Shown piece by piece: positions 1 to 64,000 of a stretch of DNA of 64,000 nt. Position 1 is the stretch's first letter. Every line of letters begins with the position of its first letter. The stretch is from the NCBI GenBank assembly GCA_937959115.1, contig CALGAW010000052.1, forward strand, positions 1 through 64,000, written 5' to 3'. The DNA comes from an uncultured Saprospiraceae bacterium (lineage in GTDB: Bacteria > Bacteroidota > Bacteroidia > Chitinophagales > Saprospiraceae). The translations under genes and the position numbers were made by a program. The notes beneath the pieces are model-generated. The model did no database searches. It had not been told where the DNA came from and was given only the letters and a program-made list of their open reading frames with translations.

Positions 1-576
1 ATTGATTATTGAGTCTACTGCGGAAAGTTCATTTTTAAGAAACCAAGCAAAATATTGTTATTATTAAAATGTGGAGTGTTGCTTATGTTCATTTTTTTCT
101 TAGCAAAAAAACGAACCAAAAAACCCAAGAATTATAAACTCGAAAAAATCGTTGGTTCTCGAATGCTCAAACACTATAATTCGGGAAGACGTAAAGACAC
201 GAACCCGCTGGATTGCTTCCTAGGTCTTTGTCAATTTTGCATTACACATTTAATTTTGCTATAATTTGTTTGGGTTTTGATAAAAAAGGATTTTTCGGAG
301 TAGGCTCAACCCTGATCATTAACAAAGGATGCGGACAAGGGGGAGTAGGTGTTGTTTGAATGGAGCGCAGCGGAAAGAGTGCCGGAGCACCCGACCCGAA
401 ATATGTGATATAGACGTAGTATGCTACGACTATATTGCAAATGAAGGGATGGCCCCAAAATAATACGAGCGAATTGCAAATTTGCTCCTACTAGTAACCG
501 AAAAGCAATTAAGTCTTTAGTTATAAAAATCAAGCGATGCTAGCATTTGAATCAAAATTTCAATAACTTGAAGCAA
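1..576. other. gene-free leader with dispersed repeat sequence
   Basis: No convincing gene is seen here. A 69-codon open frame at 55-264 starts in AT-rich sequence and has a Lys-rich FLAKKRTKKP-like stretch of the kind produced by non-coding dispersed repeats, so it is not called. From about 330 to 500 the sequence is richer in G+C, with small hairpins (for example CGTAG-TATG-CTACG at 414-427) and a copy of the GCGAATTGC repeat. It looks like intergenic repeat material before the TonB-dependent receptor gene. Confidence 0.5.
467..491. repeat. dispersed palindromic repeat, copy 1 (degenerate)
   Basis: GAGCGAATTGCAAATTTGCTCC is a near-palindrome related to the copies at 16564-16590 and 17041-17068, which share the core GCGAATtGCAATTCGC. 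It is probably a REP-like intergenic repeat with no coding role. Confidence 0.5.
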
Positions 577-2802
577 ATGAAAAACGTTCAACAAATAACA
601 ATTATCTTTTTTCTGTTTCTTGGGATTCAGTTATCAGCGCAGTCAGGAGAATTGATATATGGAGAAATCGCTGGTGAAGATGATGAGGGCAACTGTCATG
701 GACTGATTGGTGCAAGCGCGCACTGGCTAGGGACCGAAAATGGGACTTTTGCCAAGGAAGAAGGGAGTTTTAACCTCTATAGATCAAGCAATAGTAACCA
801 ACTAGTAATCAGCTTTCTAGGCTATCAGTCTGACACCATTGAAATCAATGAAGAGGACTATTGGCACTTGCATCTTAAGCCGTCTGTTTTGTTAAATGAG
901 GTGGAAGTAGTTCATAGAGATAAGTCGACAAAAACCTCTTTTATCAATCCGATAAAGGTAGAATCGATGGGGGTGAAGGAATTGCAGAAAGCGGCTTGTT
1001 GTAGCTTGAGTGAAAGCTTTGAGACCAACCCAAGTATAGATGTCGCTTTTACAGATGCCATCACGGGAACACGGCAAATTCAAATGCTTGGTCTGGCAGG
1101 TATTTACTCGACCGTTTCTAGAGAAGCGATGCCTTATGGCCGCGGGTTGAATGTATTGACCAGCCTTGAGTATACACCAGGCGCTTGGCTGGAAAGTGTG
1201 CAGCTCAACAAGGGCGTTGGCCCTGTGCTCAATGGTTTTGAAAGTATTGCAGGTCAAATTAACGCTGAAATCAAAAAACCAAATACTTCAGACAAGTTCT
1301 TCTTAAACATCTATGGAAATCAAGGAGGAAGAGTTGAGGTCAACTCAGATGCAGCATTTGAAGTGTCTAAGGATAAACTTTATACGAGTATATTGATACA
1401 TGGAGCCAATACTACGGTGAAATGGGACCGGAATGACGACGGTTTTTATGATATGCCGTTGAGCAGGCACTTTATTGCTATGAATCGCTGGAGATACATT
1501 GGTAATATTCTTAGAGCTCAGTTTAATGTAAAGGGGACGTTTACGGATCAATGGGGTGGACAAACTGGATTTGACAAAACTGCGCCTTCAACTTTCTGGG
1601 GAATGAGGTCACAGGTAAACAGGGTGGAAGCATGGGGCAAAGTTGGGCGGATCTTCCTTGATGCACCTTGGAAAACTTATGGATTTCAAGCATCGACTTC
1701 ACTACACGATCGAAAAAGTGTATTTGGTAACACAATCTATGATTCCAATCAGAAAAGCTACTACGGAAATTTCATTTATCAAAGCATTTTTAATACCACT
1801 GACCATGGCTTTAAAACGGGTATAAGTGCGCAGTACGATGACTATATAGAAGCGTTGAATGAAACCAATTTCGACCGAAAAGAGTCTTCTGTAGGTGGGT
1901 ATTTTGAATACTGCGGCTCTTTCGCAGAAAAACTGAATGTTGTAGCAGGTATTCGAGTAGACTACCACAATATCTTTCAGTTTTTTGTAACGCCTCGCCT
2001 GCACCTCCGCTATGCACCGAACGAAGAATTGGTGGTGCGACTTTCAGCTGGTAGGGGACAGCGGACGTCTAACCCTATCACAGACAACATTGGCATATTG
2101 GCTAGTTCACGGAAGATTATGTTTAATGGTGCGAATGCTGATTACCCGTTTGGGTTAGCTCCTGAAGTTGCTTGGAATTATGGAATCAACCTTACACAGA
2201 CCATTAAAATCAACCAACGTGATTTGCAGTTGGGTGTTGATGTCTACCGAACAGATTTCAGTAACCAGGCGGTAATGAATTTGGATCGGGCATCGAATCA
2301 AGTGATTTTTGATGATTTAGATGGTTCTTCTTTTTCTAACAGCCTCCAATTGCAAGCGGACTGGGAGTTGATTGACAAGTTGGATGTTCGGGTGGCTTGG
2401 CGCTGGTTTGATGTGCGCACCTCTTATGATGGCAACTTATTACAGAAGCCTTTGATTGCTGCACAGCGTGCCTTTGCCAATATTGGTTATGAGGCGTCTA
2501 AAGGCTGGAAATTTGATTACACAGTTAGCTGGCAAGGGCCTAAACGGATTCCGCCTGCTGCTATTCAGTACAATTTAGGGGATTACTCGAAGCCGTTTGT
2601 GCTCATGAATGCACAGATCTCTAAGAGCTGGGGTGAAACGTTTGACTTGTATCTGGGCGGGGAAAACCTTACCGGATTTATGCAAGACGACCCGATACTC
2701 GGTAGTGATAGTCCTTATGGTCCTGACTTTGATGCTTCTCTTATTTGGGGGCCAGTGTTTGGGCGAAATTTGTATGTGGGATTGCGATATCGGATTAAGT
2801 AA
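577..2802 (+). CDS. TonB-dependent outer-membrane receptor
   Basis: This is a 741-residue receptor that would import a ligand across the outer membrane using TonB energy. The ATG at 577 is preferred over the TTG at 547 because it opens directly into a signal peptide ending in LSAQS. Residues of about 25-110 form a carboxypeptidase-regulatory-like domain (FLGYQSDTIEI). A plug follows with the conserved ACCSLSESFETNPSIDV segment and IQMLGLAGIYS, and the rest is a barrel ending in an aromatic strand (GLRYRIK). The Cys-Cys pair at the plug start recurs in a Bacteroidota receptor subfamily that I associate, loosely, with metal loci. The substrate is not decidable here because no metal gene lies nearby. 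It is monocistronic, with a hairpin terminator at 2887-2926. Confidence 0.9.
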   Translation: MKNVQQITIIFFLFLGIQLSAQSGELIYGEIAGEDDEGNCHGLIGASAHWLGTENGTFAKEEGSFNLYRSSNSNQLVISFLGYQSDTIEINEEDYWHLHLKPSVLLNEVEVVHRDKSTKTSFINPIKVESMGVKELQKAACCSLSESFETNPSIDVAFTDAITGTRQIQMLGLAGIYSTVSREAMPYGRGLNVLTSLEYTPGAWLESVQLNKGVGPVLNGFESIAGQINAEIKKPNTSDKFFLNIYGNQGGRVEVNSDAAFEVSKDKLYTSILIHGANTTVKWDRNDDGFYDMPLSRHFIAMNRWRYIGNILRAQFNVKGTFTDQWGGQTGFDKTAPSTFWGMRSQVNRVEAWGKVGRIFLDAPWKTYGFQASTSLHDRKSVFGNTIYDSNQKSYYGNFIYQSIFNTTDHGFKTGISAQYDDYIEALNETNFDRKESSVGGYFEYCGSFAEKLNVVAGIRVDYHNIFQFFVTPRLHLRYAPNEELVVRLSAGRGQRTSNPITDNIGILASSRKIMFNGANADYPFGLAPEVAWNYGINLTQTIKINQRDLQLGVDVYRTDFSNQAVMNLDRASNQVIFDDLDGSSFSNSLQLQADWELIDKLDVRVAWRWFDVRTSYDGNLLQKPLIAAQRAFANIGYEASKGWKFDYTVSWQGPKRIPPAAIQYNLGDYSKPFVLMNAQISKSWGETFDLYLGGENLTGFMQDDPILGSDSPYGPDFDASLIWGPVFGRNLYVGLRYRIK

Positions 2803-2882
2803 GGTCTGAGCAGGATTTGTTACTAAAGAATACACCCGCTTCGCTATTAAGCACAGATTATTTTTAAACAAATCTAGATATA

Positions 2883-2982
2883 AAAAAGGCTGCAATGTAA
2901 AAACCACTGCAGCCTGTATTTTTTTTAGGTTAGCGTTGCTTTATTCTTTAATCAGTTTGCGGGTTGCTCTTTGCCCGGTGTT
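2883..2982. repeat. left copy of 100-bp target-site duplication
   Basis: These 100 bp are identical to 4637-4736 and directly abut the left end of the insertion sequence. The duplicated segment is the last 14 codons (with stop) and the terminator hairpin of the T9SS gene on the far side of the IS. Positions 2941-2982 are therefore an orphan copy of that gene's 3' end. One or two bases at each boundary are ambiguous because both the repeat and the inverted repeat carry TT/AA there. Confidence 0.93.
2887..2926 (+). terminator. rho-independent terminator (left duplicated copy)
   Basis: The stem is AGGCTGCA (2887-2894) / TGCAGCCT (2908-2915), followed by T8 at 2919-2926. On the plus strand it can end the TonB-dependent receptor transcript. 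The A-run on its other side makes it potentially bidirectional. Confidence 0.85.
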
Positions 2983-3061
2983 CCTGTTTTCCGCGATATT
3001 ATGTTAAATAGTTAAAATTTAGCTGTAATCTATTGATTTACAATGTCTATATTCTTTGTTT

Positions 3062-3074
3062 TGGGTGACCCATT
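3062..3074. repeat. internal 13-bp direct repeat of the IS
   Basis: TGGGTGACCCATT lies just upstream of the transposase start and recurs at 4611-4623, where it contains the TGA stop and abuts the right inverted repeat. It could be a transposase-binding site, but the left copy sits about 65 bp inside its inverted repeat while the right copy is adjacent. Confidence 0.6.
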
Positions 3075-3087
3075 TGTATCTTAGAGT

Positions 3088-4617
3088 GTGTTTTTCCGAG
3101 AAAAGAATAATAATTCTGGCAGTATTAGCATTCAAGTACTAAAAAAAGTAGGGAGGAAAAATGTATTGGTGAAAACGATTGGTAGCACCAAGGATCCTGA
3201 ACGACTTTCTGTTCTACGAAAATTAGCAAAAGAGTTCATAGATTCTCAAACCAATCAGTTACCTCTGGATTTGAATATTGCAGATAGTCGGTCGGATTGG
3301 TTTAATCTCGTACGATCCTCTATACAGTTTGTTCATTTAGTTGGGCCGGAACTTATATTAGGACGGTTGTTCAATGAAATAGGCTTTGATCAGATTTCGG
3401 ATCAGCTCTTTCGACATCTAACAATATCTAGGATCATATACCCTTCGAGCAAACTAAAAACCATCCGCTACTTGATGGAATATGAAATGAAGTCTTACAG
3501 CGTAGATCAAGTTTATCGCTATATGGACAAGTTAGAGGATCGGCTAAAACAGAAAGTAGAACAAATCAGTTTTGACCATACTTGCACGATTCTAAATGGT
3601 GAAATGAACGTTGTTTTCTATGACGTAACCACAATCTATTTTGAAGCTGAGAAGGAAGACGATCTTCGGATAACGGGTTTTTCAAAAGAAGGCAAACATA
3701 AACATCCTCAAATTCTACTGGGGTTGTTAGTAAGCATGGATGGTTACCCTTTAGCTTATCAAATATTCGAAGGAAATAAGTACGAAGGACATACCATGCT
3801 TACTGTTATTGAGCAGTTCAAATTGAGGTTTAAAATAGATCGGTTGGTTATTATCGCTGATTCCGGATTAATGAACAACAAGAACATAGACGAACTAATT
3901 GGAACTGGACAAGAGTTTATTATTGGTGCAAGGATTAAATCGGAAAGTAAATTAATCAAAGATCAAATAAAAGAGCTTGCTCTGAAAAACAAGAAAACCT
4001 TTGTTATCAAAAAATCGGATGAGGTAAGACTGGTGGTCGCCTATTCACAATCCAGAGCAAAAAAAGATGCTTTCAATAGAAAACGAGGGTTGCAGCGCCT
4101 AGAAGACAGTCTGGCAAAAGGCAAGCTAACTAAATCAAACATCAATAACAGAGGATATAATAAATATTTAAAACTAAAAGGTTCAATAAATATTAGCATA
4201 GACTATGAAAAGTATGAACAAGATGCCAGATGGGATGGATTGAAAGGATACATCACAAATACATCTCTCAATTCGAAAACACTGATCAATAGTTATAATG
4301 AACTGTGGCAAATTGAAAAAGCATTTAGAATATCAAAAACAGACTTAAAGATTAGACCGGTATATCACAGAATAGAAAGAAGGATTAAAGCACACATTTG
4401 TATCTCATTTGTAGCATACAAGCTTTACAAAGAACTAGAACGACAGTTGAAATTGTTGAATTCGAAACTCTCTACTCAAAGAACTATAGAACTAATGAAA
4501 ACTATTTATGGTATAAAAATCAAGCATCCGGTAACACAAAAATCTGATACTATTATTCATACAAATAACAAGGATCAGAAATATCTGCTCGAATTATTCA
4601 AAATTAAGCCTGGGTGA
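3088..4617 (+). CDS. IS1634 family transposase
   Basis: This 509-residue DDE transposase belongs to the IS4-like group, IS1634 type. Candidate catalytic residues are D179 (VVFYDVTTIYFEAE), D258 (LVIIADSGL) and E410 (YNELWQIEKAFRISK, the Y-x2-x-x3-E-x6-K signature with Leu where IS4 has Arg). The SRIIYPSSKLKT segment near residue 115 is also typical of the family. The GTG at 3088 is the likely start (MFFREKNNNSGS), because family members begin with a similar Ser-Gly-Ser stretch. The frame is full length and unbroken, so the element may be active. The stop codon lies in the repeat TGGGTGACCCATT. Confidence 0.92.
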   Translation: MFFREKNNNSGSISIQVLKKVGRKNVLVKTIGSTKDPERLSVLRKLAKEFIDSQTNQLPLDLNIADSRSDWFNLVRSSIQFVHLVGPELILGRLFNEIGFDQISDQLFRHLTISRIIYPSSKLKTIRYLMEYEMKSYSVDQVYRYMDKLEDRLKQKVEQISFDHTCTILNGEMNVVFYDVTTIYFEAEKEDDLRITGFSKEGKHKHPQILLGLLVSMDGYPLAYQIFEGNKYEGHTMLTVIEQFKLRFKIDRLVIIADSGLMNNKNIDELIGTGQEFIIGARIKSESKLIKDQIKELALKNKKTFVIKKSDEVRLVVAYSQSRAKKDAFNRKRGLQRLEDSLAKGKLTKSNINNRGYNKYLKLKGSINISIDYEKYEQDARWDGLKGYITNTSLNSKTLINSYNELWQIEKAFRISKTDLKIRPVYHRIERRIKAHICISFVAYKLYKELERQLKLLNSKLSTQRTIELMKTIYGIKIKHPVTQKSDTIIHTNNKDQKYLLELFKIKPG

Positions 4618-4636
4618 CCCATTCGCGGAAAACAGG

Positions 4637-4669
4637 AAAAAGGCTGCAATGTAAAAACCACTGCAGCCT
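4637..4669 (-). terminator. terminator of the T9SS cargo gene
   Basis: The hairpin AGGCTGCA (4641-4648) / TGCAGCCT (4662-4669) is followed on the minus strand by five U at 4641-4637. It lies 25 bp beyond the stop codon of the cargo gene and abuts the IS. Confidence 0.8.
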
Positions 4670-4736
4670 GTATTTTTTTTAGGTTAGCGTTGCTTTATTC
4701 TTTAATCAGTTTGCGGGTTGCTCTTTGCCCGGTGTT
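4637..4736. repeat. right copy of 100-bp target-site duplication
   Basis: This stretch is identical to 2883-2982. The copy still belongs to the T9SS cargo gene that reads leftward across it, so the insertion left that gene complete. After the IS, the minus-strand A-run of the hairpin is five bases instead of six. Confidence 0.93.
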
Positions 4737-5708
4737 TGTAATAAGTTCTACGAAATAGGCGCCACTGCTTAACTCTGATATGTCGATTGCTTTACCTGTA
4801 TAGCTAATTTCTCTCATCTTTTTTCCTCTGCTATCCATGACTATTAAGGTTTCGATATTTAGATTTTTCTCGTTGATTGTCAGATTAAACGACTGATCAG
4901 CCGGGTTGGGGAAAACTGTTATATCAAGGTTCTTCTTTGCAGTACTTTCATTAGAAGACAACAATTTCACAAAGTTAAATGACACATTTGCTGGAATTGT
5001 TCCATTGAGATAATCACTATAAGAATCTAGCACCTGACTCATTGTTGGGGTAGCCGCAGATCCAGTTAAAACGCTAGCAGGCGCAAGGACAGCATCGTTG
5101 TAAAAATCAAAGGTAGGATATAGTGCAATGTGTGTTCCTGTGCTACCATCGTAGGATAGGTTTGGCTGGGTTACAGAGTTTGGTCCAAAGTGTATTTCAA
5201 TATTGTTAGATCCTTCATACAACCACAATTGGAAATTTACAAAATCTGAAGATATAGCATCATCAAATAGTTCACCATAAAACCCAACATTGTTCCATTC
5301 TATTTTTAGTATTTGACTACCAGGATTCCCTGAAAGCAAATAGGATATATTGGATATTGAAGTGGAAGTTGGTACATCAAGAACAGTATCATATCCTCTG
5401 TCGATAATATCGGATCCGTATGGGATGAGCAAAAAATCTGTGTTTAATACTGCAGGATCCGCACTAAGTTCAGTTCCATATCCCCAATCTATAATATAAA
5501 TTGTATTAATAAGAGTATCAAAAAATTCAAAGTCAAATCCTATTGGAATGGTATAGCCAGGATCATCCCAAGTTATTCCATTATTGAGTGAAGTACTCCC
5601 CACCAGATCTGTGTAAACAATTGGTGATTGATTGAAAGAATAAGTTTGAGCACTAAGCCCTAATGAGAGCCCTAGTAACGTAACTAGAAGTAAATGTTTG
5701 ATTTTCAT
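4695..5708 (-). CDS. secreted protein with T9SS type A sorting domain
   Basis: This is a 337-residue exported protein. The ATG at 5708 is chosen because it starts a clear signal peptide (MKIKHLLLVTLLGLSLGLSAQ); the 13 upstream in-frame codons are ignored. The body is a beta-rich domain with NIEIHFGPNS and SFNFVKL, which I do not recognise. The last 80 residues or so form a type A T9SS C-terminal domain: DITVFPNPADQSFNL, then IVMDSRGKKM, then LSSGAYFVELITNTGQ and a basic tail ending KLIKE. Cargo of this type crosses the outer membrane by T9SS and is cleaved. A promoter lies at 5735-5766, and the 3' end was duplicated by the neighbouring IS. Confidence 0.88.
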   Translation of the reverse strand: MKIKHLLLVTLLGLSLGLSAQTYSFNQSPIVYTDLVGSTSLNNGITWDDPGYTIPIGFDFEFFDTLINTIYIIDWGYGTELSADPAVLNTDFLLIPYGSDIIDRGYDTVLDVPTSTSISNISYLLSGNPGSQILKIEWNNVGFYGELFDDAISSDFVNFQLWLYEGSNNIEIHFGPNSVTQPNLSYDGSTGTHIALYPTFDFYNDAVLAPASVLTGSAATPTMSQVLDSYSDYLNGTIPANVSFNFVKLLSSNESTAKKNLDITVFPNPADQSFNLTINEKNLNIETLIVMDSRGKKMREISYTGKAIDISELSSGAYFVELITNTGQRATRKLIKE

Positions 5709-5734
5709 GTTTTTCCTTTGTCTTATTAAAAAGA

Positions 5735-5766
5735 CAAATTTAAGCATCCTAGACTACAAGAACAAA
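5735..5766 (-). promoter_or_regulatory. Bacteroidota-type promoter for the T9SS cargo gene
   Basis: On the minus strand, TTTG (5766-5763), 20 nt and TAAATTTG (5742-5735) match the Bacteroidota -33 TTTG / -7 TAnnTTTG pattern with good spacing. The start site would be near 5728, leaving a leader of about 20 nt to the ATG at 5708, which supports that start. Confidence 0.65.
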
Positions 5767-5770
5767 TAGA

Positions 5771-7204
5771 TTAATCCATAACGCTTACCTTGACCATATT
5801 CGTTCTCAAGCGGGATTTTAGAGGCATGCTTCCTGTATTAACGACAACATCTCCTTTTTCAATAATGCCAGCGTTCAACAGTATTTCTTGAACATCCTTT
5901 ATTGTTTCGTCTGTTGAGGTAAACTTATCATAGTAGAAACCACGGATGCCCCAAACTAGATTGAGGGTGGAGAGTATGATCTTTTCATCAGAGAATATAA
6001 TAATACCAGCTTTGGGTCTTCCACTTGACACTTTAAAGCCAGTGTAGCCGGACTTTGTCATACCAATTATAATTTTAGCATTCACTGATTTGGCAATTCG
6101 GCAAGCGTTATAACAAATGGCATCAGAGAGGAAGGTTTCTGAGGTTTTCTCTGGACTATTGTCAATATGGTAGATAGAATCTTGAGACTCCACTTCGTTA
6201 ATTATCTTCTGAACAGCCTCAATCACTTTGACTGGATGTGCACCGACAGAAGTCTCTCCACTTAACATTACGGCATCCGTCCCATCCATTACCGCATTGG
6301 CAACATCAATGATTTCTGCTCGTGTGGGACTTGGATTGGTAATCATGCTCTCCATCATTTGCGTGGCAACGATAACAGGCTTCGCTTTTTTCAAACAGAT
6401 TTGAATTATTCTCTTTTGCACGATTGGCAATTGCTCCATTGGAACTTCAATGCCAAGATCTCCTCTTGCTACCATCACAGCATCTGTTTCTTCAATGATC
6501 ATTTCCAGGTCTTGAATCGCTTCTGGCTTTTCTATTTTTGCTACAATTTTAGCAAGGTGGCCTGCATCTTCTATCTTAGCTCTTAGGTCTATAATATCTT
6601 GTCTTGATCGAACAAATGATAAGGCAATCCAATTTACATTTTGAGTAAGGACAAACTCTAAATCTCTTAAGTCTTTTGGTGTTAAACAGGGAAGTGAAAT
6701 TTTGGTCTGCGGTAAGTTGACGCCTTTGTTTGATTTAAGAATCCCACCAAACAATACCTTGAGTTTTACGATACTGTCATTGTCTGTTTCTACGACCTCC
6801 AATTCTATTTTGCCATCATCTACTAATACCTTTTCGCCAACTTCTACGTCTTCAGCAAAGTTGAGGTAACTCATATACACCTTTTCGCGTGAACCGATAC
6901 ACTCTTCATTGGTAAAGGTGAGGATGTCTCCTGGCTTGATTGGAAGCCCATCGTTTTCCATTTTCCCAACACGGAGTTTTGGTCCTTGCAGATCAGCCAA
7001 TATGGCTACGTGAGAATTATATTTTTCATTGATGTAATTAATATCATGAATGGTTTTCTGATGTCCTTCAATGGTGCCGTGCGAAAAGTTGAGTCGGAAC
7101 ACATCCACCCCAGCTTTTGCTAAGGCTAATAAATTGTTATATCCTTCAGATGCTGGTCCTACTGTTGCTACAATTTTAGTTCGTTGAAACTCTCCTAACT
7201 CCAT
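5771..7204 (-). CDS. pyk: pyruvate kinase
   Basis: This 477-residue glycolytic enzyme converts phosphoenolpyruvate and ADP to pyruvate and ATP. The N-terminal barrel opens with KIVATVGPAS and has DVFRLNFSHG and ADLQGPKLRVG. The B domain covers about residues 70-170, followed by the active-site stretch IVAKIEKPEA with the catalytic Lys and VMVARGDLGIEVP. ATQMMESMI and AVMLSGETSVGAHP come next, and the C-domain runs from about 345. Length and motif order are normal. It lies 62 bp upstream of the T9SS gene, which has its own promoter. Regulation by a sugar phosphate cannot be read from the sequence. Confidence 0.97.
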   Translation of the reverse strand: MELGEFQRTKIVATVGPASEGYNNLLALAKAGVDVFRLNFSHGTIEGHQKTIHDINYINEKYNSHVAILADLQGPKLRVGKMENDGLPIKPGDILTFTNEECIGSREKVYMSYLNFAEDVEVGEKVLVDDGKIELEVVETDNDSIVKLKVLFGGILKSNKGVNLPQTKISLPCLTPKDLRDLEFVLTQNVNWIALSFVRSRQDIIDLRAKIEDAGHLAKIVAKIEKPEAIQDLEMIIEETDAVMVARGDLGIEVPMEQLPIVQKRIIQICLKKAKPVIVATQMMESMITNPSPTRAEIIDVANAVMDGTDAVMLSGETSVGAHPVKVIEAVQKIINEVESQDSIYHIDNSPEKTSETFLSDAICYNACRIAKSVNAKIIIGMTKSGYTGFKVSSGRPKAGIIIFSDEKIILSTLNLVWGIRGFYYDKFTSTDETIKDVQEILLNAGIIEKGDVVVNTGSMPLKSRLRTNMVKVSVMD

Positions 7205-7401
7205 TATTTTCTTGTTTTGATTGGGAAAATACTTATAAAAATTTAAAATCTAAGAAGTTGATGTATTAATTTTTTGTAAACATTGTTGTGTTTTTCTTCA
7301 GAATTGGGAATTTGTGATGTGGTGGTATCCAAGGCTTGCATCTTTTGACCCTTAAGGACTCAGCCTTCGTATTCAGAAAAGTTGGTGCATGCCATTCCCC
7401 C

Positions 7402-8637
7402 TTACGGTGCTTCATACCAAAGCGTAGAACAGTTTTTAGACTGGAGGATTTCTTTCGCTACACGTTGTATATCGTTTACTGTAATGGCTTGATACAGCTC
7501 CGCTTCTTTATTGATGAGTTCAGCGTTACTTAGCAATTCGAAAAATGCAAGGTTAATTGCCTTATTCAGTACCGTTGATTCTGAGAACACCAAGGAGCTT
7601 TCCAATTTGTTTTTGAGTTTTTGGAGCTCCCGATCGGAGATTTTCTCCTCCTTTATTTTAGTGAGTTCTTCCCAAATTGCGGCTTCCGCTTTTTCTAGTG
7701 AAACACCTTCAGCCGGCTTGCCTTCAATAATAAACAGCCCTGGATCAATCTGCCCAGTAATGTAGCAGTCGATATCAGCAAATAGTTCACGATCTTTCTT
7801 TAAATTTCGGAAAAGGCGACTAGAGCTTCCGTTGCAAAGCACGTCTGAAAGCAAATCGATTGCATAGTAATCAGGATCTAGACGACAAGGCATGTGAAAC
7901 GCCATATACAAGGCATCCATTGGTACTTCTTTCTTTTTGTGCAACACATTTGGAGCTTGCTGAACGGGCTCTTGTGGAATTGAGTTATTGTTCTTGGTCC
8001 CAGCAGGGATTTCTCCAAACCATTTTTCAGCTAAGGCGACGACTTCCTCATGTTTAACACCTCCTGCGACTACCATTACAGCATTGGATGGGCAGTAATA
8101 ATGATCAAAGAAGGACTGAACATCCTCCAGTTTTGCTTGCTTAATATGTTCAATGGTGCGTCCGATCACTGGCCAGCGATAAGGGTGTTCTTTAAAGGTA
8201 AGGTCCATGAGATTGTGCCAGACATCACCATATGGCGGCATCATGCATGTCTCTTTGAATTCTTCGACCACTACCTTGCGTTGAATTTCTAACGACTTTT
8301 CAGTGATTTGTAGGTTGAGCATCCGGTCTGACTCTAACCAGAATGCGGTTTCCAAGTTATCTGCTGGTAGAATGTCGTAATAGTTCGTGAGATCGCAATT
8401 GGTGTATGCATTGCTCTCGCCACCTGCCAGTTGCAATGGTTCATCAAAGTTTGGAGCATGCTTAGAGCCACTAAACATCAAATGTTCAAATAAATGTGCG
8501 TATCCTGTTTTATCTGGTGATTCATTCCTAGAGCCAATTTTATAAACGATATTGACTGCAGCCATTGGTGTACTGTGATCTTCGTGTATGATCAATCGTA
8601 GACCGTTCTCTAAAGTGTGTCGTGTAAATTCAATCAT
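7402..8637 (-). CDS. M16 family zinc metallopeptidase
   Basis: This is a 411-residue insulinase/pitrilysin-type peptidase. The inverted zinc motif HLFEH (AHLFEHLMFSG) sits near residue 50, with the second-glutamate region EFKETCM farther on. The partner domain starts near residue 200. The ATG at 8637 (MIEFTRHTLENGL) is the start: the M16 fold begins there, while the longer frame would overlap the upstream PhyH gene. There is no signal peptide, so it is probably cytoplasmic or periplasm-independent. In Bacteroidota such genes often come as two halves, but no second M16 gene lies alongside here. The gap to the upstream gene is 56 bp, so co-transcription is possible. Confidence 0.9.
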   Translation of the reverse strand: MIEFTRHTLENGLRLIIHEDHSTPMAAVNIVYKIGSRNESPDKTGYAHLFEHLMFSGSKHAPNFDEPLQLAGGESNAYTNCDLTNYYDILPADNLETAFWLESDRMLNLQITEKSLEIQRKVVVEEFKETCMMPPYGDVWHNLMDLTFKEHPYRWPVIGRTIEHIKQAKLEDVQSFFDHYYCPSNAVMVVAGGVKHEEVVALAEKWFGEIPAGTKNNNSIPQEPVQQAPNVLHKKKEVPMDALYMAFHMPCRLDPDYYAIDLLSDVLCNGSSSRLFRNLKKDRELFADIDCYITGQIDPGLFIIEGKPAEGVSLEKAEAAIWEELTKIKEEKISDRELQKLKNKLESSLVFSESTVLNKAINLAFFELLSNAELINKEAELYQAITVNDIQRVAKEILQSKNCSTLWYEAP

Positions 8638-8693
8638 TTTAAACTGTAGATATAGCGTAAAATTACGGATTCCTTTTGAGGATGTTACAACTA

Positions 8694-9674
8694 TTAGGTA
8701 TTCATTAATGCGGGACGTTGAGAAATTTCGTGGTAACAAATCACGCCTTTGCAAAAGTAGTGGGCGACCATGCTCTTTCGTGTTGTTCCTTCTTGCTTGA
8801 TTGGGCTACCACCATGGAGTAGATTTGCGTGCCAGATCAGTACATCGCCTTTTTCTGCATGAAAGTATTCTTTCTTCAATCTATGTTGAGCGATCACATC
8901 ATCAATTTTATCTTCGTATTTCTTGTAACTATTGTTTCCTAGTCGCCACTTTGTATGTCCGTTTTCAAAATCATCAGACATTACATAGTCGAGTTTATGG
9001 CTTCCAGGGTAATAGAAAAGTGGTCCATTTCCTTCGTGTGTGTTCTCCAGTGCTGTCCATGTGGCTACAAGATACCCCTTGGGCTCGCTTGTCATGTGGA
9101 TGGAGTCAGAATGTGCCCGTTGCTCGCTACCCTCCCTAAAATTGATGGTTTGAAACGGATGGACTGGTCTTCCCATGATGAAGTTAAGCAGCTGTAGCAT
9201 TTTCTCATTTCTGAAATAGCTATTTACGATAGGGGAAACCTCGTGGGCATCCATAATCTTGCGATCTGTATAGTTGAAGTTGGCGGTATTTTCTTCTAGG
9301 AGGCGTTGGACTTCTGTATCCAGTGTATCCATTTCAGAAGGCTGGTAAAATCCTTTTAGGATGATGTAGCCGTTGTCGATCCAACTGCGCAGCTGTTCTT
9401 GGGTACTTGTATCAAATTGGCTGTATTCTGGGTGCTGTGTGAGTTGCTGGGCGGCATTTGGCAGATCTAACCACGGTATTTTTATGTTGGCTGGTTGCGT
9501 AAAATCTTGACTACTAAGGCTCCTAAAAATACTTTTTTCGAGTCCCATTTGTTGATACAGTTTCCTGTTATGCTTTAGTTTTTGGGCATTCAGGAAATTG
9601 TTAATCACATAAACTAGCCTCCAGCTCCTTAAAGAGCCTGTATATTTGCTAAATAACTTGGAAAGAGATGCCAT
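8694..9674 (-). CDS. phytanoyl-CoA dioxygenase (PhyH) family protein
   Basis: This 326-residue protein is a predicted Fe(II)/2-oxoglutarate oxygenase. Residues of about 85-110 (GYIILKGFYQPSEMDTL) form the family's opening strand. The facial triad is visible as H-x-D in RAHSDSIHM and a distal His in IWHANLLHGGSP, followed by the 2-oxoglutarate-binding Arg of TTRKSMVAHYF. The N-terminal 60 residues are family-specific and basic. The substrate is unknown; PhyH proteins hydroxylate lipids, amino acids or secondary metabolites. It is the first gene of a likely PhyH-M16 unit, with a -7 box just upstream at 9699-9706. Confidence 0.88.
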   Translation of the reverse strand: MASLSKLFSKYTGSLRSWRLVYVINNFLNAQKLKHNRKLYQQMGLEKSIFRSLSSQDFTQPANIKIPWLDLPNAAQQLTQHPEYSQFDTSTQEQLRSWIDNGYIILKGFYQPSEMDTLDTEVQRLLEENTANFNYTDRKIMDAHEVSPIVNSYFRNEKMLQLLNFIMGRPVHPFQTINFREGSEQRAHSDSIHMTSEPKGYLVATWTALENTHEGNGPLFYYPGSHKLDYVMSDDFENGHTKWRLGNNSYKKYEDKIDDVIAQHRLKKEYFHAEKGDVLIWHANLLHGGSPIKQEGTTRKSMVAHYFCKGVICYHEISQRPALMNT

Positions 9675-9698
9675 AGATTGTTTAACTAAGTTCTAGGA

Positions 9699-9706
9699 CA
9701 AAATTA
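9699..9706 (-). promoter_or_regulatory. putative -7 box upstream of the PhyH gene
   Basis: The minus-strand TAATTTTG fits TAnnTTTG and lies 25 bp before the start codon at 9674. No clear -33 TTTG is seen at the expected spacing. Confidence 0.35.
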
Positions 9707-10156
9707 AGAAAATAATTAACCTTAGTTTGAAAATCTCCTTTATAAAATTTATTGAAATAATGCTCAATCTCCAGAAAATTCCACCCCATTCTGATCCGTA
9801 TCGCTAGGAAACAACCCCTATTTATCCTGGAAATTCCTAATGTGAAAGTAGATAGAAAACTTCGAACGCATTTGCCCTATAAATGTTGATGGAATCCTTG
9901 TTATTCTAAGAAAAACGAATGCAAGAAATTTTAACCTAGTGATGCATTAGGAAATGAAAGGCGAGGACAAAAACAATTACAACCTTTATTTCAATTTAAT
10001 TGATAAAAACGAAACAATAGTACGTGATCTACGTATTATTAAAAAACACCTACTATAAAGCATTGTTGTCTACACGCTTATTGACATGCATAGGTCTTAA
10101 CTTTGAAGTAGTATGGTCTCTTTTTCAGAACATTATACGCTTATTATTATGTCGAT
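9707..10156. other. intergenic region between divergent genes
   Basis: About 450 bp of AT-rich sequence separates the PhyH gene (minus) from the histidine kinase gene (plus). Short open frames here have no recognisable content, and no hairpin or repeat stands out. It presumably holds the kinase promoter, but no exact TAnnTTTG box was found close to 10157. Confidence 0.4.
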
Positions 10157-11593
10157 ATGAAACAAAAAGTATCTACTCACATAAAACTGAAAATCGAAAA
10201 GCTTAGTACCAAAAGAATCATCGCTTTTTCAAAGTTGGTTCTAACCATCTCGGGACTCATGATCTTCCTCGACTTATACAACGGTTATACTGGAGCATGG
10301 AACACACACATTTCACAATACTATATTTTTGTTACGCATTTATGCACGATTCCATTGCTGATTGCACTCATTTGGACTCTAAATCGATTCTTAAAAAACG
10401 AGGAACGTTTTAATTACAGACAATGTGTTCTTCTTTCAACCTTAGTTTATTTCCCAATTGTATTGCCCTACTTTTACATTGAATTGAATGACTACAACAT
10501 TGGGAGTTCCATTTCGATTTACTTTCTAATTTTTGGACTTATTCTGAATTTGGACTCTTTAGAGAGAATGATAATCACAGCATATTTTGGCTTGTTATAC
10601 TTTATAACACCAATGGTAATGGGAATCACCTATGCGGAATACCCTTATCATTATATAGTTGGTGTCGCCTTGCTTGCCTTGTTTTTCTTTGTTTCAAAAT
10701 ATATTGATGAATCAGAATTAATCCGATTTGTGAATGAAGAAAAACTTGAATATCAAAAGTTAAAACTAGAAACCTTAAATCAAGATTTGGTCAATGCGAA
10801 TCAATCTGTGCTTTCTATAAATCAGTCCCTAAAGGAAAGCAATAAAAACCTCTCTAATTTTGCTAGTATGGCAGCTCATGATATTAAGTCGCCGCTTCGA
10901 ACGATTGGTTCTTTTTCACAAATCATTTCAAAGAGATATAAAAATTTAGTAGAAGCAAAGGATTTGGAATATTTTCAGTTTATCAATAGCAGTGTAAATT
11001 CTCTTTCTACGATGATCGATCAATTGTTGAGTTTTTCTAACATTCCCGATCCAAAATCAATTAAACTTGAGTCCGTTAATTTGGAAAGTGTTATAAATGA
11101 AGTGATAAAGCTACTGGAACATGAAATCTCTTTATACAAGGTAAAGATTAACATTCCTGAATATTTACCACGTATAAACGGGAATAAAAACCTTTTGAAC
11201 CAACTCTTTTTAAACCTCGTTGGAAATGCAATAAAGTTCTCTAAAAATGCAGCACCCAATCCAATCCTTGAAATTACTTTTAAAGAGCTGAAACATTCTA
11301 AAGTTCAATTATCGATTAGGGATAATGGCATCGGAATTGGTTCTAAGTATCATAGTACTATATTTGAACTTTTCAGAAAACTAAACAGTGCACATCAGTT
11401 TGAAGGAAATGGAATGGGGCTTGCCCTCTGTAAAAGGATTGTATTAGCCCATAACGGAAGTATCTGGGTTGAATCTACCGAAGGACAGGGTGCTAATTTT
11501 AATTTTGTTCTAGATATTCACTCTGATTTCGATTCTTATCATTCTAATTTGGAGGCCAGATCAACTCAAATAGAAAATTCTCATCTATATTGA
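10157..11593 (+). CDS. membrane sensor histidine kinase
   Basis: This is a 478-residue orphan sensor kinase. The N-terminal half has about six hydrophobic segments (residues of about 22-195), then a short coiled coil (KLEYQKLKLETLNQDLVNAN). The HisKA helix has H241 in FASMAAHDIKSPLRTIG as the phosphoacceptor. The HATPase domain follows with an N-box NQLFLNLVGNAIKFS, a G1 box DNGIGIG and a G2 box GNGMGLALCKRIV. The MAAHDIKSPLR context resembles phytochrome/LytS-like kinases of Bacteroidota. No response regulator or other partner lies beside it, so the signal is unknown. Its 3' end overlaps a doubtful convergent open frame by 50 bp. Confidence 0.92.
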   Translation: MKQKVSTHIKLKIEKLSTKRIIAFSKLVLTISGLMIFLDLYNGYTGAWNTHISQYYIFVTHLCTIPLLIALIWTLNRFLKNEERFNYRQCVLLSTLVYFPIVLPYFYIELNDYNIGSSISIYFLIFGLILNLDSLERMIITAYFGLLYFITPMVMGITYAEYPYHYIVGVALLALFFFVSKYIDESELIRFVNEEKLEYQKLKLETLNQDLVNANQSVLSINQSLKESNKNLSNFASMAAHDIKSPLRTIGSFSQIISKRYKNLVEAKDLEYFQFINSSVNSLSTMIDQLLSFSNIPDPKSIKLESVNLESVINEVIKLLEHEISLYKVKINIPEYLPRINGNKNLLNQLFLNLVGNAIKFSKNAAPNPILEITFKELKHSKVQLSIRDNGIGIGSKYHSTIFELFRKLNSAHQFEGNGMGLALCKRIVLAHNGSIWVESTEGQGANFNFVLDIHSDFDSYHSNLEARSTQIENSHLY

Positions 11594-11774
11594 AGGTAGT
11601 TGCTCTAAATACCATAGACCTTCTTCCTGGTTTTCTTTCGTAATTCATATATCCCAATGTAAATTCCGAATGATCTTGAGATTTTTGTGTGAACCAGTAA
11701 TCAAATCCTTCTTTACTTTTTGCAATTTGAGCTATCGTTTGAGGTGTCATGAAACTTGCTCCAGCTTTATACAA
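11544..11774 (-). CDS. doubtful small hypothetical protein
   Basis: This 76-codon frame overlaps the end of the kinase gene tail to tail. The product, from MYKAGAS or the inner start MTPQTIAQ at 11750, is composed like a real protein (KEGFDYWFTQKSQ, RRSMVFRATTFNID) and has no membrane segment or known motif. It could be a small gene or the remnant of a longer one. No ribosome-binding site or promoter is evident. Confidence 0.3.
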   Translation of the reverse strand: MYKAGASFMTPQTIAQIAKSKEGFDYWFTQKSQDHSEFTLGYMNYERKPGRRSMVFRATTFNIDENFLFELIWPPN

Positions 11775-12132
11775 AACTATTAATGCTTATATTTCTACAA
11801 CCTTTGTATCCAGCAGGTTAAAATCTGGATCGAATTAAACATCCTATTTAACAGTGATCAGAATTAAGCTTATTGTAGATAAAACACATCAATATCACAA
11901 GCTTTTGTGACTGCCAATATGATGCTTATTTTTTAGGTAATTATTTGTTAACTTTACCTCAGCAAGTATTTTCCTTGCGATATACTCACACGAAGACCAC
12001 CGAAAATTATTTTTTGTAACTCAACATCAAGTTTTACAATATATTAATAATGAATTTATTAGCGTGCTATATTGGCTAATTTATTAATTATTAACATGCT
12101 TACTCATTAACATTTCTTTTAAATTGACTCAA
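11775..12132. other. AT-rich intergenic region
   Basis: About 360 bp of very AT-rich sequence precedes the giant secreted-protein gene. No gene, strong hairpin or exact -7 box was recognised, though a promoter for the downstream gene is expected here. Confidence 0.4.
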
Positions 12133-15100
12133 ATGAAACTACTAAGAACAATCTTTTGTCTAGCGCCTATTTTGTGCTTATTTGTGAACCTAAATGCACA
12201 GTGCCCTTCAAATCCCCCATTAACAGACTTTAGTGCTACACCAACTGAATCTTTCTGCGAATCTGATGGAACGATAACCATAGCAGGAAAAACAGGAGGA
12301 CAAGCTCCTTATTTACATGCAATTATTGCTGGTCCAGAAACACGCCCAGGGCAAAACTCCAATCTGTTTGCGGCATTGCCTGCTGGAACTTATACCGTAG
12401 AGGTTCGAGACTTTTGCGGAACCATCCTAACCAAAAGTGTCGTAGTGCCAGGTACACACACACCGCTTACGCTTTTAGTAACCTCAGACGTTGTTATCTG
12501 CGGAAATGACGGTATGATCTGCGGCATCGCTGGAGGTGGTGGAGACACTACTGGAGGAACAATAGACTACATGTATCGTCTAATAAAAGTAGATGTAACG
12601 CCTCCAGATACGATTGTTCAAATGCAATCAAATAACTGTTTCGACAATCTGGAAGAAGGAGACTATGATGTGCAGGTTTTTGACGAATGCGATAATTTTC
12701 AAACTAGGGGACACATTCTTGGTCGTAAGACATTCGCCACGGCAGGTGCTGTAAATTCAGACTGGATTCATAGCTGTGATTCAATCGGAGTTCGGCTCTA
12801 TATGAGAAATTTTGGTGTAGGCCCCTCAGGAGAACCACCGATTGATTGGGAGATTATCTCTTCCTCGGTTCCAGGATATTTAGGGACATCTGGGGTTTGG
12901 AATAGTATGAATGACTATGATACACTTTACTATGACGATAGTTATCGAGGTCAATCGCCTCCAAATAATTGGATCATACAGACGACTGATGCTTGTGGCA
13001 TTATAAAAACATCAAGATATAACTTTGAAACCGCTGGTTCATACACTGTAACCAATGATTTAGGATGTGATAGTGTAACAGTGCGCCCTTTTAAATTTGG
13101 CAGATTTAATTGTCCAGATGGTACAATATCTTTTGAGATCACTTCTGGTCCAGCAGGTTTCCCCTTGCCTCCAATTACGCCTGACAATGAATATACCATA
13201 CCACATGGAGACTATTGTTTTGAGGTCATTGATTGTTGTATGGACACCTTTAATTTTTGCAGGAACTTATATGGGACAGATCTAAATTTTGCCTCCTTCA
13301 CGAACCAAAGAGATTTTGCTTGTGCTGAAGGATCAATTAATTTTAGATTTAATGTTTCTGGAGCAATAAGTCCTACAACCCGAGTTGTGACGAGTGCTCC
13401 GGCAGGTTATGGGAATCCACTTCCAGACACAGTATCTAATTATTCGATATTGGATTGGAGAGCCATTTTCAAACCACCTGGGACCTATTGTCTTGAAGCG
13501 ATTGATGCATGTAACCTACCAATTGATACTTGTGTTACGTTTTTGGATACCTTAATCTTTCAATCTGAAGTTGAAGTAGTTCCTGGATGTATTAATGAGA
13601 ACCAGGTGTGTATGACCTACACTTCAAATGAAGACATCAAGTTTAGATTGAGTGGAAAGCCTGATATCGTTGGGCAAGCCGGAACGAATATGCAAATTTG
13701 TTTTGTGAACGTTTCCGCAGGTTCAAAATTCTTTTATGCGTTTGCAAATAATGGATTTGCGACCAACTGTCCGTTAGTCCTAGAGACACTTGTCATTCCA
13801 GATTATATTCCTCCTTCAATAGAAGGTGCTTGGGGAATTGAATGTGATGGGGGGACAGGCCTAGTCACAGTTGCTGGGCAAAATGGTGTAGAGCCCTATA
13901 CTTACGAGTTGTTTGCTGGCCCAGTCACTAGACCACTCCAAAGTAGCCCGTACTTCCCTGGGTTGCCTCTAGGCACCTACAGTGTGCGAATATTTGATGT
14001 TTGCAACAACTCTTACATCACTGATGTGGATGTAGAACCAGCCACATTACTTATAAGAGGCTATGATGGTGCAGGCTGTATCGGTGATTCTCTTACATTC
14101 TTTGTCGATAGTATATTTGGTGCGACCTATTCTTGGACTGGACCAAATGGTTTTACAAACAATACTTCAATCGTTGAATTGACAAATGCTGATGTTAGCG
14201 ATGCAGGCACTTATACTGTAAATGTTGTATTGGAAGATGAATCGAATAATCTTTGTATTGATGAAACCTTGACGGTAAATGTAGAAGTCTTTAGTTGTGT
14301 TTGCAGTATTCAGGCATTTGATGCTACGATGGTTTCTTGTTTTAATGCCAACAATGGCTTAGTAACAGCAAACAGTAGCAGTGGTGCTGGTGGCCCGTTC
14401 ACCTATCAATGGAGTTCGAGTCAAGGTGGTCCATTAGGGAACACGCAAACGATAGGAAGCCTTCCTCCTGGTACTTATGCAGTTACCATTACTGATGCTG
14501 CAGGGTGTTCTGTGAGTGGCGATACTACGATCACGCAACCTTCTCCGCTTATGCTAGCTGTTGATATTACAGATGTCGCATGTTTCACTACTTTAACTGG
14601 AGAAGCAACCATTACAGCTCAAGGAGGAACACCAGGCTATACTTACCAATGGGATTCCGCAGCTGGCAGTCAAACTACCGCAACTGCTGGTGGACTCAAT
14701 CCTGGCACCTACACTGTTACCGTAACAGATATGGCAGGTTGTCTTTATATTGCGGCGGCTGTTGTTGGTTTAGAACAATGTGCCGATTGTGAAATTTGTG
14801 ATGCAGCTACTTCTGGCACAATTGATATCTGTGCAGTCTTAATGGGCGATCCTAGTAATCAAATTGGCACATTAGATTGTGATAATGGAGGAATTGATAA
14901 TCAAACTGAGTGTGACAATGGTGGAAACCCAGCAGATCCTTCAGATGATTGTCAGATTGCTACATCAGCGGGTAATGACATCTGTACAATTATTGGAACA
15001 AACGCTTCTCATCCATTAGCTGACCAAGACTGTGATGATGGTGGTGTTTCTAATTATGAAGAATGTCAAAACAATGGTGATCCTACTGATCCTGCTGATG

Positions 15101-16530
15101 ACTGTCAGGTAGCAGTAGATGCAGATTTGAGCATCTGTGCATTGATCAATTATAATGCAGCGCATCCACTAGCAACACTTGACTGCGATGGTGGTGGTGT
15201 GATCAATATTACGGAATGTGAAACGGGGGAAGATCCATCCGACCCTGCTGACGATTGTACTTCTGCAGCAACTGCAAGCATGGACATTTGTGCTTTAATC
15301 CTAGGAGGACAGTCGAGTTGGGCAACACTTGATTGTGATAACGGTGGAGTTATAAATGCTGTGGAATGTGCCAATGGCGATGACCCAGCCAACCCTCAAG
15401 ATGACAAAGCATGTCCGTCCGATCCTTGTGAAGAGGCAATCGCCAACAACTTAGATATTTGTGTCGTTCTGGCTGCAGATCCAACAAACCCACTTGGTAC
15501 ATTGGATTGTGATAACGGAGGAATTGATAATGCAACAGAATGTGCAAACAACGGTGAGCCAGATGATCCTGCAGATGACTGTACGATTGCAGTAAATGCA
15601 GGCTTGAATCTTTGTGCTTTGATCGCCGGTGATCCAGATCATCCATTTGCTAATCAGGATTGTGATGGTGGCGGTGTAATCAATATTACGGAGTGTTCTA
15701 CTGGCGAAGATCCAACTGACCCAGCAGATGACTGTATGGCAGCGATTGATGCTGGTGAAAATATTTGCCAAATCATCAATTATGATCCTGCTCACCCTAT
15801 GGCAACCCTTGACTGTGATGGTGGTGGTATTGACAATCAAACTGAATGTGCAAATGGTGGTGACCCAAGTGATCCTATTGATGATTGCACCGTTGTGATA
15901 ACGGACGGGCTTGATTTATGTGTACTGATTGCAGATGAACCGAACAACCCAATTGGTGCTGCAGACTGTGATGAAGATGGCGTAACAAACGCTACGGAAT
16001 GCACGGACATGACTGATCCACTTGATCCTTGTGATTTTGATTCTGGTAGCATTACCTTACCTGTTACAGCTGATCAAAGTGATTGTGAGAACTTATGTCC
16101 TGATATTACGCCAATTACTACCATACTACCTGGTAATATTGCTGGTGCATCAGCAGTGGGTGTCGCGGTTGAGATCACTGAGTTGAATGGAATTGATACG
16201 GACGGTACTACTATCCTAGTTCGGATGCCTTCCGACCCACGTCTTGCGTTTTTGTGGGATCCCAACCTGACGCTAGTTGCACTTACTACTGTCAATAATA
16301 GTAATTGGAACTACTTAGGCAATAACGGTGTCGTGCATACTTTCCAATACGTTGGGAATGGAAATGTAATCAATGGAGGAATGACTCAGGCGTTTGGTTT
16401 TGAGTCGATATACGATCCACAAAGTACGGATGGGCAGACGACAGTTACAGCTTCGATTGTGCCATTTGGTGGTGGAGAGTGTAATTTGTTGAATGATACG
16501 GATTCTGAGCGATTGGTTTATTTTGAATAA
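12133..16530 (+). CDS. giant secreted SprB-repeat / Cys-Asp repeat protein
   Basis: This is a 1465-residue surface or secreted protein. The ATG at 12133 begins a signal peptide (MKLLRTIFCLAPILCLFVNLNAQ); the TTG at 12124 is not needed. The N-terminal two-thirds hold SprB-like units (LPAGTYTVEVRDFCG; LPLGTYSVRIFDVCN), an Ig-like unit near 640-720 and two typical SprB repeats (GGTPGYTYQWD, GTYTVTVTDMAGC). At 14790-16040 lie eight units of about 50 residues with the pattern DICALI...LDCDGGG..N.TEC..G.DP.DPADDC, rich in Asp and Cys and probably calcium-binding and disulphide-linked. The last unit ends DPLDPCDF, and a terminal region of about 160 residues ending VYFE follows. That tail matches the 2763-residue protein's tail. 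No type A or B T9SS domain is visible. Confidence 0.88.
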   Translation: MKLLRTIFCLAPILCLFVNLNAQCPSNPPLTDFSATPTESFCESDGTITIAGKTGGQAPYLHAIIAGPETRPGQNSNLFAALPAGTYTVEVRDFCGTILTKSVVVPGTHTPLTLLVTSDVVICGNDGMICGIAGGGGDTTGGTIDYMYRLIKVDVTPPDTIVQMQSNNCFDNLEEGDYDVQVFDECDNFQTRGHILGRKTFATAGAVNSDWIHSCDSIGVRLYMRNFGVGPSGEPPIDWEIISSSVPGYLGTSGVWNSMNDYDTLYYDDSYRGQSPPNNWIIQTTDACGIIKTSRYNFETAGSYTVTNDLGCDSVTVRPFKFGRFNCPDGTISFEITSGPAGFPLPPITPDNEYTIPHGDYCFEVIDCCMDTFNFCRNLYGTDLNFASFTNQRDFACAEGSINFRFNVSGAISPTTRVVTSAPAGYGNPLPDTVSNYSILDWRAIFKPPGTYCLEAIDACNLPIDTCVTFLDTLIFQSEVEVVPGCINENQVCMTYTSNEDIKFRLSGKPDIVGQAGTNMQICFVNVSAGSKFFYAFANNGFATNCPLVLETLVIPDYIPPSIEGAWGIECDGGTGLVTVAGQNGVEPYTYELFAGPVTRPLQSSPYFPGLPLGTYSVRIFDVCNNSYITDVDVEPATLLIRGYDGAGCIGDSLTFFVDSIFGATYSWTGPNGFTNNTSIVELTNADVSDAGTYTVNVVLEDESNNLCIDETLTVNVEVFSCVCSIQAFDATMVSCFNANNGLVTANSSSGAGGPFTYQWSSSQGGPLGNTQTIGSLPPGTYAVTITDAAGCSVSGDTTITQPSPLMLAVDITDVACFTTLTGEATITAQGGTPGYTYQWDSAAGSQTTATAGGLNPGTYTVTVTDMAGCLYIAAAVVGLEQCADCEICDAATSGTIDICAVLMGDPSNQIGTLDCDNGGIDNQTECDNGGNPADPSDDCQIATSAGNDICTIIGTNASHPLADQDCDDGGVSNYEECQNNGDPTDPADDCQVAVDADLSICALINYNAAHPLATLDCDGGGVINITECETGEDPSDPADDCTSAATASMDICALILGGQSSWATLDCDNGGVINAVECANGDDPANPQDDKACPSDPCEEAIANNLDICVVLAADPTNPLGTLDCDNGGIDNATECANNGEPDDPADDCTIAVNAGLNLCALIAGDPDHPFANQDCDGGGVINITECSTGEDPTDPADDCMAAIDAGENICQIINYDPAHPMATLDCDGGGIDNQTECANGGDPSDPIDDCTVVITDGLDLCVLIADEPNNPIGAADCDEDGVTNATECTDMTDPLDPCDFDSGSITLPVTADQSDCENLCPDITPITTILPGNIAGASAVGVAVEITELNGIDTDGTTILVRMPSDPRLAFLWDPNLTLVALTTVNNSNWNYLGNNGVVHTFQYVGNGNVINGGMTQAFGFESIYDPQSTDGQTTVTASIVPFGGGECNLLNDTDSERLVYFE

Positions 16531-16563
16531 GCGTGCTAGCAAATAATACTTAATGTTAGTCGT

Positions 16564-16590
16564 GTAGGGGCGAATGCAATTCGCTCTTAT
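16564..16590. repeat. dispersed palindromic repeat, copy 2
   Basis: GTAGGGGCGAATGCAATTCGC continues into TCTTAT; it is the same element as at 17041-17068 in inverted orientation. The two copies bracket the small membrane-protein gene. Confidence 0.65.
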
Positions 16591-16609
16591 TTCTGACCAT
16601 ATACTAGAC

Positions 16610-16642
16610 AGAAAAGGGATTAGCGAAAGCTGATCCTTTTTT
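16610..16642 (+). terminator. terminator of the giant secreted-protein gene
   Basis: AAAAGGGATTAGC and GCTGATCCTTTTTT form an imperfect stem closed by a GAAA tetraloop, with a T-run at the 3' side. It lies about 80 bp beyond the stop codon. Confidence 0.75.
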
Positions 16643-16679
16643 GATATGAGGGGCTGTGTTCTTACTGCGGACCTTTTTG

Positions 16680-17012
16680 TTATGCATCAAGGATATCAGC
16701 CTGTTCTGGGAACGCACGGTTGAGTTGTTTTGTCCATCTGTTTTCTAGGAATTTGTATAATAAGATACAAGAAACGATACCGACTCCTATACTCATAAAT
16801 GTAAGCAGAAGTTTGTCGTTTGCAAAATTATCGACTGCCGCTTCACCAAGTGTAAAAGCCAGTATGATCGCTATCAAAGAGGTGACGAAAAACGTTGAAC
16901 CGTAATAAGTTGCAAGTCCAGGAATTGCGTACCCCCATTTTGATTTGTCATACGTTTCTGCTAGGGTGTAGAAGTACTTTCCTAGGAAGTAAATAAAGAT
17001 TAAACTAAGCAT
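16680..17012 (-). CDS. small multi-pass membrane protein
   Basis: This 110-residue protein has about three hydrophobic segments (residues 1-17, about 26-50 and about 70-88) and an acidic, soluble tail (NRAFPEQADILDA). The segment YDKSKWGYAIPGLATYYGSTF is a polar loop of a type I have seen in uncharacterised Bacteroidota membrane proteins. Function is unknown. It sits between two copies of the GCGAATTGC palindrome and downstream of rtcB on the same strand, 64 bp away. Confidence 0.7.
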   Translation of the reverse strand: MLSLIFIYFLGKYFYTLAETYDKSKWGYAIPGLATYYGSTFFVTSLIAIILAFTLGEAAVDNFANDKLLLTFMSIGVGIVSCILLYKFLENRWTKQLNRAFPEQADILDA

Positions 17013-17040
17013 ATTATTTTTTTGGGGTTATTAAAAATGA

Positions 17041-17068
17041 AGGGGCAAATTGCAATTCGCCCCTACAT
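17041..17068. repeat. dispersed palindromic repeat, copy 3
   Basis: AGGGGCAAATTGCAATTCGC continues as CCCTACAT. This is an almost perfect palindrome of 24 bp with one mismatched pair. It lies between rtcB and the small membrane-protein gene. Confidence 0.7.
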
Positions 17069-17076
17069 ATCATCTC

Positions 17077-18489
<1,413 letters not shown>

Positions 18490-18588
18490 TTAGTTCAAAG
18501 ATGCGAACTAACTACGCAACCTTCTTGCGCAGTATAAAAACATTCTTGTTTTTCTTTTTTCAGGGTTGTTTGCTTCTAATTTTCTTCA

Positions 18589-18795
18589 TCATGCAATCGT
18601 ATCTTTATCCAATGCAAGAGAGGGAATTATTCGTTTGGGGCGCAAGACTAATTCTCCATTGCACTCAGGGCATTCGTCTTTGAAGAGCTGGGCGCATTCC
18701 GGACAGTAAGTTGTCTCATAGCTGCAAATATAGGCTTCATGCTGGTGATAAAGCGTACAGCTGCACTGCTCACATTTTAATTTCATTCGTAACAT
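18589..18795 (-). CDS. DUF1272 zinc-ribbon-like small protein
   Basis: This 68-residue protein has two CxxC pairs plus other cysteines (MKLKCEQCSCTLY, YCPECAQLF, ECPECNGELVLRP). The spacing and the closing CPxCxGELVxRP agree with DUF1272, a family of small proteins of unknown function. MLRM is kept as the start because family members begin a few residues before the first CxxC. It lies upstream of rtcB on the same strand with a 115-bp gap. Confidence 0.8.
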   Translation of the reverse strand: MLRMKLKCEQCSCTLYHQHEAYICSYETTYCPECAQLFKDECPECNGELVLRPKRIIPSLALDKDTIA

Positions 18796-18885
18796 TCGTT
18801 AACTATTTTTCGATTGTTGGTTTTATTTTTTGTTTAAACACTATACCGCGGCATTATTCTAGCCCACATTTAATGATACATAGAA

Positions 18886-19197
18886 ATGTCGGTTTTAGTT
18901 CCAAAAGATAAGAAACTTCGTTATTAATAAGACTTAGATGTTCAACAAATCGAATTCTATTTAGACAAATATTCAAGAATCAAGGAAAAGGCTTATGCTT
19001 TACTGGAAAGTAAATTTAAAGAGATTGGATATGGGTTTTCATTAAAAAATCCTAGATCCATAATAGGGTTGTTCTTTGAAAATTCGGATAACTTAAATCA
19101 TTTTGATTTTCACATTGAAGTTCAGATGATACCGATCATCTGGGTAATACAATTTAAAGATTTCCATGCAATTGATATTGTCGCGATAAAAAAATAA
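18886..19197 (+). pseudogene. small gene remnant with two in-frame stops
   Basis: An ATG at 18886 starts MSVLVPKDKKLRY, then TAA TAA at 18925-18930. The same frame then continues for 88 codons (DLDVQQIEFYLDKYSRIK ... IIWVIQFKDFHAID IVAIKK) to another double stop at 19195-19200. The downstream part has protein-like composition and no start codon of its own. It may be a gene broken by point mutation, or the N-terminal piece may be chance. No family is recognised. Confidence 0.5.
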
Positions 19198-19321
19198 TAG
19201 ATGCTCATCCACTTTCCTTCTCACCTATGAACCACGTCTTCAACAGACCATATAGAACAGTCAAAAATGGTTTAAAGAAAATATCCATCAGACATAATGC
19301 TATAAAACCAACAAACTTCTT

Positions 19322-19329
19322 TAATTTTG
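19322..19329 (+). promoter_or_regulatory. putative -7 box for the SDR gene
   Basis: TAATTTTG fits TAnnTTTG and places transcription start near 19336. That is downstream of the longest in-frame start (19227), so it favours the ATG at 19377. No clear -33 element is seen. Confidence 0.45.
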
Positions 19330-19376
19330 CACATTGGCAATTCGTCATTAATCCTATTAATTTGACCATTAGAGAA

Positions 19377-20192
19377 ATGTATCGTAACGATTTATTCAAA
19401 GACAAAGTCGCATTAGTTACTGGAGGACGGAGCGGGATCGGTTATGCCATCGCGCGTCAATTGCTGCAGCTTGGTGCTTCAGTGGTAATTTGCTCTAGGA
19501 AGGAAGAACCATTGATGGTAGCAGCTCAGGAACTTAGTCAGTTTGGTACTTGTATTGCAATGCCTTGTGATATCAGAAAAACCGATCAGATCAAAGCATT
19601 AGCCCAATTCATCAAGGAGCAACACGGCCGACTGGATATCCTAGTCAACAATGCGGGTGGTCAGTTTCCCGCAATGGCAGAATACATCAGTGATAATGGT
19701 TGGAATGCAGTGATCAACAACAATCTGAACGGTACATTCTTTATGATTCGAGAAATGGCAAACACATTTCTGATTCCACAAAAACAAGGCATTATCGTCA
19801 ACATCATTGCTGATATCTTTCGAGGGTTTCCTGGAATGATCCATACTGGTGCCGCGCGTGCTGGAGTTGAAAACCTCACCAAGACGATTGCTCTAGAATG
19901 GAGTGAACACAATATTCGGATTAATAGTATCGCTCCTGGGATTATTGAGTCGTCTGGCTTAGATCAATATCCACCTCAAATCCAAGAAATGTTTGAAGAA
20001 GCCAAGCAAGCTTCGCCTATGGGTCGGTTTGGCACCTCAGAAGAAGTTTCCAATGCGGTTTGCTTTCTAGCAAGTCCATTGTCGTCTTTTACCTCTGGTA
20101 TCACGTTGTATGTAGATGGCGCCAAACACTTAAACTTTGACAAGATGGGTATGATTAAAGCGATGAAATCAATAATGGGGAATAATGGTTAA
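19377..20192 (+). CDS. SDR family reductase, PECR-like
   Basis: This 271-residue short-chain dehydrogenase/reductase starts at 19377, just before the Rossmann strand. The cofactor motif is VTGGRSGIGYAIA, followed by NNAGG and ALEWSEHNIRINSIAPG. Where classical SDRs have YxxxK, this protein has IHTGAARAGVENLTKT, so His and Arg take the usual positions. The same pattern is characteristic of peroxisomal trans-2-enoyl-CoA reductase (PECR)-like enzymes, which suggests activity on enoyl-CoA thioesters in fatty-acid metabolism. No fatty-acid genes flank it. A -7 box lies upstream at 19322-19329. Confidence 0.85.
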   Translation: MYRNDLFKDKVALVTGGRSGIGYAIARQLLQLGASVVICSRKEEPLMVAAQELSQFGTCIAMPCDIRKTDQIKALAQFIKEQHGRLDILVNNAGGQFPAMAEYISDNGWNAVINNNLNGTFFMIREMANTFLIPQKQGIIVNIIADIFRGFPGMIHTGAARAGVENLTKTIALEWSEHNIRINSIAPGIIESSGLDQYPPQIQEMFEEAKQASPMGRFGTSEEVSNAVCFLASPLSSFTSGITLYVDGAKHLNFDKMGMIKAMKSIMGNNG

Positions 20193-20254
20193 TAATTAGG
20201 AATTTATTCCGTTAATGTTTAATTAAAAACAGTCAATAAGACAAAAACTAGCTT

Positions 20255-20812
20255 ATGGATATGGGACTTTTGGAACGGTCAGGTAATAAATGTGAACTTT
20301 GTAATGGGACGAAGGAGTTGACAGCACATCTTGTTGCTCCTAAAACAGAGGAGACCGCTGATCACCAAGCAGTTGTTTGTGTGGATTGTTTACAGCAGAT
20401 AACCCAGACGGCTCCCCTAGAGCCCAATCACTGGCATTGCCTGAATGAGAGTATTTGGAGCGAGGTGCCTGCCGTAAAAGTACTGGCTTACCGTGTGCTA
20501 GGTCGATTGAATGCGCATCCTTGGGCTACTGACCTCAAAGACATGATGTATCTAGAAGAAGCAACGCAAGAGTGGGCAGATCACTCCGCAGACGCGGCCC
20601 TTGTGCACAAGGATTCAAATGGCAATGTGCTGCAGGCTGGTGACTCGGTGACTTTGATTCAGGATTTAAACGTAAAGGGAGCTGGCTTTACAGCTAAGCG
20701 AGGCACTGCTGTTCGCCGAATTCGCTTGGTACATGATAACGCGGAGCACATCGAAGGGAAGGTTGATGGGCAGCAAATTGTTATCTTGACAAAGTATGTG
20801 AAGAAGACGTAA
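20255..20812 (+). CDS. phnA: PhnA/YjdM zinc-ribbon protein
   Basis: This 185-residue protein opens with a zinc ribbon (CELCNG at about residues 13-18 and CVDC near 47). It ends in the PhnA C-terminal beta domain: DSNGNVLQAGDSVTLIQDL, then VKGAGFTAKRGTAVRRIRL and GQQIVILTKYVKK. Despite the name, the family has no proven role in phosphonate use. The start MDMGLLERSGNKC matches the family; MGLLERS at 20261 is an alternative. It stands alone, 62 bp after the SDR gene, so co-transcription is possible. Confidence 0.88.
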   Translation: MDMGLLERSGNKCELCNGTKELTAHLVAPKTEETADHQAVVCVDCLQQITQTAPLEPNHWHCLNESIWSEVPAVKVLAYRVLGRLNAHPWATDLKDMMYLEEATQEWADHSADAALVHKDSNGNVLQAGDSVTLIQDLNVKGAGFTAKRGTAVRRIRLVHDNAEHIEGKVDGQQIVILTKYVKKT

Positions 20813-20827
20813 TTTTTTGATCGAGAA

Positions 20828-21019
20828 CTATATCTCTCTTGTTTGAAAATTCACACCCAATCCAACATAAAGCAATTCCAAATTACCAACACCTGCTCTA
20901 AACAAAAAACAATCTTTTTCGAGGCGAACACCCACGCTGCTGTAAAAATCAGCATTGAGGAATAGGTCCGAGGGATTTTGATCCGCCACGAGACCTCCTG
21001 CAAATGAGTTTTTTAAGTA
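20828..21019 (-). pseudogene. C-terminal fragment of an outer-membrane barrel protein
   Basis: A 63-codon minus-strand frame without a start codon reads YLKNSFAGGLVADQNPSD, then VGVRLEKDCFLFRAGVGN and LELLYVGLGVNFQTREI before the stop at 20828. Alternating hydrophobic strands ending at an aromatic residue look like the last strands of a PorP/SprF-like or similar barrel protein. The frame opens directly at a TGA, so the N-terminal part is missing and this is a remnant rather than a gene. Confidence 0.5.
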
Positions 21020-21127
21020 TCAAAAAGAAATTACTGCACTTTAGCTGGCTCGGTTCCTCATCGTTATTTTTTTGCTGGACTTTTCTTGCAATTGCTCAAT
21101 CTACAATCTATTAATTTCAGGAAATAG

Positions 21128-22051
21128 CTAATCAGTCCGATTCCTAGGATGAAAATTCAGTATTGTGTCCTTCAGAAAGTCTGTATCTAGATGTGTATAT
21201 ATCTCAGTGGTGGTGATGGATTCGTGCCCAAGCATATCCTGAACTGCTTTCAAATCAGCACCGCCTTCTATGAGATGGGTCGCAAAGGAATGCCGGAAGG
21301 TATGAGGGCTCACAGATTTCTCAATACCAGCCAATGCCGTCAATCGTTTGATAATCGTATAGATCATGATACGGGTGAGCTGATTGCCCCTTCGATTTAA
21401 AAACAATACATCTTCCTTACCCGATTTTATGTTAACCGAGCTACGGCCATGAAGCACATCATTCATGTACAGTTTAATAGAAGCAATTGCGCTGTCTCCA
21501 ATTGGCACAAGGCGCTCCTTATTGCCTTTACCGATTACTTTGATAAACCCCACGTCTAGGAACAGATTTGAGAGTTTAAGCTCTGTGAGCTCAGTGACAC
21601 GAAGCCCACAAGCATAAAGCGTTTCAAGGATGGCCTTGTTCCGTAGTTTGAGATAAGCGTTTTTCTCAAATTCCAAAGCGTTGATCAGTAGATTGATTTC
21701 CTCATAACTGAGCACTACTGGGATTTTACGGGCTAGGCGCGGTCCTTCCAATAGATCAGTCGGGTTAACGTCAATCAAACTTTCCATCAAGAGATAACGA
21801 TAAAACGCCTTTAAACCACTTAGAATACGTGCTTGGGAAGTGGCTTTAAGTCCTAAATCATTGATCCAATGAATGTATTCCTCTAAATGTTTGATTTCGA
21901 TATCTCGATAGGACAATTCATAGTTGTTGATTTCTAGGAAACTTGTAAACTTAGACATGTCACGGATGTAAGCATCAATTGAATTACTCGAAAGCGATCG
22001 CTCTAGCATCAAGTAACTCTTAAATCCATTAATGAGACTGTCCCACTTCAT
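21128..22051 (-). CDS. xerD: tyrosine recombinase XerD
   Basis: This 307-residue site-specific recombinase is of the type that resolves chromosome dimers at dif with XerC. The ATG at 22051 (MKWDSLINGFKSYL) is preferred to the longer frame. The N-terminal SAM-like core-binding domain covers about residues 1-90. The catalytic set is complete: Arg in CGLRVTEL (near 150), Lys in GKGNKERLVP (near 174), HxxR in SPHTFRHSF (near 247-250), His in LGHESI and nucleophile Tyr in TEIYTHLD (near 284). The length and GLRVTEL / HTFRHSFATHL motifs fit XerC/D rather than a phage integrase. No attachment site or phage gene is seen beside it. Confidence 0.92.
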   Translation of the reverse strand: MKWDSLINGFKSYLMLERSLSSNSIDAYIRDMSKFTSFLEINNYELSYRDIEIKHLEEYIHWINDLGLKATSQARILSGLKAFYRYLLMESLIDVNPTDLLEGPRLARKIPVVLSYEEINLLINALEFEKNAYLKLRNKAILETLYACGLRVTELTELKLSNLFLDVGFIKVIGKGNKERLVPIGDSAIASIKLYMNDVLHGRSSVNIKSGKEDVLFLNRRGNQLTRIMIYTIIKRLTALAGIEKSVSPHTFRHSFATHLIEGGADLKAVQDMLGHESITTTEIYTHLDTDFLKDTILNFHPRNRTD

Positions 22052-22345
22052 ACCACAAAATAAGGAAGTAATAAGAATAATTGTCAATGTCCAAGTCAAT
22101 ATGTCTTTAAATGATCAATTCGGAATATATTCCGATAATTAATGCTAGGATAATTAGCGCAGTCTACTGATCATTTTATCTAGGAGTAAATCGCTTTCCA
22201 ATACTATAAAAAACGTGTTATTTTAAAACTTCTGGAACCATTTCTCGTAATCAAATTAGGATGAACTATATTTTTCTTTTGAAAAGGATTACTTTCTTAA
22301 AATACTTCGTCTAACATTATATAACATTAAAAATCTACGACTACA

Positions 22346-22825
22346 ATGGCACAAAATAGACCACTGCTCGACTTTATCTCAAAAGCAATTGAGCAAGCAC
22401 AACAACAAAACAGAGACAATCCTAATGAGGAAACTGCGCATGGTTCTGTTTTCGATCTAATAAAAGATAAGGTTCAGAATGCACCAAGAGGTAATCAACA
22501 ATACAACCAACAAGGAAACAATCAACCTCGAAGCATTATTGACTTCATTAAGCAAAAAGTAGATGAAGCTAAAAACCAAAATCAAAATGATCCAAATGTA
22601 AAAACTGCACCAGGATCTATTTTTGACATGATTAAAAATCAAGTAGATAATTTTCAAAATCAAACCGGGCAAGACGCTTTCAGAAATCTGGTTGATGAGT
22701 TCAATCTTGATCTAACAGGCTTAAACAAAGAAGCTCAGCACCAGATTCACCGATCTTTTATGAAGGACAGACAGAATCTTAGAAGTGCTTATGTTCAAAA
22801 AATCAGAGAGGTTACACAACGATAA
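22346..22825 (+). CDS. hypothetical protein with internal duplication
   Basis: This 159-residue Gln/Asn-rich protein has two copies of the module [PL]LDFI-K-xV/I-E/D-A....Q..NDPN..TA.GS.FD.IK at residues of about 5-50 and 62-108, joined by a Gln/Asn linker. The C-terminal 45 residues (FNLDLTGLNKEAQHQIHRSFMK) look helical. There is no signal peptide or membrane segment. Function is unknown. A terminator follows directly. Confidence 0.75.
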   Translation: MAQNRPLLDFISKAIEQAQQQNRDNPNEETAHGSVFDLIKDKVQNAPRGNQQYNQQGNNQPRSIIDFIKQKVDEAKNQNQNDPNVKTAPGSIFDMIKNQVDNFQNQTGQDAFRNLVDEFNLDLTGLNKEAQHQIHRSFMKDRQNLRSAYVQKIREVTQR

Positions 22826-22846
22826 CTAGTTTTGTATTACACATTG

Positions 22847-22881
22847 TAAGCTGGGTTTCAAAAGGAAACTCGGCTTTTTTT
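22847..22881 (+). terminator. terminator after the duplicated-module protein
   Basis: AAGCTGGGTTTC and GAAACTCGGCTT pair around an AAAAG loop, followed by a T7 tract. It lies about 25 bp beyond the stop codon. Confidence 0.8.
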
Positions 22882-22910
22882 ATGCTCTAGAATGTCATGA
22901 ATGTACACTA

Positions 22911-22949
22911 TAAAAATTGCCACCAAACGCAAGGAGTAGTGGCAATTTA
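22911..22949 (-). terminator. terminator of the DUF4476 gene
   Basis: TAAATTGCCAC and GTGGCAATTTTTA form an 11-bp stem on the minus strand with a U-rich 3' side, about 30 bp beyond the stop codon at 22982. Confidence 0.8.
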
Positions 22950-22981
22950 CTAATTAGTAGCACGTTTTTTATAATTGATTA

Positions 22982-23950
22982 TTACTTAATGAACTCGTTT
23001 AATTCATCAATAGAGGATTCATAAATAAACTCATCATTTACACGGAAATAGTTGTTTTTGTCCACTGTTCTTTTGTAAGCATATTTTGCAAAATCTAATT
23101 TACTATCTTCAAAATCAAACAAACTGACAATTGATGCGACTTGCCTAGCGGATAAACAATTAGAATCTGATATCTGTTTTGCCATCGTCAGTTTACTGTC
23201 TGCAAATGTTTTAGATGCAACGGATTTCTTGGCACCTTCGAAATCAATAGAACCCATACTATAGCGGCATCTGCTATCTTTTACTATAATGACGTCACCA
23301 GGAGCAGGTCTTGGGTTTGCTCTGGGATCTTGGGGTCTTGGTGTGGTGGGTACATGACCTGATGTTGTAGTAGTAATGGAGGTGATGACAGTTGTCTCCG
23401 TAACTTCTTGGTTAAGATCGCCATCAATGCTAATTCCAACACCTACGTTTACTCCGCCTTCACTAATTCCGACTGAGCCACCTTGATCACCATTGTCTTC
23501 AATTGTCGTAGTAGACATCATCGTTGTAGTCGTTGTTGTCGTTTGCCATGGATCTGCTGGATATTCGTTTGCAGCCATGAAAACGATCACTTCTTGAGTT
23601 GGTGCTGTAGGCTCCTTTTTTATTGGTGTTGCGCCAAAGTATCTAGGAACATATACCCCTTTGCGGTTTCTTTTTACGACGAAGGTGACTTCAGCAGATT
23701 CGTCTGGCATAAACAGTGTTTTTTCTACAGTGCCAAGTGCTTTATCCTTGAAAATGACCTTCAGTTTATACATCGGAGCATTTAACCCCGTGACTTTTAC
23801 GTTGGTTTCAGGCTCAAGGTTTTGGCGAACACCATTCAAAATGACCCAAAACTGTTCTCCGTTTTCAGTAAAGAAGATGGTATTGTATTTATCTTGACCA
23901 AATGCAGACAAGGCAAAAATAGATAATAGTATAAGTAATACATTTTTCAT
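22982..23950 (-). CDS. secreted DUF4476 protein with Thr-rich linker
   Basis: This 322-residue exported protein starts at the ATG at 23950, which opens a signal peptide (MKNVLLILLSIFALSAFGQ). The N-terminal part (residues of about 20-110) is a beta domain with VKVTGLNAPMYKLKVIF. The middle is low complexity: runs of Thr (TTTTTTMMSTTT) and a Pro/Arg stretch (TPRPQDPRANPRP). The C-terminal 95 residues are DUF4476: KTFADSKLTMAKQISDSNC, VASIVSLFDFEDSKLDFAKYA and NNYFRVNDEFIYESS. DUF4476 occurs in many Bacteroidota envelope proteins and has no known function. Confidence 0.85.
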   Translation of the reverse strand: MKNVLLILLSIFALSAFGQDKYNTIFFTENGEQFWVILNGVRQNLEPETNVKVTGLNAPMYKLKVIFKDKALGTVEKTLFMPDESAEVTFVVKRNRKGVYVPRYFGATPIKKEPTAPTQEVIVFMAANEYPADPWQTTTTTTTMMSTTTIEDNGDQGGSVGISEGGVNVGVGISIDGDLNQEVTETTVITSITTTTSGHVPTTPRPQDPRANPRPAPGDVIIVKDSRCRYSMGSIDFEGAKKSVASKTFADSKLTMAKQISDSNCLSARQVASIVSLFDFEDSKLDFAKYAYKRTVDKNNYFRVNDEFIYESSIDELNEFIK

Positions 23951-24183
23951 AATTAAATCGGTTGTTTGTTTAACATTCGAAAACAGGTTATTTCTAGTCA
24001 ACATTGGTGCCAATAGAAATTATCATTGTTGTTTCATTCGAGAACAAATTAAGATAAATGCTCAATCCTTTGCAAAGAAAAAAACAAGTCAACACAACAC
24101 TATAAAAAGGGGATAATAAACCTAAACAAATGACTAACAATCAATTAAAATGAAAAAAACAAGGTAGAATGTAGTGTTGAATC

Positions 24184-24948
24184 CTAATCAGCAACCAGTT
24201 GATAAGATCGCTTTACTTTATAGAATTTAGTTTCTTGTTGAACGGTTACTTCAACAGTGAAAGGAGTTCCAGTTTTAAGCTTTAGCAGCTTTTTCTTCAT
24301 TTTTTCATCAATTTCGCCTGTAGAGGTATATACTTTTTGCTTTCCAGGCTTGCCTACTCTTATTTTGAGCTCATCTATTTCATAGGACTTCCCATATAGG
24401 TCACGTACATAGATTGAATTGACTAAAACCGCTTTAAGGAGATCATCTTTATAAACTTCTCTTTGATTGAGTTCGCCCCAGTAGATTTTAAAATCACTTT
24501 GAGCCTTTGTATTATTGATGTTTCCCTTTGGTATTTTAAACGAAAAAGGTAATCTAAGCTTAACATTCACAGGTGCACCAGCTATAAGACCAGGGGTCCA
24601 ATATGGCATTGCTTCTACGACTCTCACCGCCTCTTCACTACATCCTCCTCCTACTGGATTTACTATTTTCACATCGGTTGTTTTGCCTGTCTTATCTACG
24701 ACGAAATCGATGATTACTTTCCCCTCTATTTTATTTTCTTTAGCTGAAGTCGGATAATTTGTTTCTGAACGGATGAATTCAATTAATTTTCGATTGGAAC
24801 ACTCTGTTTGTTGCTTTGGTGTAAGCTGTATATCATCACATCCTGCAAATCGAGGCATAACCTCTGCATCTTCGAAAACATTTTGTGCTTGAACAGAAAA
24901 CAGGATAAACATCGTAGAAAGAAACAAAAACACTTTATAAAAAGTCAT
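24184..24948 (-). CDS. secreted protein with TonB C-terminal-like domain
   Basis: This 254-residue exported protein starts at the ATG at 24948, giving MTFYKVFLFLSTMFILFSVQAQ as signal peptide. Residues of about 25-60 have CDDIQLTPKQQTECSNRKL, followed by a TonB-C domain (YPTSAKENKIEGKVIIDFVV, then SEEAVRVVEAMPYWTPG and NVKLRLPFSFKIP). The last 100 residues are a separate beta domain (GKPGKQKVYTSTGEIDEKMK). It lacks the membrane anchor and Pro-rich span of a true TonB, so it is a periplasmic TonB-C-containing protein rather than the energiser of a receptor. Such proteins are common in Bacteroidota and uncharacterised. Confidence 0.82.
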   Translation of the reverse strand: MTFYKVFLFLSTMFILFSVQAQNVFEDAEVMPRFAGCDDIQLTPKQQTECSNRKLIEFIRSETNYPTSAKENKIEGKVIIDFVVDKTGKTTDVKIVNPVGGGCSEEAVRVVEAMPYWTPGLIAGAPVNVKLRLPFSFKIPKGNINNTKAQSDFKIYWGELNQREVYKDDLLKAVLVNSIYVRDLYGKSYEIDELKIRVGKPGKQKVYTSTGEIDEKMKKKLLKLKTGTPFTVEVTVQQETKFYKVKRSYQLVAD

Positions 24949-25182
24949 ACTATTCTTCTTCTTTAATTTCACTTGACATAAAGGTAACAATTTTAAAGGG
25001 GTCAATCAAACCATGATTTTAAAAATTCACTTAAAATATTCTTATGTAATTTACTGAGAACAAGGCCAAAACAACAAATCTATAATTAACAAATATGTTA
25101 TTAAATAGTGCAACTTTTTCCTTTTTCTGCGTATCAATTATGAATGATTTAAAGATTCTAGCAATTAAAAAACAAAAAAATT

Positions 25183-25983
25183 ATGGATTTAACTAAGTTG
25201 ATTGATCTCGTTGTGCTGTATACGCCTAAAGTGGTAGCAGCAATACTCCTTTGGATAATTGGGTCATGGGCGATATCAAAGATTGTGAAGGTATTTGGGA
25301 ACATAATGGCAAGTCGAAATGTGGATGAATCTCTGCAACCGTTTGTAAGATCATTAGCTGGTATTTTATTAAAAGTATTATTGGTTATTACGATTGCAGG
25401 TGTACTAGGAATAGATACGACTGCATTTGCTGCAGTAATTGCTGCGATGGGTCTAGCGATTGGAATGGCGCTTTCGGGCAGCCTTGGCAATTTTGCAGGT
25501 GGTGTATTGATCTTGCTATTCAAACCTTTTAAAGTGGGTGATCTGATTGCTGCACAAGGATTTACTGGCGTTGTTGAAGAAATTCAAGCGTTTTCAACAA
25601 AATTAGTAACACCTGATAATAAAACAATCATACTTGCAAATGGTCCGCTTTCTGCTGCTCCAATTGAGAACATCTCTACGAAAGGAGAGATCAGGGTAGA
25701 CATGACTTATGGAATCAGCTACAGCGATGATATTGACAAGGCAAAACAGGTCATCAGACAAGTGATTGATCAGTGCCCTCATGTGCTAAAAGGAAAAGAA
25801 CCAGACATCTTTGTTTCTGAGCTTGGCGATAGTTCTGTAAATTTTGCAGTCCGCCCTTGGGCAGAGAGCAAACACTATTGGGATGTTTATTTCTATATGC
25901 ACGAAAACATTAAAAAGGCGTTTGACAAAAACGAAATTGGAATTCCTTACCCAACTATGGACATAAACGTGAGCCAGAATTAA
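25183..25983 (+). CDS. mscS: small-conductance mechanosensitive channel MscS
   Basis: This 266-residue channel opens on membrane tension to release solutes during osmotic downshock. Three membrane helices lie at about residues 8-33, 55-75 and 83-115; the third is the Gly/Ala-rich pore helix (AVIAAMGLAIGMALSGSLGNFAGG). The beta domain follows with FKVGDLIAAQGFTGVVEEI, then KLVTPDNKTIILANGPL. A C-terminal alpha/beta domain ends IGIPYPTMDINVSQN. Length and order match the short MscS class. It is monocistronic, with a terminator at 26023-26057. Confidence 0.95.
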   Translation: MDLTKLIDLVVLYTPKVVAAILLWIIGSWAISKIVKVFGNIMASRNVDESLQPFVRSLAGILLKVLLVITIAGVLGIDTTAFAAVIAAMGLAIGMALSGSLGNFAGGVLILLFKPFKVGDLIAAQGFTGVVEEIQAFSTKLVTPDNKTIILANGPLSAAPIENISTKGEIRVDMTYGISYSDDIDKAKQVIRQVIDQCPHVLKGKEPDIFVSELGDSSVNFAVRPWAESKHYWDVYFYMHENIKKAFDKNEIGIPYPTMDINVSQN

Positions 25984-26022
25984 GGGATCACTAAAGAAAC
26001 TACACAAACAACTAAACTGAAG

Positions 26023-26057
26023 AATCCGTTACCTTTTTGGGTAGCGGATTTCTTTTT
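26023..26057 (+). terminator. terminator of mscS
   Basis: AATCCGTTACC and GGGTAGCGGATT pair around a T-rich loop and are followed by a T-rich tract to 26057. Confidence 0.85.
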
Positions 26058-26069
26058 AAAGGTATACCT

Positions 26070-26100
26070 AAAAAAGACTGCCAATATACTGACAGTCTTT
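26070..26100 (-). terminator. terminator of the VWA-rhodanese operon
   Basis: On the minus strand AAAGACTGTCA and TGGCAGTCTTT form an 11-bp stem (one G-U pair) followed by U6. It ends transcription 30 bp beyond the rhodanese gene and faces the mscS terminator. Confidence 0.85.
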
Positions 26101-26129
26101 CATTTACAAACACTTGAACCTAATTAAAA

Positions 26130-26582
26130 TTAACGGACAGCGGTTCCTGCGAACTCAACTCCTACATTCTTATCCGTTTTACCTAAATTTATCATACTAC
26201 CTAACTCATAAACATTCTTGTACCCATAACCATAAAGGTTGATAAACGTTGGGATGTTCAATGCCATGGGTGCTAATTTTCTAGCCATAAACATTGGATC
26301 TCCAATGAAGTTATTGTTACAATAAATCAATACTTTTGTATCCTTTGAAGGAATGACCTTTGCCAATTTACCTTCAGAAAAATCAGAGAAATTCAAGTGC
26401 ACAGCTCCTTTGATATGTCTTGCCTCGAAGTTTTCTTTTGAGCGTGTATCCAGTACTATTGTTCCTGGCTCTTTTGCGAGCTTTTTGAATTGATCAACAT
26501 CGATGATTCTTTCTTTTCGATATTGAGCAACTTCGTCTGTTATTTCGACAAACCCCTTATAATCTACATCAGATTTTTTCAT
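26130..26582 (-). CDS. rhodanese-domain protein
   Basis: This 150-residue single rhodanese domain has no signal peptide. The fold is marked by GTIVLDTRSKENFEARHIKGAVHL near residues 42-65 and the catalytic loop YCNNNFIGDP near 90, with Cys as the persulfide carrier. Rhodaneses transfer sulfane sulfur or act as protein-interaction modules. The loop is longer and Asn-rich compared with a CRxGxR thiosulfate transferase, so the substrate is unclear. It starts 8 bp after the VWA gene and is almost certainly co-transcribed with it. Confidence 0.85.
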   Translation of the reverse strand: MKKSDVDYKGFVEITDEVAQYRKERIIDVDQFKKLAKEPGTIVLDTRSKENFEARHIKGAVHLNFSDFSEGKLAKVIPSKDTKVLIYCNNNFIGDPMFMARKLAPMALNIPTFINLYGYGYKNVYELGSMINLGKTDKNVGVEFAGTAVR

Positions 26583-26590
26583 TTCAGTTT

Positions 26591-27766
26591 TTACTTTTTT
26601 TTAGGTTCATTTAAATCAGTATACCCTCTTTTTTCAGCTTGCTTTTTCACAGAATTAATGATGGATTGATCAAGGCTTTCCTTTCCACCTGCAGCTTTTT
26701 GTTTTTCAGCGATGAATCCTTTCCGCTTATTATTCAATTCTTTAATTTTGTTTTGAATCTTAGTTCTTTGTTCCATTTTCTCATTCACGGCTTCTTCTAG
26801 CTCCTCTGCTGATTTTCCTTCTAACGCTTTAGGGAGTTCTGTTTTTTTGTTCACAACACTCTTGTCCTTTTTGTACGCATCTACCAAATCCCACTTTGAG
26901 TTATCATAACTTCTTGATGACTTAAACACTGCTCGCTCTGCTTCGTTACTTTTGCTGTATGAAGAAGCATTAAAATCTTGTCTGTTTTGATTAGACATAC
27001 TAGTTTTACCTTGCTTACCATACCAGATATACGTGTTGTTCAACTCTTGATTGTACTGAGAAATTTGGTCGTCAAAAGGTGTTTCCACATAAACAGTTTG
27101 TTGATTATGGTCGATGTTTGTGTAGTCACCGCCTCCTAGTCTAGCACCTTCTCCCCATTCTAAACGAATGCCTTCTTCAGCTGAGCCACAGTAGATCGTA
27201 TTAACAATTACACCTTGCTCTTTTGCTTGTGCGATCGCTTCCCTGTAGGGGATATGTCCTTGAGCGAATGACTCATTTCCAGCAATGTATATCATCTTTA
27301 AGCTGTTCGGGTTTGAGCTCCATTCTAATTCTTTGATGGACTTATTAATCACAGCTCCGCAGTACTCACTGCCTCCATGGATACCAAGTGCGAACAATTC
27401 TTCTGAGATTTTATCCAGATCACTTGTAAAACTAGACAACTGTTTTATGTTGGTGTCTCCATGCGTGTATAGCCCAATATTAAGTGTAGGTGTCTTTCCG
27501 TCTCGTTCCAGTTCGCTTAGTTCGTTGACAATTTTCCAGAGTTGTGATTTCGTTTGTTCAATTAGTCCACTCATTGATCCACTATTGTCTAGTAGAATTG
27601 CGAGCTGGATGGCTGGTGCACTGTTGTCTTTACTTGTTACTGGTTCGTTGATGCCTTTAATTGGGGTTTCAGGAGTATTTAATGTTGCATTCGCTTGCTG
27701 ATAAAACACAACAAACAACGTAATGATAGTAATCATTGTTCCAATGGTAATTTGAATCGTTTTCAT
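26591..27766 (-). CDS. von Willebrand factor A domain protein
   Basis: This 391-residue protein has an N-terminal hydrophobic segment (residues of about 7-26) that acts as signal or anchor. A VWA domain spans about 50-240, with an intact MIDAS motif DNSGSMS near 58-64 and the later metal residues in YTHGDTN and GGSEYCGAVI. The rest is a Lys/Glu-rich coiled coil (EEAVNEKMEQRTKIQNKIKE). Such proteins bind partners through a metal ion, here probably in the periplasm. The downstream rhodanese gene is only 8 bp away. The partner is unknown. Confidence 0.85.
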   Translation of the reverse strand: MKTIQITIGTMITIITLFVVFYQQANATLNTPETPIKGINEPVTSKDNSAPAIQLAILLDNSGSMSGLIEQTKSQLWKIVNELSELERDGKTPTLNIGLYTHGDTNIKQLSSFTSDLDKISEELFALGIHGGSEYCGAVINKSIKELEWSSNPNSLKMIYIAGNESFAQGHIPYREAIAQAKEQGVIVNTIYCGSAEEGIRLEWGEGARLGGGDYTNIDHNQQTVYVETPFDDQISQYNQELNNTYIWYGKQGKTSMSNQNRQDFNASSYSKSNEAERAVFKSSRSYDNSKWDLVDAYKKDKSVVNKKTELPKALEGKSAEELEEAVNEKMEQRTKIQNKIKELNNKRKGFIAEKQKAAGGKESLDQSIINSVKKQAEKRGYTDLNEPKKK

Positions 27767-27799
27767 GGTATGAATTTTTATGTTCTAATTTGAATAGTA

Positions 27800-27938
27800 A
27801 GTTGGAGCTTCCCCACTTTTCTAACCTCCAGTAATTATAAATCATTGCTGTTCTATGTCCGACAATCCTTGGTGTGCGAATCGTCTTAGATTGATCGGAC
27901 GGTTTACTGAACATTAAAAAAACGGGGAAGCCCCAACT
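27800..27938. other. nested inverted repeats upstream of the VWA gene
   Basis: The outer arms AGTTGGAGCTTCCCC (27800-27814) and GGGGAAGCCCCAACT (27924-27938) can pair with one mismatch. Inside them GTCCGACAATC (27858-27868) and GATTGATCGGAC (27890-27901) form another imperfect stem. On the minus strand the structure lies in the leader of the VWA gene, and GGGGCTTCCCC followed by T7 resembles a small terminator. It could be a structured leader RNA or a MITE-like remnant. Confidence 0.45.
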
Positions 27939-28216
27939 CGGTAACCTAAAATGAATATTAATGAACTTCTTCAATCTACTTGAAGTCAGATCAAAGATGC
28001 AGGAGAAATCCCTATAAGAAAACAACAACTTTATAAACGTATCGATTGACTACGTGAATGCGCCTTTTGAATTGGTAATTAAATTGAATATGAAGTGTAA
28101 CCTCAACAGGAAGTGTGCATCACAATGTTCTGACAATTCTGAACACTGCAACTAATCAGATAAAATCCAATAGATTCGAGCTATTAATATAGGGAATATA
28201 CAGGCATGATTTTCAA

Positions 28217-28951
28217 CTATTTTGGGATCACTGCAGCAACAACCAATTGACTCAAAGCGTCTTTTGAAGCAAGTTGTTCAGCGCTTTTCTTGCTAAAATC
28301 TTCAGCGGTGGCCAAATTTTCGTTGTTTACGAGTACACAGACTTTAAATCGGTCTCGGTTGTCAAATTTGAACTTAGACACGACTTTATAAGTTATTGTC
28401 ATTTCTCGTTTTTGACACCACTCAAGTAATTGACTTTTATAATTATCATCAAACGTCTCAAGTGTTCTGATATTAAGATATCGCTTTAACATTCGAGTAA
28501 CGATGAATTTTCGGGTACGTTCGTGGCCACAATCAAGATAGATTGCTCCAATAAATGCCTCTAAAGCATTACCCAGCATAGATTTGCTAACAGCCTCTAC
28601 ACCATAACTTCTTAGAAAAACATCCAGATTCATCTGATCTGCAATTGCATTTAGCGATTTCCGCTTTACAATTTTAGAGCGCATTTTGGTTAAAAACCCT
28701 TCATCCCGTTGCGGATATTTCTTAAATAGATAATCGGCTACAATAGTTCCTAGTACTGCATCTCCTAGGTATTCTAGACGTTCATTGTTTCGATTAGATG
28801 CTTTTATTCTCTGGGTGAACGACTTGTGGGAGAACGCAAGCTTGTATAGGCACAAATCACTAGGTACGAACCCGAGTATATCCGTTAACTCACGAACAAA
28901 GTTTCTTTCACTAGACAGATAATAATTGTAAAATTGTTTTACGACTCTCAA
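28217..28951 (-). CDS. rnc: ribonuclease III
   Basis: This 244-residue double-strand-specific RNase acts in rRNA and mRNA processing. The RNase III signature NERLEYLGDAVLG lies near residues 55-68, and the second acidic pair is in GNALEAFIGAIYLDCG near 125-140. The double-stranded-RNA-binding domain covers about 165-240 (NYKSQLLEWCQKREMTITYK, ending SKKSAEQLASKDALSQL). All four catalytic acidic positions appear present. In many Bacteroidota rnc follows acpP-fabF; here neither is adjacent, so the locus has been rearranged or the gene moved. Confidence 0.95.
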   Translation of the reverse strand: MRVVKQFYNYYLSSERNFVRELTDILGFVPSDLCLYKLAFSHKSFTQRIKASNRNNERLEYLGDAVLGTIVADYLFKKYPQRDEGFLTKMRSKIVKRKSLNAIADQMNLDVFLRSYGVEAVSKSMLGNALEAFIGAIYLDCGHERTRKFIVTRMLKRYLNIRTLETFDDNYKSQLLEWCQKREMTITYKVVSKFKFDNRDRFKVCVLVNNENLATAEDFSKKSAEQLASKDALSQLVVAAVIPK

Positions 28952-29333
28952 ATTATCGGCTTTTTTTAAACGATAACAAAAATAGTATAGTACTTATACT
29001 ACTAATTAACCATCAAAGTTTTCATTTAATTGGGGAGAAAGCCTGATATGCTGACTAAAATTAACAAAATAAATCTAATCTGAGCAAAAAATACCTAACT
29101 ATTGTTGTTAAATTTCTTAAAAGTGTCTTTCTAACACTTGTTTTTCACTCCTTTCAAAGCAGTTTAATACAGCTTTAACATTTTAATTTAAAATACTGAC
29201 AATCAAAACATTAACCCTATTAACAGGATGTTAAAACAGTCTAATTCCGTCTATGTTCTATGTGCAAAAGTAATAATTGGCATATCGTTGGCATTATAGG
29301 AAGTAAGTTAATTGTTCACAAAAACAATTTATT
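28952..29333. other. intergenic region with an orphan terminator-like hairpin
   Basis: About 380 bp of AT-rich sequence lies between divergent rnc and the TonB-like gene. At 29121-29145, AAGTGT and ACACTT flank a 7-nt loop, followed by GTTTTT, which looks like a terminator although no plus-strand gene precedes it. A short plus-strand transcript ending there is possible but unproven. Confidence 0.35.
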
Positions 29334-30188
29334 ATGACAACAGGAAAAAATAAAAACGAGAAAAGAGGAATGATGGTATCAGGAGCGGTTCATGTAGTGT
29401 TAGCTGCCTTGTGTTTGCTTCCTTTCATGTCATTGATGGATATTGAGGAGCCAGAAAAAAAGCAAATTGCAATAACCTTCACACCACCACCTGTAAAGAA
29501 ACCAGTGGTAAAACCTAAGCCTAAACCGCTAAAAGCAAAAAAAACAAAGGCTAAAGCTTCTCAGGCACCGCCTAAGACAATACCGAAACCAGCTAAAACA
29601 GTACCAACGCCAAAGGCGAAACCTGTTCCTAAGCCAGTAGCAAAACCCGTAGCAAAGCCAAAGCCGAATCCAAAACCAACGCCTAGGCCGAAACCAGTAG
29701 TTACACAACCGAAGCCAACAACGCCTCCGGCTCCAAAACCGAGCCCAAAGCCAGCACCTTCGTCTAAACCAGCACCTCCGGTAAACATCCCGTCTGTGCC
29801 AGTACCCGACGGATCTGCGACCAATACCGGCTCACCAAAAAATCCGTCTTCTGGAACAAGCGGCGAAGGTAAAACGCCAAGTGACAACGATTCGGGGAAG
29901 GCAGATATAGATGAAAAAGGAGAAGACCTGTTTAGCAGAAAAGTGATCTACAGACAAGATATCACCAACTTGATCAAGGAAAGTGGGAAAATCATGGTAG
30001 ACCTTTGTGTCAATCAAGCTGGAAAAGTAGTATCTGCAACCTATAACAAGGGTGGATCTACCTTACATGATCGAAAATTGACGAAACTAGCTGAAGATGC
30101 AACTAAACACTATAAGTTTGAAAAGGATGGCTCAGCACCGAAAAGTCACTGTGGTAAACTGACATTCGTCTTTAAAATAGACGCATAA
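29334..30188 (+). CDS. TonB-like protein with long Pro/Lys linker
   Basis: This 284-residue protein has one N-terminal membrane helix (residues of about 12-35, GAVHVVLAALCLLPFMSLMDI). A periplasmic linker of about 140 residues made of Pro-Lys repeats (KPVAKPVAKPKPNPKP) follows, then a Ser/Gly spacer. The C-terminal domain of about 80 residues (SGKIMVDLCVNQAGKVVSA, SHCGKLTFVFKIDA) resembles TonB-C. The order anchor-linker-domain is that of TonB, which couples the proton gradient to outer-membrane receptors. The C-terminal domain is divergent and no exbB/exbD is adjacent, so it could equally be a TolA-like protein. A terminator follows at 30219-30256. Confidence 0.78.
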   Translation: MTTGKNKNEKRGMMVSGAVHVVLAALCLLPFMSLMDIEEPEKKQIAITFTPPPVKKPVVKPKPKPLKAKKTKAKASQAPPKTIPKPAKTVPTPKAKPVPKPVAKPVAKPKPNPKPTPRPKPVVTQPKPTTPPAPKPSPKPAPSSKPAPPVNIPSVPVPDGSATNTGSPKNPSSGTSGEGKTPSDNDSGKADIDEKGEDLFSRKVIYRQDITNLIKESGKIMVDLCVNQAGKVVSATYNKGGSTLHDRKLTKLAEDATKHYKFEKDGSAPKSHCGKLTFVFKIDA

Positions 30189-30218
30189 GAACTTCGAAGA
30201 ATAATGGTAATTTGAATA

Positions 30219-30256
30219 GAAAGCCGATCCCTACTTCTTTCAGGGGTCGGCTTTAT
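30219..30256 (+). terminator. terminator of the TonB-like gene
   Basis: AAAGCCGATCCC and GGGGTCGGCTTT form a strong stem about 30 bp beyond the stop codon. The 3' tract is TTTATTGTT rather than a pure T-run. Confidence 0.8.
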
Positions 30257-30270
30257 TGTTGCGAAAAAAT

Positions 30271-30388
30271 GGAAGACAGAAAACCGTAAACAGAAGAAGT
30301 TTTGAGTTTACTTATCCTCCAAGTTCGCTAGTTATACTTGACTACTTCCGTCTTCAGTCTTCGGTCTTCTGTCTTCTACTCCGTCTTC
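30271..30388. repeat. GTCTTC tandem and inverted repeat
   Basis: At 30346-30388 the heptad nGTCTTC repeats five or so times (CCGTCTTCAGTCTTCGGTCTT and onward), and at 30271-30298 GGAAGACAG...CAGAAGAAG lies in the opposite sense. The arms could fold into a long imperfect hairpin. Similar GTCTTC arrays occur between genes of other Bacteroidota, so it is probably a dispersed repeat. Confidence 0.55.
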
Positions 30389-30460
30389 AATAAGAATTGG
30401 CTTATTTTTTGTACCATCGCTATCATTATATTTATAAATAAACTTTAAATAATTCAGTTA

Positions 30461-30862
30461 ATGAAAACAATAAAAAGTCTCTTAATACTCAGCACTTTAG
30501 TTATTCTATCCTTAACCAGCTGTAAGAAAGACACAGAAGCCCCTGTTATTTCAAAAATCACAGTAGATGGCACTGAGGTAACCAATGGCTCTGAAGGAGA
30601 ACACATGTTGGGTTCAACTATCGCATTCAAAATCGACGCAACAGACGACAAAGAACTTACATTGTATCAAGTAAACAATGCATCAAACAGTAGTGCGTTA
30701 TTAGACGAAGGAACATTGACAGGCACATCTGGCAATTTCACTTACAATTTCCCCGTTGACACTGCGACTTATGTTGCTGGAGGATCCATTGTAATATCCT
30801 TCTTAGTTCAAGATGGAAATGGCCTTTCAGCTGATGCTGACTATACCATTAGAATTCAATAA
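30461..30862 (+). CDS. small lipoprotein, DUF4625-like
   Basis: This 133-residue protein has a lipoprotein signal peptide, MKTIKSLLILSTLVILSLTSC, with Cys21 in the lipobox LTSC followed by KKD. The mature part is one beta-sandwich domain (APVISKITVDGTEVTNGSEGEH, then AFKIDATDDKELTLYQVN). It ends in a strand-rich region (GSIVISFLVQDGNGLSADADY). The DDxELxxYxVxI-type motif suggests DUF4625, an Ig-like envelope family without known function. It is followed at once by a strong terminator. Confidence 0.75.
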   Translation: MKTIKSLLILSTLVILSLTSCKKDTEAPVISKITVDGTEVTNGSEGEHMLGSTIAFKIDATDDKELTLYQVNNASNSSALLDEGTLTGTSGNFTYNFPVDTATYVAGGSIVISFLVQDGNGLSADADYTIRIQ

Positions 30863-30880
30863 ACTACAGTAAACTAATTG

Positions 30881-30915
30881 ACAGGCTTTGCAGAAATGTA
30901 AAGCCTGTTTTTTTT
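30881..30915 (+). terminator. terminator of the lipoprotein gene
   Basis: ACAGGCTTT (30881-30889) and AAAGCCTGT (30900-30908) form a perfect 9-bp stem, followed by T8 at 30908-30915. The next gene's ATG begins at 30916, directly after the T-run. Confidence 0.9.
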
Positions 30916-31155
30916 ATGATGAACCTTCCAGAATTTACCCGCTCTCAACTCGCACTCCGCAATGGGCAAGATCGTCCTGAGATCTGGGTCGCCTATCAAA
31001 ACACTATCTACGACGTCACCAATAGCCGCTTATGGCGGAATGGCAAGCACTACGAGCATTGGGCTGGTCAAGACCTTACCAATGAGTTAGAAGCGGATGC
31101 ACCACACACTGCTATTGTGTTTAAGCAGTTTGAAGTAGTTGGGACACTCATTTAA
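30916..31155 (+). CDS. cytochrome b5-like heme/steroid-binding protein
   Basis: This 79-residue soluble protein matches the short bacterial class of cytochrome b5-like domains: FTRSQLALRNGQDRPEIWVA, YDVTNSRLWRNGKHYEHWAG and ADAPHTAIVFKQFEVVG. The His residues in GKHYEHWAGQDL and APHT are candidate heme ligands. The electron-transfer partner is unknown. The start at 30916 (MMNLPEF; ATG at 30919 is equivalent) lies immediately after a terminator T-run, so there is no room for a separate promoter or a normal ribosome-binding site. Expression may depend on read-through. Confidence 0.8.
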   Translation: MMNLPEFTRSQLALRNGQDRPEIWVAYQNTIYDVTNSRLWRNGKHYEHWAGQDLTNELEADAPHTAIVFKQFEVVGTLI

Positions 31156-31288
31156 CCTCCATCTACGAATGTTGGTGTGCTTGAATTGAAGATCATCATT
31201 TATAGAAGAACGATTCAACTCAATAAAACGGACTTGGACCACAGTGGTTACTTGAGCAGCCTATATTGGATAAAAGTACAGTTAATCA

Positions 31289-34200
31289 TTACCAGAAATA
31301 AACCAAAGATTCTGGGTCTGTATTATTGTTGATAATACATTCTCCACCACTATAGGGGACAATACTTGGGGAAATGGAGGTAATACCATCAGTTCCCTGA
31401 GGATTATACAATCCTTCAGTTATTCCTATTGTAATCGTTTCAGTAGAGCCACCAAGAATGACACCGTTGTTTCCAACGAATGTAAAGACATGGAATAAGC
31501 CATTGTTCCCTATATAATTCCAGTTTGGATTTGCAGTAATGTTCCAGATAAATGTTAATCTTGGATCAGAGGGCATTCTCACTGTAATTGGCACTGGATC
31601 AGTATCTACACCGTTTAACTCAACAATATCCATTTGAATAGAAATAGGTGTTGGTCCGACAATGTTATTAGGAATTAGTCGAGTCACCATAGCTAAATCT
31701 TGACAAAGGCTTAGGCATTCAGACTGATCTGCAGTTACTGGTTCGGTAATGCTTCCATCTTCAAAATCGCAAGGATCAGAAGGATCAGTAAGATCAGTGC
31801 ATTCTGTTCCATTTATAACACCATCTCCATCACAATCCAAGCTGCTTAATGGATCATTAGGATCAGCAGAAAGCACAGCACAAATATCGGTATTGTTATC
31901 CTCAGCAATTTGACAGAAATCACAAGACTCCTCTCTAATAAATATGCCATCTACCACATAACAGCCATTGTTATCCGTGACAGTAACCATATAACTACCA
32001 AGAGTTAAGCCTGTTGCTAGGGCTGTTGTCTGGTTATTAGCATTTGCATCCCATTGATAAGAGTAAGGCATTGTGCCATAAGTTGGCGTTGCCATAGCAG
32101 TGCCATCTGATACGCTACCACAACTAACCTGCGTCGTGTTAACAAAGACAAACATGGGTGTCCCGCTAGGACCTGCAACCTGAATGGTTTCTGTTTCTGA
32201 GCATCCATTCATGTCTGTTGCCGTCACTGAATATGTACCAGGAGATAATCCCGTAATTACAGCGGTTGTAGCACCTGTATCCCAGATATAACTATAGCCA
32301 GGAGTGCCACCAGAGATTGTTACTGTTGCTGTCCCATCCTTTTCTCCATGACAAACAACTGCAGTTGAAGAAACTGAGATTTCTAACCCTGAAGGTTCAG
32401 AAATCTGTACTGTCTCGACGATTGAACAGCCACTCATATCTGTAATAGTAACAGAATGCATTCCAGCTAAAAGTCCTGATACAACAGAAGTTGTTGCTCC
32501 ACTATCCCAAAGATAAGTGTAGTTGGGCGTACCTCCGGAGACAGAAACTGATGCCGAACCAGCTCCCGAACTGTTGCAAGAAATTGATGTTATTGTAGTG
32601 CTAGCTTGAATACCTGTCGGTTCAGTAACTTGCACCGTTTCCACCAATGTACATCCATTCATATCTGTTATTGTAACGGTATACACTCCTGCAGCTAAAC
32701 CAGTAAGAGAAGGAACAGTTCCACCAGAACTCCAGTTATAAGTATATCCTGATGTTCCTCCTGATGCAGTTACGGATGCCATTCCATCTGTCGAGCCATT
32801 GCAAGTTGTTGGAGAGGCATTAGTATTGGCTGTAATGCTTGGTGGTTCGTCAATTTGAATAGATTCTACCTCTTCGCAGCCGTTTAAATCTGTAATAGTA
32901 ACTGAATAAAGTCCAGCGGATAAACCACTGACTGAAGAGGTCGTTCCTCCAGAACTCCAGTTATAAGTATATCCTGGTGTTCCACCTGAAGCAGAAACAG
33001 AAGCAGTGCCATCTGTAGAGCCGTTACAAGCGACAGACACAACCGCTGAGGAAGTAACCATTTGCGGTGGTTCTGTAACAAGAACGGAATCAATAAAAGT
33101 GTTTCCGTCAAACTCAGTGACAGTAATAGAATGCATACCTGCGGACAACCCTGTTGCTGTTGCACTCATTGCTCCATTGCTCCAATTATAAGTATATGGC
33201 ATTCTGCCGTTCGAAACCATTATAGTAGCTGAGCCATTATTTTCGCCAAAACAAGCAACATGGTTATTAACCACAATTTCTCCCGTGGGATTAGGATCGA
33301 AAATAGCGCCATCCAATACGATATCAAAATCACAATTGTTTCCAGCAAATCCATCAACAATTATATAGAATGTAGTATTGGGTGGCAATACCACAGGGCC
33401 ATACCCGAAGGGAACTGTATCTGTTGGACTATTACAATATAGATTCGTCAGAGAACCTGCTTGACAAGGAGGTCCGGTCAACTCATCAATGGAAACTTGT
33501 ATTCCATTTGCAGATGGTGCACAGTTAATATTCTCAAAATCAATTGTAACCTCTCCTCCATCTTGGTTCGTACTGAACGTGTACCAGACTGTATTCTCAA
33601 CAGTGATGGCGCCACAATTGTTGAATGGGGGGTCTTCGGTGTTATTTTGAGTTGCATTACTGGTTTGAGAGGCAGTAGTCGTCCCAATTACTAATAGCTG
33701 TGCATTGCTGCAATGGTCGTTACAATTTGGGAATATGGAAGCATTTAGCGTAAGCGTATCATTTTCATGGAATGGATCAATTATGGAATTTGGTAGTTTT
33801 TGCCAGATTTTAATGGTGCTATTCGCCGTTGGTATTAGTACATTGTTTAGCGTTAAAACATCTGCTGTTCCTGCCTGAATATTAAGGCCAGTGTAGGTTT
33901 GTGACCCCGTTACTCCATCCACCCAATATTCTAGTACGATATTTTCGATGCTATCTTGTTGTGTACAGTATAGGTCGATGTTATTTTTGATGGTAACCTC
34001 AAAGTCATAGACACTGCCCCAGCAAGCTACTACATTGTCAACAGCGGCCTCAGCAGCAACATCATTTATTTCGAAGTTGTCAAAAGCAAATCCGCCATCT
34101 CTTGTTGCAGATCCATCAGAACGGAACCAAAATCTAAAGATGACACAGGAGTTTCCAATTAAGGAATTGATGTTGTAATTAACATGATTCCAATCATTAT

Positions 34201-37200
34201 AACCATCGTTTCTATAGTCTCCGACGAGATTTGTCCAAGAAGTACCGCCATTTAAACTATATTGTAGCCAAGCATAATCACAACAGGCTTCTGTATAATA
34301 TTTGTGGTCGAAGGTCACGACGGGACAAACTGTATTGCTTAGGTCAAACGTAGGACTTACTAAATATGCATTGGTATTATTAGAATAATTCCCTGATAAT
34401 TTAGTCACCCAAGAATCTCCAAAGCCAGCATTGCCATTCATTTTTGTAAAAGGGCCTAATTCGAAAGTATTTGTGCCAGTAGGGGTCCAGTTCGCAGCAC
34501 CAGAATTGAAGTCTTCAACGTAAGGAAAGGTATTAACTATTGTTCGTTCATACGTTTCAAAGATACTTGCAGTAATTGTATCATCAATATTGTTTGGATC
34601 TAAGGAAAGGTTTGTGCTGATGATGAAGTTATAAGTCCCAGTATCAGATAGGTCAATTGTATTTGTAAATGTATATAAAAAGGCACCTTGATCTGGTATA
34701 GGCCCAGGGATTACTTCTGTAAAATTGGCACTAGCTTGACCAAACAATGTCAACTCGACCGGGACATTGGTTACATCAGAACAACCATTGTTGTAAAGTT
34801 CGATAGTGACTTGTTGTTGTTCTCTATTCGAACAAAGACTAGGATTAGGAGCTGGATCGATAAGGCGTATCATGGAAAGATTAAAGTCATTTTCCTGAAT
34901 GGTTACATTATCAAAAGCAAACCCTCCAGTCCTAACAGCACTGCCATCCGCTCGCCAATAAAACCGAAATTGTACACAGGAATTACCAGCTAAAGCGCTA
35001 ATATTTATATCTTCAAAATCCCAATTCACATAATTATCCCCATTATAGGTTGATAAGGTTGTCCAATTATTTCCTCCGTTCAAGCTATATTGCAATGTTG
35101 CACGATCACAACAGGATTCTGAGTACACTTTATAATTGTATGAAATAGAAGGGCATACTAGGTTCGTTAAATCGTAGATTGGACTATTGATGTAGGCATT
35201 TGTGTTGTTATCATAGTCCCCGGCTAATTTAGTCACCCAAGAATCTCCATATCCTGAATTCCCGCCCATTTTTGTAAATGTTCCTAGTTCAAAATAAGGT
35301 GTTCCAGTATGAAACCAATTGCCCACGCCAGCGTCAAAGTCTTCATTATAAGGGAATGTATTGACAATTGGCACTGCAAACTCTTCATAAACAGAGGTAA
35401 ATAAGGTATCGTTTGCGTTTTCAGGATCAGTTGGCAAATTAGTATTGACTTGAAGGTAATAGGTACCTGTGTCAGACATATTCAGCGTATTTGTAAATGT
35501 GTACGTATATGTTTGACCTGAAGCAATAGGATCTGTAATGATTTCATTGATGTTTTGACTCAATGCACCAGTCATATTCACTTCAATTGGTACGTTGGTT
35601 AACGTGTTGCAGCCGCCATTATACACTTCTACCATCACACTCTCTATAAGCCTTCTTTCACAGAGGTCATATTCTGATTCTGGCTTTAAGATGCTGACGA
35701 CTGAAACGTTGTTTTCATTCTCTTTCAACTGAAAGTTGTCAAAAGCAAAACCGCCATCCCTTACAGCACTACCGTCTGAATGAAACCAAAACCGAAACTG
35801 AACGCAGGAATTACCAGCCAAACTTTGAATATTATACTCCAGGCTACTCCATTCTGTAAATGCGTCTCCTCTCCAATCTCCAGTAAGTGTTGACCAATTA
35901 GCACCTCCATCCAAGCTATATTGAAGTCGTGTGCGATCGCAGCAAGATTCAGTATAATATTTGTAGTCAAACAATATTGCAGGACAGGTAACTGATGTTA
36001 AATCAAATACAGGGCTTTCAGCGAAAGCTGCTGTATTATTGCCATAATCTCCTGTAACTTTAGTTACCCAGGAACTACCAAATCCAGCATTTCCATCCAT
36101 TTTTGTGAAAGGACCAAGCTCAAAAATTTCATCTCCCTCTGAACTCCATCCTCGTTTTCCAGAATCAAAGTCCTCAAAATAGGGATAACTATTTACCAAA
36201 AACGGGATCGTTCCAACAAGGGTGTCATTGTTATGATCAATATCTTCAGGAAAAAAGACATACGAAGTAACTGTATAATCTCCTGTTGTATAACCCGACA
36301 AATCGATTAGAGAAGGGTAGTAAAAATTTTGAAAGAAATTTGGAGGAATTGCGGCCGTAAAGGTCTCTGTCAATGTTTGAGTAGGAAGAGTTGGATGGGT
36401 AATAATAGACGTAATTTCAATTTCCTCACAAATCCGGTATCTATTGTTGTTTTTGATACTTACTCCAAATTGTTCTGCTGCTCCATAGGTACAGTTTTTA
36501 TCGATCAAAAAGTCATCAATTGTAGCATCATTAACCATTACATTTGGTGTAATATTAAAATTATCGAATGCTAAACCCCCATCTCGAGTTGCACTACCAT
36601 CCGTCTTTAAATAAAACCGAAACTGGACACAAGAGATATCACAGGTTAAAAAATCAAGTATTATGGTTTCATGATTCCAAGCTATGTAGCTATCACCTTT
36701 CCAATCTCCTGCTAACACTGTCCAGTTTTGACCACCATCGAGGCTATATTGTAAATTGGCAAGGTCACAGCAAGATTCAGTATAATATTTGTAATCAAAT
36801 TCTAAGACTGGTTCAGGTGGTGTATTATAAAGGTCATAAATTGGACTATAGATATAACTATGTGTACTATTGGAATAAGCTCCAACTAGTTTGGTAACCC
36901 AGGAATTTCCAAACCCACTATTGCCATTCATTTTAGTGAAACTACCCAATTCGAATTCTGTATCTTCAACAACAAACCAACCACCTAAACTTGTATCAAA
37001 ATTTTCGATGTGTGGATAGGTGTCTATAACTGGGATGGCGTATTCTTCATAAATTTCAATATCAAAAGTATCGTTTCTAATATCCGGATCCAGAGCAAAA
37101 CTAGTGTTGATCACAATAAAGTAAGTTCCTGTATCAGACATGTCCAATGTATTGGTAAATGTATACTGAAATGTCTGACCTGAGAGAATGGTGTCCGGTA

Positions 37201-39580
37201 TAATTTCGGAGTAGTTAAGTGTATTCGCTCCTGTCATATCGACTTCGATAGGGATGTTAAAAACAGGGTTACATCCTCCATTGTAGATTTCTGCAGTAAT
37301 TGTTTGGTTGGTTCTTCTATTGCAAAATTCAGATGTCATGACTGGTGCAATGATGTTGGTTACAGATACATTATTCTCATTTTCTTGAAGCGAAAAATTG
37401 TCAAAAGCGAAACCACCATCCCTTACTGCACTACCATCGGAGCGGAACCAGAATCTAAATTGTACACAAGGATTACCGACCAGATTTGCAATGTTAATCT
37501 CTGCATAGTTCCATTCATTATACGCATCCCCTCGCCAATTACCAATCAGATTAGTCCAGTTGGCACCTCCATTTGTTGAATATTGCAGATAGGCATAGTC
37601 ACAGCAAGATTCAGTAAAATATTTGTAGTCAAAAATGACTGCTGGGCAAACCATATTGGTTAAATCAAAAACAGGACTTTCTACAAAAGAGTTTTGACTA
37701 TTGGAATAATTTCCGTTTAGCTTAGTGACCCATGAATTTCCAAATCCAGCATTGCCATTCATTTTTGTAAATGCTCCATATTCAAAATCCCTATTGCCCA
37801 CTCTTCTCCATCCTCCTTTATCTGCATCAAAGTCCTCGAAGTAAGGAAAAGTATTGATGACAAAAGGTACCGTCCTAACAATAGTATTATTTGAGGGATC
37901 GATATCGTCAGCAAAATAAACGGTAGAAGTCACTGTATAATCGCCTGAGTTGTATCCACTAAAGTCTGCTATAATGGAATGATTAAAATCCTGAATTTCA
38001 TTACCCATCAAGCTTATTAGGAGCGTATCTATAAATGTTTGAGTTGGTAAAGAAGGATGTGTTGCTTCTGAGGTAAGGACTACTTCTTGGCAAAGATGGT
38101 ATCCGTTGTTGTTTTTTATGGATAACCCGATTGGTATCATATTGCTATAACTGCAGTCTGTATCATAGATGATATCTTCGACTACTGCATCATTCACTTC
38201 AGCATTAGGAGTGATCTTAAAATTATCGAAGGTAAAACCACCGTTTCTTGTAGCACTGCCATCTGAACGGAAGTAAAACCGAAATTGCACACAAGAGATT
38301 GCACAATTATCAAAATCTAGTAGAATGGTATCCTGATTCCAAGACATAAAACCATCGCCTTTCCATCTATCCGATAAGACTGTCCAGTTAGAACTGCCGT
38401 TAATACTATATTGTAATTCGGCAAAGTCGCAGCATGGTTCAGTATAATACTTGTATTCATAAGTCAATATTGGATCTGGTGGTGTATTTGTAAAATCAAA
38501 AATTGGACTTTCAATATAAGCATCTAATCCATTGTCGTAAGCTCCAACCAATTGAGTAACCCATGAATTACCAAACTGTCCATTCCCATTCATTTTTGTG
38601 AACGCACCGAATTCAAAACTAGGATCTCCAGTTGGCTTCCAATCGTAATTAGAAACCATTAAATTTTCATGATATGGATAACCAGTAATAGAACTTTGTC
38701 GGGTTGCATGCAACGTATCATTTGGCACATAAGATTCACCTGCAAGACTTGTATAAATATTGAAAATGAATAGTTTGTTATCTCCAGACAAATCCAGCGC
38801 TGTACCGAACGTATGAACAACACTGCTCAATGGAGGGATAAAGCCAGAATGTGTTTCATTTAAAGTTGTTGTCAAATCGCCTGAAATCTTGCAGACTACA
38901 GGAACATTCCAAATTGTATCAATGGAGTAGTTATAGATTTCTACTTTTACTGTATCGTTAGCTGTAAGACTTTCACCACATAACAAGGACGTAGGTTGGG
39001 TTAAAGCAACAATACCGACATCTAGTCCAGAATAGATTGCAACATCATCTAAATACCAGTATCTACCTGCCTGGCTTCCATCTGTATACCTAAACCGAAC
39101 CTTTACATCAGGTTGGTTGTCCGCATAAGTTGAGATATCGATGACCGTGTCTTGAGGGGCTAATAAAGAACCTTTGGTATCCTTTTCATAGTCAACAATG
39201 GTTGTCCAACTTGTTCCCCCGTCATTACTAATTTCTACATAACCATGCGTAAATTCTATAGCATGCCAATAATGATAATACCTCAATCTCATAGCGACTC
39301 TGCCAGTACAGTTTACTGTTGGCGTAGTTAAGATTGCCTCGTTGGGTGTTACTCCCGCTCCTAGAACAAAGTCATCGAAAACAGCGTATCCTCCCCCTGA
39401 CAAACTGCCAAGTGTCGGGGTACTTTGAAATATCCATTGTTGAGTTCCTTGTACTGCATTACTTGTCCATCCAGCTGGTGTCCCAGTGCTTGAGAATTCC
39501 TCTTGCAAAAGAATATCTGCCTTCAAAAAAGTATGGTTAATAAGGAAGAGGAATAAAAACAGGTGTAAATGGTTCTTCAT
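31289..39580 (-). CDS. giant secreted repeat protein (2763 residues)
   Basis: The signal peptide MKNHLHLFLFLFLINHTF is followed by an N-terminal MAM/jelly-roll-like domain. Six modules of about 277 residues come next (DNA period about 830 bp, cores near 38600, 37765, 36935, 36105, 35270 and 34445). Each has a jelly-roll part (FELGxFTKMNGNAGFGxSWVTK, then CCDxAxLQYSLNGGxNWT, FRFWFRSDGSAxRDGGFAFDN) and a CARDB-like part (GTYxLxVNTN). A pre-peptidase-like domain near 33700-33300 is followed by six SprB repeats (33290-31930). One DCDGDGVINGTEC unit and a C-terminal region ending VYFW close the protein. That tail is shared with the 1465-residue protein and has no type A or B T9SS signature. It is probably an adhesin or matrix protein. 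Confidence 0.88.
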   Translation of the reverse strand: MKNHLHLFLFLFLINHTFLKADILLQEEFSSTGTPAGWTSNAVQGTQQWIFQSTPTLGSLSGGGYAVFDDFVLGAGVTPNEAILTTPTVNCTGRVAMRLRYYHYWHAIEFTHGYVEISNDGGTSWTTIVDYEKDTKGSLLAPQDTVIDISTYADNQPDVKVRFRYTDGSQAGRYWYLDDVAIYSGLDVGIVALTQPTSLLCGESLTANDTVKVEIYNYSIDTIWNVPVVCKISGDLTTTLNETHSGFIPPLSSVVHTFGTALDLSGDNKLFIFNIYTSLAGESYVPNDTLHATRQSSITGYPYHENLMVSNYDWKPTGDPSFEFGAFTKMNGNGQFGNSWVTQLVGAYDNGLDAYIESPIFDFTNTPPDPILTYEYKYYTEPCCDFAELQYSINGSSNWTVLSDRWKGDGFMSWNQDTILLDFDNCAISCVQFRFYFRSDGSATRNGGFTFDNFKITPNAEVNDAVVEDIIYDTDCSYSNMIPIGLSIKNNNGYHLCQEVVLTSEATHPSLPTQTFIDTLLISLMGNEIQDFNHSIIADFSGYNSGDYTVTSTVYFADDIDPSNNTIVRTVPFVINTFPYFEDFDADKGGWRRVGNRDFEYGAFTKMNGNAGFGNSWVTKLNGNYSNSQNSFVESPVFDLTNMVCPAVIFDYKYFTESCCDYAYLQYSTNGGANWTNLIGNWRGDAYNEWNYAEINIANLVGNPCVQFRFWFRSDGSAVRDGGFAFDNFSLQENENNVSVTNIIAPVMTSEFCNRRTNQTITAEIYNGGCNPVFNIPIEVDMTGANTLNYSEIIPDTILSGQTFQYTFTNTLDMSDTGTYFIVINTSFALDPDIRNDTFDIEIYEEYAIPVIDTYPHIENFDTSLGGWFVVEDTEFELGSFTKMNGNSGFGNSWVTKLVGAYSNSTHSYIYSPIYDLYNTPPEPVLEFDYKYYTESCCDLANLQYSLDGGQNWTVLAGDWKGDSYIAWNHETIILDFLTCDISCVQFRFYLKTDGSATRDGGLAFDNFNITPNVMVNDATIDDFLIDKNCTYGAAEQFGVSIKNNNRYRICEEIEITSIITHPTLPTQTLTETFTAAIPPNFFQNFYYPSLIDLSGYTTGDYTVTSYVFFPEDIDHNNDTLVGTIPFLVNSYPYFEDFDSGKRGWSSEGDEIFELGPFTKMDGNAGFGSSWVTKVTGDYGNNTAAFAESPVFDLTSVTCPAILFDYKYYTESCCDRTRLQYSLDGGANWSTLTGDWRGDAFTEWSSLEYNIQSLAGNSCVQFRFWFHSDGSAVRDGGFAFDNFQLKENENNVSVVSILKPESEYDLCERRLIESVMVEVYNGGCNTLTNVPIEVNMTGALSQNINEIITDPIASGQTYTYTFTNTLNMSDTGTYYLQVNTNLPTDPENANDTLFTSVYEEFAVPIVNTFPYNEDFDAGVGNWFHTGTPYFELGTFTKMGGNSGYGDSWVTKLAGDYDNNTNAYINSPIYDLTNLVCPSISYNYKVYSESCCDRATLQYSLNGGNNWTTLSTYNGDNYVNWDFEDINISALAGNSCVQFRFYWRADGSAVRTGGFAFDNVTIQENDFNLSMIRLIDPAPNPSLCSNREQQQVTIELYNNGCSDVTNVPVELTLFGQASANFTEVIPGPIPDQGAFLYTFTNTIDLSDTGTYNFIISTNLSLDPNNIDDTITASIFETYERTIVNTFPYVEDFNSGAANWTPTGTNTFELGPFTKMNGNAGFGDSWVTKLSGNYSNNTNAYLVSPTFDLSNTVCPVVTFDHKYYTEACCDYAWLQYSLNGGTSWTNLVGDYRNDGYNDWNHVNYNINSLIGNSCVIFRFWFRSDGSATRDGGFAFDNFEINDVAAEAAVDNVVACWGSVYDFEVTIKNNIDLYCTQQDSIENIVLEYWVDGVTGSQTYTGLNIQAGTADVLTLNNVLIPTANSTIKIWQKLPNSIIDPFHENDTLTLNASIFPNCNDHCSNAQLLVIGTTTASQTSNATQNNTEDPPFNNCGAITVENTVWYTFSTNQDGGEVTIDFENINCAPSANGIQVSIDELTGPPCQAGSLTNLYCNSPTDTVPFGYGPVVLPPNTTFYIIVDGFAGNNCDFDIVLDGAIFDPNPTGEIVVNNHVACFGENNGSATIMVSNGRMPYTYNWSNGAMSATATGLSAGMHSITVTEFDGNTFIDSVLVTEPPQMVTSSAVVSVACNGSTDGTASVSASGGTPGYTYNWSSGGTTSSVSGLSAGLYSVTITDLNGCEEVESIQIDEPPSITANTNASPTTCNGSTDGMASVTASGGTSGYTYNWSSGGTVPSLTGLAAGVYTVTITDMNGCTLVETVQVTEPTGIQASTTITSISCNSSGAGSASVSVSGGTPNYTYLWDSGATTSVVSGLLAGMHSVTITDMSGCSIVETVQISEPSGLEISVSSTAVVCHGEKDGTATVTISGGTPGYSYIWDTGATTAVITGLSPGTYSVTATDMNGCSETETIQVAGPSGTPMFVFVNTTQVSCGSVSDGTAMATPTYGTMPYSYQWDANANNQTTALATGLTLGSYMVTVTDNNGCYVVDGIFIREESCDFCQIAEDNNTDICAVLSADPNDPLSSLDCDGDGVINGTECTDLTDPSDPCDFEDGSITEPVTADQSECLSLCQDLAMVTRLIPNNIVGPTPISIQMDIVELNGVDTDPVPITVRMPSDPRLTFIWNITANPNWNYIGNNGLFHVFTFVGNNGVILGGSTETITIGITEGLYNPQGTDGITSISPSIVPYSGGECIINNNTDPESLVYFW

Positions 39581-39862
39581 GGCAATTGGTCATTGATTGA
39601 TAAGAATTTCAGGCACTTACAATAACCAATCAAGGAATAAAATACTGCTTGGCAATACTTAATGTTATTGTAAAAGAAAACACACGAATTATCATCAGGT
39701 TTCCGTTAAAGGTACAAAAATGGAAATAATTTAAAAATTAATTCTTCCTGCAAAACAGATATGAAATTGCCCTATTCTTTTCTTTTATAGGTAATTAAGA
39801 CCAACAACCTGAATTCGATTAGTATTCATTCTAAATCTTAGAATACAATCTAGGCGTTCAGA
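39581..39862. other. intergenic region between two minus-strand genes
   Basis: About 280 bp of AT-rich sequence lies upstream of the giant secreted-protein gene. No gene is recognised. It should hold that gene's promoter; no exact TAnnTTTG box with a -33 partner was picked out. Confidence 0.35.
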
Positions 39863-39898
39863 CAAAAAAAACCATCTACAAACAAATTGTAGACGGCT
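39863..39898 (-). terminator. terminator of the atp operon
   Basis: On the minus strand CCGTCTACAA and TTGTAGATGG pair (one G-U) around TTTG, followed by U7. It lies about 40 bp beyond the atpG stop codon. Confidence 0.85.
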
Positions 39899-39934
39899 GT
39901 TTTCATAGTGTAATTCTTCCTCGGCTCTTTCAAG

Positions 39935-40837
39935 CTACGAAGCGCCTTCCAAAGCAGCTGCACCACCAACAATCTCAGAGATTTCATTGGTAATAGCCTC
40001 TTGTCTGGCCTTATTGTAGTTAATTTTCAATTCTTTCAGAAGATCATCCGCGTTTTCTGTTGCTTTGTCCATGGCGGTCATACGAGCACCGTGTTCTGAG
40101 GCATGTGTGTCCAACAAATACTTATGAAACTGTGTTCTAAGTATTGAAGGAACCATATCTTCCAACAGTTTTTGTTGATTTGGCTCAAAAGTGAAGTTCG
40201 TTGAGAACTTCTTGTCTTCTGATGCATCAGGTTCAATCTTTTCGATTGGTAAGAACTGTTCAGTTTTATAAAATTGGACAGCAGCATTTTTAAACTCACC
40301 ATAAGCAACATCAACTGAATCAATTGCGCCACTTGTAAACTGATCCATTACCCACTGTGATACTTTAGCAGTATTCTCGAATTGTAGATCGGAAAACAGG
40401 TCGATATGATCATTGACCATATTGAGTTTTGTATATCTCGTTCTTAAGAAATCATTTCCTTTCTTTCCAATACACACTAATTGTAAATTGCCTGCCTCGT
40501 ACTGCGCATTATACTTGCCGGTAATCAGCTTTATAGCTTCCTTAATGATGTAGGTATTGAACGCTCCACACAATCCTCTATTCGAAGTGACTAGAATGAT
40601 CAATGGGTTCTTCACTTCACGTTCTATCCCATAAGATATCTCCATTCCAGATCCCATACTGGATACGATGTTAGACAACATCTCATTCAGTTTTTTGGAA
40701 TAAGGACGCATCTGAACAATTGCCATTTGCGCTCGGCGTAATTTCGCAGCAGATACCATTTTCATTGCTTTGGTAATCTGTTGAGTAGATTTTACCGACT
40801 TCATTCGATCTCTTACTTCCTTTAAGTTCGCTCCCAT
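39935..40837 (-). CDS. atpG: ATP synthase F1 gamma subunit
   Basis: This 300-residue subunit is the central rotor shaft of F1. The N-terminal helix NLKEVRDRMKSVKSTQQITKA and the conserved KMVSAAKLRRAQ follow the start. The C-terminal helix carries EHGARMTAMDKATENADDLL and INYNKARQEAITNEISEIVGG. The middle Rossmann-like part includes LVTSNRGLCGAFN. The insertion near residues 195-215 (KIEPDASEDKKFS) is in the variable region. It is the last gene of the operon, 38 bp after atpA, and is followed by a terminator. Confidence 0.96.
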   Translation of the reverse strand: MGANLKEVRDRMKSVKSTQQITKAMKMVSAAKLRRAQMAIVQMRPYSKKLNEMLSNIVSSMGSGMEISYGIEREVKNPLIILVTSNRGLCGAFNTYIIKEAIKLITGKYNAQYEAGNLQLVCIGKKGNDFLRTRYTKLNMVNDHIDLFSDLQFENTAKVSQWVMDQFTSGAIDSVDVAYGEFKNAAVQFYKTEQFLPIEKIEPDASEDKKFSTNFTFEPNQQKLLEDMVPSILRTQFHKYLLDTHASEHGARMTAMDKATENADDLLKELKINYNKARQEAITNEISEIVGGAAALEGAS

Positions 40838-40875
40838 TACATATATAATTGAGTGTCAGGCAATAATTGTTTTAA

Positions 40876-42459
40876 TTAACGATATGTTTTGATGATTCCA
40901 GCTGCAACGTCTTCAATTGCTTTTATTGCATCATCTGCAAGCTTACCTGATGCAAGTGTTTTCAAGGCGCCAGGTTGTGCTTTCTCCATTTCAGTAAGGA
41001 AAATTTGTTCAAACTCCTTAATCTTATTTACAGGTACATCAGAAAGTTTTCCTTTAGAACCTAAATAGATAATGGCAACTTGTTTTCCTACAGATACTGG
41101 AGAATATTGTGGTTGCTTAAGAATTTCCACGTTCCGTGTCCCCTTTTCTAATACGGCCATTGTAGCAGCATCCAAATCAGAACCGAACTTAGCAAATGCT
41201 TCTAGTTCACGGAACTGTGCTTGATCTAGCTTCAATGTACCAGATACTTTCTTCATCGCTTTGATCTGGGCGTTCCCCCCTACACGTGATACAGAAAGAC
41301 CCACGTTAATTGCAGGACGAATACCAGCGTTAAACAAGTTTGACTCCAAGAAGATCTGACCATCAGTAATCGAAATTACGTTTGTTGGGATGTAAGCGGA
41401 TACATCACCTGCTTGTGTTTCAATGATTGGAAGTGCTGTAAGCGATCCACCCCCTTTCACAAGGCCAGCAGATTTCAATGATTCAGGAAGATCATTCATG
41501 TTGTTTGCGATCTCATCATTGTTGATGATCTTCGCAGCTCGCTCAAGTAAACGAGAGTGAAGGTAAAATACATCACCAGGGTAAGCCTCACGCCCTGGAG
41601 GACGACGAAGTAACAATGAAACTTCTCTATAAGAAACCGCCTGCTTAGATAAATCATCATAAATGATCAAAGCTGGACGACCTGTATCTCTGAAATATTC
41701 GCCAATCGCAGCACCTGCAAACGGAGAGTAAAACTGCATTGGAGCAGGATCAGAAGCCGTTGCGGATACGATTACTGTATAGTCAAGTGCACCATATTCT
41801 TCTAATGTCTTTGCTACCTGCGCTACCGTAGATCCTTTTTGTCCTGTTGCAACGTAAACACAGTAAACAGGCTCACCTTTGTCGAAAAATTCTTTTTGAT
41901 TAATGATGGCATCAATTGCAATGGCAGTTTTACCAGTTTGACGGTCACCAATAATCAACTCTCTTTGGCCTCTTCCGATTGGCACCATTGCATCAATCGC
42001 TTTAATACCAGTTTGAAGTGGTTCTGTTACTGGTTGACGGTAAATTACACCTGGTGCTTTACGTTCTAGTGGCATTTCAAATAACTCACCAGAAACAGGA
42101 CCTTTACCATCGATAGGTACACCAAGCGCATTTACTACACGTCCTAGCATTCCTTCACCCACTTTAAGTGATGCGATTTTCCCAGTTCTTCTAACTTTGT
42201 CTCCTTCTTTGATTTCTTCAGCAGGTCCAAGAAGTACCACACCAACATTATCTTCCTCGAGGTTCAAAACGATTGCTTGAACATCATTGTCAAAAGCGAC
42301 CAACTCCCCAGAACGGGCATTGTTTAAGCCATATACACGTGCAATACCATCACCGACTTGTAGTACGGTTCCAATTTCTTCCAGCTCAGCAGCGGTGCTA
42401 AATCCTGAAATCTGTTGTTTGAGGATTGCAGATATTTCATCGGGTTTTACGTCAACCAT
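40876..42459 (-). CDS. atpA: ATP synthase F1 alpha subunit
   Basis: This 527-residue non-catalytic nucleotide-binding subunit has the P-loop [13 protein letters not shown] near residues 170-182. The conserved [64 protein letters not shown] and the arginine-finger region [11 protein letters not shown] are all present. Length is normal. It begins 3 bp after the atpH stop codon, so translation is likely coupled. Confidence 0.97.
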
Positions 42460-42462
42460 GAT

Positions 42463-43023
42463 TTATAAATTTTTGATATACTCGTTTTTATTAAATTCTT
42501 TCTTTAGCAATTCTAACTTGTGTGCTACACTTTCATCGTATAGTTTATTGTCGAATTGAAGGATGTAACCTCCGATCAAACTAGGATCTACTTTAGTTTC
42601 TAGTTCGATGTTCGCAGCCGTATTGCCGCTGTTCGTTAGTTTGTCTATGATGCCTTTCACCATGTCATCTCCCATTGGACTGGCAGTCGTTAAGACAACA
42701 GAAGAGATCTGTTTTTTGATTTTATACTGATCAGTAAATTCTAATGCAATTTCTTTCAGTTGCACTTCTCTTCGTTTATTGAGAATCAGTTTGAAGTATT
42801 TTTTTGTCAGGTCGCTGATCTTACCATCAAAAATTGCGTTGAACACGCTTTGTTTTTTGTCGGTGCTAATGATCGGGCTTTTCAACATACTAGCAAAATC
42901 TGAATTCTTAGCCACCTTGCTGAATAATTTGATATCATTTCTGACTTCATCAAGGCAGTTTTGCTCTTCTGCTAATTCAAGCAGTGACTTGGCGTATCTG
43001 GATGCGATTCTTTCTACTGACAT
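42463..43023 (-). CDS. atpH: ATP synthase F1 delta subunit (OSCP)
   Basis: This 186-residue stator subunit links F1 to the peripheral stalk. The N-terminal helical domain (ERIASRYAKSLLELAEEQN) and the C-terminal motif DPSLIGGYILQFDNKLYDESVAHKL are typical. It lies between atpF (48-bp gap) and atpA (3-bp gap). Confidence 0.94.
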   Translation of the reverse strand: MSVERIASRYAKSLLELAEEQNCLDEVRNDIKLFSKVAKNSDFASMLKSPIISTDKKQSVFNAIFDGKISDLTKKYFKLILNKRREVQLKEIALEFTDQYKIKKQISSVVLTTASPMGDDMVKGIIDKLTNSGNTAANIELETKVDPSLIGGYILQFDNKLYDESVAHKLELLKKEFNKNEYIKNL

Positions 43024-43071
43024 CTTAAAATGTTTAGTATATCCCGATTGCAGTCGGGCCTGTTCAAGGTA

Positions 43072-43584
43072 TTATCCAATTTTGATTTCTTTCAACAATT
43101 CAGAAACGTAGTTTTCGTGTTCTGGATTTCCTTTGAGTTCTTTCTTGATCACTTTTTCGGCAATATCAAGAGCCATAAGACCTGATTGATTTTTCACATC
43201 GATAAGCATTTCCATCTTTCGATTGTTTATTTCCTGAAGCGCACTTTCCACTTTTTTAGTGTATTCGTTTTGTGCTCTGATTTTTGCGTCAGCGATAATT
43301 TCGTCTTGCATGTCTTTGGCTTCACGAAGCATTTTTGCACGTTCTTCTCTTGCTTCGATGAGGAGTTCCTCATTTTTGGCCTTCAGATTTGCCATTTCTT
43401 CTCTGGCCCTGTCGGCTGATTGTAAGGCATCGGTAATGTCGCCATTTCTTTCTTTAAGGGAGTTTGCGATTGGCTTAAAAGCCAATTTTCCCATTACTAA
43501 CCAGAACAGACCAAAGATAATGGTTGTCCAGAAAATAAGTCCTAAACTTGGAGTGATCGGAGTAAACTCAGCTAAAAATAACAT
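43072..43584 (-). CDS. atpF: ATP synthase F0 b subunit
   Basis: This 170-residue peripheral-stalk subunit has one N-terminal membrane helix (LGLIFWTTIIFGLFWLVMGKL, residues of about 14-34). A long charged coiled coil follows (EEMANLKAKNEELLIEAREE), with a C-terminal helix (ALDIAEKVIKKELKG). Only one b-type gene is present, so the stalk should be a b homodimer. Confidence 0.94.
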   Translation of the reverse strand: MLFLAEFTPITPSLGLIFWTTIIFGLFWLVMGKLAFKPIANSLKERNGDITDALQSADRAREEMANLKAKNEELLIEAREERAKMLREAKDMQDEIIADAKIRAQNEYTKKVESALQEINNRKMEMLIDVKNQSGLMALDIAEKVIKKELKGNPEHENYVSELLKEIKIG

Positions 43585-43671
43585 ATTAAAGATATTTTAA
43601 TTGTCTTAATTCAAAATGTAGAGTAAAAGCGATAACCAACCGTTACCTACTTTTACTCTAATAAGATTAGC

Positions 43672-43878
43672 TTACGCTACTAGGTATGCAAATACGATTG
43701 CAATCAAAGCAGCACCCTCAATAAGGGCAGCCATCAAAATCATGTTGGAACGAATGTCATTAACAGCTTCTGGCTGACGAGAAATCGCTTCCATCGCTTT
43801 AGCACCGATATTTCCAATACCAATACCTGCACCAATAACTACTAAACCCATTCCGATTGCGGCAATTGAACCACCCAT
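43672..43878 (-). CDS. atpE: ATP synthase F0 c subunit
   Basis: This 68-residue proteolipid of the rotor ring is a two-helix hairpin. Helix 1 is Gly-rich (GMGLVVIGAGIGIGNIG), the loop is SRQPEA, and helix 2 carries the ion-carrying Glu in ALIEGAALIAIVFAYLV. The residue after the Glu is Gly rather than the Ser/Thr of known Na+ binders, which suggests proton coupling (inference). The ring stoichiometry cannot be read from sequence. Confidence 0.95.
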   Translation of the reverse strand: MGGSIAAIGMGLVVIGAGIGIGNIGAKAMEAISRQPEAVNDIRSNMILMAALIEGAALIAIVFAYLVA

Positions 43879-43910
43879 AATATTATGGTTTAAAATGATT
43901 AAAAAATATA

Positions 43911-45152
43911 TTAATGTGCGGCTTCACCGTGGTGGCCGTCTTCGACAGCTGCCCCGATATAAGACGCGGTTAAAATCGTAAATACAAATGCTTGAATAAA
44001 TGCCACTAGCAACTCAATTGCCATCATAAAGAGGGTCAAGAGTGTTGATGGAATTACTGAAGCCAAACTAGCACCCGCTTTTCCTTGTCCGAAAACAAAA
44101 ATCATCCCTACAAAGATTACCATTACCATGTGTCCTGCTGTAATATTTGCAAACAAACGTAGCATAAGTGTGATTGGCTTGATGAATATTCCTAAGAATT
44201 CTACAGGAGTCAAAATGGTTAATACCCATGCTGGTACACCTGGCATTTTGAATATGTGTTCCCAGTAGTGCTTATTTCCACTAAGGTTCGTTACAAAGAA
44301 AGCGAAAATGGCTAATACCATTGTGACTGCTAAATTCCCAGTTACATTTGATCCACCTAAAAGAGGAATTTGACCAAACAAGTTTAATCCTAGGATGAAA
44401 AAGAATATTGACATCAAAAATGGCTGATGTTTTTCCCACTTATTTCCTAAGAATGGCTTTGCCACATCCTCTTGAATGAACATAAATACTGGCTCAATCA
44501 ATGCTTGGATACCTGAGGGCGCTTTTCCTCTATTTTTCTTGTATTTGTTGGCGATACCAATAAATAACCAAGCTAATAATCCAAACATCAAGAACATCGA
44601 CATTACGTTCTTAGTGATTGAAAAATCATAAAAGGTAGAAGTTTTGTCTCCTCCAAATACGCCGAAGTCAGCCGTAAATTTCTTTTGTAGCTTGTATTGC
44701 TTATTATCGTGGCAGAGGTAAGATACCTTCTTATATTTCTCGCCAACTTTCTCTTTTTTGTGAATGATACCACCGTTAATCTTCACATCTCCTGAAGGAA
44801 ATCCTGGAGTGATGATGTTTTTAACGGTTCCTTCTTCCAATGCAAAACCGTTTACTGCATAGTCACCGTTGCCGTGGTGAGCCGCATTGGGTTTAAATCT
44901 TCCAGAAGAAAATACAGAAAATCCTTTTTCTTTTGTATAAAGAAAACAAGGTAATGGAAGGCTTACGGGGCCAATTGAATAGACATTGGCATCAGCAACG
45001 TGATGGAAGGCTGTGCCACCAGGATCGAAGAATACGTGGTCTTGTTTTACTCCGCAGAGTACTTCTCCGTTTTTACCTCCAGCCAATACGCTGTTATTCA
45101 AGGTGAAAACAATTGCCACAACTAAAATGTAAGCTATTTTTATCTTACTCAT
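43911..45152 (-). CDS. atpB: ATP synthase F0 a subunit, with periplasmic N-domain
   Basis: This 413-residue subunit provides the ion channel. It starts with a signal-like helix (IAYILVVAIVFTLNNSVLAGG) and a hydrophilic domain of about 150 residues before the membrane part. The usual core begins near residue 185, with GKAPSGIQALIEPVFMFIQEDV, and the essential Arg is in KPITLMLRLFANITAGHM near 330. E. coli AtpB is about 271 residues, so the N-domain is extra. Bacteroidota AtpB proteins commonly carry such an extension, role unknown. Cysteines at about 34, 69 and 159 may form disulphides. It is the first gene of the operon, with a -7 box 37 bp upstream. Confidence 0.94.
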   Translation of the reverse strand: MSKIKIAYILVVAIVFTLNNSVLAGGKNGEVLCGVKQDHVFFDPGGTAFHHVADANVYSIGPVSLPLPCFLYTKEKGFSVFSSGRFKPNAAHHGNGDYAVNGFALEEGTVKNIITPGFPSGDVKINGGIIHKKEKVGEKYKKVSYLCHDNKQYKLQKKFTADFGVFGGDKTSTFYDFSITKNVMSMFLMFGLLAWLFIGIANKYKKNRGKAPSGIQALIEPVFMFIQEDVAKPFLGNKWEKHQPFLMSIFFFILGLNLFGQIPLLGGSNVTGNLAVTMVLAIFAFFVTNLSGNKHYWEHIFKMPGVPAWVLTILTPVEFLGIFIKPITLMLRLFANITAGHMVMVIFVGMIFVFGQGKAGASLASVIPSTLLTLFMMAIELLVAFIQAFVFTILTASYIGAAVEDGHHGEAAH

Positions 45153-45610
45153 AAAACTGGAAACTTAAAGTGGTTTTCAAATCCGCTGCAAAGGTACAAA
45201 ATACTTCCTCGAATAAAAAGGAAATTTTATTTTTTTACGAAGGGTTATCTGAATTAAATTGTGGATAATTAAATGACCGGAAATGATGGATTTATGAGGA
45301 CTGCTAAACACGATCAATTTCGAATACCATTTTACAAGATTCAGTCTAAATTTGTGACCACCCAATGCTTCCCCAGCTTACAAAACAATTAATTTTTCAC
45401 TACAAATCAATGGTTTATCGAACTAATTTTTCACGACGTCTATTTCAAGTTAAATAAAAAAATAACTCATTAATTCATTAAATTAAAAAAAAATCTTATT
45501 TTAGTACACCAAATCTTGAAAATATGTACACTTCAAATCAGTACAGTTTTCTGCCCTCAAAAGTACTATAGACATTCTAGACTTATTACAATTGTTCTAA
45601 ATACACAAGT
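45153..45610. other. divergent intergenic region: atp operon / DUF1501 operon
   Basis: About 460 bp of AT-rich sequence separates the two divergent operons. Only the atp -7 box (45189-45196) is recognised. No small gene or repeat is supported; the open frame at 45177-45365 has no protein-like features. Confidence 0.5.
45189..45196 (-). promoter_or_regulatory. putative -7 box of the atp operon
   Basis: The minus-strand TACCTTTG fits TAnnTTTG and gives a leader of about 30 nt before atpB. No clean -33 TTTG is at the expected distance. Confidence 0.5.
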
Positions 45611-47320
45611 ATGGACAAAGCTAACAAATATGATGGCACGCTGAAGAACAAGCAAGCCCACAAACAAGATCACACTACCTGGAGTAGACGCCACTTCCTT
45701 TCCATGGGAGGTATGTTGACTGCAGGTTCCTTATTATTTCGAAACCTTCCAGTGAATGCTATGTCAAATCCTTTATTGGATTCTGCATTCAACAATCCCC
45801 CTAATGATAATGTGATTGTTCTCGTCCGTCTATTTGGAGGGAATGATGGTTTAAACACTATAATTCCAAACTCAGGACAACGCAGATTGGATTATGAATC
45901 GCTGAGACCAAACCTAAAGCGATCGATAGGTACACATTATTCTAATAACCAAGTGCTAAATGGTTTTAACCATACTACAGGCACTACTTCAAATGGAGAA
46001 TTTGCGATCCCTTCATTGATGGACGGGCTCATGCCAATATGGAATAATGATAAGATGTCTATCATTCATAATGTTGGGTATGATGTTCCAAATTTATCCC
46101 ATTTTCTGTCTACAGATTTTTGGGCAAGTGGAGCAAACAGTGTAAATGATGAATTGATGAAAACAGGTTGGATGGGAAGATATCTAGATTATGAGATGCC
46201 TTGTTTTGATGTTCGACCACCAGAGGTACCACCTGCTGTTCTGATTGGACAATCTAGCGATCTTACTTTTATCAATCCACAGGGAAGTCACATGGCGTTG
46301 ACCTTTTCCAATGTTCAAGAGTTTAACAACTTAATCACCTTTAATGAATTGTTTCCAATGAATAATATTGGAAACTCCTGCGCCAAAGATGTAGAACGTC
46401 GCTACTTACGTAGAATGGCGAATAACGGATTTAAATACAATGAAGCACTGCAAGCAGCCTATAATAGTACTGGACCTTTTAATGGCTATCCTGCCAATAA
46501 TGAACTAGCAGAACAACTAGAAGTTGTAGGCCGACTAATTCGAGGTGGTTTGGGTTCTAAAATATATATGGTTGAATTGGATGGCTTTGACACACATTCT
46601 GATCAGGAAAATCGACATGAAGATCTAGTACTAGAATTTGCTGAGGCCATTAAAGCGTTCCAAGCAGACCTAGATGCTGATCCAAATGGAGCGAGTCAAC
46701 GGGTCTTGACCGTGGCTTTTTCTGAATTCGGCAGAACTGTTCGTGAGAATAGCAATCGTAGTACAGACCACGGTGATCTTGCGCCTGTCATGATATTCGG
46801 AGACAATGTCAACGAAGGGTTCTACGGTCAAGGCATGAATCTAAGTCAAGCGGCCGCTACAAATGCATCCAGAATCCAATTGAGCGATCAGCCTCAATGG
46901 ATCGACTTTAGAGATGTTTATGCTACGCTTTTAGAAGATTGGCTCTGTGTACACCCTGATATAGTGGACTGCATGTTTAGAGAACATTTCACTAGAATTA
47001 ATAATCTTATCTCAAATCCTTGTCAGGTGCCAACTCTTGATGAGACCATTCTATTTGGTTATAACCCTCATCCTGATCAGGCAGATACGGTTCAAATAAA
47101 GTATGCTGTTCGACAGCAATGTGATGTCCACATCAAAGTGCTTGACACAAATGGTGGATTTATCAAATCCATCGACCAAGGATTGAAAAAAAGAGATGCC
47201 CATGTTGCTGATTGGTACTGGAATAACCCAGGAGATCCAAACAGTGTTTCCCCAGGAGAATATATACTTCAATTCCAAATGGGCAATACGATTAAAGAAC
47301 GAAAAATTGTGCTTCAATAA
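45611..47320 (+). CDS. Tat-exported DUF1501 protein
   Basis: This 569-residue protein has a twin-arginine signal near residues 25-45 (WSRRHFLSMGGMLTAGSLLF). The DUF1501 body has VLVRLFGGNDGLNTIIPNSGQ near the front, MVELDGFDTHSDQENRHEDLV near 320-340 and VAFSEFGRTVRENSNRSTDHGDLAP near 375-400. The family belongs to the alkaline-phosphatase-like superfamily, and the DGFDTH, SEFGR and DHG residues are candidate metal ligands. The last 95 residues (ETILFGYNPHPDQADTVQIKY to the end) are a FlgD-like beta domain. It heads a three-gene operon with a DUF1800 gene, a partnership seen in many phyla but of unknown function. Confidence 0.9.
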   Translation: MDKANKYDGTLKNKQAHKQDHTTWSRRHFLSMGGMLTAGSLLFRNLPVNAMSNPLLDSAFNNPPNDNVIVLVRLFGGNDGLNTIIPNSGQRRLDYESLRPNLKRSIGTHYSNNQVLNGFNHTTGTTSNGEFAIPSLMDGLMPIWNNDKMSIIHNVGYDVPNLSHFLSTDFWASGANSVNDELMKTGWMGRYLDYEMPCFDVRPPEVPPAVLIGQSSDLTFINPQGSHMALTFSNVQEFNNLITFNELFPMNNIGNSCAKDVERRYLRRMANNGFKYNEALQAAYNSTGPFNGYPANNELAEQLEVVGRLIRGGLGSKIYMVELDGFDTHSDQENRHEDLVLEFAEAIKAFQADLDADPNGASQRVLTVAFSEFGRTVRENSNRSTDHGDLAPVMIFGDNVNEGFYGQGMNLSQAAATNASRIQLSDQPQWIDFRDVYATLLEDWLCVHPDIVDCMFREHFTRINNLISNPCQVPTLDETILFGYNPHPDQADTVQIKYAVRQQCDVHIKVLDTNGGFIKSIDQGLKKRDAHVADWYWNNPGDPNSVSPGEYILQFQMGNTIKERKIVLQ

Positions 47321-47334
47321 TAAATCTACAACTA

Positions 47335-48885
47335 ATGAAATCAAAATCACTTTATATCATTATATGTTGCATGCTTTCCTGTTTTATATTGAATACCGTA
47401 AAAGCACAAGCAACAATTGATCAGTGTTTTAACGCCGTTTTGATAAACTCGACAACTACTTGTACAGAATACTTCAATGAGGGAACTGAATTCACTGGCC
47501 CTCAAAACAACTGTACCGTGGATTCAGTTGGATCACTATGGTTTAAATACCATATGGTTCAGGCTGGTCGATTAAAAATAAATACGCAACAGGACTTTTA
47601 TCTAGATCAAACCAATTTTAATGATATTATTACTGTTTACAGGAACTCTTGCAACAATCTAGTTGAAGTAGGATGTTATAACGAAGATCAGTTTGGCTTT
47701 ACTGGAGAGCGTATTTTCACTGACCAGTTGAATGCAGGAGACACCACCTGGATACGGATTTCAGGTGCACAGGATCTATTCGGAAAATGTTCTGGAAAAG
47801 TATGCTTGGAGGTTCAAGTTGCTGGTCAGAATGAAGGATTACCACCTGCGGAGGATAACTGTGCTTCAGCAGCTAGTATTACGCCCAACCAGCCTTGCAT
47901 TGCAGGAACAAACATCAACGCCACTTCGGATTTCGTTGTTCCTTCTAATTATCAAAATAGTAGTCACTGTGTTTGGTACTCCTTTGCACCAACAACTGCA
48001 TCTGAGTTCTCCATTAATACAAATGCTGACTTTTCAGAAATCATTACGCTCTGGACAGGCAGTTGTACAGGAAGTATGCAGGAGATCGCATCAACTGATA
48101 TCGGTCAAACACTTCTGTCTCCTACTTTAGTTGCAGGTCAAACCTATTACGTTCAGCTTTGCGGTGCCTTTTCAAGTATTGAAGGTAATTTCTGTCTAGA
48201 AGTGACAGATTCACGTGCCGTAACTGTAAATGTGTCTACTCTGTTAGAGGGCGCTTGGGATGATAATATTGGAAGCATGCGAACTGAACTTTGGCAAAAC
48301 GATCTGTTGCCTCCTGGTCAACCGTATAACGCTTCCCCTTGGAACTATAGTGGGACTGAAGGAGCAGGATGGACAATGGCAGACTACCCAAGCTTCAGCG
48401 TAGACTGGGTATTGGTTTCCCTAAGAGATCCACTGCATACCGTTGTGAACCAAGCTGCTGGAGTCTTATTGGAAGATGGTACCATTGAATTATTGAACCC
48501 AATGAGAGTAAGTGGATCAATTACACAAGTGTACGTTATGGTTGAACATAGAAATCACCTTCCAATATTAAGTTCCATAAAGGTACCAATTGTTAATAAT
48601 GAACTCGCTTATGATTTTACACTGAGCAATAGTTTTGAAGGAGGTGCAGCAGGACAGAAAAATATTAACGGTGTTTGGATGATGTATGCAGGAAATGTGG
48701 ATCAGTCAAATCCAGCAGGATATGAGATAACAGCTGCAGATAGAATCATTTGGGACAATGAGAACGGGATGTTTAACATCTACAGTGGTGCTGATTTCAA
48801 TCTAGATAGAGACATTACGGGCGCAGACAGAATCTTGTGGCAATCCAACAATGGAACGTTCTCCAATGTCCCTAAATCCAATTAG
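47335..48885 (+). CDS. secreted protein with PPC-like domains and dockerin-like tail
   Basis: This 516-residue protein has the signal peptide MKSKSLYIIICCMLSCFILN, cleaved after VKAQA. Two Cys-rich beta domains of pre-peptidase type follow (residues of about 25-165 and 170-295), each with a VGSLWFKY/HCVWYSFAP-like strand. A third domain covers about 300-440 (MRTELWQNDLLPPGQPYN). The last 60 residues hold two similar short units, GYEITAADRIIWDNENGMFN and RDITGADRILWQSNNGTFS, like the paired helices of a dockerin but without its Ca2+ loops. It sits 14 bp after DUF1501 and 25 bp before DUF1800. Confidence 0.75.
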   Translation: MKSKSLYIIICCMLSCFILNTVKAQATIDQCFNAVLINSTTTCTEYFNEGTEFTGPQNNCTVDSVGSLWFKYHMVQAGRLKINTQQDFYLDQTNFNDIITVYRNSCNNLVEVGCYNEDQFGFTGERIFTDQLNAGDTTWIRISGAQDLFGKCSGKVCLEVQVAGQNEGLPPAEDNCASAASITPNQPCIAGTNINATSDFVVPSNYQNSSHCVWYSFAPTTASEFSINTNADFSEIITLWTGSCTGSMQEIASTDIGQTLLSPTLVAGQTYYVQLCGAFSSIEGNFCLEVTDSRAVTVNVSTLLEGAWDDNIGSMRTELWQNDLLPPGQPYNASPWNYSGTEGAGWTMADYPSFSVDWVLVSLRDPLHTVVNQAAGVLLEDGTIELLNPMRVSGSITQVYVMVEHRNHLPILSSIKVPIVNNELAYDFTLSNSFEGGAAGQKNINGVWMMYAGNVDQSNPAGYEITAADRIIWDNENGMFNIYSGADFNLDRDITGADRILWQSNNGTFSNVPKSN

Positions 48886-48910
48886 ACTAACCGCATTTTA
48901 ATTGATTATA

Positions 48911-50908
48911 ATGAGTAATTCGACAACTAATACACAATGCCCAATCACCGGAACACTTGCAGTATATTCTGGTTGGGGAGCAAATCAAAATAATTCCGAT
49001 CCGGATAAGGCGAAACTAAGGGATATCCAACACCTATTCAACCGAATGACGCTAGGAGCTAACAAGATGGATATTGATTGGGCTCTTACTAAAACTCCCG
49101 CTCAAGTAGTAGATCGTTTGATCAATTTAGCGACTGAGCAGATCAACGGTGTTTTTACCATCCCACCTCCAGGAACTGATGTACACAAATGGGCAGATAA
49201 GCGACCTGGATTTGATAATGATATGATGCGTGAATGTAGCAGCCCGTACAGAAGACAGCTGCTCGTAAAAAAAGAATGGGGACAAGGATTGATTGGGAAT
49301 AATAATCCGTTAAATCCTGCATACCCTCCGAATAATGGAAGTAAAACAGTCCTTGATCAGGAAAAGGACAGGGCAAAACGATTCAAATACAAAATGTCAT
49401 GGTTTTGGAGCAATCACTTTGTCGTTCATGAGAATTCTACCGCCTACGGCAATAGTATGGTGTGGTACAAGCACCTTTTAGTCCATAATGCTCTTGGAAA
49501 CTTCAAAGAATTTGCAATGGATGTCGGGTTGAGTCAGATGATGTTAGATTATCTAGATGCTAAACTCAATTATTATAGAGGAGATCCTAATTGGGAACCA
49601 AATGAGAACTATGCTAGAGAATTGTTAGAACTGTTTACAATGGGTGTTGCAGATGGTTCTGCGGACGACTATTCTCTTGGAGATATTGAACAACTATCAA
49701 AAGTCTTCTCAGGGTGGAGAGATGATCCTTATTCACCTAGCGTTGCAAAATTTCGTGAATTCGTTTTCCAGCCAAACTTACATGATTGGAATACTAAAAC
49801 AATCTTCGGCGTCACCTATACGCCGACGCCAGATCCAAGCTTAGTCCTTACACCCCATTCAACCGCGTGGCCTCAAAACCTAGGGATGGACCCGAATAGT
49901 CCTGCTCCGAGTGGATGCGGCACGACTTGGGCCTACAATCGGTATACCCCACTTTCTGATTCTCCCTATTGCTTTAAGGGAGATAAGAATACTTTCGAAA
50001 TCAAAGATGCATACGAGGAATATGAAAAGGTACACGATATAATTTTTGGCGATTTTACTGGTCCAGAACCCTATAATCAGGCGGAAATGGATGCAAGAAA
50101 AAATCGAATCGCAAAATTCATCTGTACCAAAATCTATAAGAATTTTGTGTACGAAAATATTGACTCAAATGGGGAAGCTGTCATTAATGATTTAGTAAAC
50201 ATATTCAAAGTCAACTGGGAGATTGCTCCAGTAATGAGAGCTCTATTTAAAAGTGAACACTTTTTTAATTCTAGTGTATTGGGTGCTCAGATAAAAAGTC
50301 CACTTGGTAGCTTTTTCGGTTTATTAACCACCGCTGGCTACGAGTTTAATTCTGACTACTTTGTTACTAAACACTTTTTTAGTCCTGCGCACTATGATCA
50401 GAACGATCCCTTCGGATATGAAATAAAGTCTATTCCTTTCAGTGGAACCGCAACAAGAACTACTTATGTTAATGTTCAGTGGGCATGTTGGGGAATAGGA
50501 CATCGTCTACTTCAACCACCAAACGTTGCAGGTTTCCCTGGATTCAGGACTTGGATTAATGAATTTTCATTCCTTAAACTAGGTTACGAATTACAAAATT
50601 TGTTCCGCTATAGCTTTAACGATAGCAGGATTTCAACACAATTCAAAATTAGAGATTTGCTAGTAGATCTTAGTAATAACTCAAGCGATCCTGCTGTGGT
50701 TGCACAAAAAGTCGCTGAGCACTTTGTCCTAGAAGATCTAGAAGCGGAACAACTAGAACGAGCAGTTATCGCATTTAGGTGGACGATTCCGTCTAACTAT
50801 TTTGACAACGGTACTTGGAACTTAAGCTATGATATTGGCTGGACGTATAACCAATACAAGTCATTGCTTAGCTTTTTAGTGAAACAACCTGAGTTCTTTA
50901 TGTCATAG
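48911..50908 (+). CDS. DUF1800 family protein
   Basis: This 665-residue protein starts at the ATG at 48911; the upstream TTG adds three residues only. DUF1800 landmarks: AKLRDIQHLFNRMTLGANKM near residue 40, MSWFWSNHFVVHENSTAYGN near 165, ENYARELLELFTMG near 235 and IEQLSKVFSGWRDDPYS near 258. Toward the end come RLLQPPNVAGFPGFRTWINE and the KQPEFFMS terminus. The family is uncharacterised and travels with DUF1501. Unlike its Tat-exported partner, no signal peptide or membrane helix is evident here, which is odd for a pair thought to work together. It is the last gene of the operon. Confidence 0.88.
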   Translation: MSNSTTNTQCPITGTLAVYSGWGANQNNSDPDKAKLRDIQHLFNRMTLGANKMDIDWALTKTPAQVVDRLINLATEQINGVFTIPPPGTDVHKWADKRPGFDNDMMRECSSPYRRQLLVKKEWGQGLIGNNNPLNPAYPPNNGSKTVLDQEKDRAKRFKYKMSWFWSNHFVVHENSTAYGNSMVWYKHLLVHNALGNFKEFAMDVGLSQMMLDYLDAKLNYYRGDPNWEPNENYARELLELFTMGVADGSADDYSLGDIEQLSKVFSGWRDDPYSPSVAKFREFVFQPNLHDWNTKTIFGVTYTPTPDPSLVLTPHSTAWPQNLGMDPNSPAPSGCGTTWAYNRYTPLSDSPYCFKGDKNTFEIKDAYEEYEKVHDIIFGDFTGPEPYNQAEMDARKNRIAKFICTKIYKNFVYENIDSNGEAVINDLVNIFKVNWEIAPVMRALFKSEHFFNSSVLGAQIKSPLGSFFGLLTTAGYEFNSDYFVTKHFFSPAHYDQNDPFGYEIKSIPFSGTATRTTYVNVQWACWGIGHRLLQPPNVAGFPGFRTWINEFSFLKLGYELQNLFRYSFNDSRISTQFKIRDLLVDLSNNSSDPAVVAQKVAEHFVLEDLEAEQLERAVIAFRWTIPSNYFDNGTWNLSYDIGWTYNQYKSLLSFLVKQPEFFMS

Positions 50909-51079
50909 ATTTAGAAATTTCCTCTTCTACCCTTTTGATCTACTGGTAACCTACTCGTGGACAATACATTTATGCTGTTTACTAAGGGTGTTAGTGTATA
51001 AGAATTGATGAAGGAGGACGCTGTAGAAAGCTAAAACGGAGCGAACTTCTTGTTTCTTCCAAAAATTAATCTCTATCAA

Positions 51080-52018
51080 TCAATAAAACACAAAAGGATT
51101 CAACCCCATATCCAAAAAGAACTTAGCGGGTCGTACTTCCTGCCCTTCCTCAAACAAATAGGGCTGCGCCGTCTTATCGATCATCGGGAAATGAGGGTTT
51201 GGTGGAGGCGTCCAAAATGGTGGCAAGAACATACCATCATGGATAAAACGGTTCTGCACAGCATGCCTTATTCGCTCTGAGTCAATCCCAACCATAGCAG
51301 AGGCAACTTGACCATAATAAGGCAATACTTGTTGAACCTGTAAACCAAGTATTCCATGTGACAGATTGCCATGTGGACAGTCCTTGATATCAAAATAGCC
51401 AAATCGCGCTGGGTAATCCGTATCCTTGACCGTCTTTCGATTGGGATGTCGGAAAGCGCCTGTCCAAGTAATGAGATTGACGGAGATCCGAGTATCTTGC
51501 TTGTAGTAATAGGCGACTTGAAACCCACCTGTGCGAAACTCATCACTCCACGCAGGAATTAGCATATCGTTTTCAAACAGGATTTCTGCATTCGGAAAAT
51601 GAAAGGCAATAGTGCCAGTCTGCTGCGAAGTTTCTGCCTTGTCCCAATAAAAATTATACGTATATCCTACTCCATATCGGTGTCGGGTCTGATTGCTCAT
51701 CGGATGGATAAATGCATTATCAAACGTATCTGTCTCTCCGTAAGCGATTAAACCACCTAGGGAATACATAAACTCAGGACGGCTTCCTTTTGGGCCATAA
51801 CTGTTGAAGCTATAATAGCCGCGGATTCCAGTATTGATCTGCACAATAGACTTTGCATAATACGCACCAGCTTGCAACCCAACTCGATTGACTTTTGTTC
51901 CGAAATTGACGGTTAGCCCTACCGTAAAGCCAATGTCCTCCGTGAGTTTGAGCTGGCCATTCACTGTTGTGGTGAAGGCGAATAAAAGTAGTATGAAATA
52001 GATTATGAGTTTTAACAT
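51080..52018 (-). CDS. secreted barrel-like protein, possible type-23 toxin-like family
   Basis: This 312-residue protein begins MLKLIIYFILLLFAFTTTVNGQ (signal peptide; the ATG at 52027 adds three residues). Residues 25-200 alternate in beta strands typical of an outer-membrane barrel: GFTVGLTVNFGTK, VGLQAGAYYAKS, then YGVGYTYNFYWDKAETSQQTG, ILFENDMLIP and EFRTGGFQVAYYY. FENDML followed by EFRTGG resembles proteins annotated in Bacteroidota as polymorphic toxin type 23 domain proteins. The C-terminal 100 residues are His/Pro-rich (CPHGNLSHGILGLQ, PPFWTPPPNPHFP). No immunity-like partner is adjacent, so an envelope role is at least as likely. Confidence 0.55.
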   Translation of the reverse strand: MLKLIIYFILLLFAFTTTVNGQLKLTEDIGFTVGLTVNFGTKVNRVGLQAGAYYAKSIVQINTGIRGYYSFNSYGPKGSRPEFMYSLGGLIAYGETDTFDNAFIHPMSNQTRHRYGVGYTYNFYWDKAETSQQTGTIAFHFPNAEILFENDMLIPAWSDEFRTGGFQVAYYYKQDTRISVNLITWTGAFRHPNRKTVKDTDYPARFGYFDIKDCPHGNLSHGILGLQVQQVLPYYGQVASAMVGIDSERIRHAVQNRFIHDGMFLPPFWTPPPNPHFPMIDKTAQPYLFEEGQEVRPAKFFLDMGLNPFVFY

Positions 52019-52147
52019 TACAAGCATTCGAATGGTACATCACAAGTCAAACAATTAAACGGTGACAGGATGAATTCTTAATTAATCATTGACTAGTATT
52101 CAAGGTTTGTTCACAAATTTCGCGCCTGTTGTACTTATATTCATGAA

Positions 52148-52444
52148 ATGTTGTCTACCAATGTTCTAGACTGTGGAAACTCAATCAATGAACTCGAAAT
52201 CGTAGTAACCAATCATCTTGATGAAATCGTTGACATTAAAGTGGAGGAAAATCAGTTCTGGCTAAGTACGCTTGGGTTAACCTTAAACTTAGGCGCAGGT
52301 GAATCAAAAACGATTAAAGTATCTGTTAATCGTGCTCTATTACAAGAAAACAGTTACTCCGTTCCGATGATTATAAATGTAGAGAAGGATATTGGCTTTG
52401 ACATTATTGAGTCTTATACAGTGATTGTTAATGTTGAGAAATAA
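52148..52444 (+). CDS. small hypothetical Ig-like protein
   Basis: This 98-residue frame starts at an ATG (MLSTNVLDCG). The product is a beta-rich sandwich (LEIVVTNHLDEIVDIKVEEN, then LNLGAGESKTIKVSVNRALL and YSVPMIINVEKD), like an abnormal-spindle or Ig-type domain, without signal peptide. It could be a small intracellular protein or a leftover domain of a larger one. A terminator follows. Confidence 0.45.
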   Translation: MLSTNVLDCGNSINELEIVVTNHLDEIVDIKVEENQFWLSTLGLTLNLGAGESKTIKVSVNRALLQENSYSVPMIINVEKDIGFDIIESYTVIVNVEK

Positions 52445-52461
52445 TATAACACAAGAAAGGA

Positions 52462-52494
52462 ATAGAGCCTGTCAAGAAATTGGCAGGTTTTTTC
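52462..52494 (+). terminator. terminator after the small Ig-like protein
   Basis: GCCTGTCA and TGGCAGG pair (one G-U) around AGAAAT, followed by T6. Confidence 0.75.
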
Positions 52495-52633
52495 ATTAAA
52501 ATAATTAGAAATTAGTAAATCAATTCTAACGACCAATACTAGAGTCACAAATTACAATTCCAACCAAAATCAAATTCATTTCGTTATATAGACTGAAGTC
52601 AATCACCTACTTTGATTCATGTAACTAAAATTA

Positions 52634-53662
52634 ATGAACGTTTTATTTCATCTAATATCAGTTCTTCTCCTAACATCAACAGTCGCTGTTGCTTGTTGTT
52701 TGGGGCCTGAATTAAACTATTATCCTAAAACTGAAAAAATAGCACAAAACCCTGTCTTTCTCTTAGAGTATCCAGGAATCAAACCTCTCCTTAAACGTTG
52801 TAATGACCTATATTTGATAGATCAAAAAGGGAACATTACAAATTTAGTGGTAGTTGAAGGATATGGAAAGCAGAATTTTGAAAACAATAAATCTTACCAT
52901 GACCATGACTATCAAAATCGGTTCGTGCTGCTTAAACCAGAAAAAAGACTAAAGCGGAATACCGAGGTGTCAATATTTATCGCCACGTCTTGCATAGAAG
53001 ATTTAAACACAAAAAAAAGGATGAATGACTTCCTTCAAAAGACTTGGATAGTTAAGTATAAAGTTGATAAAATTGCGCCTTATTTTAAGTCTGAAGTAAA
53101 TGGGCAATATTCTAGTTATGGTTCTGGTCAAAATATTCAATTCAATTTTAAGGTAGATGACAACAATACCTATTGGACTACACTTCCCCTGTATTACCCT
53201 GATAAGCTTAAGCAGAAATTCGTGCCTCAAAAGGAACTCTTGATTGAGCTCACAGATTTGAAGGGGATCAAGCACATATTCCCAATGCTTGATGGTAGCT
53301 TCCGTTTTTTCAATGGAATGTGTTATTCAAACTTTGCTTTGCCCAATTCATTTATAAATAATAGTATGGACTTTGCTTTTACAGCCAAATTGATGGACTA
53401 TTCTGGGAATAAATCGGTTGAATCAAAGTCGATTCGATTTAGAATAGTTCAAAGATCTGCTGAAAAACGGGTTGTCCGTCATGCTGACGGTGTTAAACAT
53501 ACAATTAGAGAGCTTAGCCTTGGAGGTAGTAGTCTTAGGGGGCCCGAGGAGTTAACAATTAAAAATACAATCTGGAAGAATGTTTCAAGGCGTGAAATTA
53601 CTGCCCTTTTTGATGTTTACATGGAAACTATTGCGCTAGATGATTCCCAAAAAGATGACTGA
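52634..53662 (+). CDS. hypothetical secreted protein
   Basis: This 342-residue protein has a signal peptide (MNVLFHLISVLLLTSTVAVA) ending just before CCLGPELNYYPKTEK. The early part has an Ig-like beta composition (NPVFLLEYPGIKPLLKRCND, then RNTEVSIFIATSCIEDL). A second domain of about 110 residues (KIAPYFKSEVNGQYSSYGSG, DFAFTAKLMDYSGNKS) follows, and the C-terminal 70 residues are soluble and charged. The Cys-Cys just after the cleavage region is not a clear lipobox. I do not recognise the family. It is convergent with truA, 22 bp apart. Confidence 0.7.
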   Translation: MNVLFHLISVLLLTSTVAVACCLGPELNYYPKTEKIAQNPVFLLEYPGIKPLLKRCNDLYLIDQKGNITNLVVVEGYGKQNFENNKSYHDHDYQNRFVLLKPEKRLKRNTEVSIFIATSCIEDLNTKKRMNDFLQKTWIVKYKVDKIAPYFKSEVNGQYSSYGSGQNIQFNFKVDDNNTYWTTLPLYYPDKLKQKFVPQKELLIELTDLKGIKHIFPMLDGSFRFFNGMCYSNFALPNSFINNSMDFAFTAKLMDYSGNKSVESKSIRFRIVQRSAEKRVVRHADGVKHTIRELSLGGSSLRGPEELTIKNTIWKNVSRREITALFDVYMETIALDDSQKDD

Positions 53663-53684
53663 GAAAATAGCCATTAGAGCTACC

Positions 53685-54437
53685 TCAAACATAATCATAC
53701 CCCACCTCCGACAAATACAGCCCGTCAGCAGGCGCACTCCAGCTCTTCTCCAAGCTCGTCTGCGCCTTTAGTGATGCGTCTACACTCTCCACGTTTAACT
53801 TCCCCTCAGCCACCAGCACACAGGTACCAACAATCAGTCGCACCATGCCCCGCAAAAATCGATTCGAAGTCACATGGTACACCAGTTGATTGGTCTCAGG
53901 ATAGGCAATCCATTCCGAGCGCGTCAGCACACAGTTCATCGTCTTCACCTGTGACCCTGTTTTACAAAACGGCGCAAAGGCATCATACTTCATCAGCAAG
54001 GCCGCACAAGCATTCAGCTTATCCACAGACAAATGCCTACCCGAGTAGTAATACCAAGACAGTTGATGATTAAAAGCGTTCTTTTGATAATTCATGTAGT
54101 AGGTATAACTGCGATGTGTCGCATCAAAGCGGGTATGTGCATCATCAGCTACCGGAAATACACGATTTATCGCAATCGATTTTCCTAGGAACTTATTTAA
54201 TCTAGAAAGAAAGTCTTTTGGCAAGTCCCCCACACAATCAAAGTGCATAAAGTATTGACTTGCATGCACCCCAGCATCCGTCCTTCCGCATCCCGTTATT
54301 TGAGTCGGTTTATTTAATATCGTAGACAAGGCTTCTTCAATAGTTGACTGGACAGAGACGGCATTATCTTGTCGCTGCCAGCCCGAAAACTCGGTTCCTT
54401 TGTACGCTAATTCAATAAAATAACGGGTTGTACTCAT
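53685..54437 (-). CDS. truA: tRNA pseudouridine synthase A
   Basis: This 250-residue enzyme makes pseudouridine at positions 38-40 of tRNA anticodon stems. The N-terminus is ELAYKGTEFSGWQRQDNAVS, and the catalytic Asp lies in TGCGRTDAGVHASQYFMHFD near residue 54. The C-domain has TSNRFLRGMVRLIVGTCVLV. Length is normal. It lies 37 bp downstream of the M20 amidohydrolase gene on the same strand, so the two are probably co-transcribed. Confidence 0.96.
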   Translation of the reverse strand: MSTTRYFIELAYKGTEFSGWQRQDNAVSVQSTIEEALSTILNKPTQITGCGRTDAGVHASQYFMHFDCVGDLPKDFLSRLNKFLGKSIAINRVFPVADDAHTRFDATHRSYTYYMNYQKNAFNHQLSWYYYSGRHLSVDKLNACAALLMKYDAFAPFCKTGSQVKTMNCVLTRSEWIAYPETNQLVYHVTSNRFLRGMVRLIVGTCVLVAEGKLNVESVDASLKAQTSLEKSWSAPADGLYLSEVGYDYV

Positions 54438-54474
54438 TTCAATAGAATTAAAGGGAATATTGAAATTCCCTTCC

Positions 54475-55665
54475 TTAATTACTTAATTCCTTAATCGCCA
54501 ACCAAGCCATCAACCCCGTACTCAGTTCAAGTGACGATTCATCAATATCAAACGTAGTGGTATGGACAGGTGATGTAATGCCTTTTGATGGATTTCCAGT
54601 ACCCAATCGGTAGAAAACGCCAGGGATTTCATGAGAATAATAGGCAAAATCCTCCGCTGTCATTCGAATGGGTAAATCGACTACATTCTCTTTGCCTAAA
54701 TAAGCTTCAGCGTACTGACGAACCTTATGTGTCATCGTCTCGTTGTTGATTAAGAAGGGATAGCCTTTTTTAATGAGGAAATCAATTTTTGCTCCCATGC
54801 TTTCTCCTACCATGTTTACGATCTTCTCCATGTGCTCATGTGCTTCAGCGCGCCATTTTTCATCCATTGTTCGGAAGGTACCTTCGAGGTAGACTTTGTT
54901 GGGAATGACGTTGGTTGCTCCGTTTGCAATGACCTTTCCAAAGGTGAGTACAGTTGGAGTTGTGGGATCACTCTTTCGACTGACGACTTGTTGCAATGCG
55001 GTAATGATGTGTGCTGTGATCACAACGGGATCGACACAATCTTGTGGCAATGCACCGTGGCCTCCTTGGCCATGCACGGTTAGGTAAAGTTCATCTGCTG
55101 AAGCCATGTACATACCAGCTTTCATACCGATTTTGCCCGCTTCTAATGGAGGATGAACGTGTTGACCGATAATCCCAACAGGGGCTGGATTTCTTAATAC
55201 ACCTTCCTTAATCATAATCGATGCACCTCCGGGGAACTTTTCTTCTGCAGGCTGGAAAATCAGCTTTACGGTTCCTTCAAACTGGTCTTTCACTTCATTT
55301 AAAATCCTTGCTGTACCTAGGAGCGACGAAGAATGTGCATCGTGTCCACAAGCATGCATCACCCCTTCTTTCTTTGACTTGTAGGGTACGTCATTGGCTT
55401 CTAGGATAGGTAAAGCGTCCATGTCGGCTCGTAAGGCGATAATCTTTTTGTCTGGATTTCTACCTTTGATGAGTCCAACGACTCCGTTCTCTGCGCAGCC
55501 GTGCTCGTGTTCAATGCCGTATTGAGAAAGGGTTGAAGAAATAAACTTGCCTGTTTCCACTTCTTCATAGGAGAGTTCAGGATTGGCATGCAGATGTCTG
55601 CGTATAGCAACTATCTCCTTGTGATAAGACTTTGAAAGCTGCTTGATTCTATCTTTTAATTCCAT
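54475..55665 (-). CDS. M20 family amidohydrolase
   Basis: This 396-residue peptidase is of the hippurate hydrolase / N-acyl-L-amino-acid amidohydrolase type. The metal site is built from HACGHDAHSS (residues of about 103-112), EEKFPGGA near 140, IIGQHVHPPLEAG near 167 and the His in SPVHTTTFDIDE near the C-terminus. The lid dimerisation domain covers about 185-295 with TVHGQGGHGALPQDCVDPV. It has no signal peptide and is thus cytoplasmic. Such enzymes remove acyl groups from amino acids or from conjugates. A -7 box lies upstream at 55722-55729. Confidence 0.92.
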   Translation of the reverse strand: MELKDRIKQLSKSYHKEIVAIRRHLHANPELSYEEVETGKFISSTLSQYGIEHEHGCAENGVVGLIKGRNPDKKIIALRADMDALPILEANDVPYKSKKEGVMHACGHDAHSSSLLGTARILNEVKDQFEGTVKLIFQPAEEKFPGGASIMIKEGVLRNPAPVGIIGQHVHPPLEAGKIGMKAGMYMASADELYLTVHGQGGHGALPQDCVDPVVITAHIITALQQVVSRKSDPTTPTVLTFGKVIANGATNVIPNKVYLEGTFRTMDEKWRAEAHEHMEKIVNMVGESMGAKIDFLIKKGYPFLINNETMTHKVRQYAEAYLGKENVVDLPIRMTAEDFAYYSHEIPGVFYRLGTGNPSKGITSPVHTTTFDIDESSLELSTGLMAWLAIKELSN

Positions 55666-55721
55666 GATCTGTTATAGATAACGATTGTATTAAATGGCAG
55701 ATTTTGTACCATTTTGGTGGA

Positions 55722-55729
55722 CAAAGATA
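55722..55729 (-). promoter_or_regulatory. putative -7 box for the amidohydrolase-truA operon
   Basis: The minus-strand TATCTTTG fits TAnnTTTG and would give a leader of about 50 nt before the ATG at 55665. No -33 TTTG is at the expected distance. Confidence 0.45.
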
Positions 55730-55828
55730 AAATACTTACTATTAGATCTTTAATAAATTAACCTAAACCTTCTTGTAATTTGAACTGATCTAGTAAAGAT
55801 CAACAATCTCTAACCTTCTTCTTCCTTT

Positions 55829-56602
55829 CTATTCAAAACTCTTTGCTATTCTTCGTTCTTGAATTTTGTCATATTCCCTGATATAATCTGGATGCTCTGT
55901 TCCCATTATTCTATCCCAAAATCTAAAGTACAATCCGAAGTTACTGGTGAACGTTGAATGATGCAAGTTGTGATGAACGGAAGTATTTAGTACCTCGAAA
56001 AGAAAGGAACGCCTAAACCACTTAGGTGCGACCTCATATCCTAAATGACCATAAACATTGATAATGAAGATGATTATTGTAAAAATAAAAAAGGAATAAA
56101 GATGGATTGGAATTAGGAATAAAACAATAGGGACAACCATCGCTTCAAGTACACTCTCAAAAAAGTGAAATGAATAGGAGGCCCAAGGAGAAGGGTTAAT
56201 GGACTTGTGATGCGTTAAATGCACCTTCTTGTAAATCGATGGATGATGAATAACGCGGTGCAGCCAATAAAAATAAGTGTCGTGCGCGATAATGGCCAAT
56301 AGAATACTCACTGGTATCCACCAACTTGGATAATCTGATAGGTCACTATAGATCCTTGTATATTCCATTAGAGGAGTAAATAGAATCGTCATTGCTACCG
56401 CTGCAATAATCAGTGTTGTTTGTACTGAATACATGATCTCCCGAATGAAATCCTTGCGTTTAGCAATACCCGTTTGAATTTTGTTTTTCTTAAAAAAGGT
56501 TGGGAATAATATATAAAAGATCAAAAACGGAATACCTGCAAAAAGGAAATACCTGACTAAATTGATCACCAACGGGAGCGCATAAGAGATGTCTTCTTTC
56601 AT
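55829..56602 (-). CDS. sterol desaturase / fatty-acid hydroxylase family protein
   Basis: This 257-residue integral membrane enzyme has four to five hydrophobic helices. The di-iron His clusters are in place: HDTYFYWLHRVIHH near residues 105-118, HLTHHKSINPS near 128-138 and HHNLHHSTF near 212-220. The family hydroxylates or desaturates sterols, carotenoids or acyl chains; the substrate here is unknown. It stands alone between metH and the amidohydrolase. Confidence 0.92.
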   Translation of the reverse strand: MKEDISYALPLVINLVRYFLFAGIPFLIFYILFPTFFKKNKIQTGIAKRKDFIREIMYSVQTTLIIAAVAMTILFTPLMEYTRIYSDLSDYPSWWIPVSILLAIIAHDTYFYWLHRVIHHPSIYKKVHLTHHKSINPSPWASYSFHFFESVLEAMVVPIVLFLIPIHLYSFFIFTIIIFIINVYGHLGYEVAPKWFRRSFLFEVLNTSVHHNLHHSTFTSNFGLYFRFWDRIMGTEHPDYIREYDKIQERRIAKSFE

Positions 56603-56794
56603 ATTAGTTGATTAAATTAAGACAAAGATGTGCGACAAAGAGGAGAGGAGTGATTAATAAAATATAACCAATCACAATATAAGCCTTTTACTTTTAATCG
56701 AATAGTTTTTATTTATTAAAACCAAAATGTCCACAACAAGCAGTTGAGTCTATAAAAACAGCAAAGGCTATCCAAGCCGTTAATTTACAACTGC

Positions 56795-59700
56795 TTAAAC
56801 ATCATAATTCAACACAGGCGCCAACCATCTTTCCGCCTCTTCTAATCCCATATCCTTCCGTTCCGAGTAATCTTCCACTTGGTCCTTCGAGATTTTTCCA
56901 ATCGTAAAGTACTTAGAGTCTGGATGAGAGAAGTAAAACCCGCTCACAGAAGCCGCTGGATACATCGCGTAACTCTCCGTCAGTTTGATGGTTGTGTGTT
57001 CTTCTACATTCATCAAGTCAAAGAGCTTACCCTTTTCAGTGTGCTCAGGACATGCTGGATAACCAGGAGCAGGGCGAATACCGCAATACCGTTCCTTGAT
57101 CAGCTCTTCATTCGAAAGGGTTTCAGCTGGCATGTAGCCCCAAAATTCCTTACGGACACGTTCGTGCATGCGTTCAGCAAATGCTTCTGCCAATCGATCT
57201 GCTAGGGACTTAAGCATGATCGCGCTATAGTCATCGAGTTGGTCTTGGAAGTGTTTGACCCATTTTTCAATCCCGATGCCTGTTGTTACGGCAAATCCAC
57301 CTAGATAATCCTTGGTATTACTTGTAGCAGGGGCGATATAATCTGCTAGGCAGTTATTGTATTGTCCTGGTGCTTTTTGTGCTTGTTGTCTAAGGAAGTT
57401 GAACTGGGTTTTAATTTCTTTTCGGTCTTCGGAAGTAAAGACATTCACGTCGTCATCCTTGATGCTGCTTGCTGGATAAAACCCAATGATTCCTCTTGCT
57501 GTCAACCATTTTTCATCGATGATTCGTTTGAGCATTTCCTTTGCATCTTTCAGCAATTTCTTGCATTCTTCTCCAACCACCTCATCTTCTAGGATTGCTG
57601 GATACTTACCACGCATCTGCCAACTGGCAAAAAACGGTGTCCAGTCAATGTATTTGCTTAATTCTTCTAGTGAATAATCATCAAACACCTTCGTACCGAT
57701 AAACGTTGGCTGCTTAGGCTCGTTTGCTGCCCAATCCACTGGAAATTTGTTGCCTCTTGCCTTTTTGATGGTCAAGTACTTTTTAGACGATTTTCTACCT
57801 GCTCTTCGCTTGCGCACTTCTTCATACTCTGCACGGATACCCGTCATATAGTTGTCGCATTCTTCCTTATTCAGTAAGGTGCTAGCAACGGTAACACTCC
57901 TAGAAGCATCAAGCACGTGGACGATTGGTCCTGAGTACTCTTTCTCTATTTTTACAGCGGTGTGTGTTTTACTAGTTGTCGCGCCACCAATCATTAACGG
58001 AATTTGCAATCCTTCGCGCTCCATTTCTCTTGCCACATAGACCATTTCGTCAAGGGACGGTGTGATCAAGCCGCTCAATCCAATAATATCGACATTGTGC
58101 TTTCTAGCTTCTTTGATAATGGTATCCGTTCTTACCATGACACCGAGGTCAACGATTTCGAAGTTGTTACAACTCAGCACCACACCAACAATATTTTTAC
58201 CGATATCATGCACATCTCCTTTCACAGTAGCCATCAGTATTTTCCCTTTGGAGGAACTACCTGCTGAGGACTTTTCTGCTTCAATGTACGGTGTCAGATA
58301 TCCGACTGACTGTTTCATCACTCTTGCGCTTTTTACAACTTGAGGGAGAAACATTTTACCAGACCCAAACAAATCACCGACCACGTTCATTCCATCCATC
58401 AATGGGCCTTCTATCACTTTGATAGGGCGATCGTATTGCTGTCTCGCTTCTTCGGTGTCTTCAATGATAAACTCTGTGATCCCTTTCACAAGCGCATGAG
58501 ACAATCGTTCTTGTACTGGAGCATCGCGCCAAGCGAGGTCCTTCACGATCACCTTGCCTTTACTCTTTATGTTTTGAGCGTACGTCGTTAGATCATCCGT
58601 TGCATTCGGACTCTTGTTAAACAGAACATCTTCTACGAGTTTTAATAAATCTTTTGGAACTTCTTCATACACTTCAATCAATCCTGCATTGACAATTCCC
58701 ATATCCATTCCTGCATTGATGGCATGGTATAAAAACGCTGAATGCATTGCTTCTCTTACCGCATTGTTGCCTCTAAACGAAAAGGAGATATTACTGACAC
58801 CACCACTCACTTTCACATTAGGCATTAGCGCTTTGATTTTACGCGTTGCTTCTATGAATGCGATGCCATAATCATTGTGTTCTTCAATGCCTGTGGCAAT
58901 GGCGAAGATGTTTGGATCAAAAATAATATCCTGTGCACGGAATCCAACTTCGTTGACTAGTATTTTATACGCTCGATGGCAAATTTCAACCTTTCGCTCA
59001 ATGGTATCTGCTTGTCCTTCTTCATCGAATGCCATCACCACTACAGCAGCTCCAAACCGTCTGCAAATCTTTGCTTGGCGTTTAAATTCTTCTACGCCTT
59101 CCTTCATAGAAATAGAATTGACCACACACTTACCTTGTGCGCATTTCAATCCCTCTTCAATTACAGAAAACTTGGAGGAATCAATCATAAACGGCAGCTT
59201 GGCGATGTCAGGCTCAGATCCCATCAGATTCACAAAGTCCTTCATTGCTTTTTGTGAATCAAGCAATCCCTCATCCATATTGATATCAATGATCTGGGCG
59301 CCACCGTCTACTTGGTGTTGTGCCACCGATAAAGCTGCTTCGTAATCATTTGATTTGATTAATCGGGCAAATTTCTTTGAGCCAGTTACGTTCGTCCGTT
59401 CTCCAACGTTTACAAAATTGGTTTCTGGACGGATGGTTAAGGCTTCTAGGCCACTGAGCTGTGTATAAGGACTTAATTTTGCTTTTTTTCTTGGTAGAAT
59501 GCCCTTGGTTAATTCAGCCATTTTATTGATGTGCTCTGGCGTTGTACCACAGCAGCCTCCAACGATGTTGACGAGTCCACTTTTCACAAAATCATTGATA
59601 AAAGAGGCCATCTCTTCAGCGTCTTGGTCGTATTCTCCAAATTCATTTGGTAGTCCAGCATTGGGATAAGCGCTTACCCAGCAGTTTGCTGCCTTGGAAA

Positions 59701-60505
59701 GCTCCTCGATGTGTGGTCTCATTTCTACGGCGCCAAGTGCGCAGTTGAGTCCAACACTAAATAAGTTGATGTGGTTCACGGAGATCCAGAACGCCTCTAC
59801 TGTTTGTCCAGAAAGTGTTCGTCCACTGGCATCCGTGATCGTACCAGATATCATAATTGGATATTCAGTGTTCGTTTCTTCGTGATACCGGTCAATGGCA
59901 AATAGTGCTGCTTTGGCGTTTAGGGTATCGAATATCGTTTCTACTAGGAAGATATCGCATCCACCGTCTGCCAGTCCTCTGACTTGCTCATAGTAAGCTT
60001 CCATTAGCTCGTCGAATGAGGTAGCGCGAAAGCCTGGATTGTTGACATCTGGTGAGATGGATGCGGTTTTATTCGTTGGGCCAATTGCTCCTGCTACGAA
60101 TCGAGGTTGCTCTGGTGTGATTGCTGTATATTCGTCAGCTACTTTTCTTGCGATTTGGGCTGCGGCACGGTTGAACTCGTAGGCGTGGGCTTCCATCTCG
60201 TAGTCGGCTTGCGAGATGCTGGTTCCGTTGAAGGTATTGGTCTCAATGATGTCTGAGCCTGCTTCGAGATAGGCTTTGTGAATGTTTTCAATGACTTGTG
60301 GCTGTGTCACATTGAGGACTTCGTTGTTTCCTTTGATGTCTAGGTGAAAGTCTTTGAACTGTTCCCCTTTAAAGTCGGTTTCTGAGAGCTTGTATTCTTG
60401 GATGAGTGAGCCCATTGCACCATCGAGTACCAGTATGCGTTCTTTCGCAATACTGTTGAGCAATTCATAGCGTTCTTTAATACTGGTAACTGGTTCCTTA
60501 AGCAT
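56795..60505 (-). CDS. metH: cobalamin-dependent methionine synthase
   Basis: This 1236-residue enzyme transfers a methyl group from methyl-tetrahydrofolate to homocysteine through methylcobalamin. Domains in order: homocysteine methyltransferase (about 20-345; DGAMGSLIQ, zinc Cys in VGLNCALGA and [10 protein letters not shown]), pterin-binding (about 355-625; [14 protein letters not shown]), B12 cap (about 645-740) and B12-binding with [11 protein letters not shown] near 766 carrying the cobalt-ligand His. The C-terminal reactivation domain has [15 protein letters not shown] near 1145 for S-adenosylmethionine binding. All domains are full length and intact. A B12 or SAM riboswitch is not visible; a -7 box lies at 60525-60532 and leaves only about a 15-nt leader. 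Confidence 0.97.
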
Positions 60506-60524
60506 CGGATGTTTGTTTAGGCTG

Positions 60525-60532
60525 CAAATATA
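60525..60532 (-). promoter_or_regulatory. putative -7 box of metH
   Basis: The minus-strand TATATTTG fits TAnnTTTG, 19 bp upstream of the start codon. No clear -33 element is seen. The short leader leaves no room for a riboswitch if this box is used. Confidence 0.45.
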
Positions 60533-60630
60533 ATTATGAAATCTGAATTATGAGTTATTAATTCACTTCAATTGCATAAACCAAACAAAATGTGGTGATT
60601 CTAGTTCAAAAATATCTTCAATTTTAAACG

Positions 60631-61338
60631 CTACTTCAACTCTATGATTACTGGATCGATTGATACTTCAAGAAAATTTGTTTTGTAGGTTAGGTATTTA
60701 AGAATAAGCATATCACCAGCTTGTAGTTCTTGAATCAACGCCTGCGTTTCGCGATTAAATCTTCCGCCTTTATTGAGTATTTCTGGCTGAAGAATACCAT
60801 CTATGACCGCACTAACCTGAAAATGTAGAACATGAAGTCCAGCATTTAATCCCTCATAATCCATCTTTCCATAAATTCCTTCCGCTTCTCTTAATTCATG
60901 AATGGTCAATTTTTTATCTTCTTTCTGCCAATTTTCTCTACGAAGGCGATGATTTTTAATATAGAACTTTGCTGGAATTGGGATTAACTCTTGCATAACC
61001 GTTTCTTTTCCAGATTCTAATTCTATTTCAAATTCTACAACACCATGAGTCGTAAAAGAAAGAAGTTTGAACTCATTATAGCCTAATGCTTCTAGGGTTA
61101 GCTCTTCTTCTCCATAGATTGGAGCGTACGTTTTTGAATCATACCCTTCAACTAATCTTGCTTTAATTTTATCTATTGTTATCGGAACAGCTTGTCTTGC
61201 AAACACTTTAAATCTATTATTAATACCAAAAGCAAAAAACGTTTCTCCAGTTGGAACAATTGCAATGTTAGAGCTTATTTGTCCGAATAAAAAACAACAC
61301 GGAGAGAGTATCAAGATTAGAAGTACAATTTTTTTCAT
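60631..61338 (-). CDS. secreted protein resembling a GldM C-terminal domain
   Basis: This 235-residue exported protein has the signal peptide MKKIVLLILILSPCCFLFGQ. The opening SSNIAIVPTGETFFAFGINN followed by RFKVFARQAVPITIDKIKA resembles repeat domains of GldM, the periplasmic part of the T9SS motor. However, no other gld gene is here and the rest (YIKNHRLRRENWQKEDKKL, NKGGRFNRETQALIQELQAG) is not decisive. Function is unknown. Confidence 0.6.
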   Translation of the reverse strand: MKKIVLLILILSPCCFLFGQISSNIAIVPTGETFFAFGINNRFKVFARQAVPITIDKIKARLVEGYDSKTYAPIYGEEELTLEALGYNEFKLLSFTTHGVVEFEIELESGKETVMQELIPIPAKFYIKNHRLRRENWQKEDKKLTIHELREAEGIYGKMDYEGLNAGLHVLHFQVSAVIDGILQPEILNKGGRFNRETQALIQELQAGDMLILKYLTYKTNFLEVSIDPVIIELK

Positions 61339-61458
61339 AATATAATATCAATGAATGTTTTACAATTGCCAATAGTTTTGCATTTATACTAGAAAGGTAA
61401 GGTAAAATTATAGTTTATTAAAATTACTTCAATCGATTAATATTGGAGCAATTAATAA

Positions 61459-62314
61459 TTTACTAAAACAGAGGATTTTAAGTTAGAAGTAGATGACCAA
61501 AATGGAAACCCTGTTTACTCTAAGCAACTAGGTGAAATCAATTTATATGGTTCTTCTAGACTTGAAACCTAGACAGTTCCATCAAAACTAGTAATACATG
61601 ACTCAACTGGATTTCAAGCTCCTTACTCCTTTCTTATGTCAGAAAACTTACCTAAATTTACTTCAAGTGACAAAAGTGTCGCTTCACTCAGAGGCAATAA
61701 GTCATATGATGGAAAAAAGGATTTGAAGGATGGGGGTAGTATGGTTGGAGTAACAGGCAAAACGATGATCCGCCTTGTGATGATCCGCCATGTGATGAAG
61801 AGCAAGAAACCTCAATGACAATTCCTATTGTTCCAGTATTAACACCAGGAGGGGCAACCCCAACAATTCCACATCTAGGACCTGCTATTTTAGCGACGGG
61901 TGCATATCAAGTGGGCTCAAATTGGCGCAGCAACCTTGATAACGCAGAATGGTTAGAGACTTCTATTGCAATACCCTTAGCTGATTGGATGATAAGTTGG
62001 TTGCAATCTAATAATGGACAGATTGAACTGCCACTTGTTCATGCTCCTCCATATTCAGGGCATGGAAACAATCGAAACAACAGTAATCCTCATATTGTTT
62101 ACATGATTACAGGACTAAATATTGTTACTGGCAAACCTGAAGTTCTTAAATTTGGTATTGGTGATGCAGTAAGGAACAAATATAGAATGAAGCGGCACTT
62201 GCGGCGGGGTATTGGATTAAGACTGGCAAGGCTCCCTCAGGTAACTGGAGACCAAAGGCTAAATTAAAAAAATGGAAATCAAACCAGAGCTTTAATAAAA
62301 TCAAACAAAAGTAA
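61459..62314 (+). pseudogene. decayed RHS-family protein tail with toxin domain
   Basis: In frame from 61471, TEDFKLEVDDQNGNPVYSKQ and LGEINLYGSSRLET carry the YGSSRL mark of Bacteroidota RHS proteins before a TAG at 61573. RGNKSYDGKK at about 61690 echoes the RGNKSYELSNHLGN element that follows in intact RHS proteins. A different frame then carries NDDPPCDDPPCDEEQE and leads into the toxin segment listed next. That segment loses frame near 62185; the restored frame (NEAALAAGYWIKTGKAPSGN) ends at TAA 62312-62314, overlapping the immunity ATG. At least two frame changes and one stop mean the gene is broken. The rest of an RHS gene is not in this window. Confidence 0.65.
61815..62267 (+). CDS. 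RHS toxin segment, possibly GIY-YIG-like (frameshifted)
   Basis: This open frame encodes a 150-residue piece from MTIPIVPVLTPGGATPTIPH. A Pro/Gly-rich part passes into HIVYMITGLNIVTGKPEVLK and FGIGDAVRNKYR, a pattern seen in GIY-YIG-like toxin domains (VYxI...KYGI). After about residue 124 the frame reads RHLRRGIGLRLARLP and stops, which looks unnatural. The sister frame (offset +2) instead gives NEAALAAGYWIKTGKAPSGN plus a basic tail and ends at the immunity start. The sequence therefore probably encoded a longer toxin and the present product would be inactive. The ATG at 61815 is an internal Met in the older frame. Confidence 0.5.
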   Translation: MTIPIVPVLTPGGATPTIPHLGPAILATGAYQVGSNWRSNLDNAEWLETSIAIPLADWMISWLQSNNGQIELPLVHAPPYSGHGNNRNNSNPHIVYMITGLNIVTGKPEVLKFGIGDAVRNKYRMKRHLRRGIGLRLARLPQVTGDQRLN

Positions 62315-62757
62315 TGACAAATTTTGATATTTATTTTGAAATTATGTTCGTTGATGATATTCAAAGCACAAAACTTTACTCTAGAGAATCTCATGATCTA
62401 GGATTAGAATATTCTAATCAATTAGAATTTGGAATTAATGGATTAGAATGCATTAAACTCCGTCTTACTCATTGGAATGAAATTATCGACCAGACACCGG
62501 CATATTCAGCTGGTTTTAATGGATTAAGTGTTTTTCATAGATATTTAGATTTATCTGAATTAGAACTTCTTCAGGATAAGAAATCAAGAAACTTCCTTTT
62601 ATTGACAAAATTACATGAGGCAATGAAGGTTTTAATAGAAAAATTTGATTGGGATAAAGAACCTTTTGAAAAAGCATATACCGCTACCTATAAGAAAATT
62701 GAGAATGATGAGGATTTGCCTAGTTTCTATCAATACTTAGAAGGAAACTACAATTGA
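62314..62757 (+). CDS. candidate immunity protein of an RHS toxin
   Basis: This 147-residue soluble, acidic protein (MTNFDIYFEIMFVDDIQSTK, then AYSAGFNGLSVFHRYLDLSE and WDKEPFEKAYTATYKKIEND) has no signal or membrane segment. No family is recognised. Its ATG overlaps the stop of the ancestral toxin frame as TAATG, the arrangement expected for a translationally coupled toxin and immunity gene. The open frame is intact although the toxin is broken, which fits an orphan immunity gene kept or not yet lost. Confidence 0.6.
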   Translation: MTNFDIYFEIMFVDDIQSTKLYSRESHDLGLEYSNQLEFGINGLECIKLRLTHWNEIIDQTPAYSAGFNGLSVFHRYLDLSELELLQDKKSRNFLLLTKLHEAMKVLIEKFDWDKEPFEKAYTATYKKIENDEDLPSFYQYLEGNYN

Positions 62758-63359
62758 AAGTATTAAAATCAGGTACTTGCATACAAGTCAGTTTTAGAAA
62801 ATTGATAATTGTTTAAACAAAAAAACAAGCACAGCAAATCCCAAGAACTTACTACTTAAATCAATCCCTTATAAGGGAAGTCATTGAAAACCAGACTTCT
62901 GTATACTAGGCTTAGTTTGTTCTAACTTATGGCATTTAAATCAAGATAAATTCATAAGAAAGGTAGCTACTTACTTTTTCCTTTTAGAGCGTTAGGTTCT
63001 TCTTTTACTTGTTCAAAAGACAATTAGTACACGTATTCAATTGATTCTGCGCAATCCTTCTGCTTTTTGACAAACGCATTTGTGCTTTTAAACATACCTT
63101 GGAGCTTTACTTTTTATTACTATTCAAACAATAATACTAGCTTAACATTCCCCGTTATAAATGAGAAGAAGTAATTAAAAGATTATTTTGATGGTAAAGA
63201 AAATCTCCCAAGCATAAGTTAAGTTTTTAAACAACGTCTTATCTCGTAAATGAAATTTGCTTATCAGTTGGCTAGAAAAGTTATTTAGTTAATTTTGCAC
63301 CTAGGAACAAGTATAGAAGTAAGTTATCTTTTATTCGTTCCGAAAGCAAAATAAGTTTC
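62758..63359. other. 600-bp gene-free region
   Basis: No gene is supported. It contains a perfect 14-bp palindrome TCCCTTATAAGGGA at 62865-62878 and, at its right end, the promoter of the M23 peptidase gene. The rest is AT-rich sequence with no other structure recognised. Confidence 0.45.
63268..63297 (+). promoter_or_regulatory. promoter for the M23 peptidase gene
   Basis: TTG (63268-63270), 19 nt and TAATTTTG (63290-63297) fit the Bacteroidota -33/-7 pattern. Transcription would start near 63304, about 55 nt before the ATG at 63360. Confidence 0.5.
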
Positions 63360-64000
63360 ATGAAAAGCGCCTTTCCCATATTGTTATTAGTTGTACTGGT
63401 CAGCAGTTTTACTAGTGATTCGTTTAAGTCTTATCCACAAGACTATTTCAGATCTCCCGTGAGTTATCCGCTACGCCTGTCCGGGACGTTTGGAGAGTTA
63501 CGGCCGAATCATTTGCATGCAGGTATTGACATTAAACCGCCTTCCAAATCAACAGGTGATCCGATTTTTGCAGTAGCAGATGGCTGGGTTTCACGGGTCA
63601 AAGTATCGCCTCGAGGATATGGAAATTGCTTGTATGTCGATCATCCAAATGGCTATACGAGTGTGTATGCGCATCTTCAAAAGTTCCCTGATTCACTTGC
63701 ACAATTCATCAAGGAACAACAATACCTTAAACAGTCATTTGATATGGAGCTATTCCCTGAAAAGGGGAAATTTCCCTTCAAAAAAGGCGACCAAGTTGGA
63801 AAGCTGGGCTTATCTGGCCGAACCTATGGTGCGCACCTACACTTCGAAATTAGAGATACAAAAACTGAAAAACCGATCAACCCACTTTTATTCGGGCTCA
63901 AGGTGACGGACAATCTGCCACCAAAGCTACATCAGCTAAAACTATACAAACTCAACCCAGAATATCGGACACTCGGAACGCATAAATACAATCTACTAAA
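63360..64000 (+). CDS. M23 family metallopeptidase (partial, runs off the end)
   Basis: The first 213 codons of a peptidase are present. MKSAFPILLLVVLVSSFTSD is a signal peptide. The LytM-type zinc site is visible: H53 and D57 in LHAGIDIKP, and the HxH of GAHLHFEIRD at H159/H161. YVDHPNGYTSVYAHLQ and GDQVGKLGLSGRTYGAHLHF complete the core. M23 enzymes cut peptidoglycan cross-bridges. The C-terminal part lies beyond the window, so the family's usual extra domains cannot be checked. Confidence 0.88.
   Translation, partial: MKSAFPILLLVVLVSSFTSDSFKSYPQDYFRSPVSYPLRLSGTFGELRPNHLHAGIDIKPPSKSTGDPIFAVADGWVSRVKVSPRGYGNCLYVDHPNGYTSVYAHLQKFPDSLAQFIKEQQYLKQSFDMELFPEKGKFPFKKGDQVGKLGLSGRTYGAHLHFEIRDTKTEKPINPLLFGLKVTDNLPPKLHQLKLYKLNPEYRTLGTHKYNLL

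Follow-up and report, generated by a model that had tools for sequence, protein, structure and literature searches.

Long and variable target-site duplications around an IS1634-family insertion sequence of a Saprospiraceae bacterium and its relatives

How does an insertion sequence (IS) come to lie between two identical copies of a 100-bp stretch, when the length of the duplication left by a DDE transposase is usually dictated by the distance between its two active sites at the target? We take up this question at a locus in a 64,000-nucleotide stretch of DNA from an uncultured Saprospiraceae bacterium (hereafter the window), whose element, repeats and neighbouring features are set out in Table 1. 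The two 100-bp copies agree at 100 of 100 positions and lie flush with the IS tips, and the 100-mer occurs exactly twice on the forward strand of the 64-kb window and nowhere on the other strand; the 14-bp inverted repeats, each present once in the window, form a perfect pair. Sequence comparison bears out the preliminary description on this point, which had reported identical 100 bp on both sides and perfect 14-bp inverted repeats at the inner edges. For a perfect 100-bp repeat abutting both tips chance is excluded, and the repeat is almost certainly a target-site duplication made by this IS, its 100 bp being well above what most insertion sequences duplicate.

Where the element ends and its target begins can be settled from its relatives. 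The inverted repeat is readable as 15-16 bp only because the duplication starts with AA and ends with TT. With the tip placed at CC, 28 of the 29 exact repeats around related elements are exact, the remaining one only with the tip moved one base outward; this rules out T as a part of the IS tip and assigns the flanking T and A bases to the target, so that the duplication in the window is best read as 100 bp, and not 98 or 96. A second copy of the IS was not found in the 6.38-Mb, 90-contig genome, in which the window element is the sole match. The suggestion that the insertion was a recent event stands in so far as the 100-bp identity bounds its age; it is only a bound, as some relatives' repeats are already 0.4-3% diverged.

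Table 1. Positions in the window of the insertion sequence, its repeats and the features beside it
Feature	Position	Strand	Basis
Complete IS1634-family IS, 1,654 bp	2983..4636	+	tips, flush repeat, sole genome match
Left terminal inverted repeat CCTGTTTTCCGCGA, 14 bp	2983..2996	+	
Right terminal inverted repeat, complement of CCTGTTTTCCGCGA, 14 bp	4623..4636	-	
Left copy of the 100-bp target-site duplication	2883..2982	.	
Right copy of the 100-bp target-site duplication, runs on into the right flank	4637..4736	.	
Transposase, 509 aa, GTG start, single open frame	3088..4617	+	NF033559 366 bits, PF01609
350-aa protein with type IX secretion sorting tail	4695..5747	-	
Terminator-like hairpin, left copy	2887..2915	-	
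Terminator-like hairpin, right copy	4641..4669	-	

The IS1634-type identity proposed for the element stood up well: the transposase scores 366.1 bits against the curated family model NF033559, whose cut-off is 100, and it also matches Pfam DDE_Tnp_1 (PF01609). IS4-family models remain below their cut-offs (NF033592, 36.3 bits against 115). Placed by what we take to be the spacing of the YREK motif, the protein holds this motif incompletely, with YNELWQIEKAFRISK supplying Y, E and K in register and L replacing R. PMC2266710 describes the motif of the IS1634 family as incomplete, the arginine being usually absent, and gives a size of 1,500-2,000 bp and ends C-----YT (Table 1 of that paper), which the size of the window element and its ends CCTGTTTT fit. 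The same paper gives target duplications of 5-6 bp for most members, from which the 100 bp in the window depart, with IS1549 and IS1634 as exceptions that together cover 8-514 bp; since both of these long-repeat elements are retained there as members, duplication length is not a condition of membership. The IS4 family (IS50, IS10 and IS231 groups), characterised by a full YREK and duplications of 7-13 bp, is set apart from the window element by the latter's score below the NF033592 cut-off, its missing YREK arginine and its 100-bp repeat.

Residues D179, D258 and E410 (codons at 3622, 3859 and 4315) are invariant in an alignment of 20 homologues and likely represent the DDE triad, as predicted from sequence. 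An AlphaFold2 model of the transposase (mean pLDDT 80.4) has Tn5 transposase as its nearest solved fold (Z 16.7 over 311 residues, rmsd 5.3), and the region of the model that holds the three invariant residues aligns with it. This likeness to Tn5 / IS50, an IS4-family element, does not extend to the YREK arginine or to the duplications, which are 8-9 bp in what PMC2266710 says of the IS50 subgroup. The window element is a DDE insertion sequence, probably cut-and-paste, belonging to a long-duplication branch of the IS1634 family, which is delineated below.

Such an element is of an already known kind, as IS1634 and IS1549 make long duplications as well. The IS1634 element itself, from Mycoplasma mycoides subsp. 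mycoides SC, has a same-family transposase and long, variable repeats like those considered here (PMC2266710), whereas its host belongs to another phylum and its length is 1,872 bp (PMC1798306) against 1,654 bp. IS1549 of Mycobacterium smegmatis is likewise reported to generate long direct repeats when it inserts, and is actinobacterial; both elements are compared with ours by description. The preliminary description was correct that IS1634 has long, variable repeats and went too far in calling it the known exception, as IS1549 has them also (PMC2266710). According to that same paper, no mechanistic model had been proposed for these repeats as of 2008.

On its left, the IS neighbours the gene of a TonB-dependent receptor (547-2802), and on its right the gene of the sorting-tail protein, beyond which lies a pyruvate kinase gene. 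The type IX sorting tail accords with the Bacteroidota origin of the DNA. The duplicated 100 bp take in the end of this gene (14 codons, counting the stop) together with the terminator-like hairpin behind it, and 2941-2982 is a stranded copy of those codons. The left end of the IS was joined at the point 14 codons before the end of this gene, which is intact because the stretch between the two joining sites was copied. The right end lies directly behind the T tract of the hairpin (GCCTTTTT, then CCTG). A second, weaker hairpin is present at 4714-4736 (CGGGTTGC...GCCCG, then GTGTT), with the joining site of the left end a few bases past it. As a general target, terminators are ruled out: taken together, 111 ends are not enriched for hairpins (mean z -0.21, p 0.25), although a few sit behind strong ones, the strongest being that of the window's right end (z -9.5). 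The empty site of the window insertion was not found, as neither of the two congeneric genomes searched has similar DNA there; at the protein level, the neighbouring secreted protein gave matches in its C-terminal part only.

As the genome has a single copy, relatives were measured instead of sister copies. Transposase matches came from 6 of 60 related genomes (E <= 0.001), from 31 of the 395 genomes searched in the phylum (E <= 1e-50), and from a collection of named genomes, of whose confirmed loci, at least 515 in number, the best 80 were taken. We examined 100 loci including that of the window and kept 57 whose inverted repeats scored adequately and whose flanks reached 500 bp or more on both sides; the other 43 had no inverted repeat, a weak one, or a flank below 500 bp. 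A repeat was counted if both of its copies ended within 15 bp of the tips. On this count a direct repeat of 16-629 bp sits at the tips in 37 of the 57 copies (56 besides that of the window), and 20 have none, with the proviso that several copies share a genome and so are not all independent. The repeats lie exactly flush with the tips in all but two cases, L065 (7 bp) and L113 (1 bp), and some pairs have diverged, with identities of 97.3-99.6%. The claim that the window holds a long target-site duplication like those of IS1634 gains support from this comparison, as its repeat fits one; the 20 copies without a long repeat at the tips are the counterpoint.

The 36 repeats of the Bacteroidota-centred set range from 16 to 629 bp (median 92). 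With loci added later, 51 repeats range from 16 to 682 bp (median 94): 38 are no longer than 150 bp, 39 lie between 39 and 250 bp, and 13 at 16-49 bp. L066, read as 155 bp, is outside the set of 36 and within that of 51, to which L027 and L028 were also added; the tips of L066, L027, L028, L132 and L135 were checked individually, the repeat of L142, one of the 51, begins 37 bp past the right tip, and that of L097 contains masked N. Repeat length differs between copies, including those of a single element within the same genome: in a single-contig genome of 4.1 Mb (G160), one element is present in three nearly identical copies, the first with a repeat of 131 bp, the second with 325 bp and the third with none. 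Copies in Litoribacter populi have repeats of 39, 97 and 250 bp, and others there have none or 7 bp, which is weaker evidence because of scaffold gaps in or beside these copies, one of which coincides with the end of the 250-bp repeat. Runs of 10 N in this species (2875-2884 in L060 and L061, 4219-4228 in L094 and L095, and 3418-3427 and 3888-3897 in L233) are flanked by repeated ends of about 137 bp, and probably arose in scaffolding, giving a false look of tandemly duplicated IS ends. One contig of a Bacteroidales MAG carries two copies of one element kind (L074 and L075), with a 75-bp and a 5-bp repeat respectively, at sites that are themselves related (65 bp at 85%).

Could the repeat be a tandem duplication that was there beforehand, or an artefact of assembly? 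The Litoribacter populi scaffolds, with their 10 N and repeated 137-bp ends inside or beside IS copies, make an artefact conceivable. However, the window element and its repeats contain no N, and long repeats are found also in single-contig genomes and in complete plasmid records, namely those of Persicobacter (33 and 406 bp), Aliarcobacter (682 bp), Rhodococcus (102, 27 and 68 bp) and Mycobacterium riyadhense (about 610 bp). As for a duplication preceding the insertion, sites without the IS hold the stretch in single copy in both cases tested. Around a Rhodococcus element (L133, 102 bp), the left flank, one repeat copy and the right flank align without gaps, over 1,354 bp at 98.9%, to an IS-less Rhodococcus plasmid site, and the joined flank also matches a second plasmid (893 bp, 89.6%); the stretch around an Algoriphagus element (L109, 572 bp) is single-copy in three relatives of the genus at 63-86% identity, part of it unaligned in one. 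Because these IS-less sites hold the stretch once, the repeat was made by the insertion at both loci, which refutes a pre-existing duplication for those relatives; for the window we regard either origin, prior duplication or artefact, as extremely improbable. On the Aliarcobacter cryaerophilus plasmid, the 682-bp repeat surrounds an IS with a broken transposase frame (L132); two close Arcobacter plasmids hold most of that stretch once, the match stopping short of the insertion point and the right flank being different.

What, then, do the joined sites have in common? In the Bacteroidota-centred repeat-bearing copies, T stands just before the tip at 34 of 36 left ends and 30 of 36 right ends. 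The background frequency of a pyrimidine followed by T is 15.8%; this pair lies just outside the tip at 61 of 72 ends in copies with a repeat, and at 31 of 40 in copies without one. Read along the target, repeats tend to start with A and to end with T. Each IS end picks the same kind of site, one per strand, a rule from which two Rhodococcus elements, L133 and L134, depart. A post hoc comparison gave a negative correlation between the T-richness of one end and that of the other (rho -0.45, p 0.006), so the two may depend on each other to some extent; one strong site may be chosen first. These ends bear on one-ended transposition finished by homologous recombination or break-induced copying, a route that would also be expected to yield variable lengths. 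As exact repeats abut CC tips at both ends and follow the same target rule at both, the transposase appears to have acted on each of them, and we consider the one-ended route very unlikely.

The copies without a repeat deserve attention in their own right. Of these 20, two have a displaced repeat (L035 and L118), and L075 and L061 have a match of 5 or 7 bp. In Belliella filtrata (L118) a 583-bp direct repeat (96.7%) has its right copy flush with the IS and its left copy stopping 1,165 bp short of the left IS end, a picture that a later insertion between repeat and IS would give. Recombination between copies was looked for in Litoribacter and STF2_160, with no exchanged flanks among the copies compared and a single cross-match of 65 bp at 85%. 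Perhaps the element inserts at a replication fork, its ends joining two sister duplexes or a single-stranded gap, such that one daughter receives a duplication of a stretch and the other a deletion of it: repeat-less copies exist and share the end rule (31 of 40 ends), as deletion products would. Yet the one search made for such a deletion, at the site of a repeat-less copy (L088), gave no homologue of that site in the other 11 genomes of its genus; we judge insertion at a fork to be unlikely.

Short repeats also occur in this curated transposase family. ISGka5 has a published duplication of 6 bp, and a letter-by-letter check found repeats of 5-6 bp in 13 copies, from two plasmids (Cupriavidus and Alicyclobacillus) and from genomes of the phylum of a Geobacteraceae genome (G457). 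Within that phylum, a 109-bp direct repeat (98%) brackets another IS1634-family gene (L195), and was not counted, as it does not abut recognisable inverted repeats. We placed 79 transposases (47 with long repeats, 14 with short ones, 18 without a call) in a tree made by a quick search with an arbitrary root, leaving out four long-repeat loci (L052, L132, L145 and L202) whose transposases are broken or partial. One branch of 51 rows (SH-aLRT 99) contains every one of the 47 long-repeat rows, along with three no-call rows and one 5-bp row (L205). The 28 rows outside, 13 short and 15 without a call, include none with a long repeat at the tips, and the 13 measured short-repeat copies lie there. 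The window's row belongs to a set of 34 long rows (SH-aLRT 99) inside the 51-row branch, and the long branch also holds the Mycobacterium riyadhense plasmid element (repeat of about 610 bp). Given that most of the long rows had been found through their similarity to the window protein, and that the root is arbitrary, the tree speaks for clustering only, consistent with one origin. No protein insert of more than 8 residues that would separate short- from long-repeat transposases met the thresholds, and no short-branch relatives were found in viral contigs. Within the literature searched, the clade-wide repeat pattern and the end rule look new: titles and abstracts gave no account of long repeats of the IS1634 family in Bacteroidota, nor of a split of the family by repeat length, and papers on IS1634 with Bacteroidetes, in the portions available, name IS1634-family elements only in tables, without repeat lengths.

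That many relatives share long, variable duplications suggests that the two ends are stitched in at separate places, and not by one fixed cut. The best explanation, which we hold to be reasonably probable, is a DDE insertion sequence of the long branch that makes separately placed strand transfers and copies the DNA between them; for the specific combination of separately placed ends with displacement synthesis, we lean towards it by a little. The transposase would lack a fixed spacing of its two active sites on the target, and each 3' end of the IS would be joined at its own pyrimidine-T site, one per strand and mostly separated by about 40-250 bp. Primed by the two 3' OH ends of the target, strand-displacement synthesis would then run through the DNA in between until it reached the ends of the IS, with one copy of the intervening stretch left on each side. 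In the reverse arrangement of the sites, the 3' ends would point away and repair would be expected to fail or to result in a deletion; some of the repeat-less copies could come from such sites. In favour of this mechanism are the repeats, the variability of their lengths, the end rule, the single-copy sites of two relatives, the lack of helical phasing and the gathering of the long rows on one branch, all of them observed. Against it are the 20 of 57 copies without a long repeat at the tips, the 5-bp row (L205) included in the long branch, the two Rhodococcus elements that depart from the end rule, the correlation between the two ends, and the predominance of lengths below 250 bp, for which a loose tether of 1.6 kb would not by itself account.

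Could the spacing instead follow from the shape of the target? In this case a rigid synapse of both IS ends would capture a looped target, the distance between the joins would follow the size of the loop, and the same synthesis would duplicate what lies between. This would be in keeping with the nearest solved fold, that of Tn5 transposase, which works as a synapsed dimer, and with the precise CC tips that 28 of 29 exact repeats abut. However, loops of less than about 200 bp should favour helically phased spacings, and tests at periods of 10, 10.5 and 11 bp found none among the 51 repeat lengths (p 0.28-0.56); moreover, 13 of the 51 lie at 16-49 bp. The absence of helical phasing disfavours a looped target, which we think improbable, and it is with separately placed ends that we continue.

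Regardless of how the repeat arises, what does it do to the genes at the site? We rebuilt the sites as empty at 25 loci with an exact repeat and 300 bp beyond it, and called open frames with a crude frame caller. A long open frame was split at 6 sites, a frame was touched at one junction only at 12, and none was touched at 7; a frame touched at only one of the two junctions survives. Random placement of the same intervals gave means of 17.4, 3.8 and 3.8 respectively, and none of 2,000 random trials had six or fewer broken frames. Selection on survivors can account for the fewer broken frames, as can a target preference for gene ends, or both.

To bring these observations together, we tentatively propose, at somewhat less than even confidence, that one IS1634-family lineage lost, probably once, the fixed spacing of its two strand transfers, with each end placed separately at pyrimidine-T, tens to hundreds of base pairs duplicated, and neighbouring genes often left whole. 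If true, the sister lineages with 5-6 bp would serve as a natural control for the part of the protein that sets duplication length, and with a larger set of long-repeat elements beside them the question of mechanism becomes testable. For the elements themselves, a long duplication can spare the neighbouring genes, and this may help them persist.
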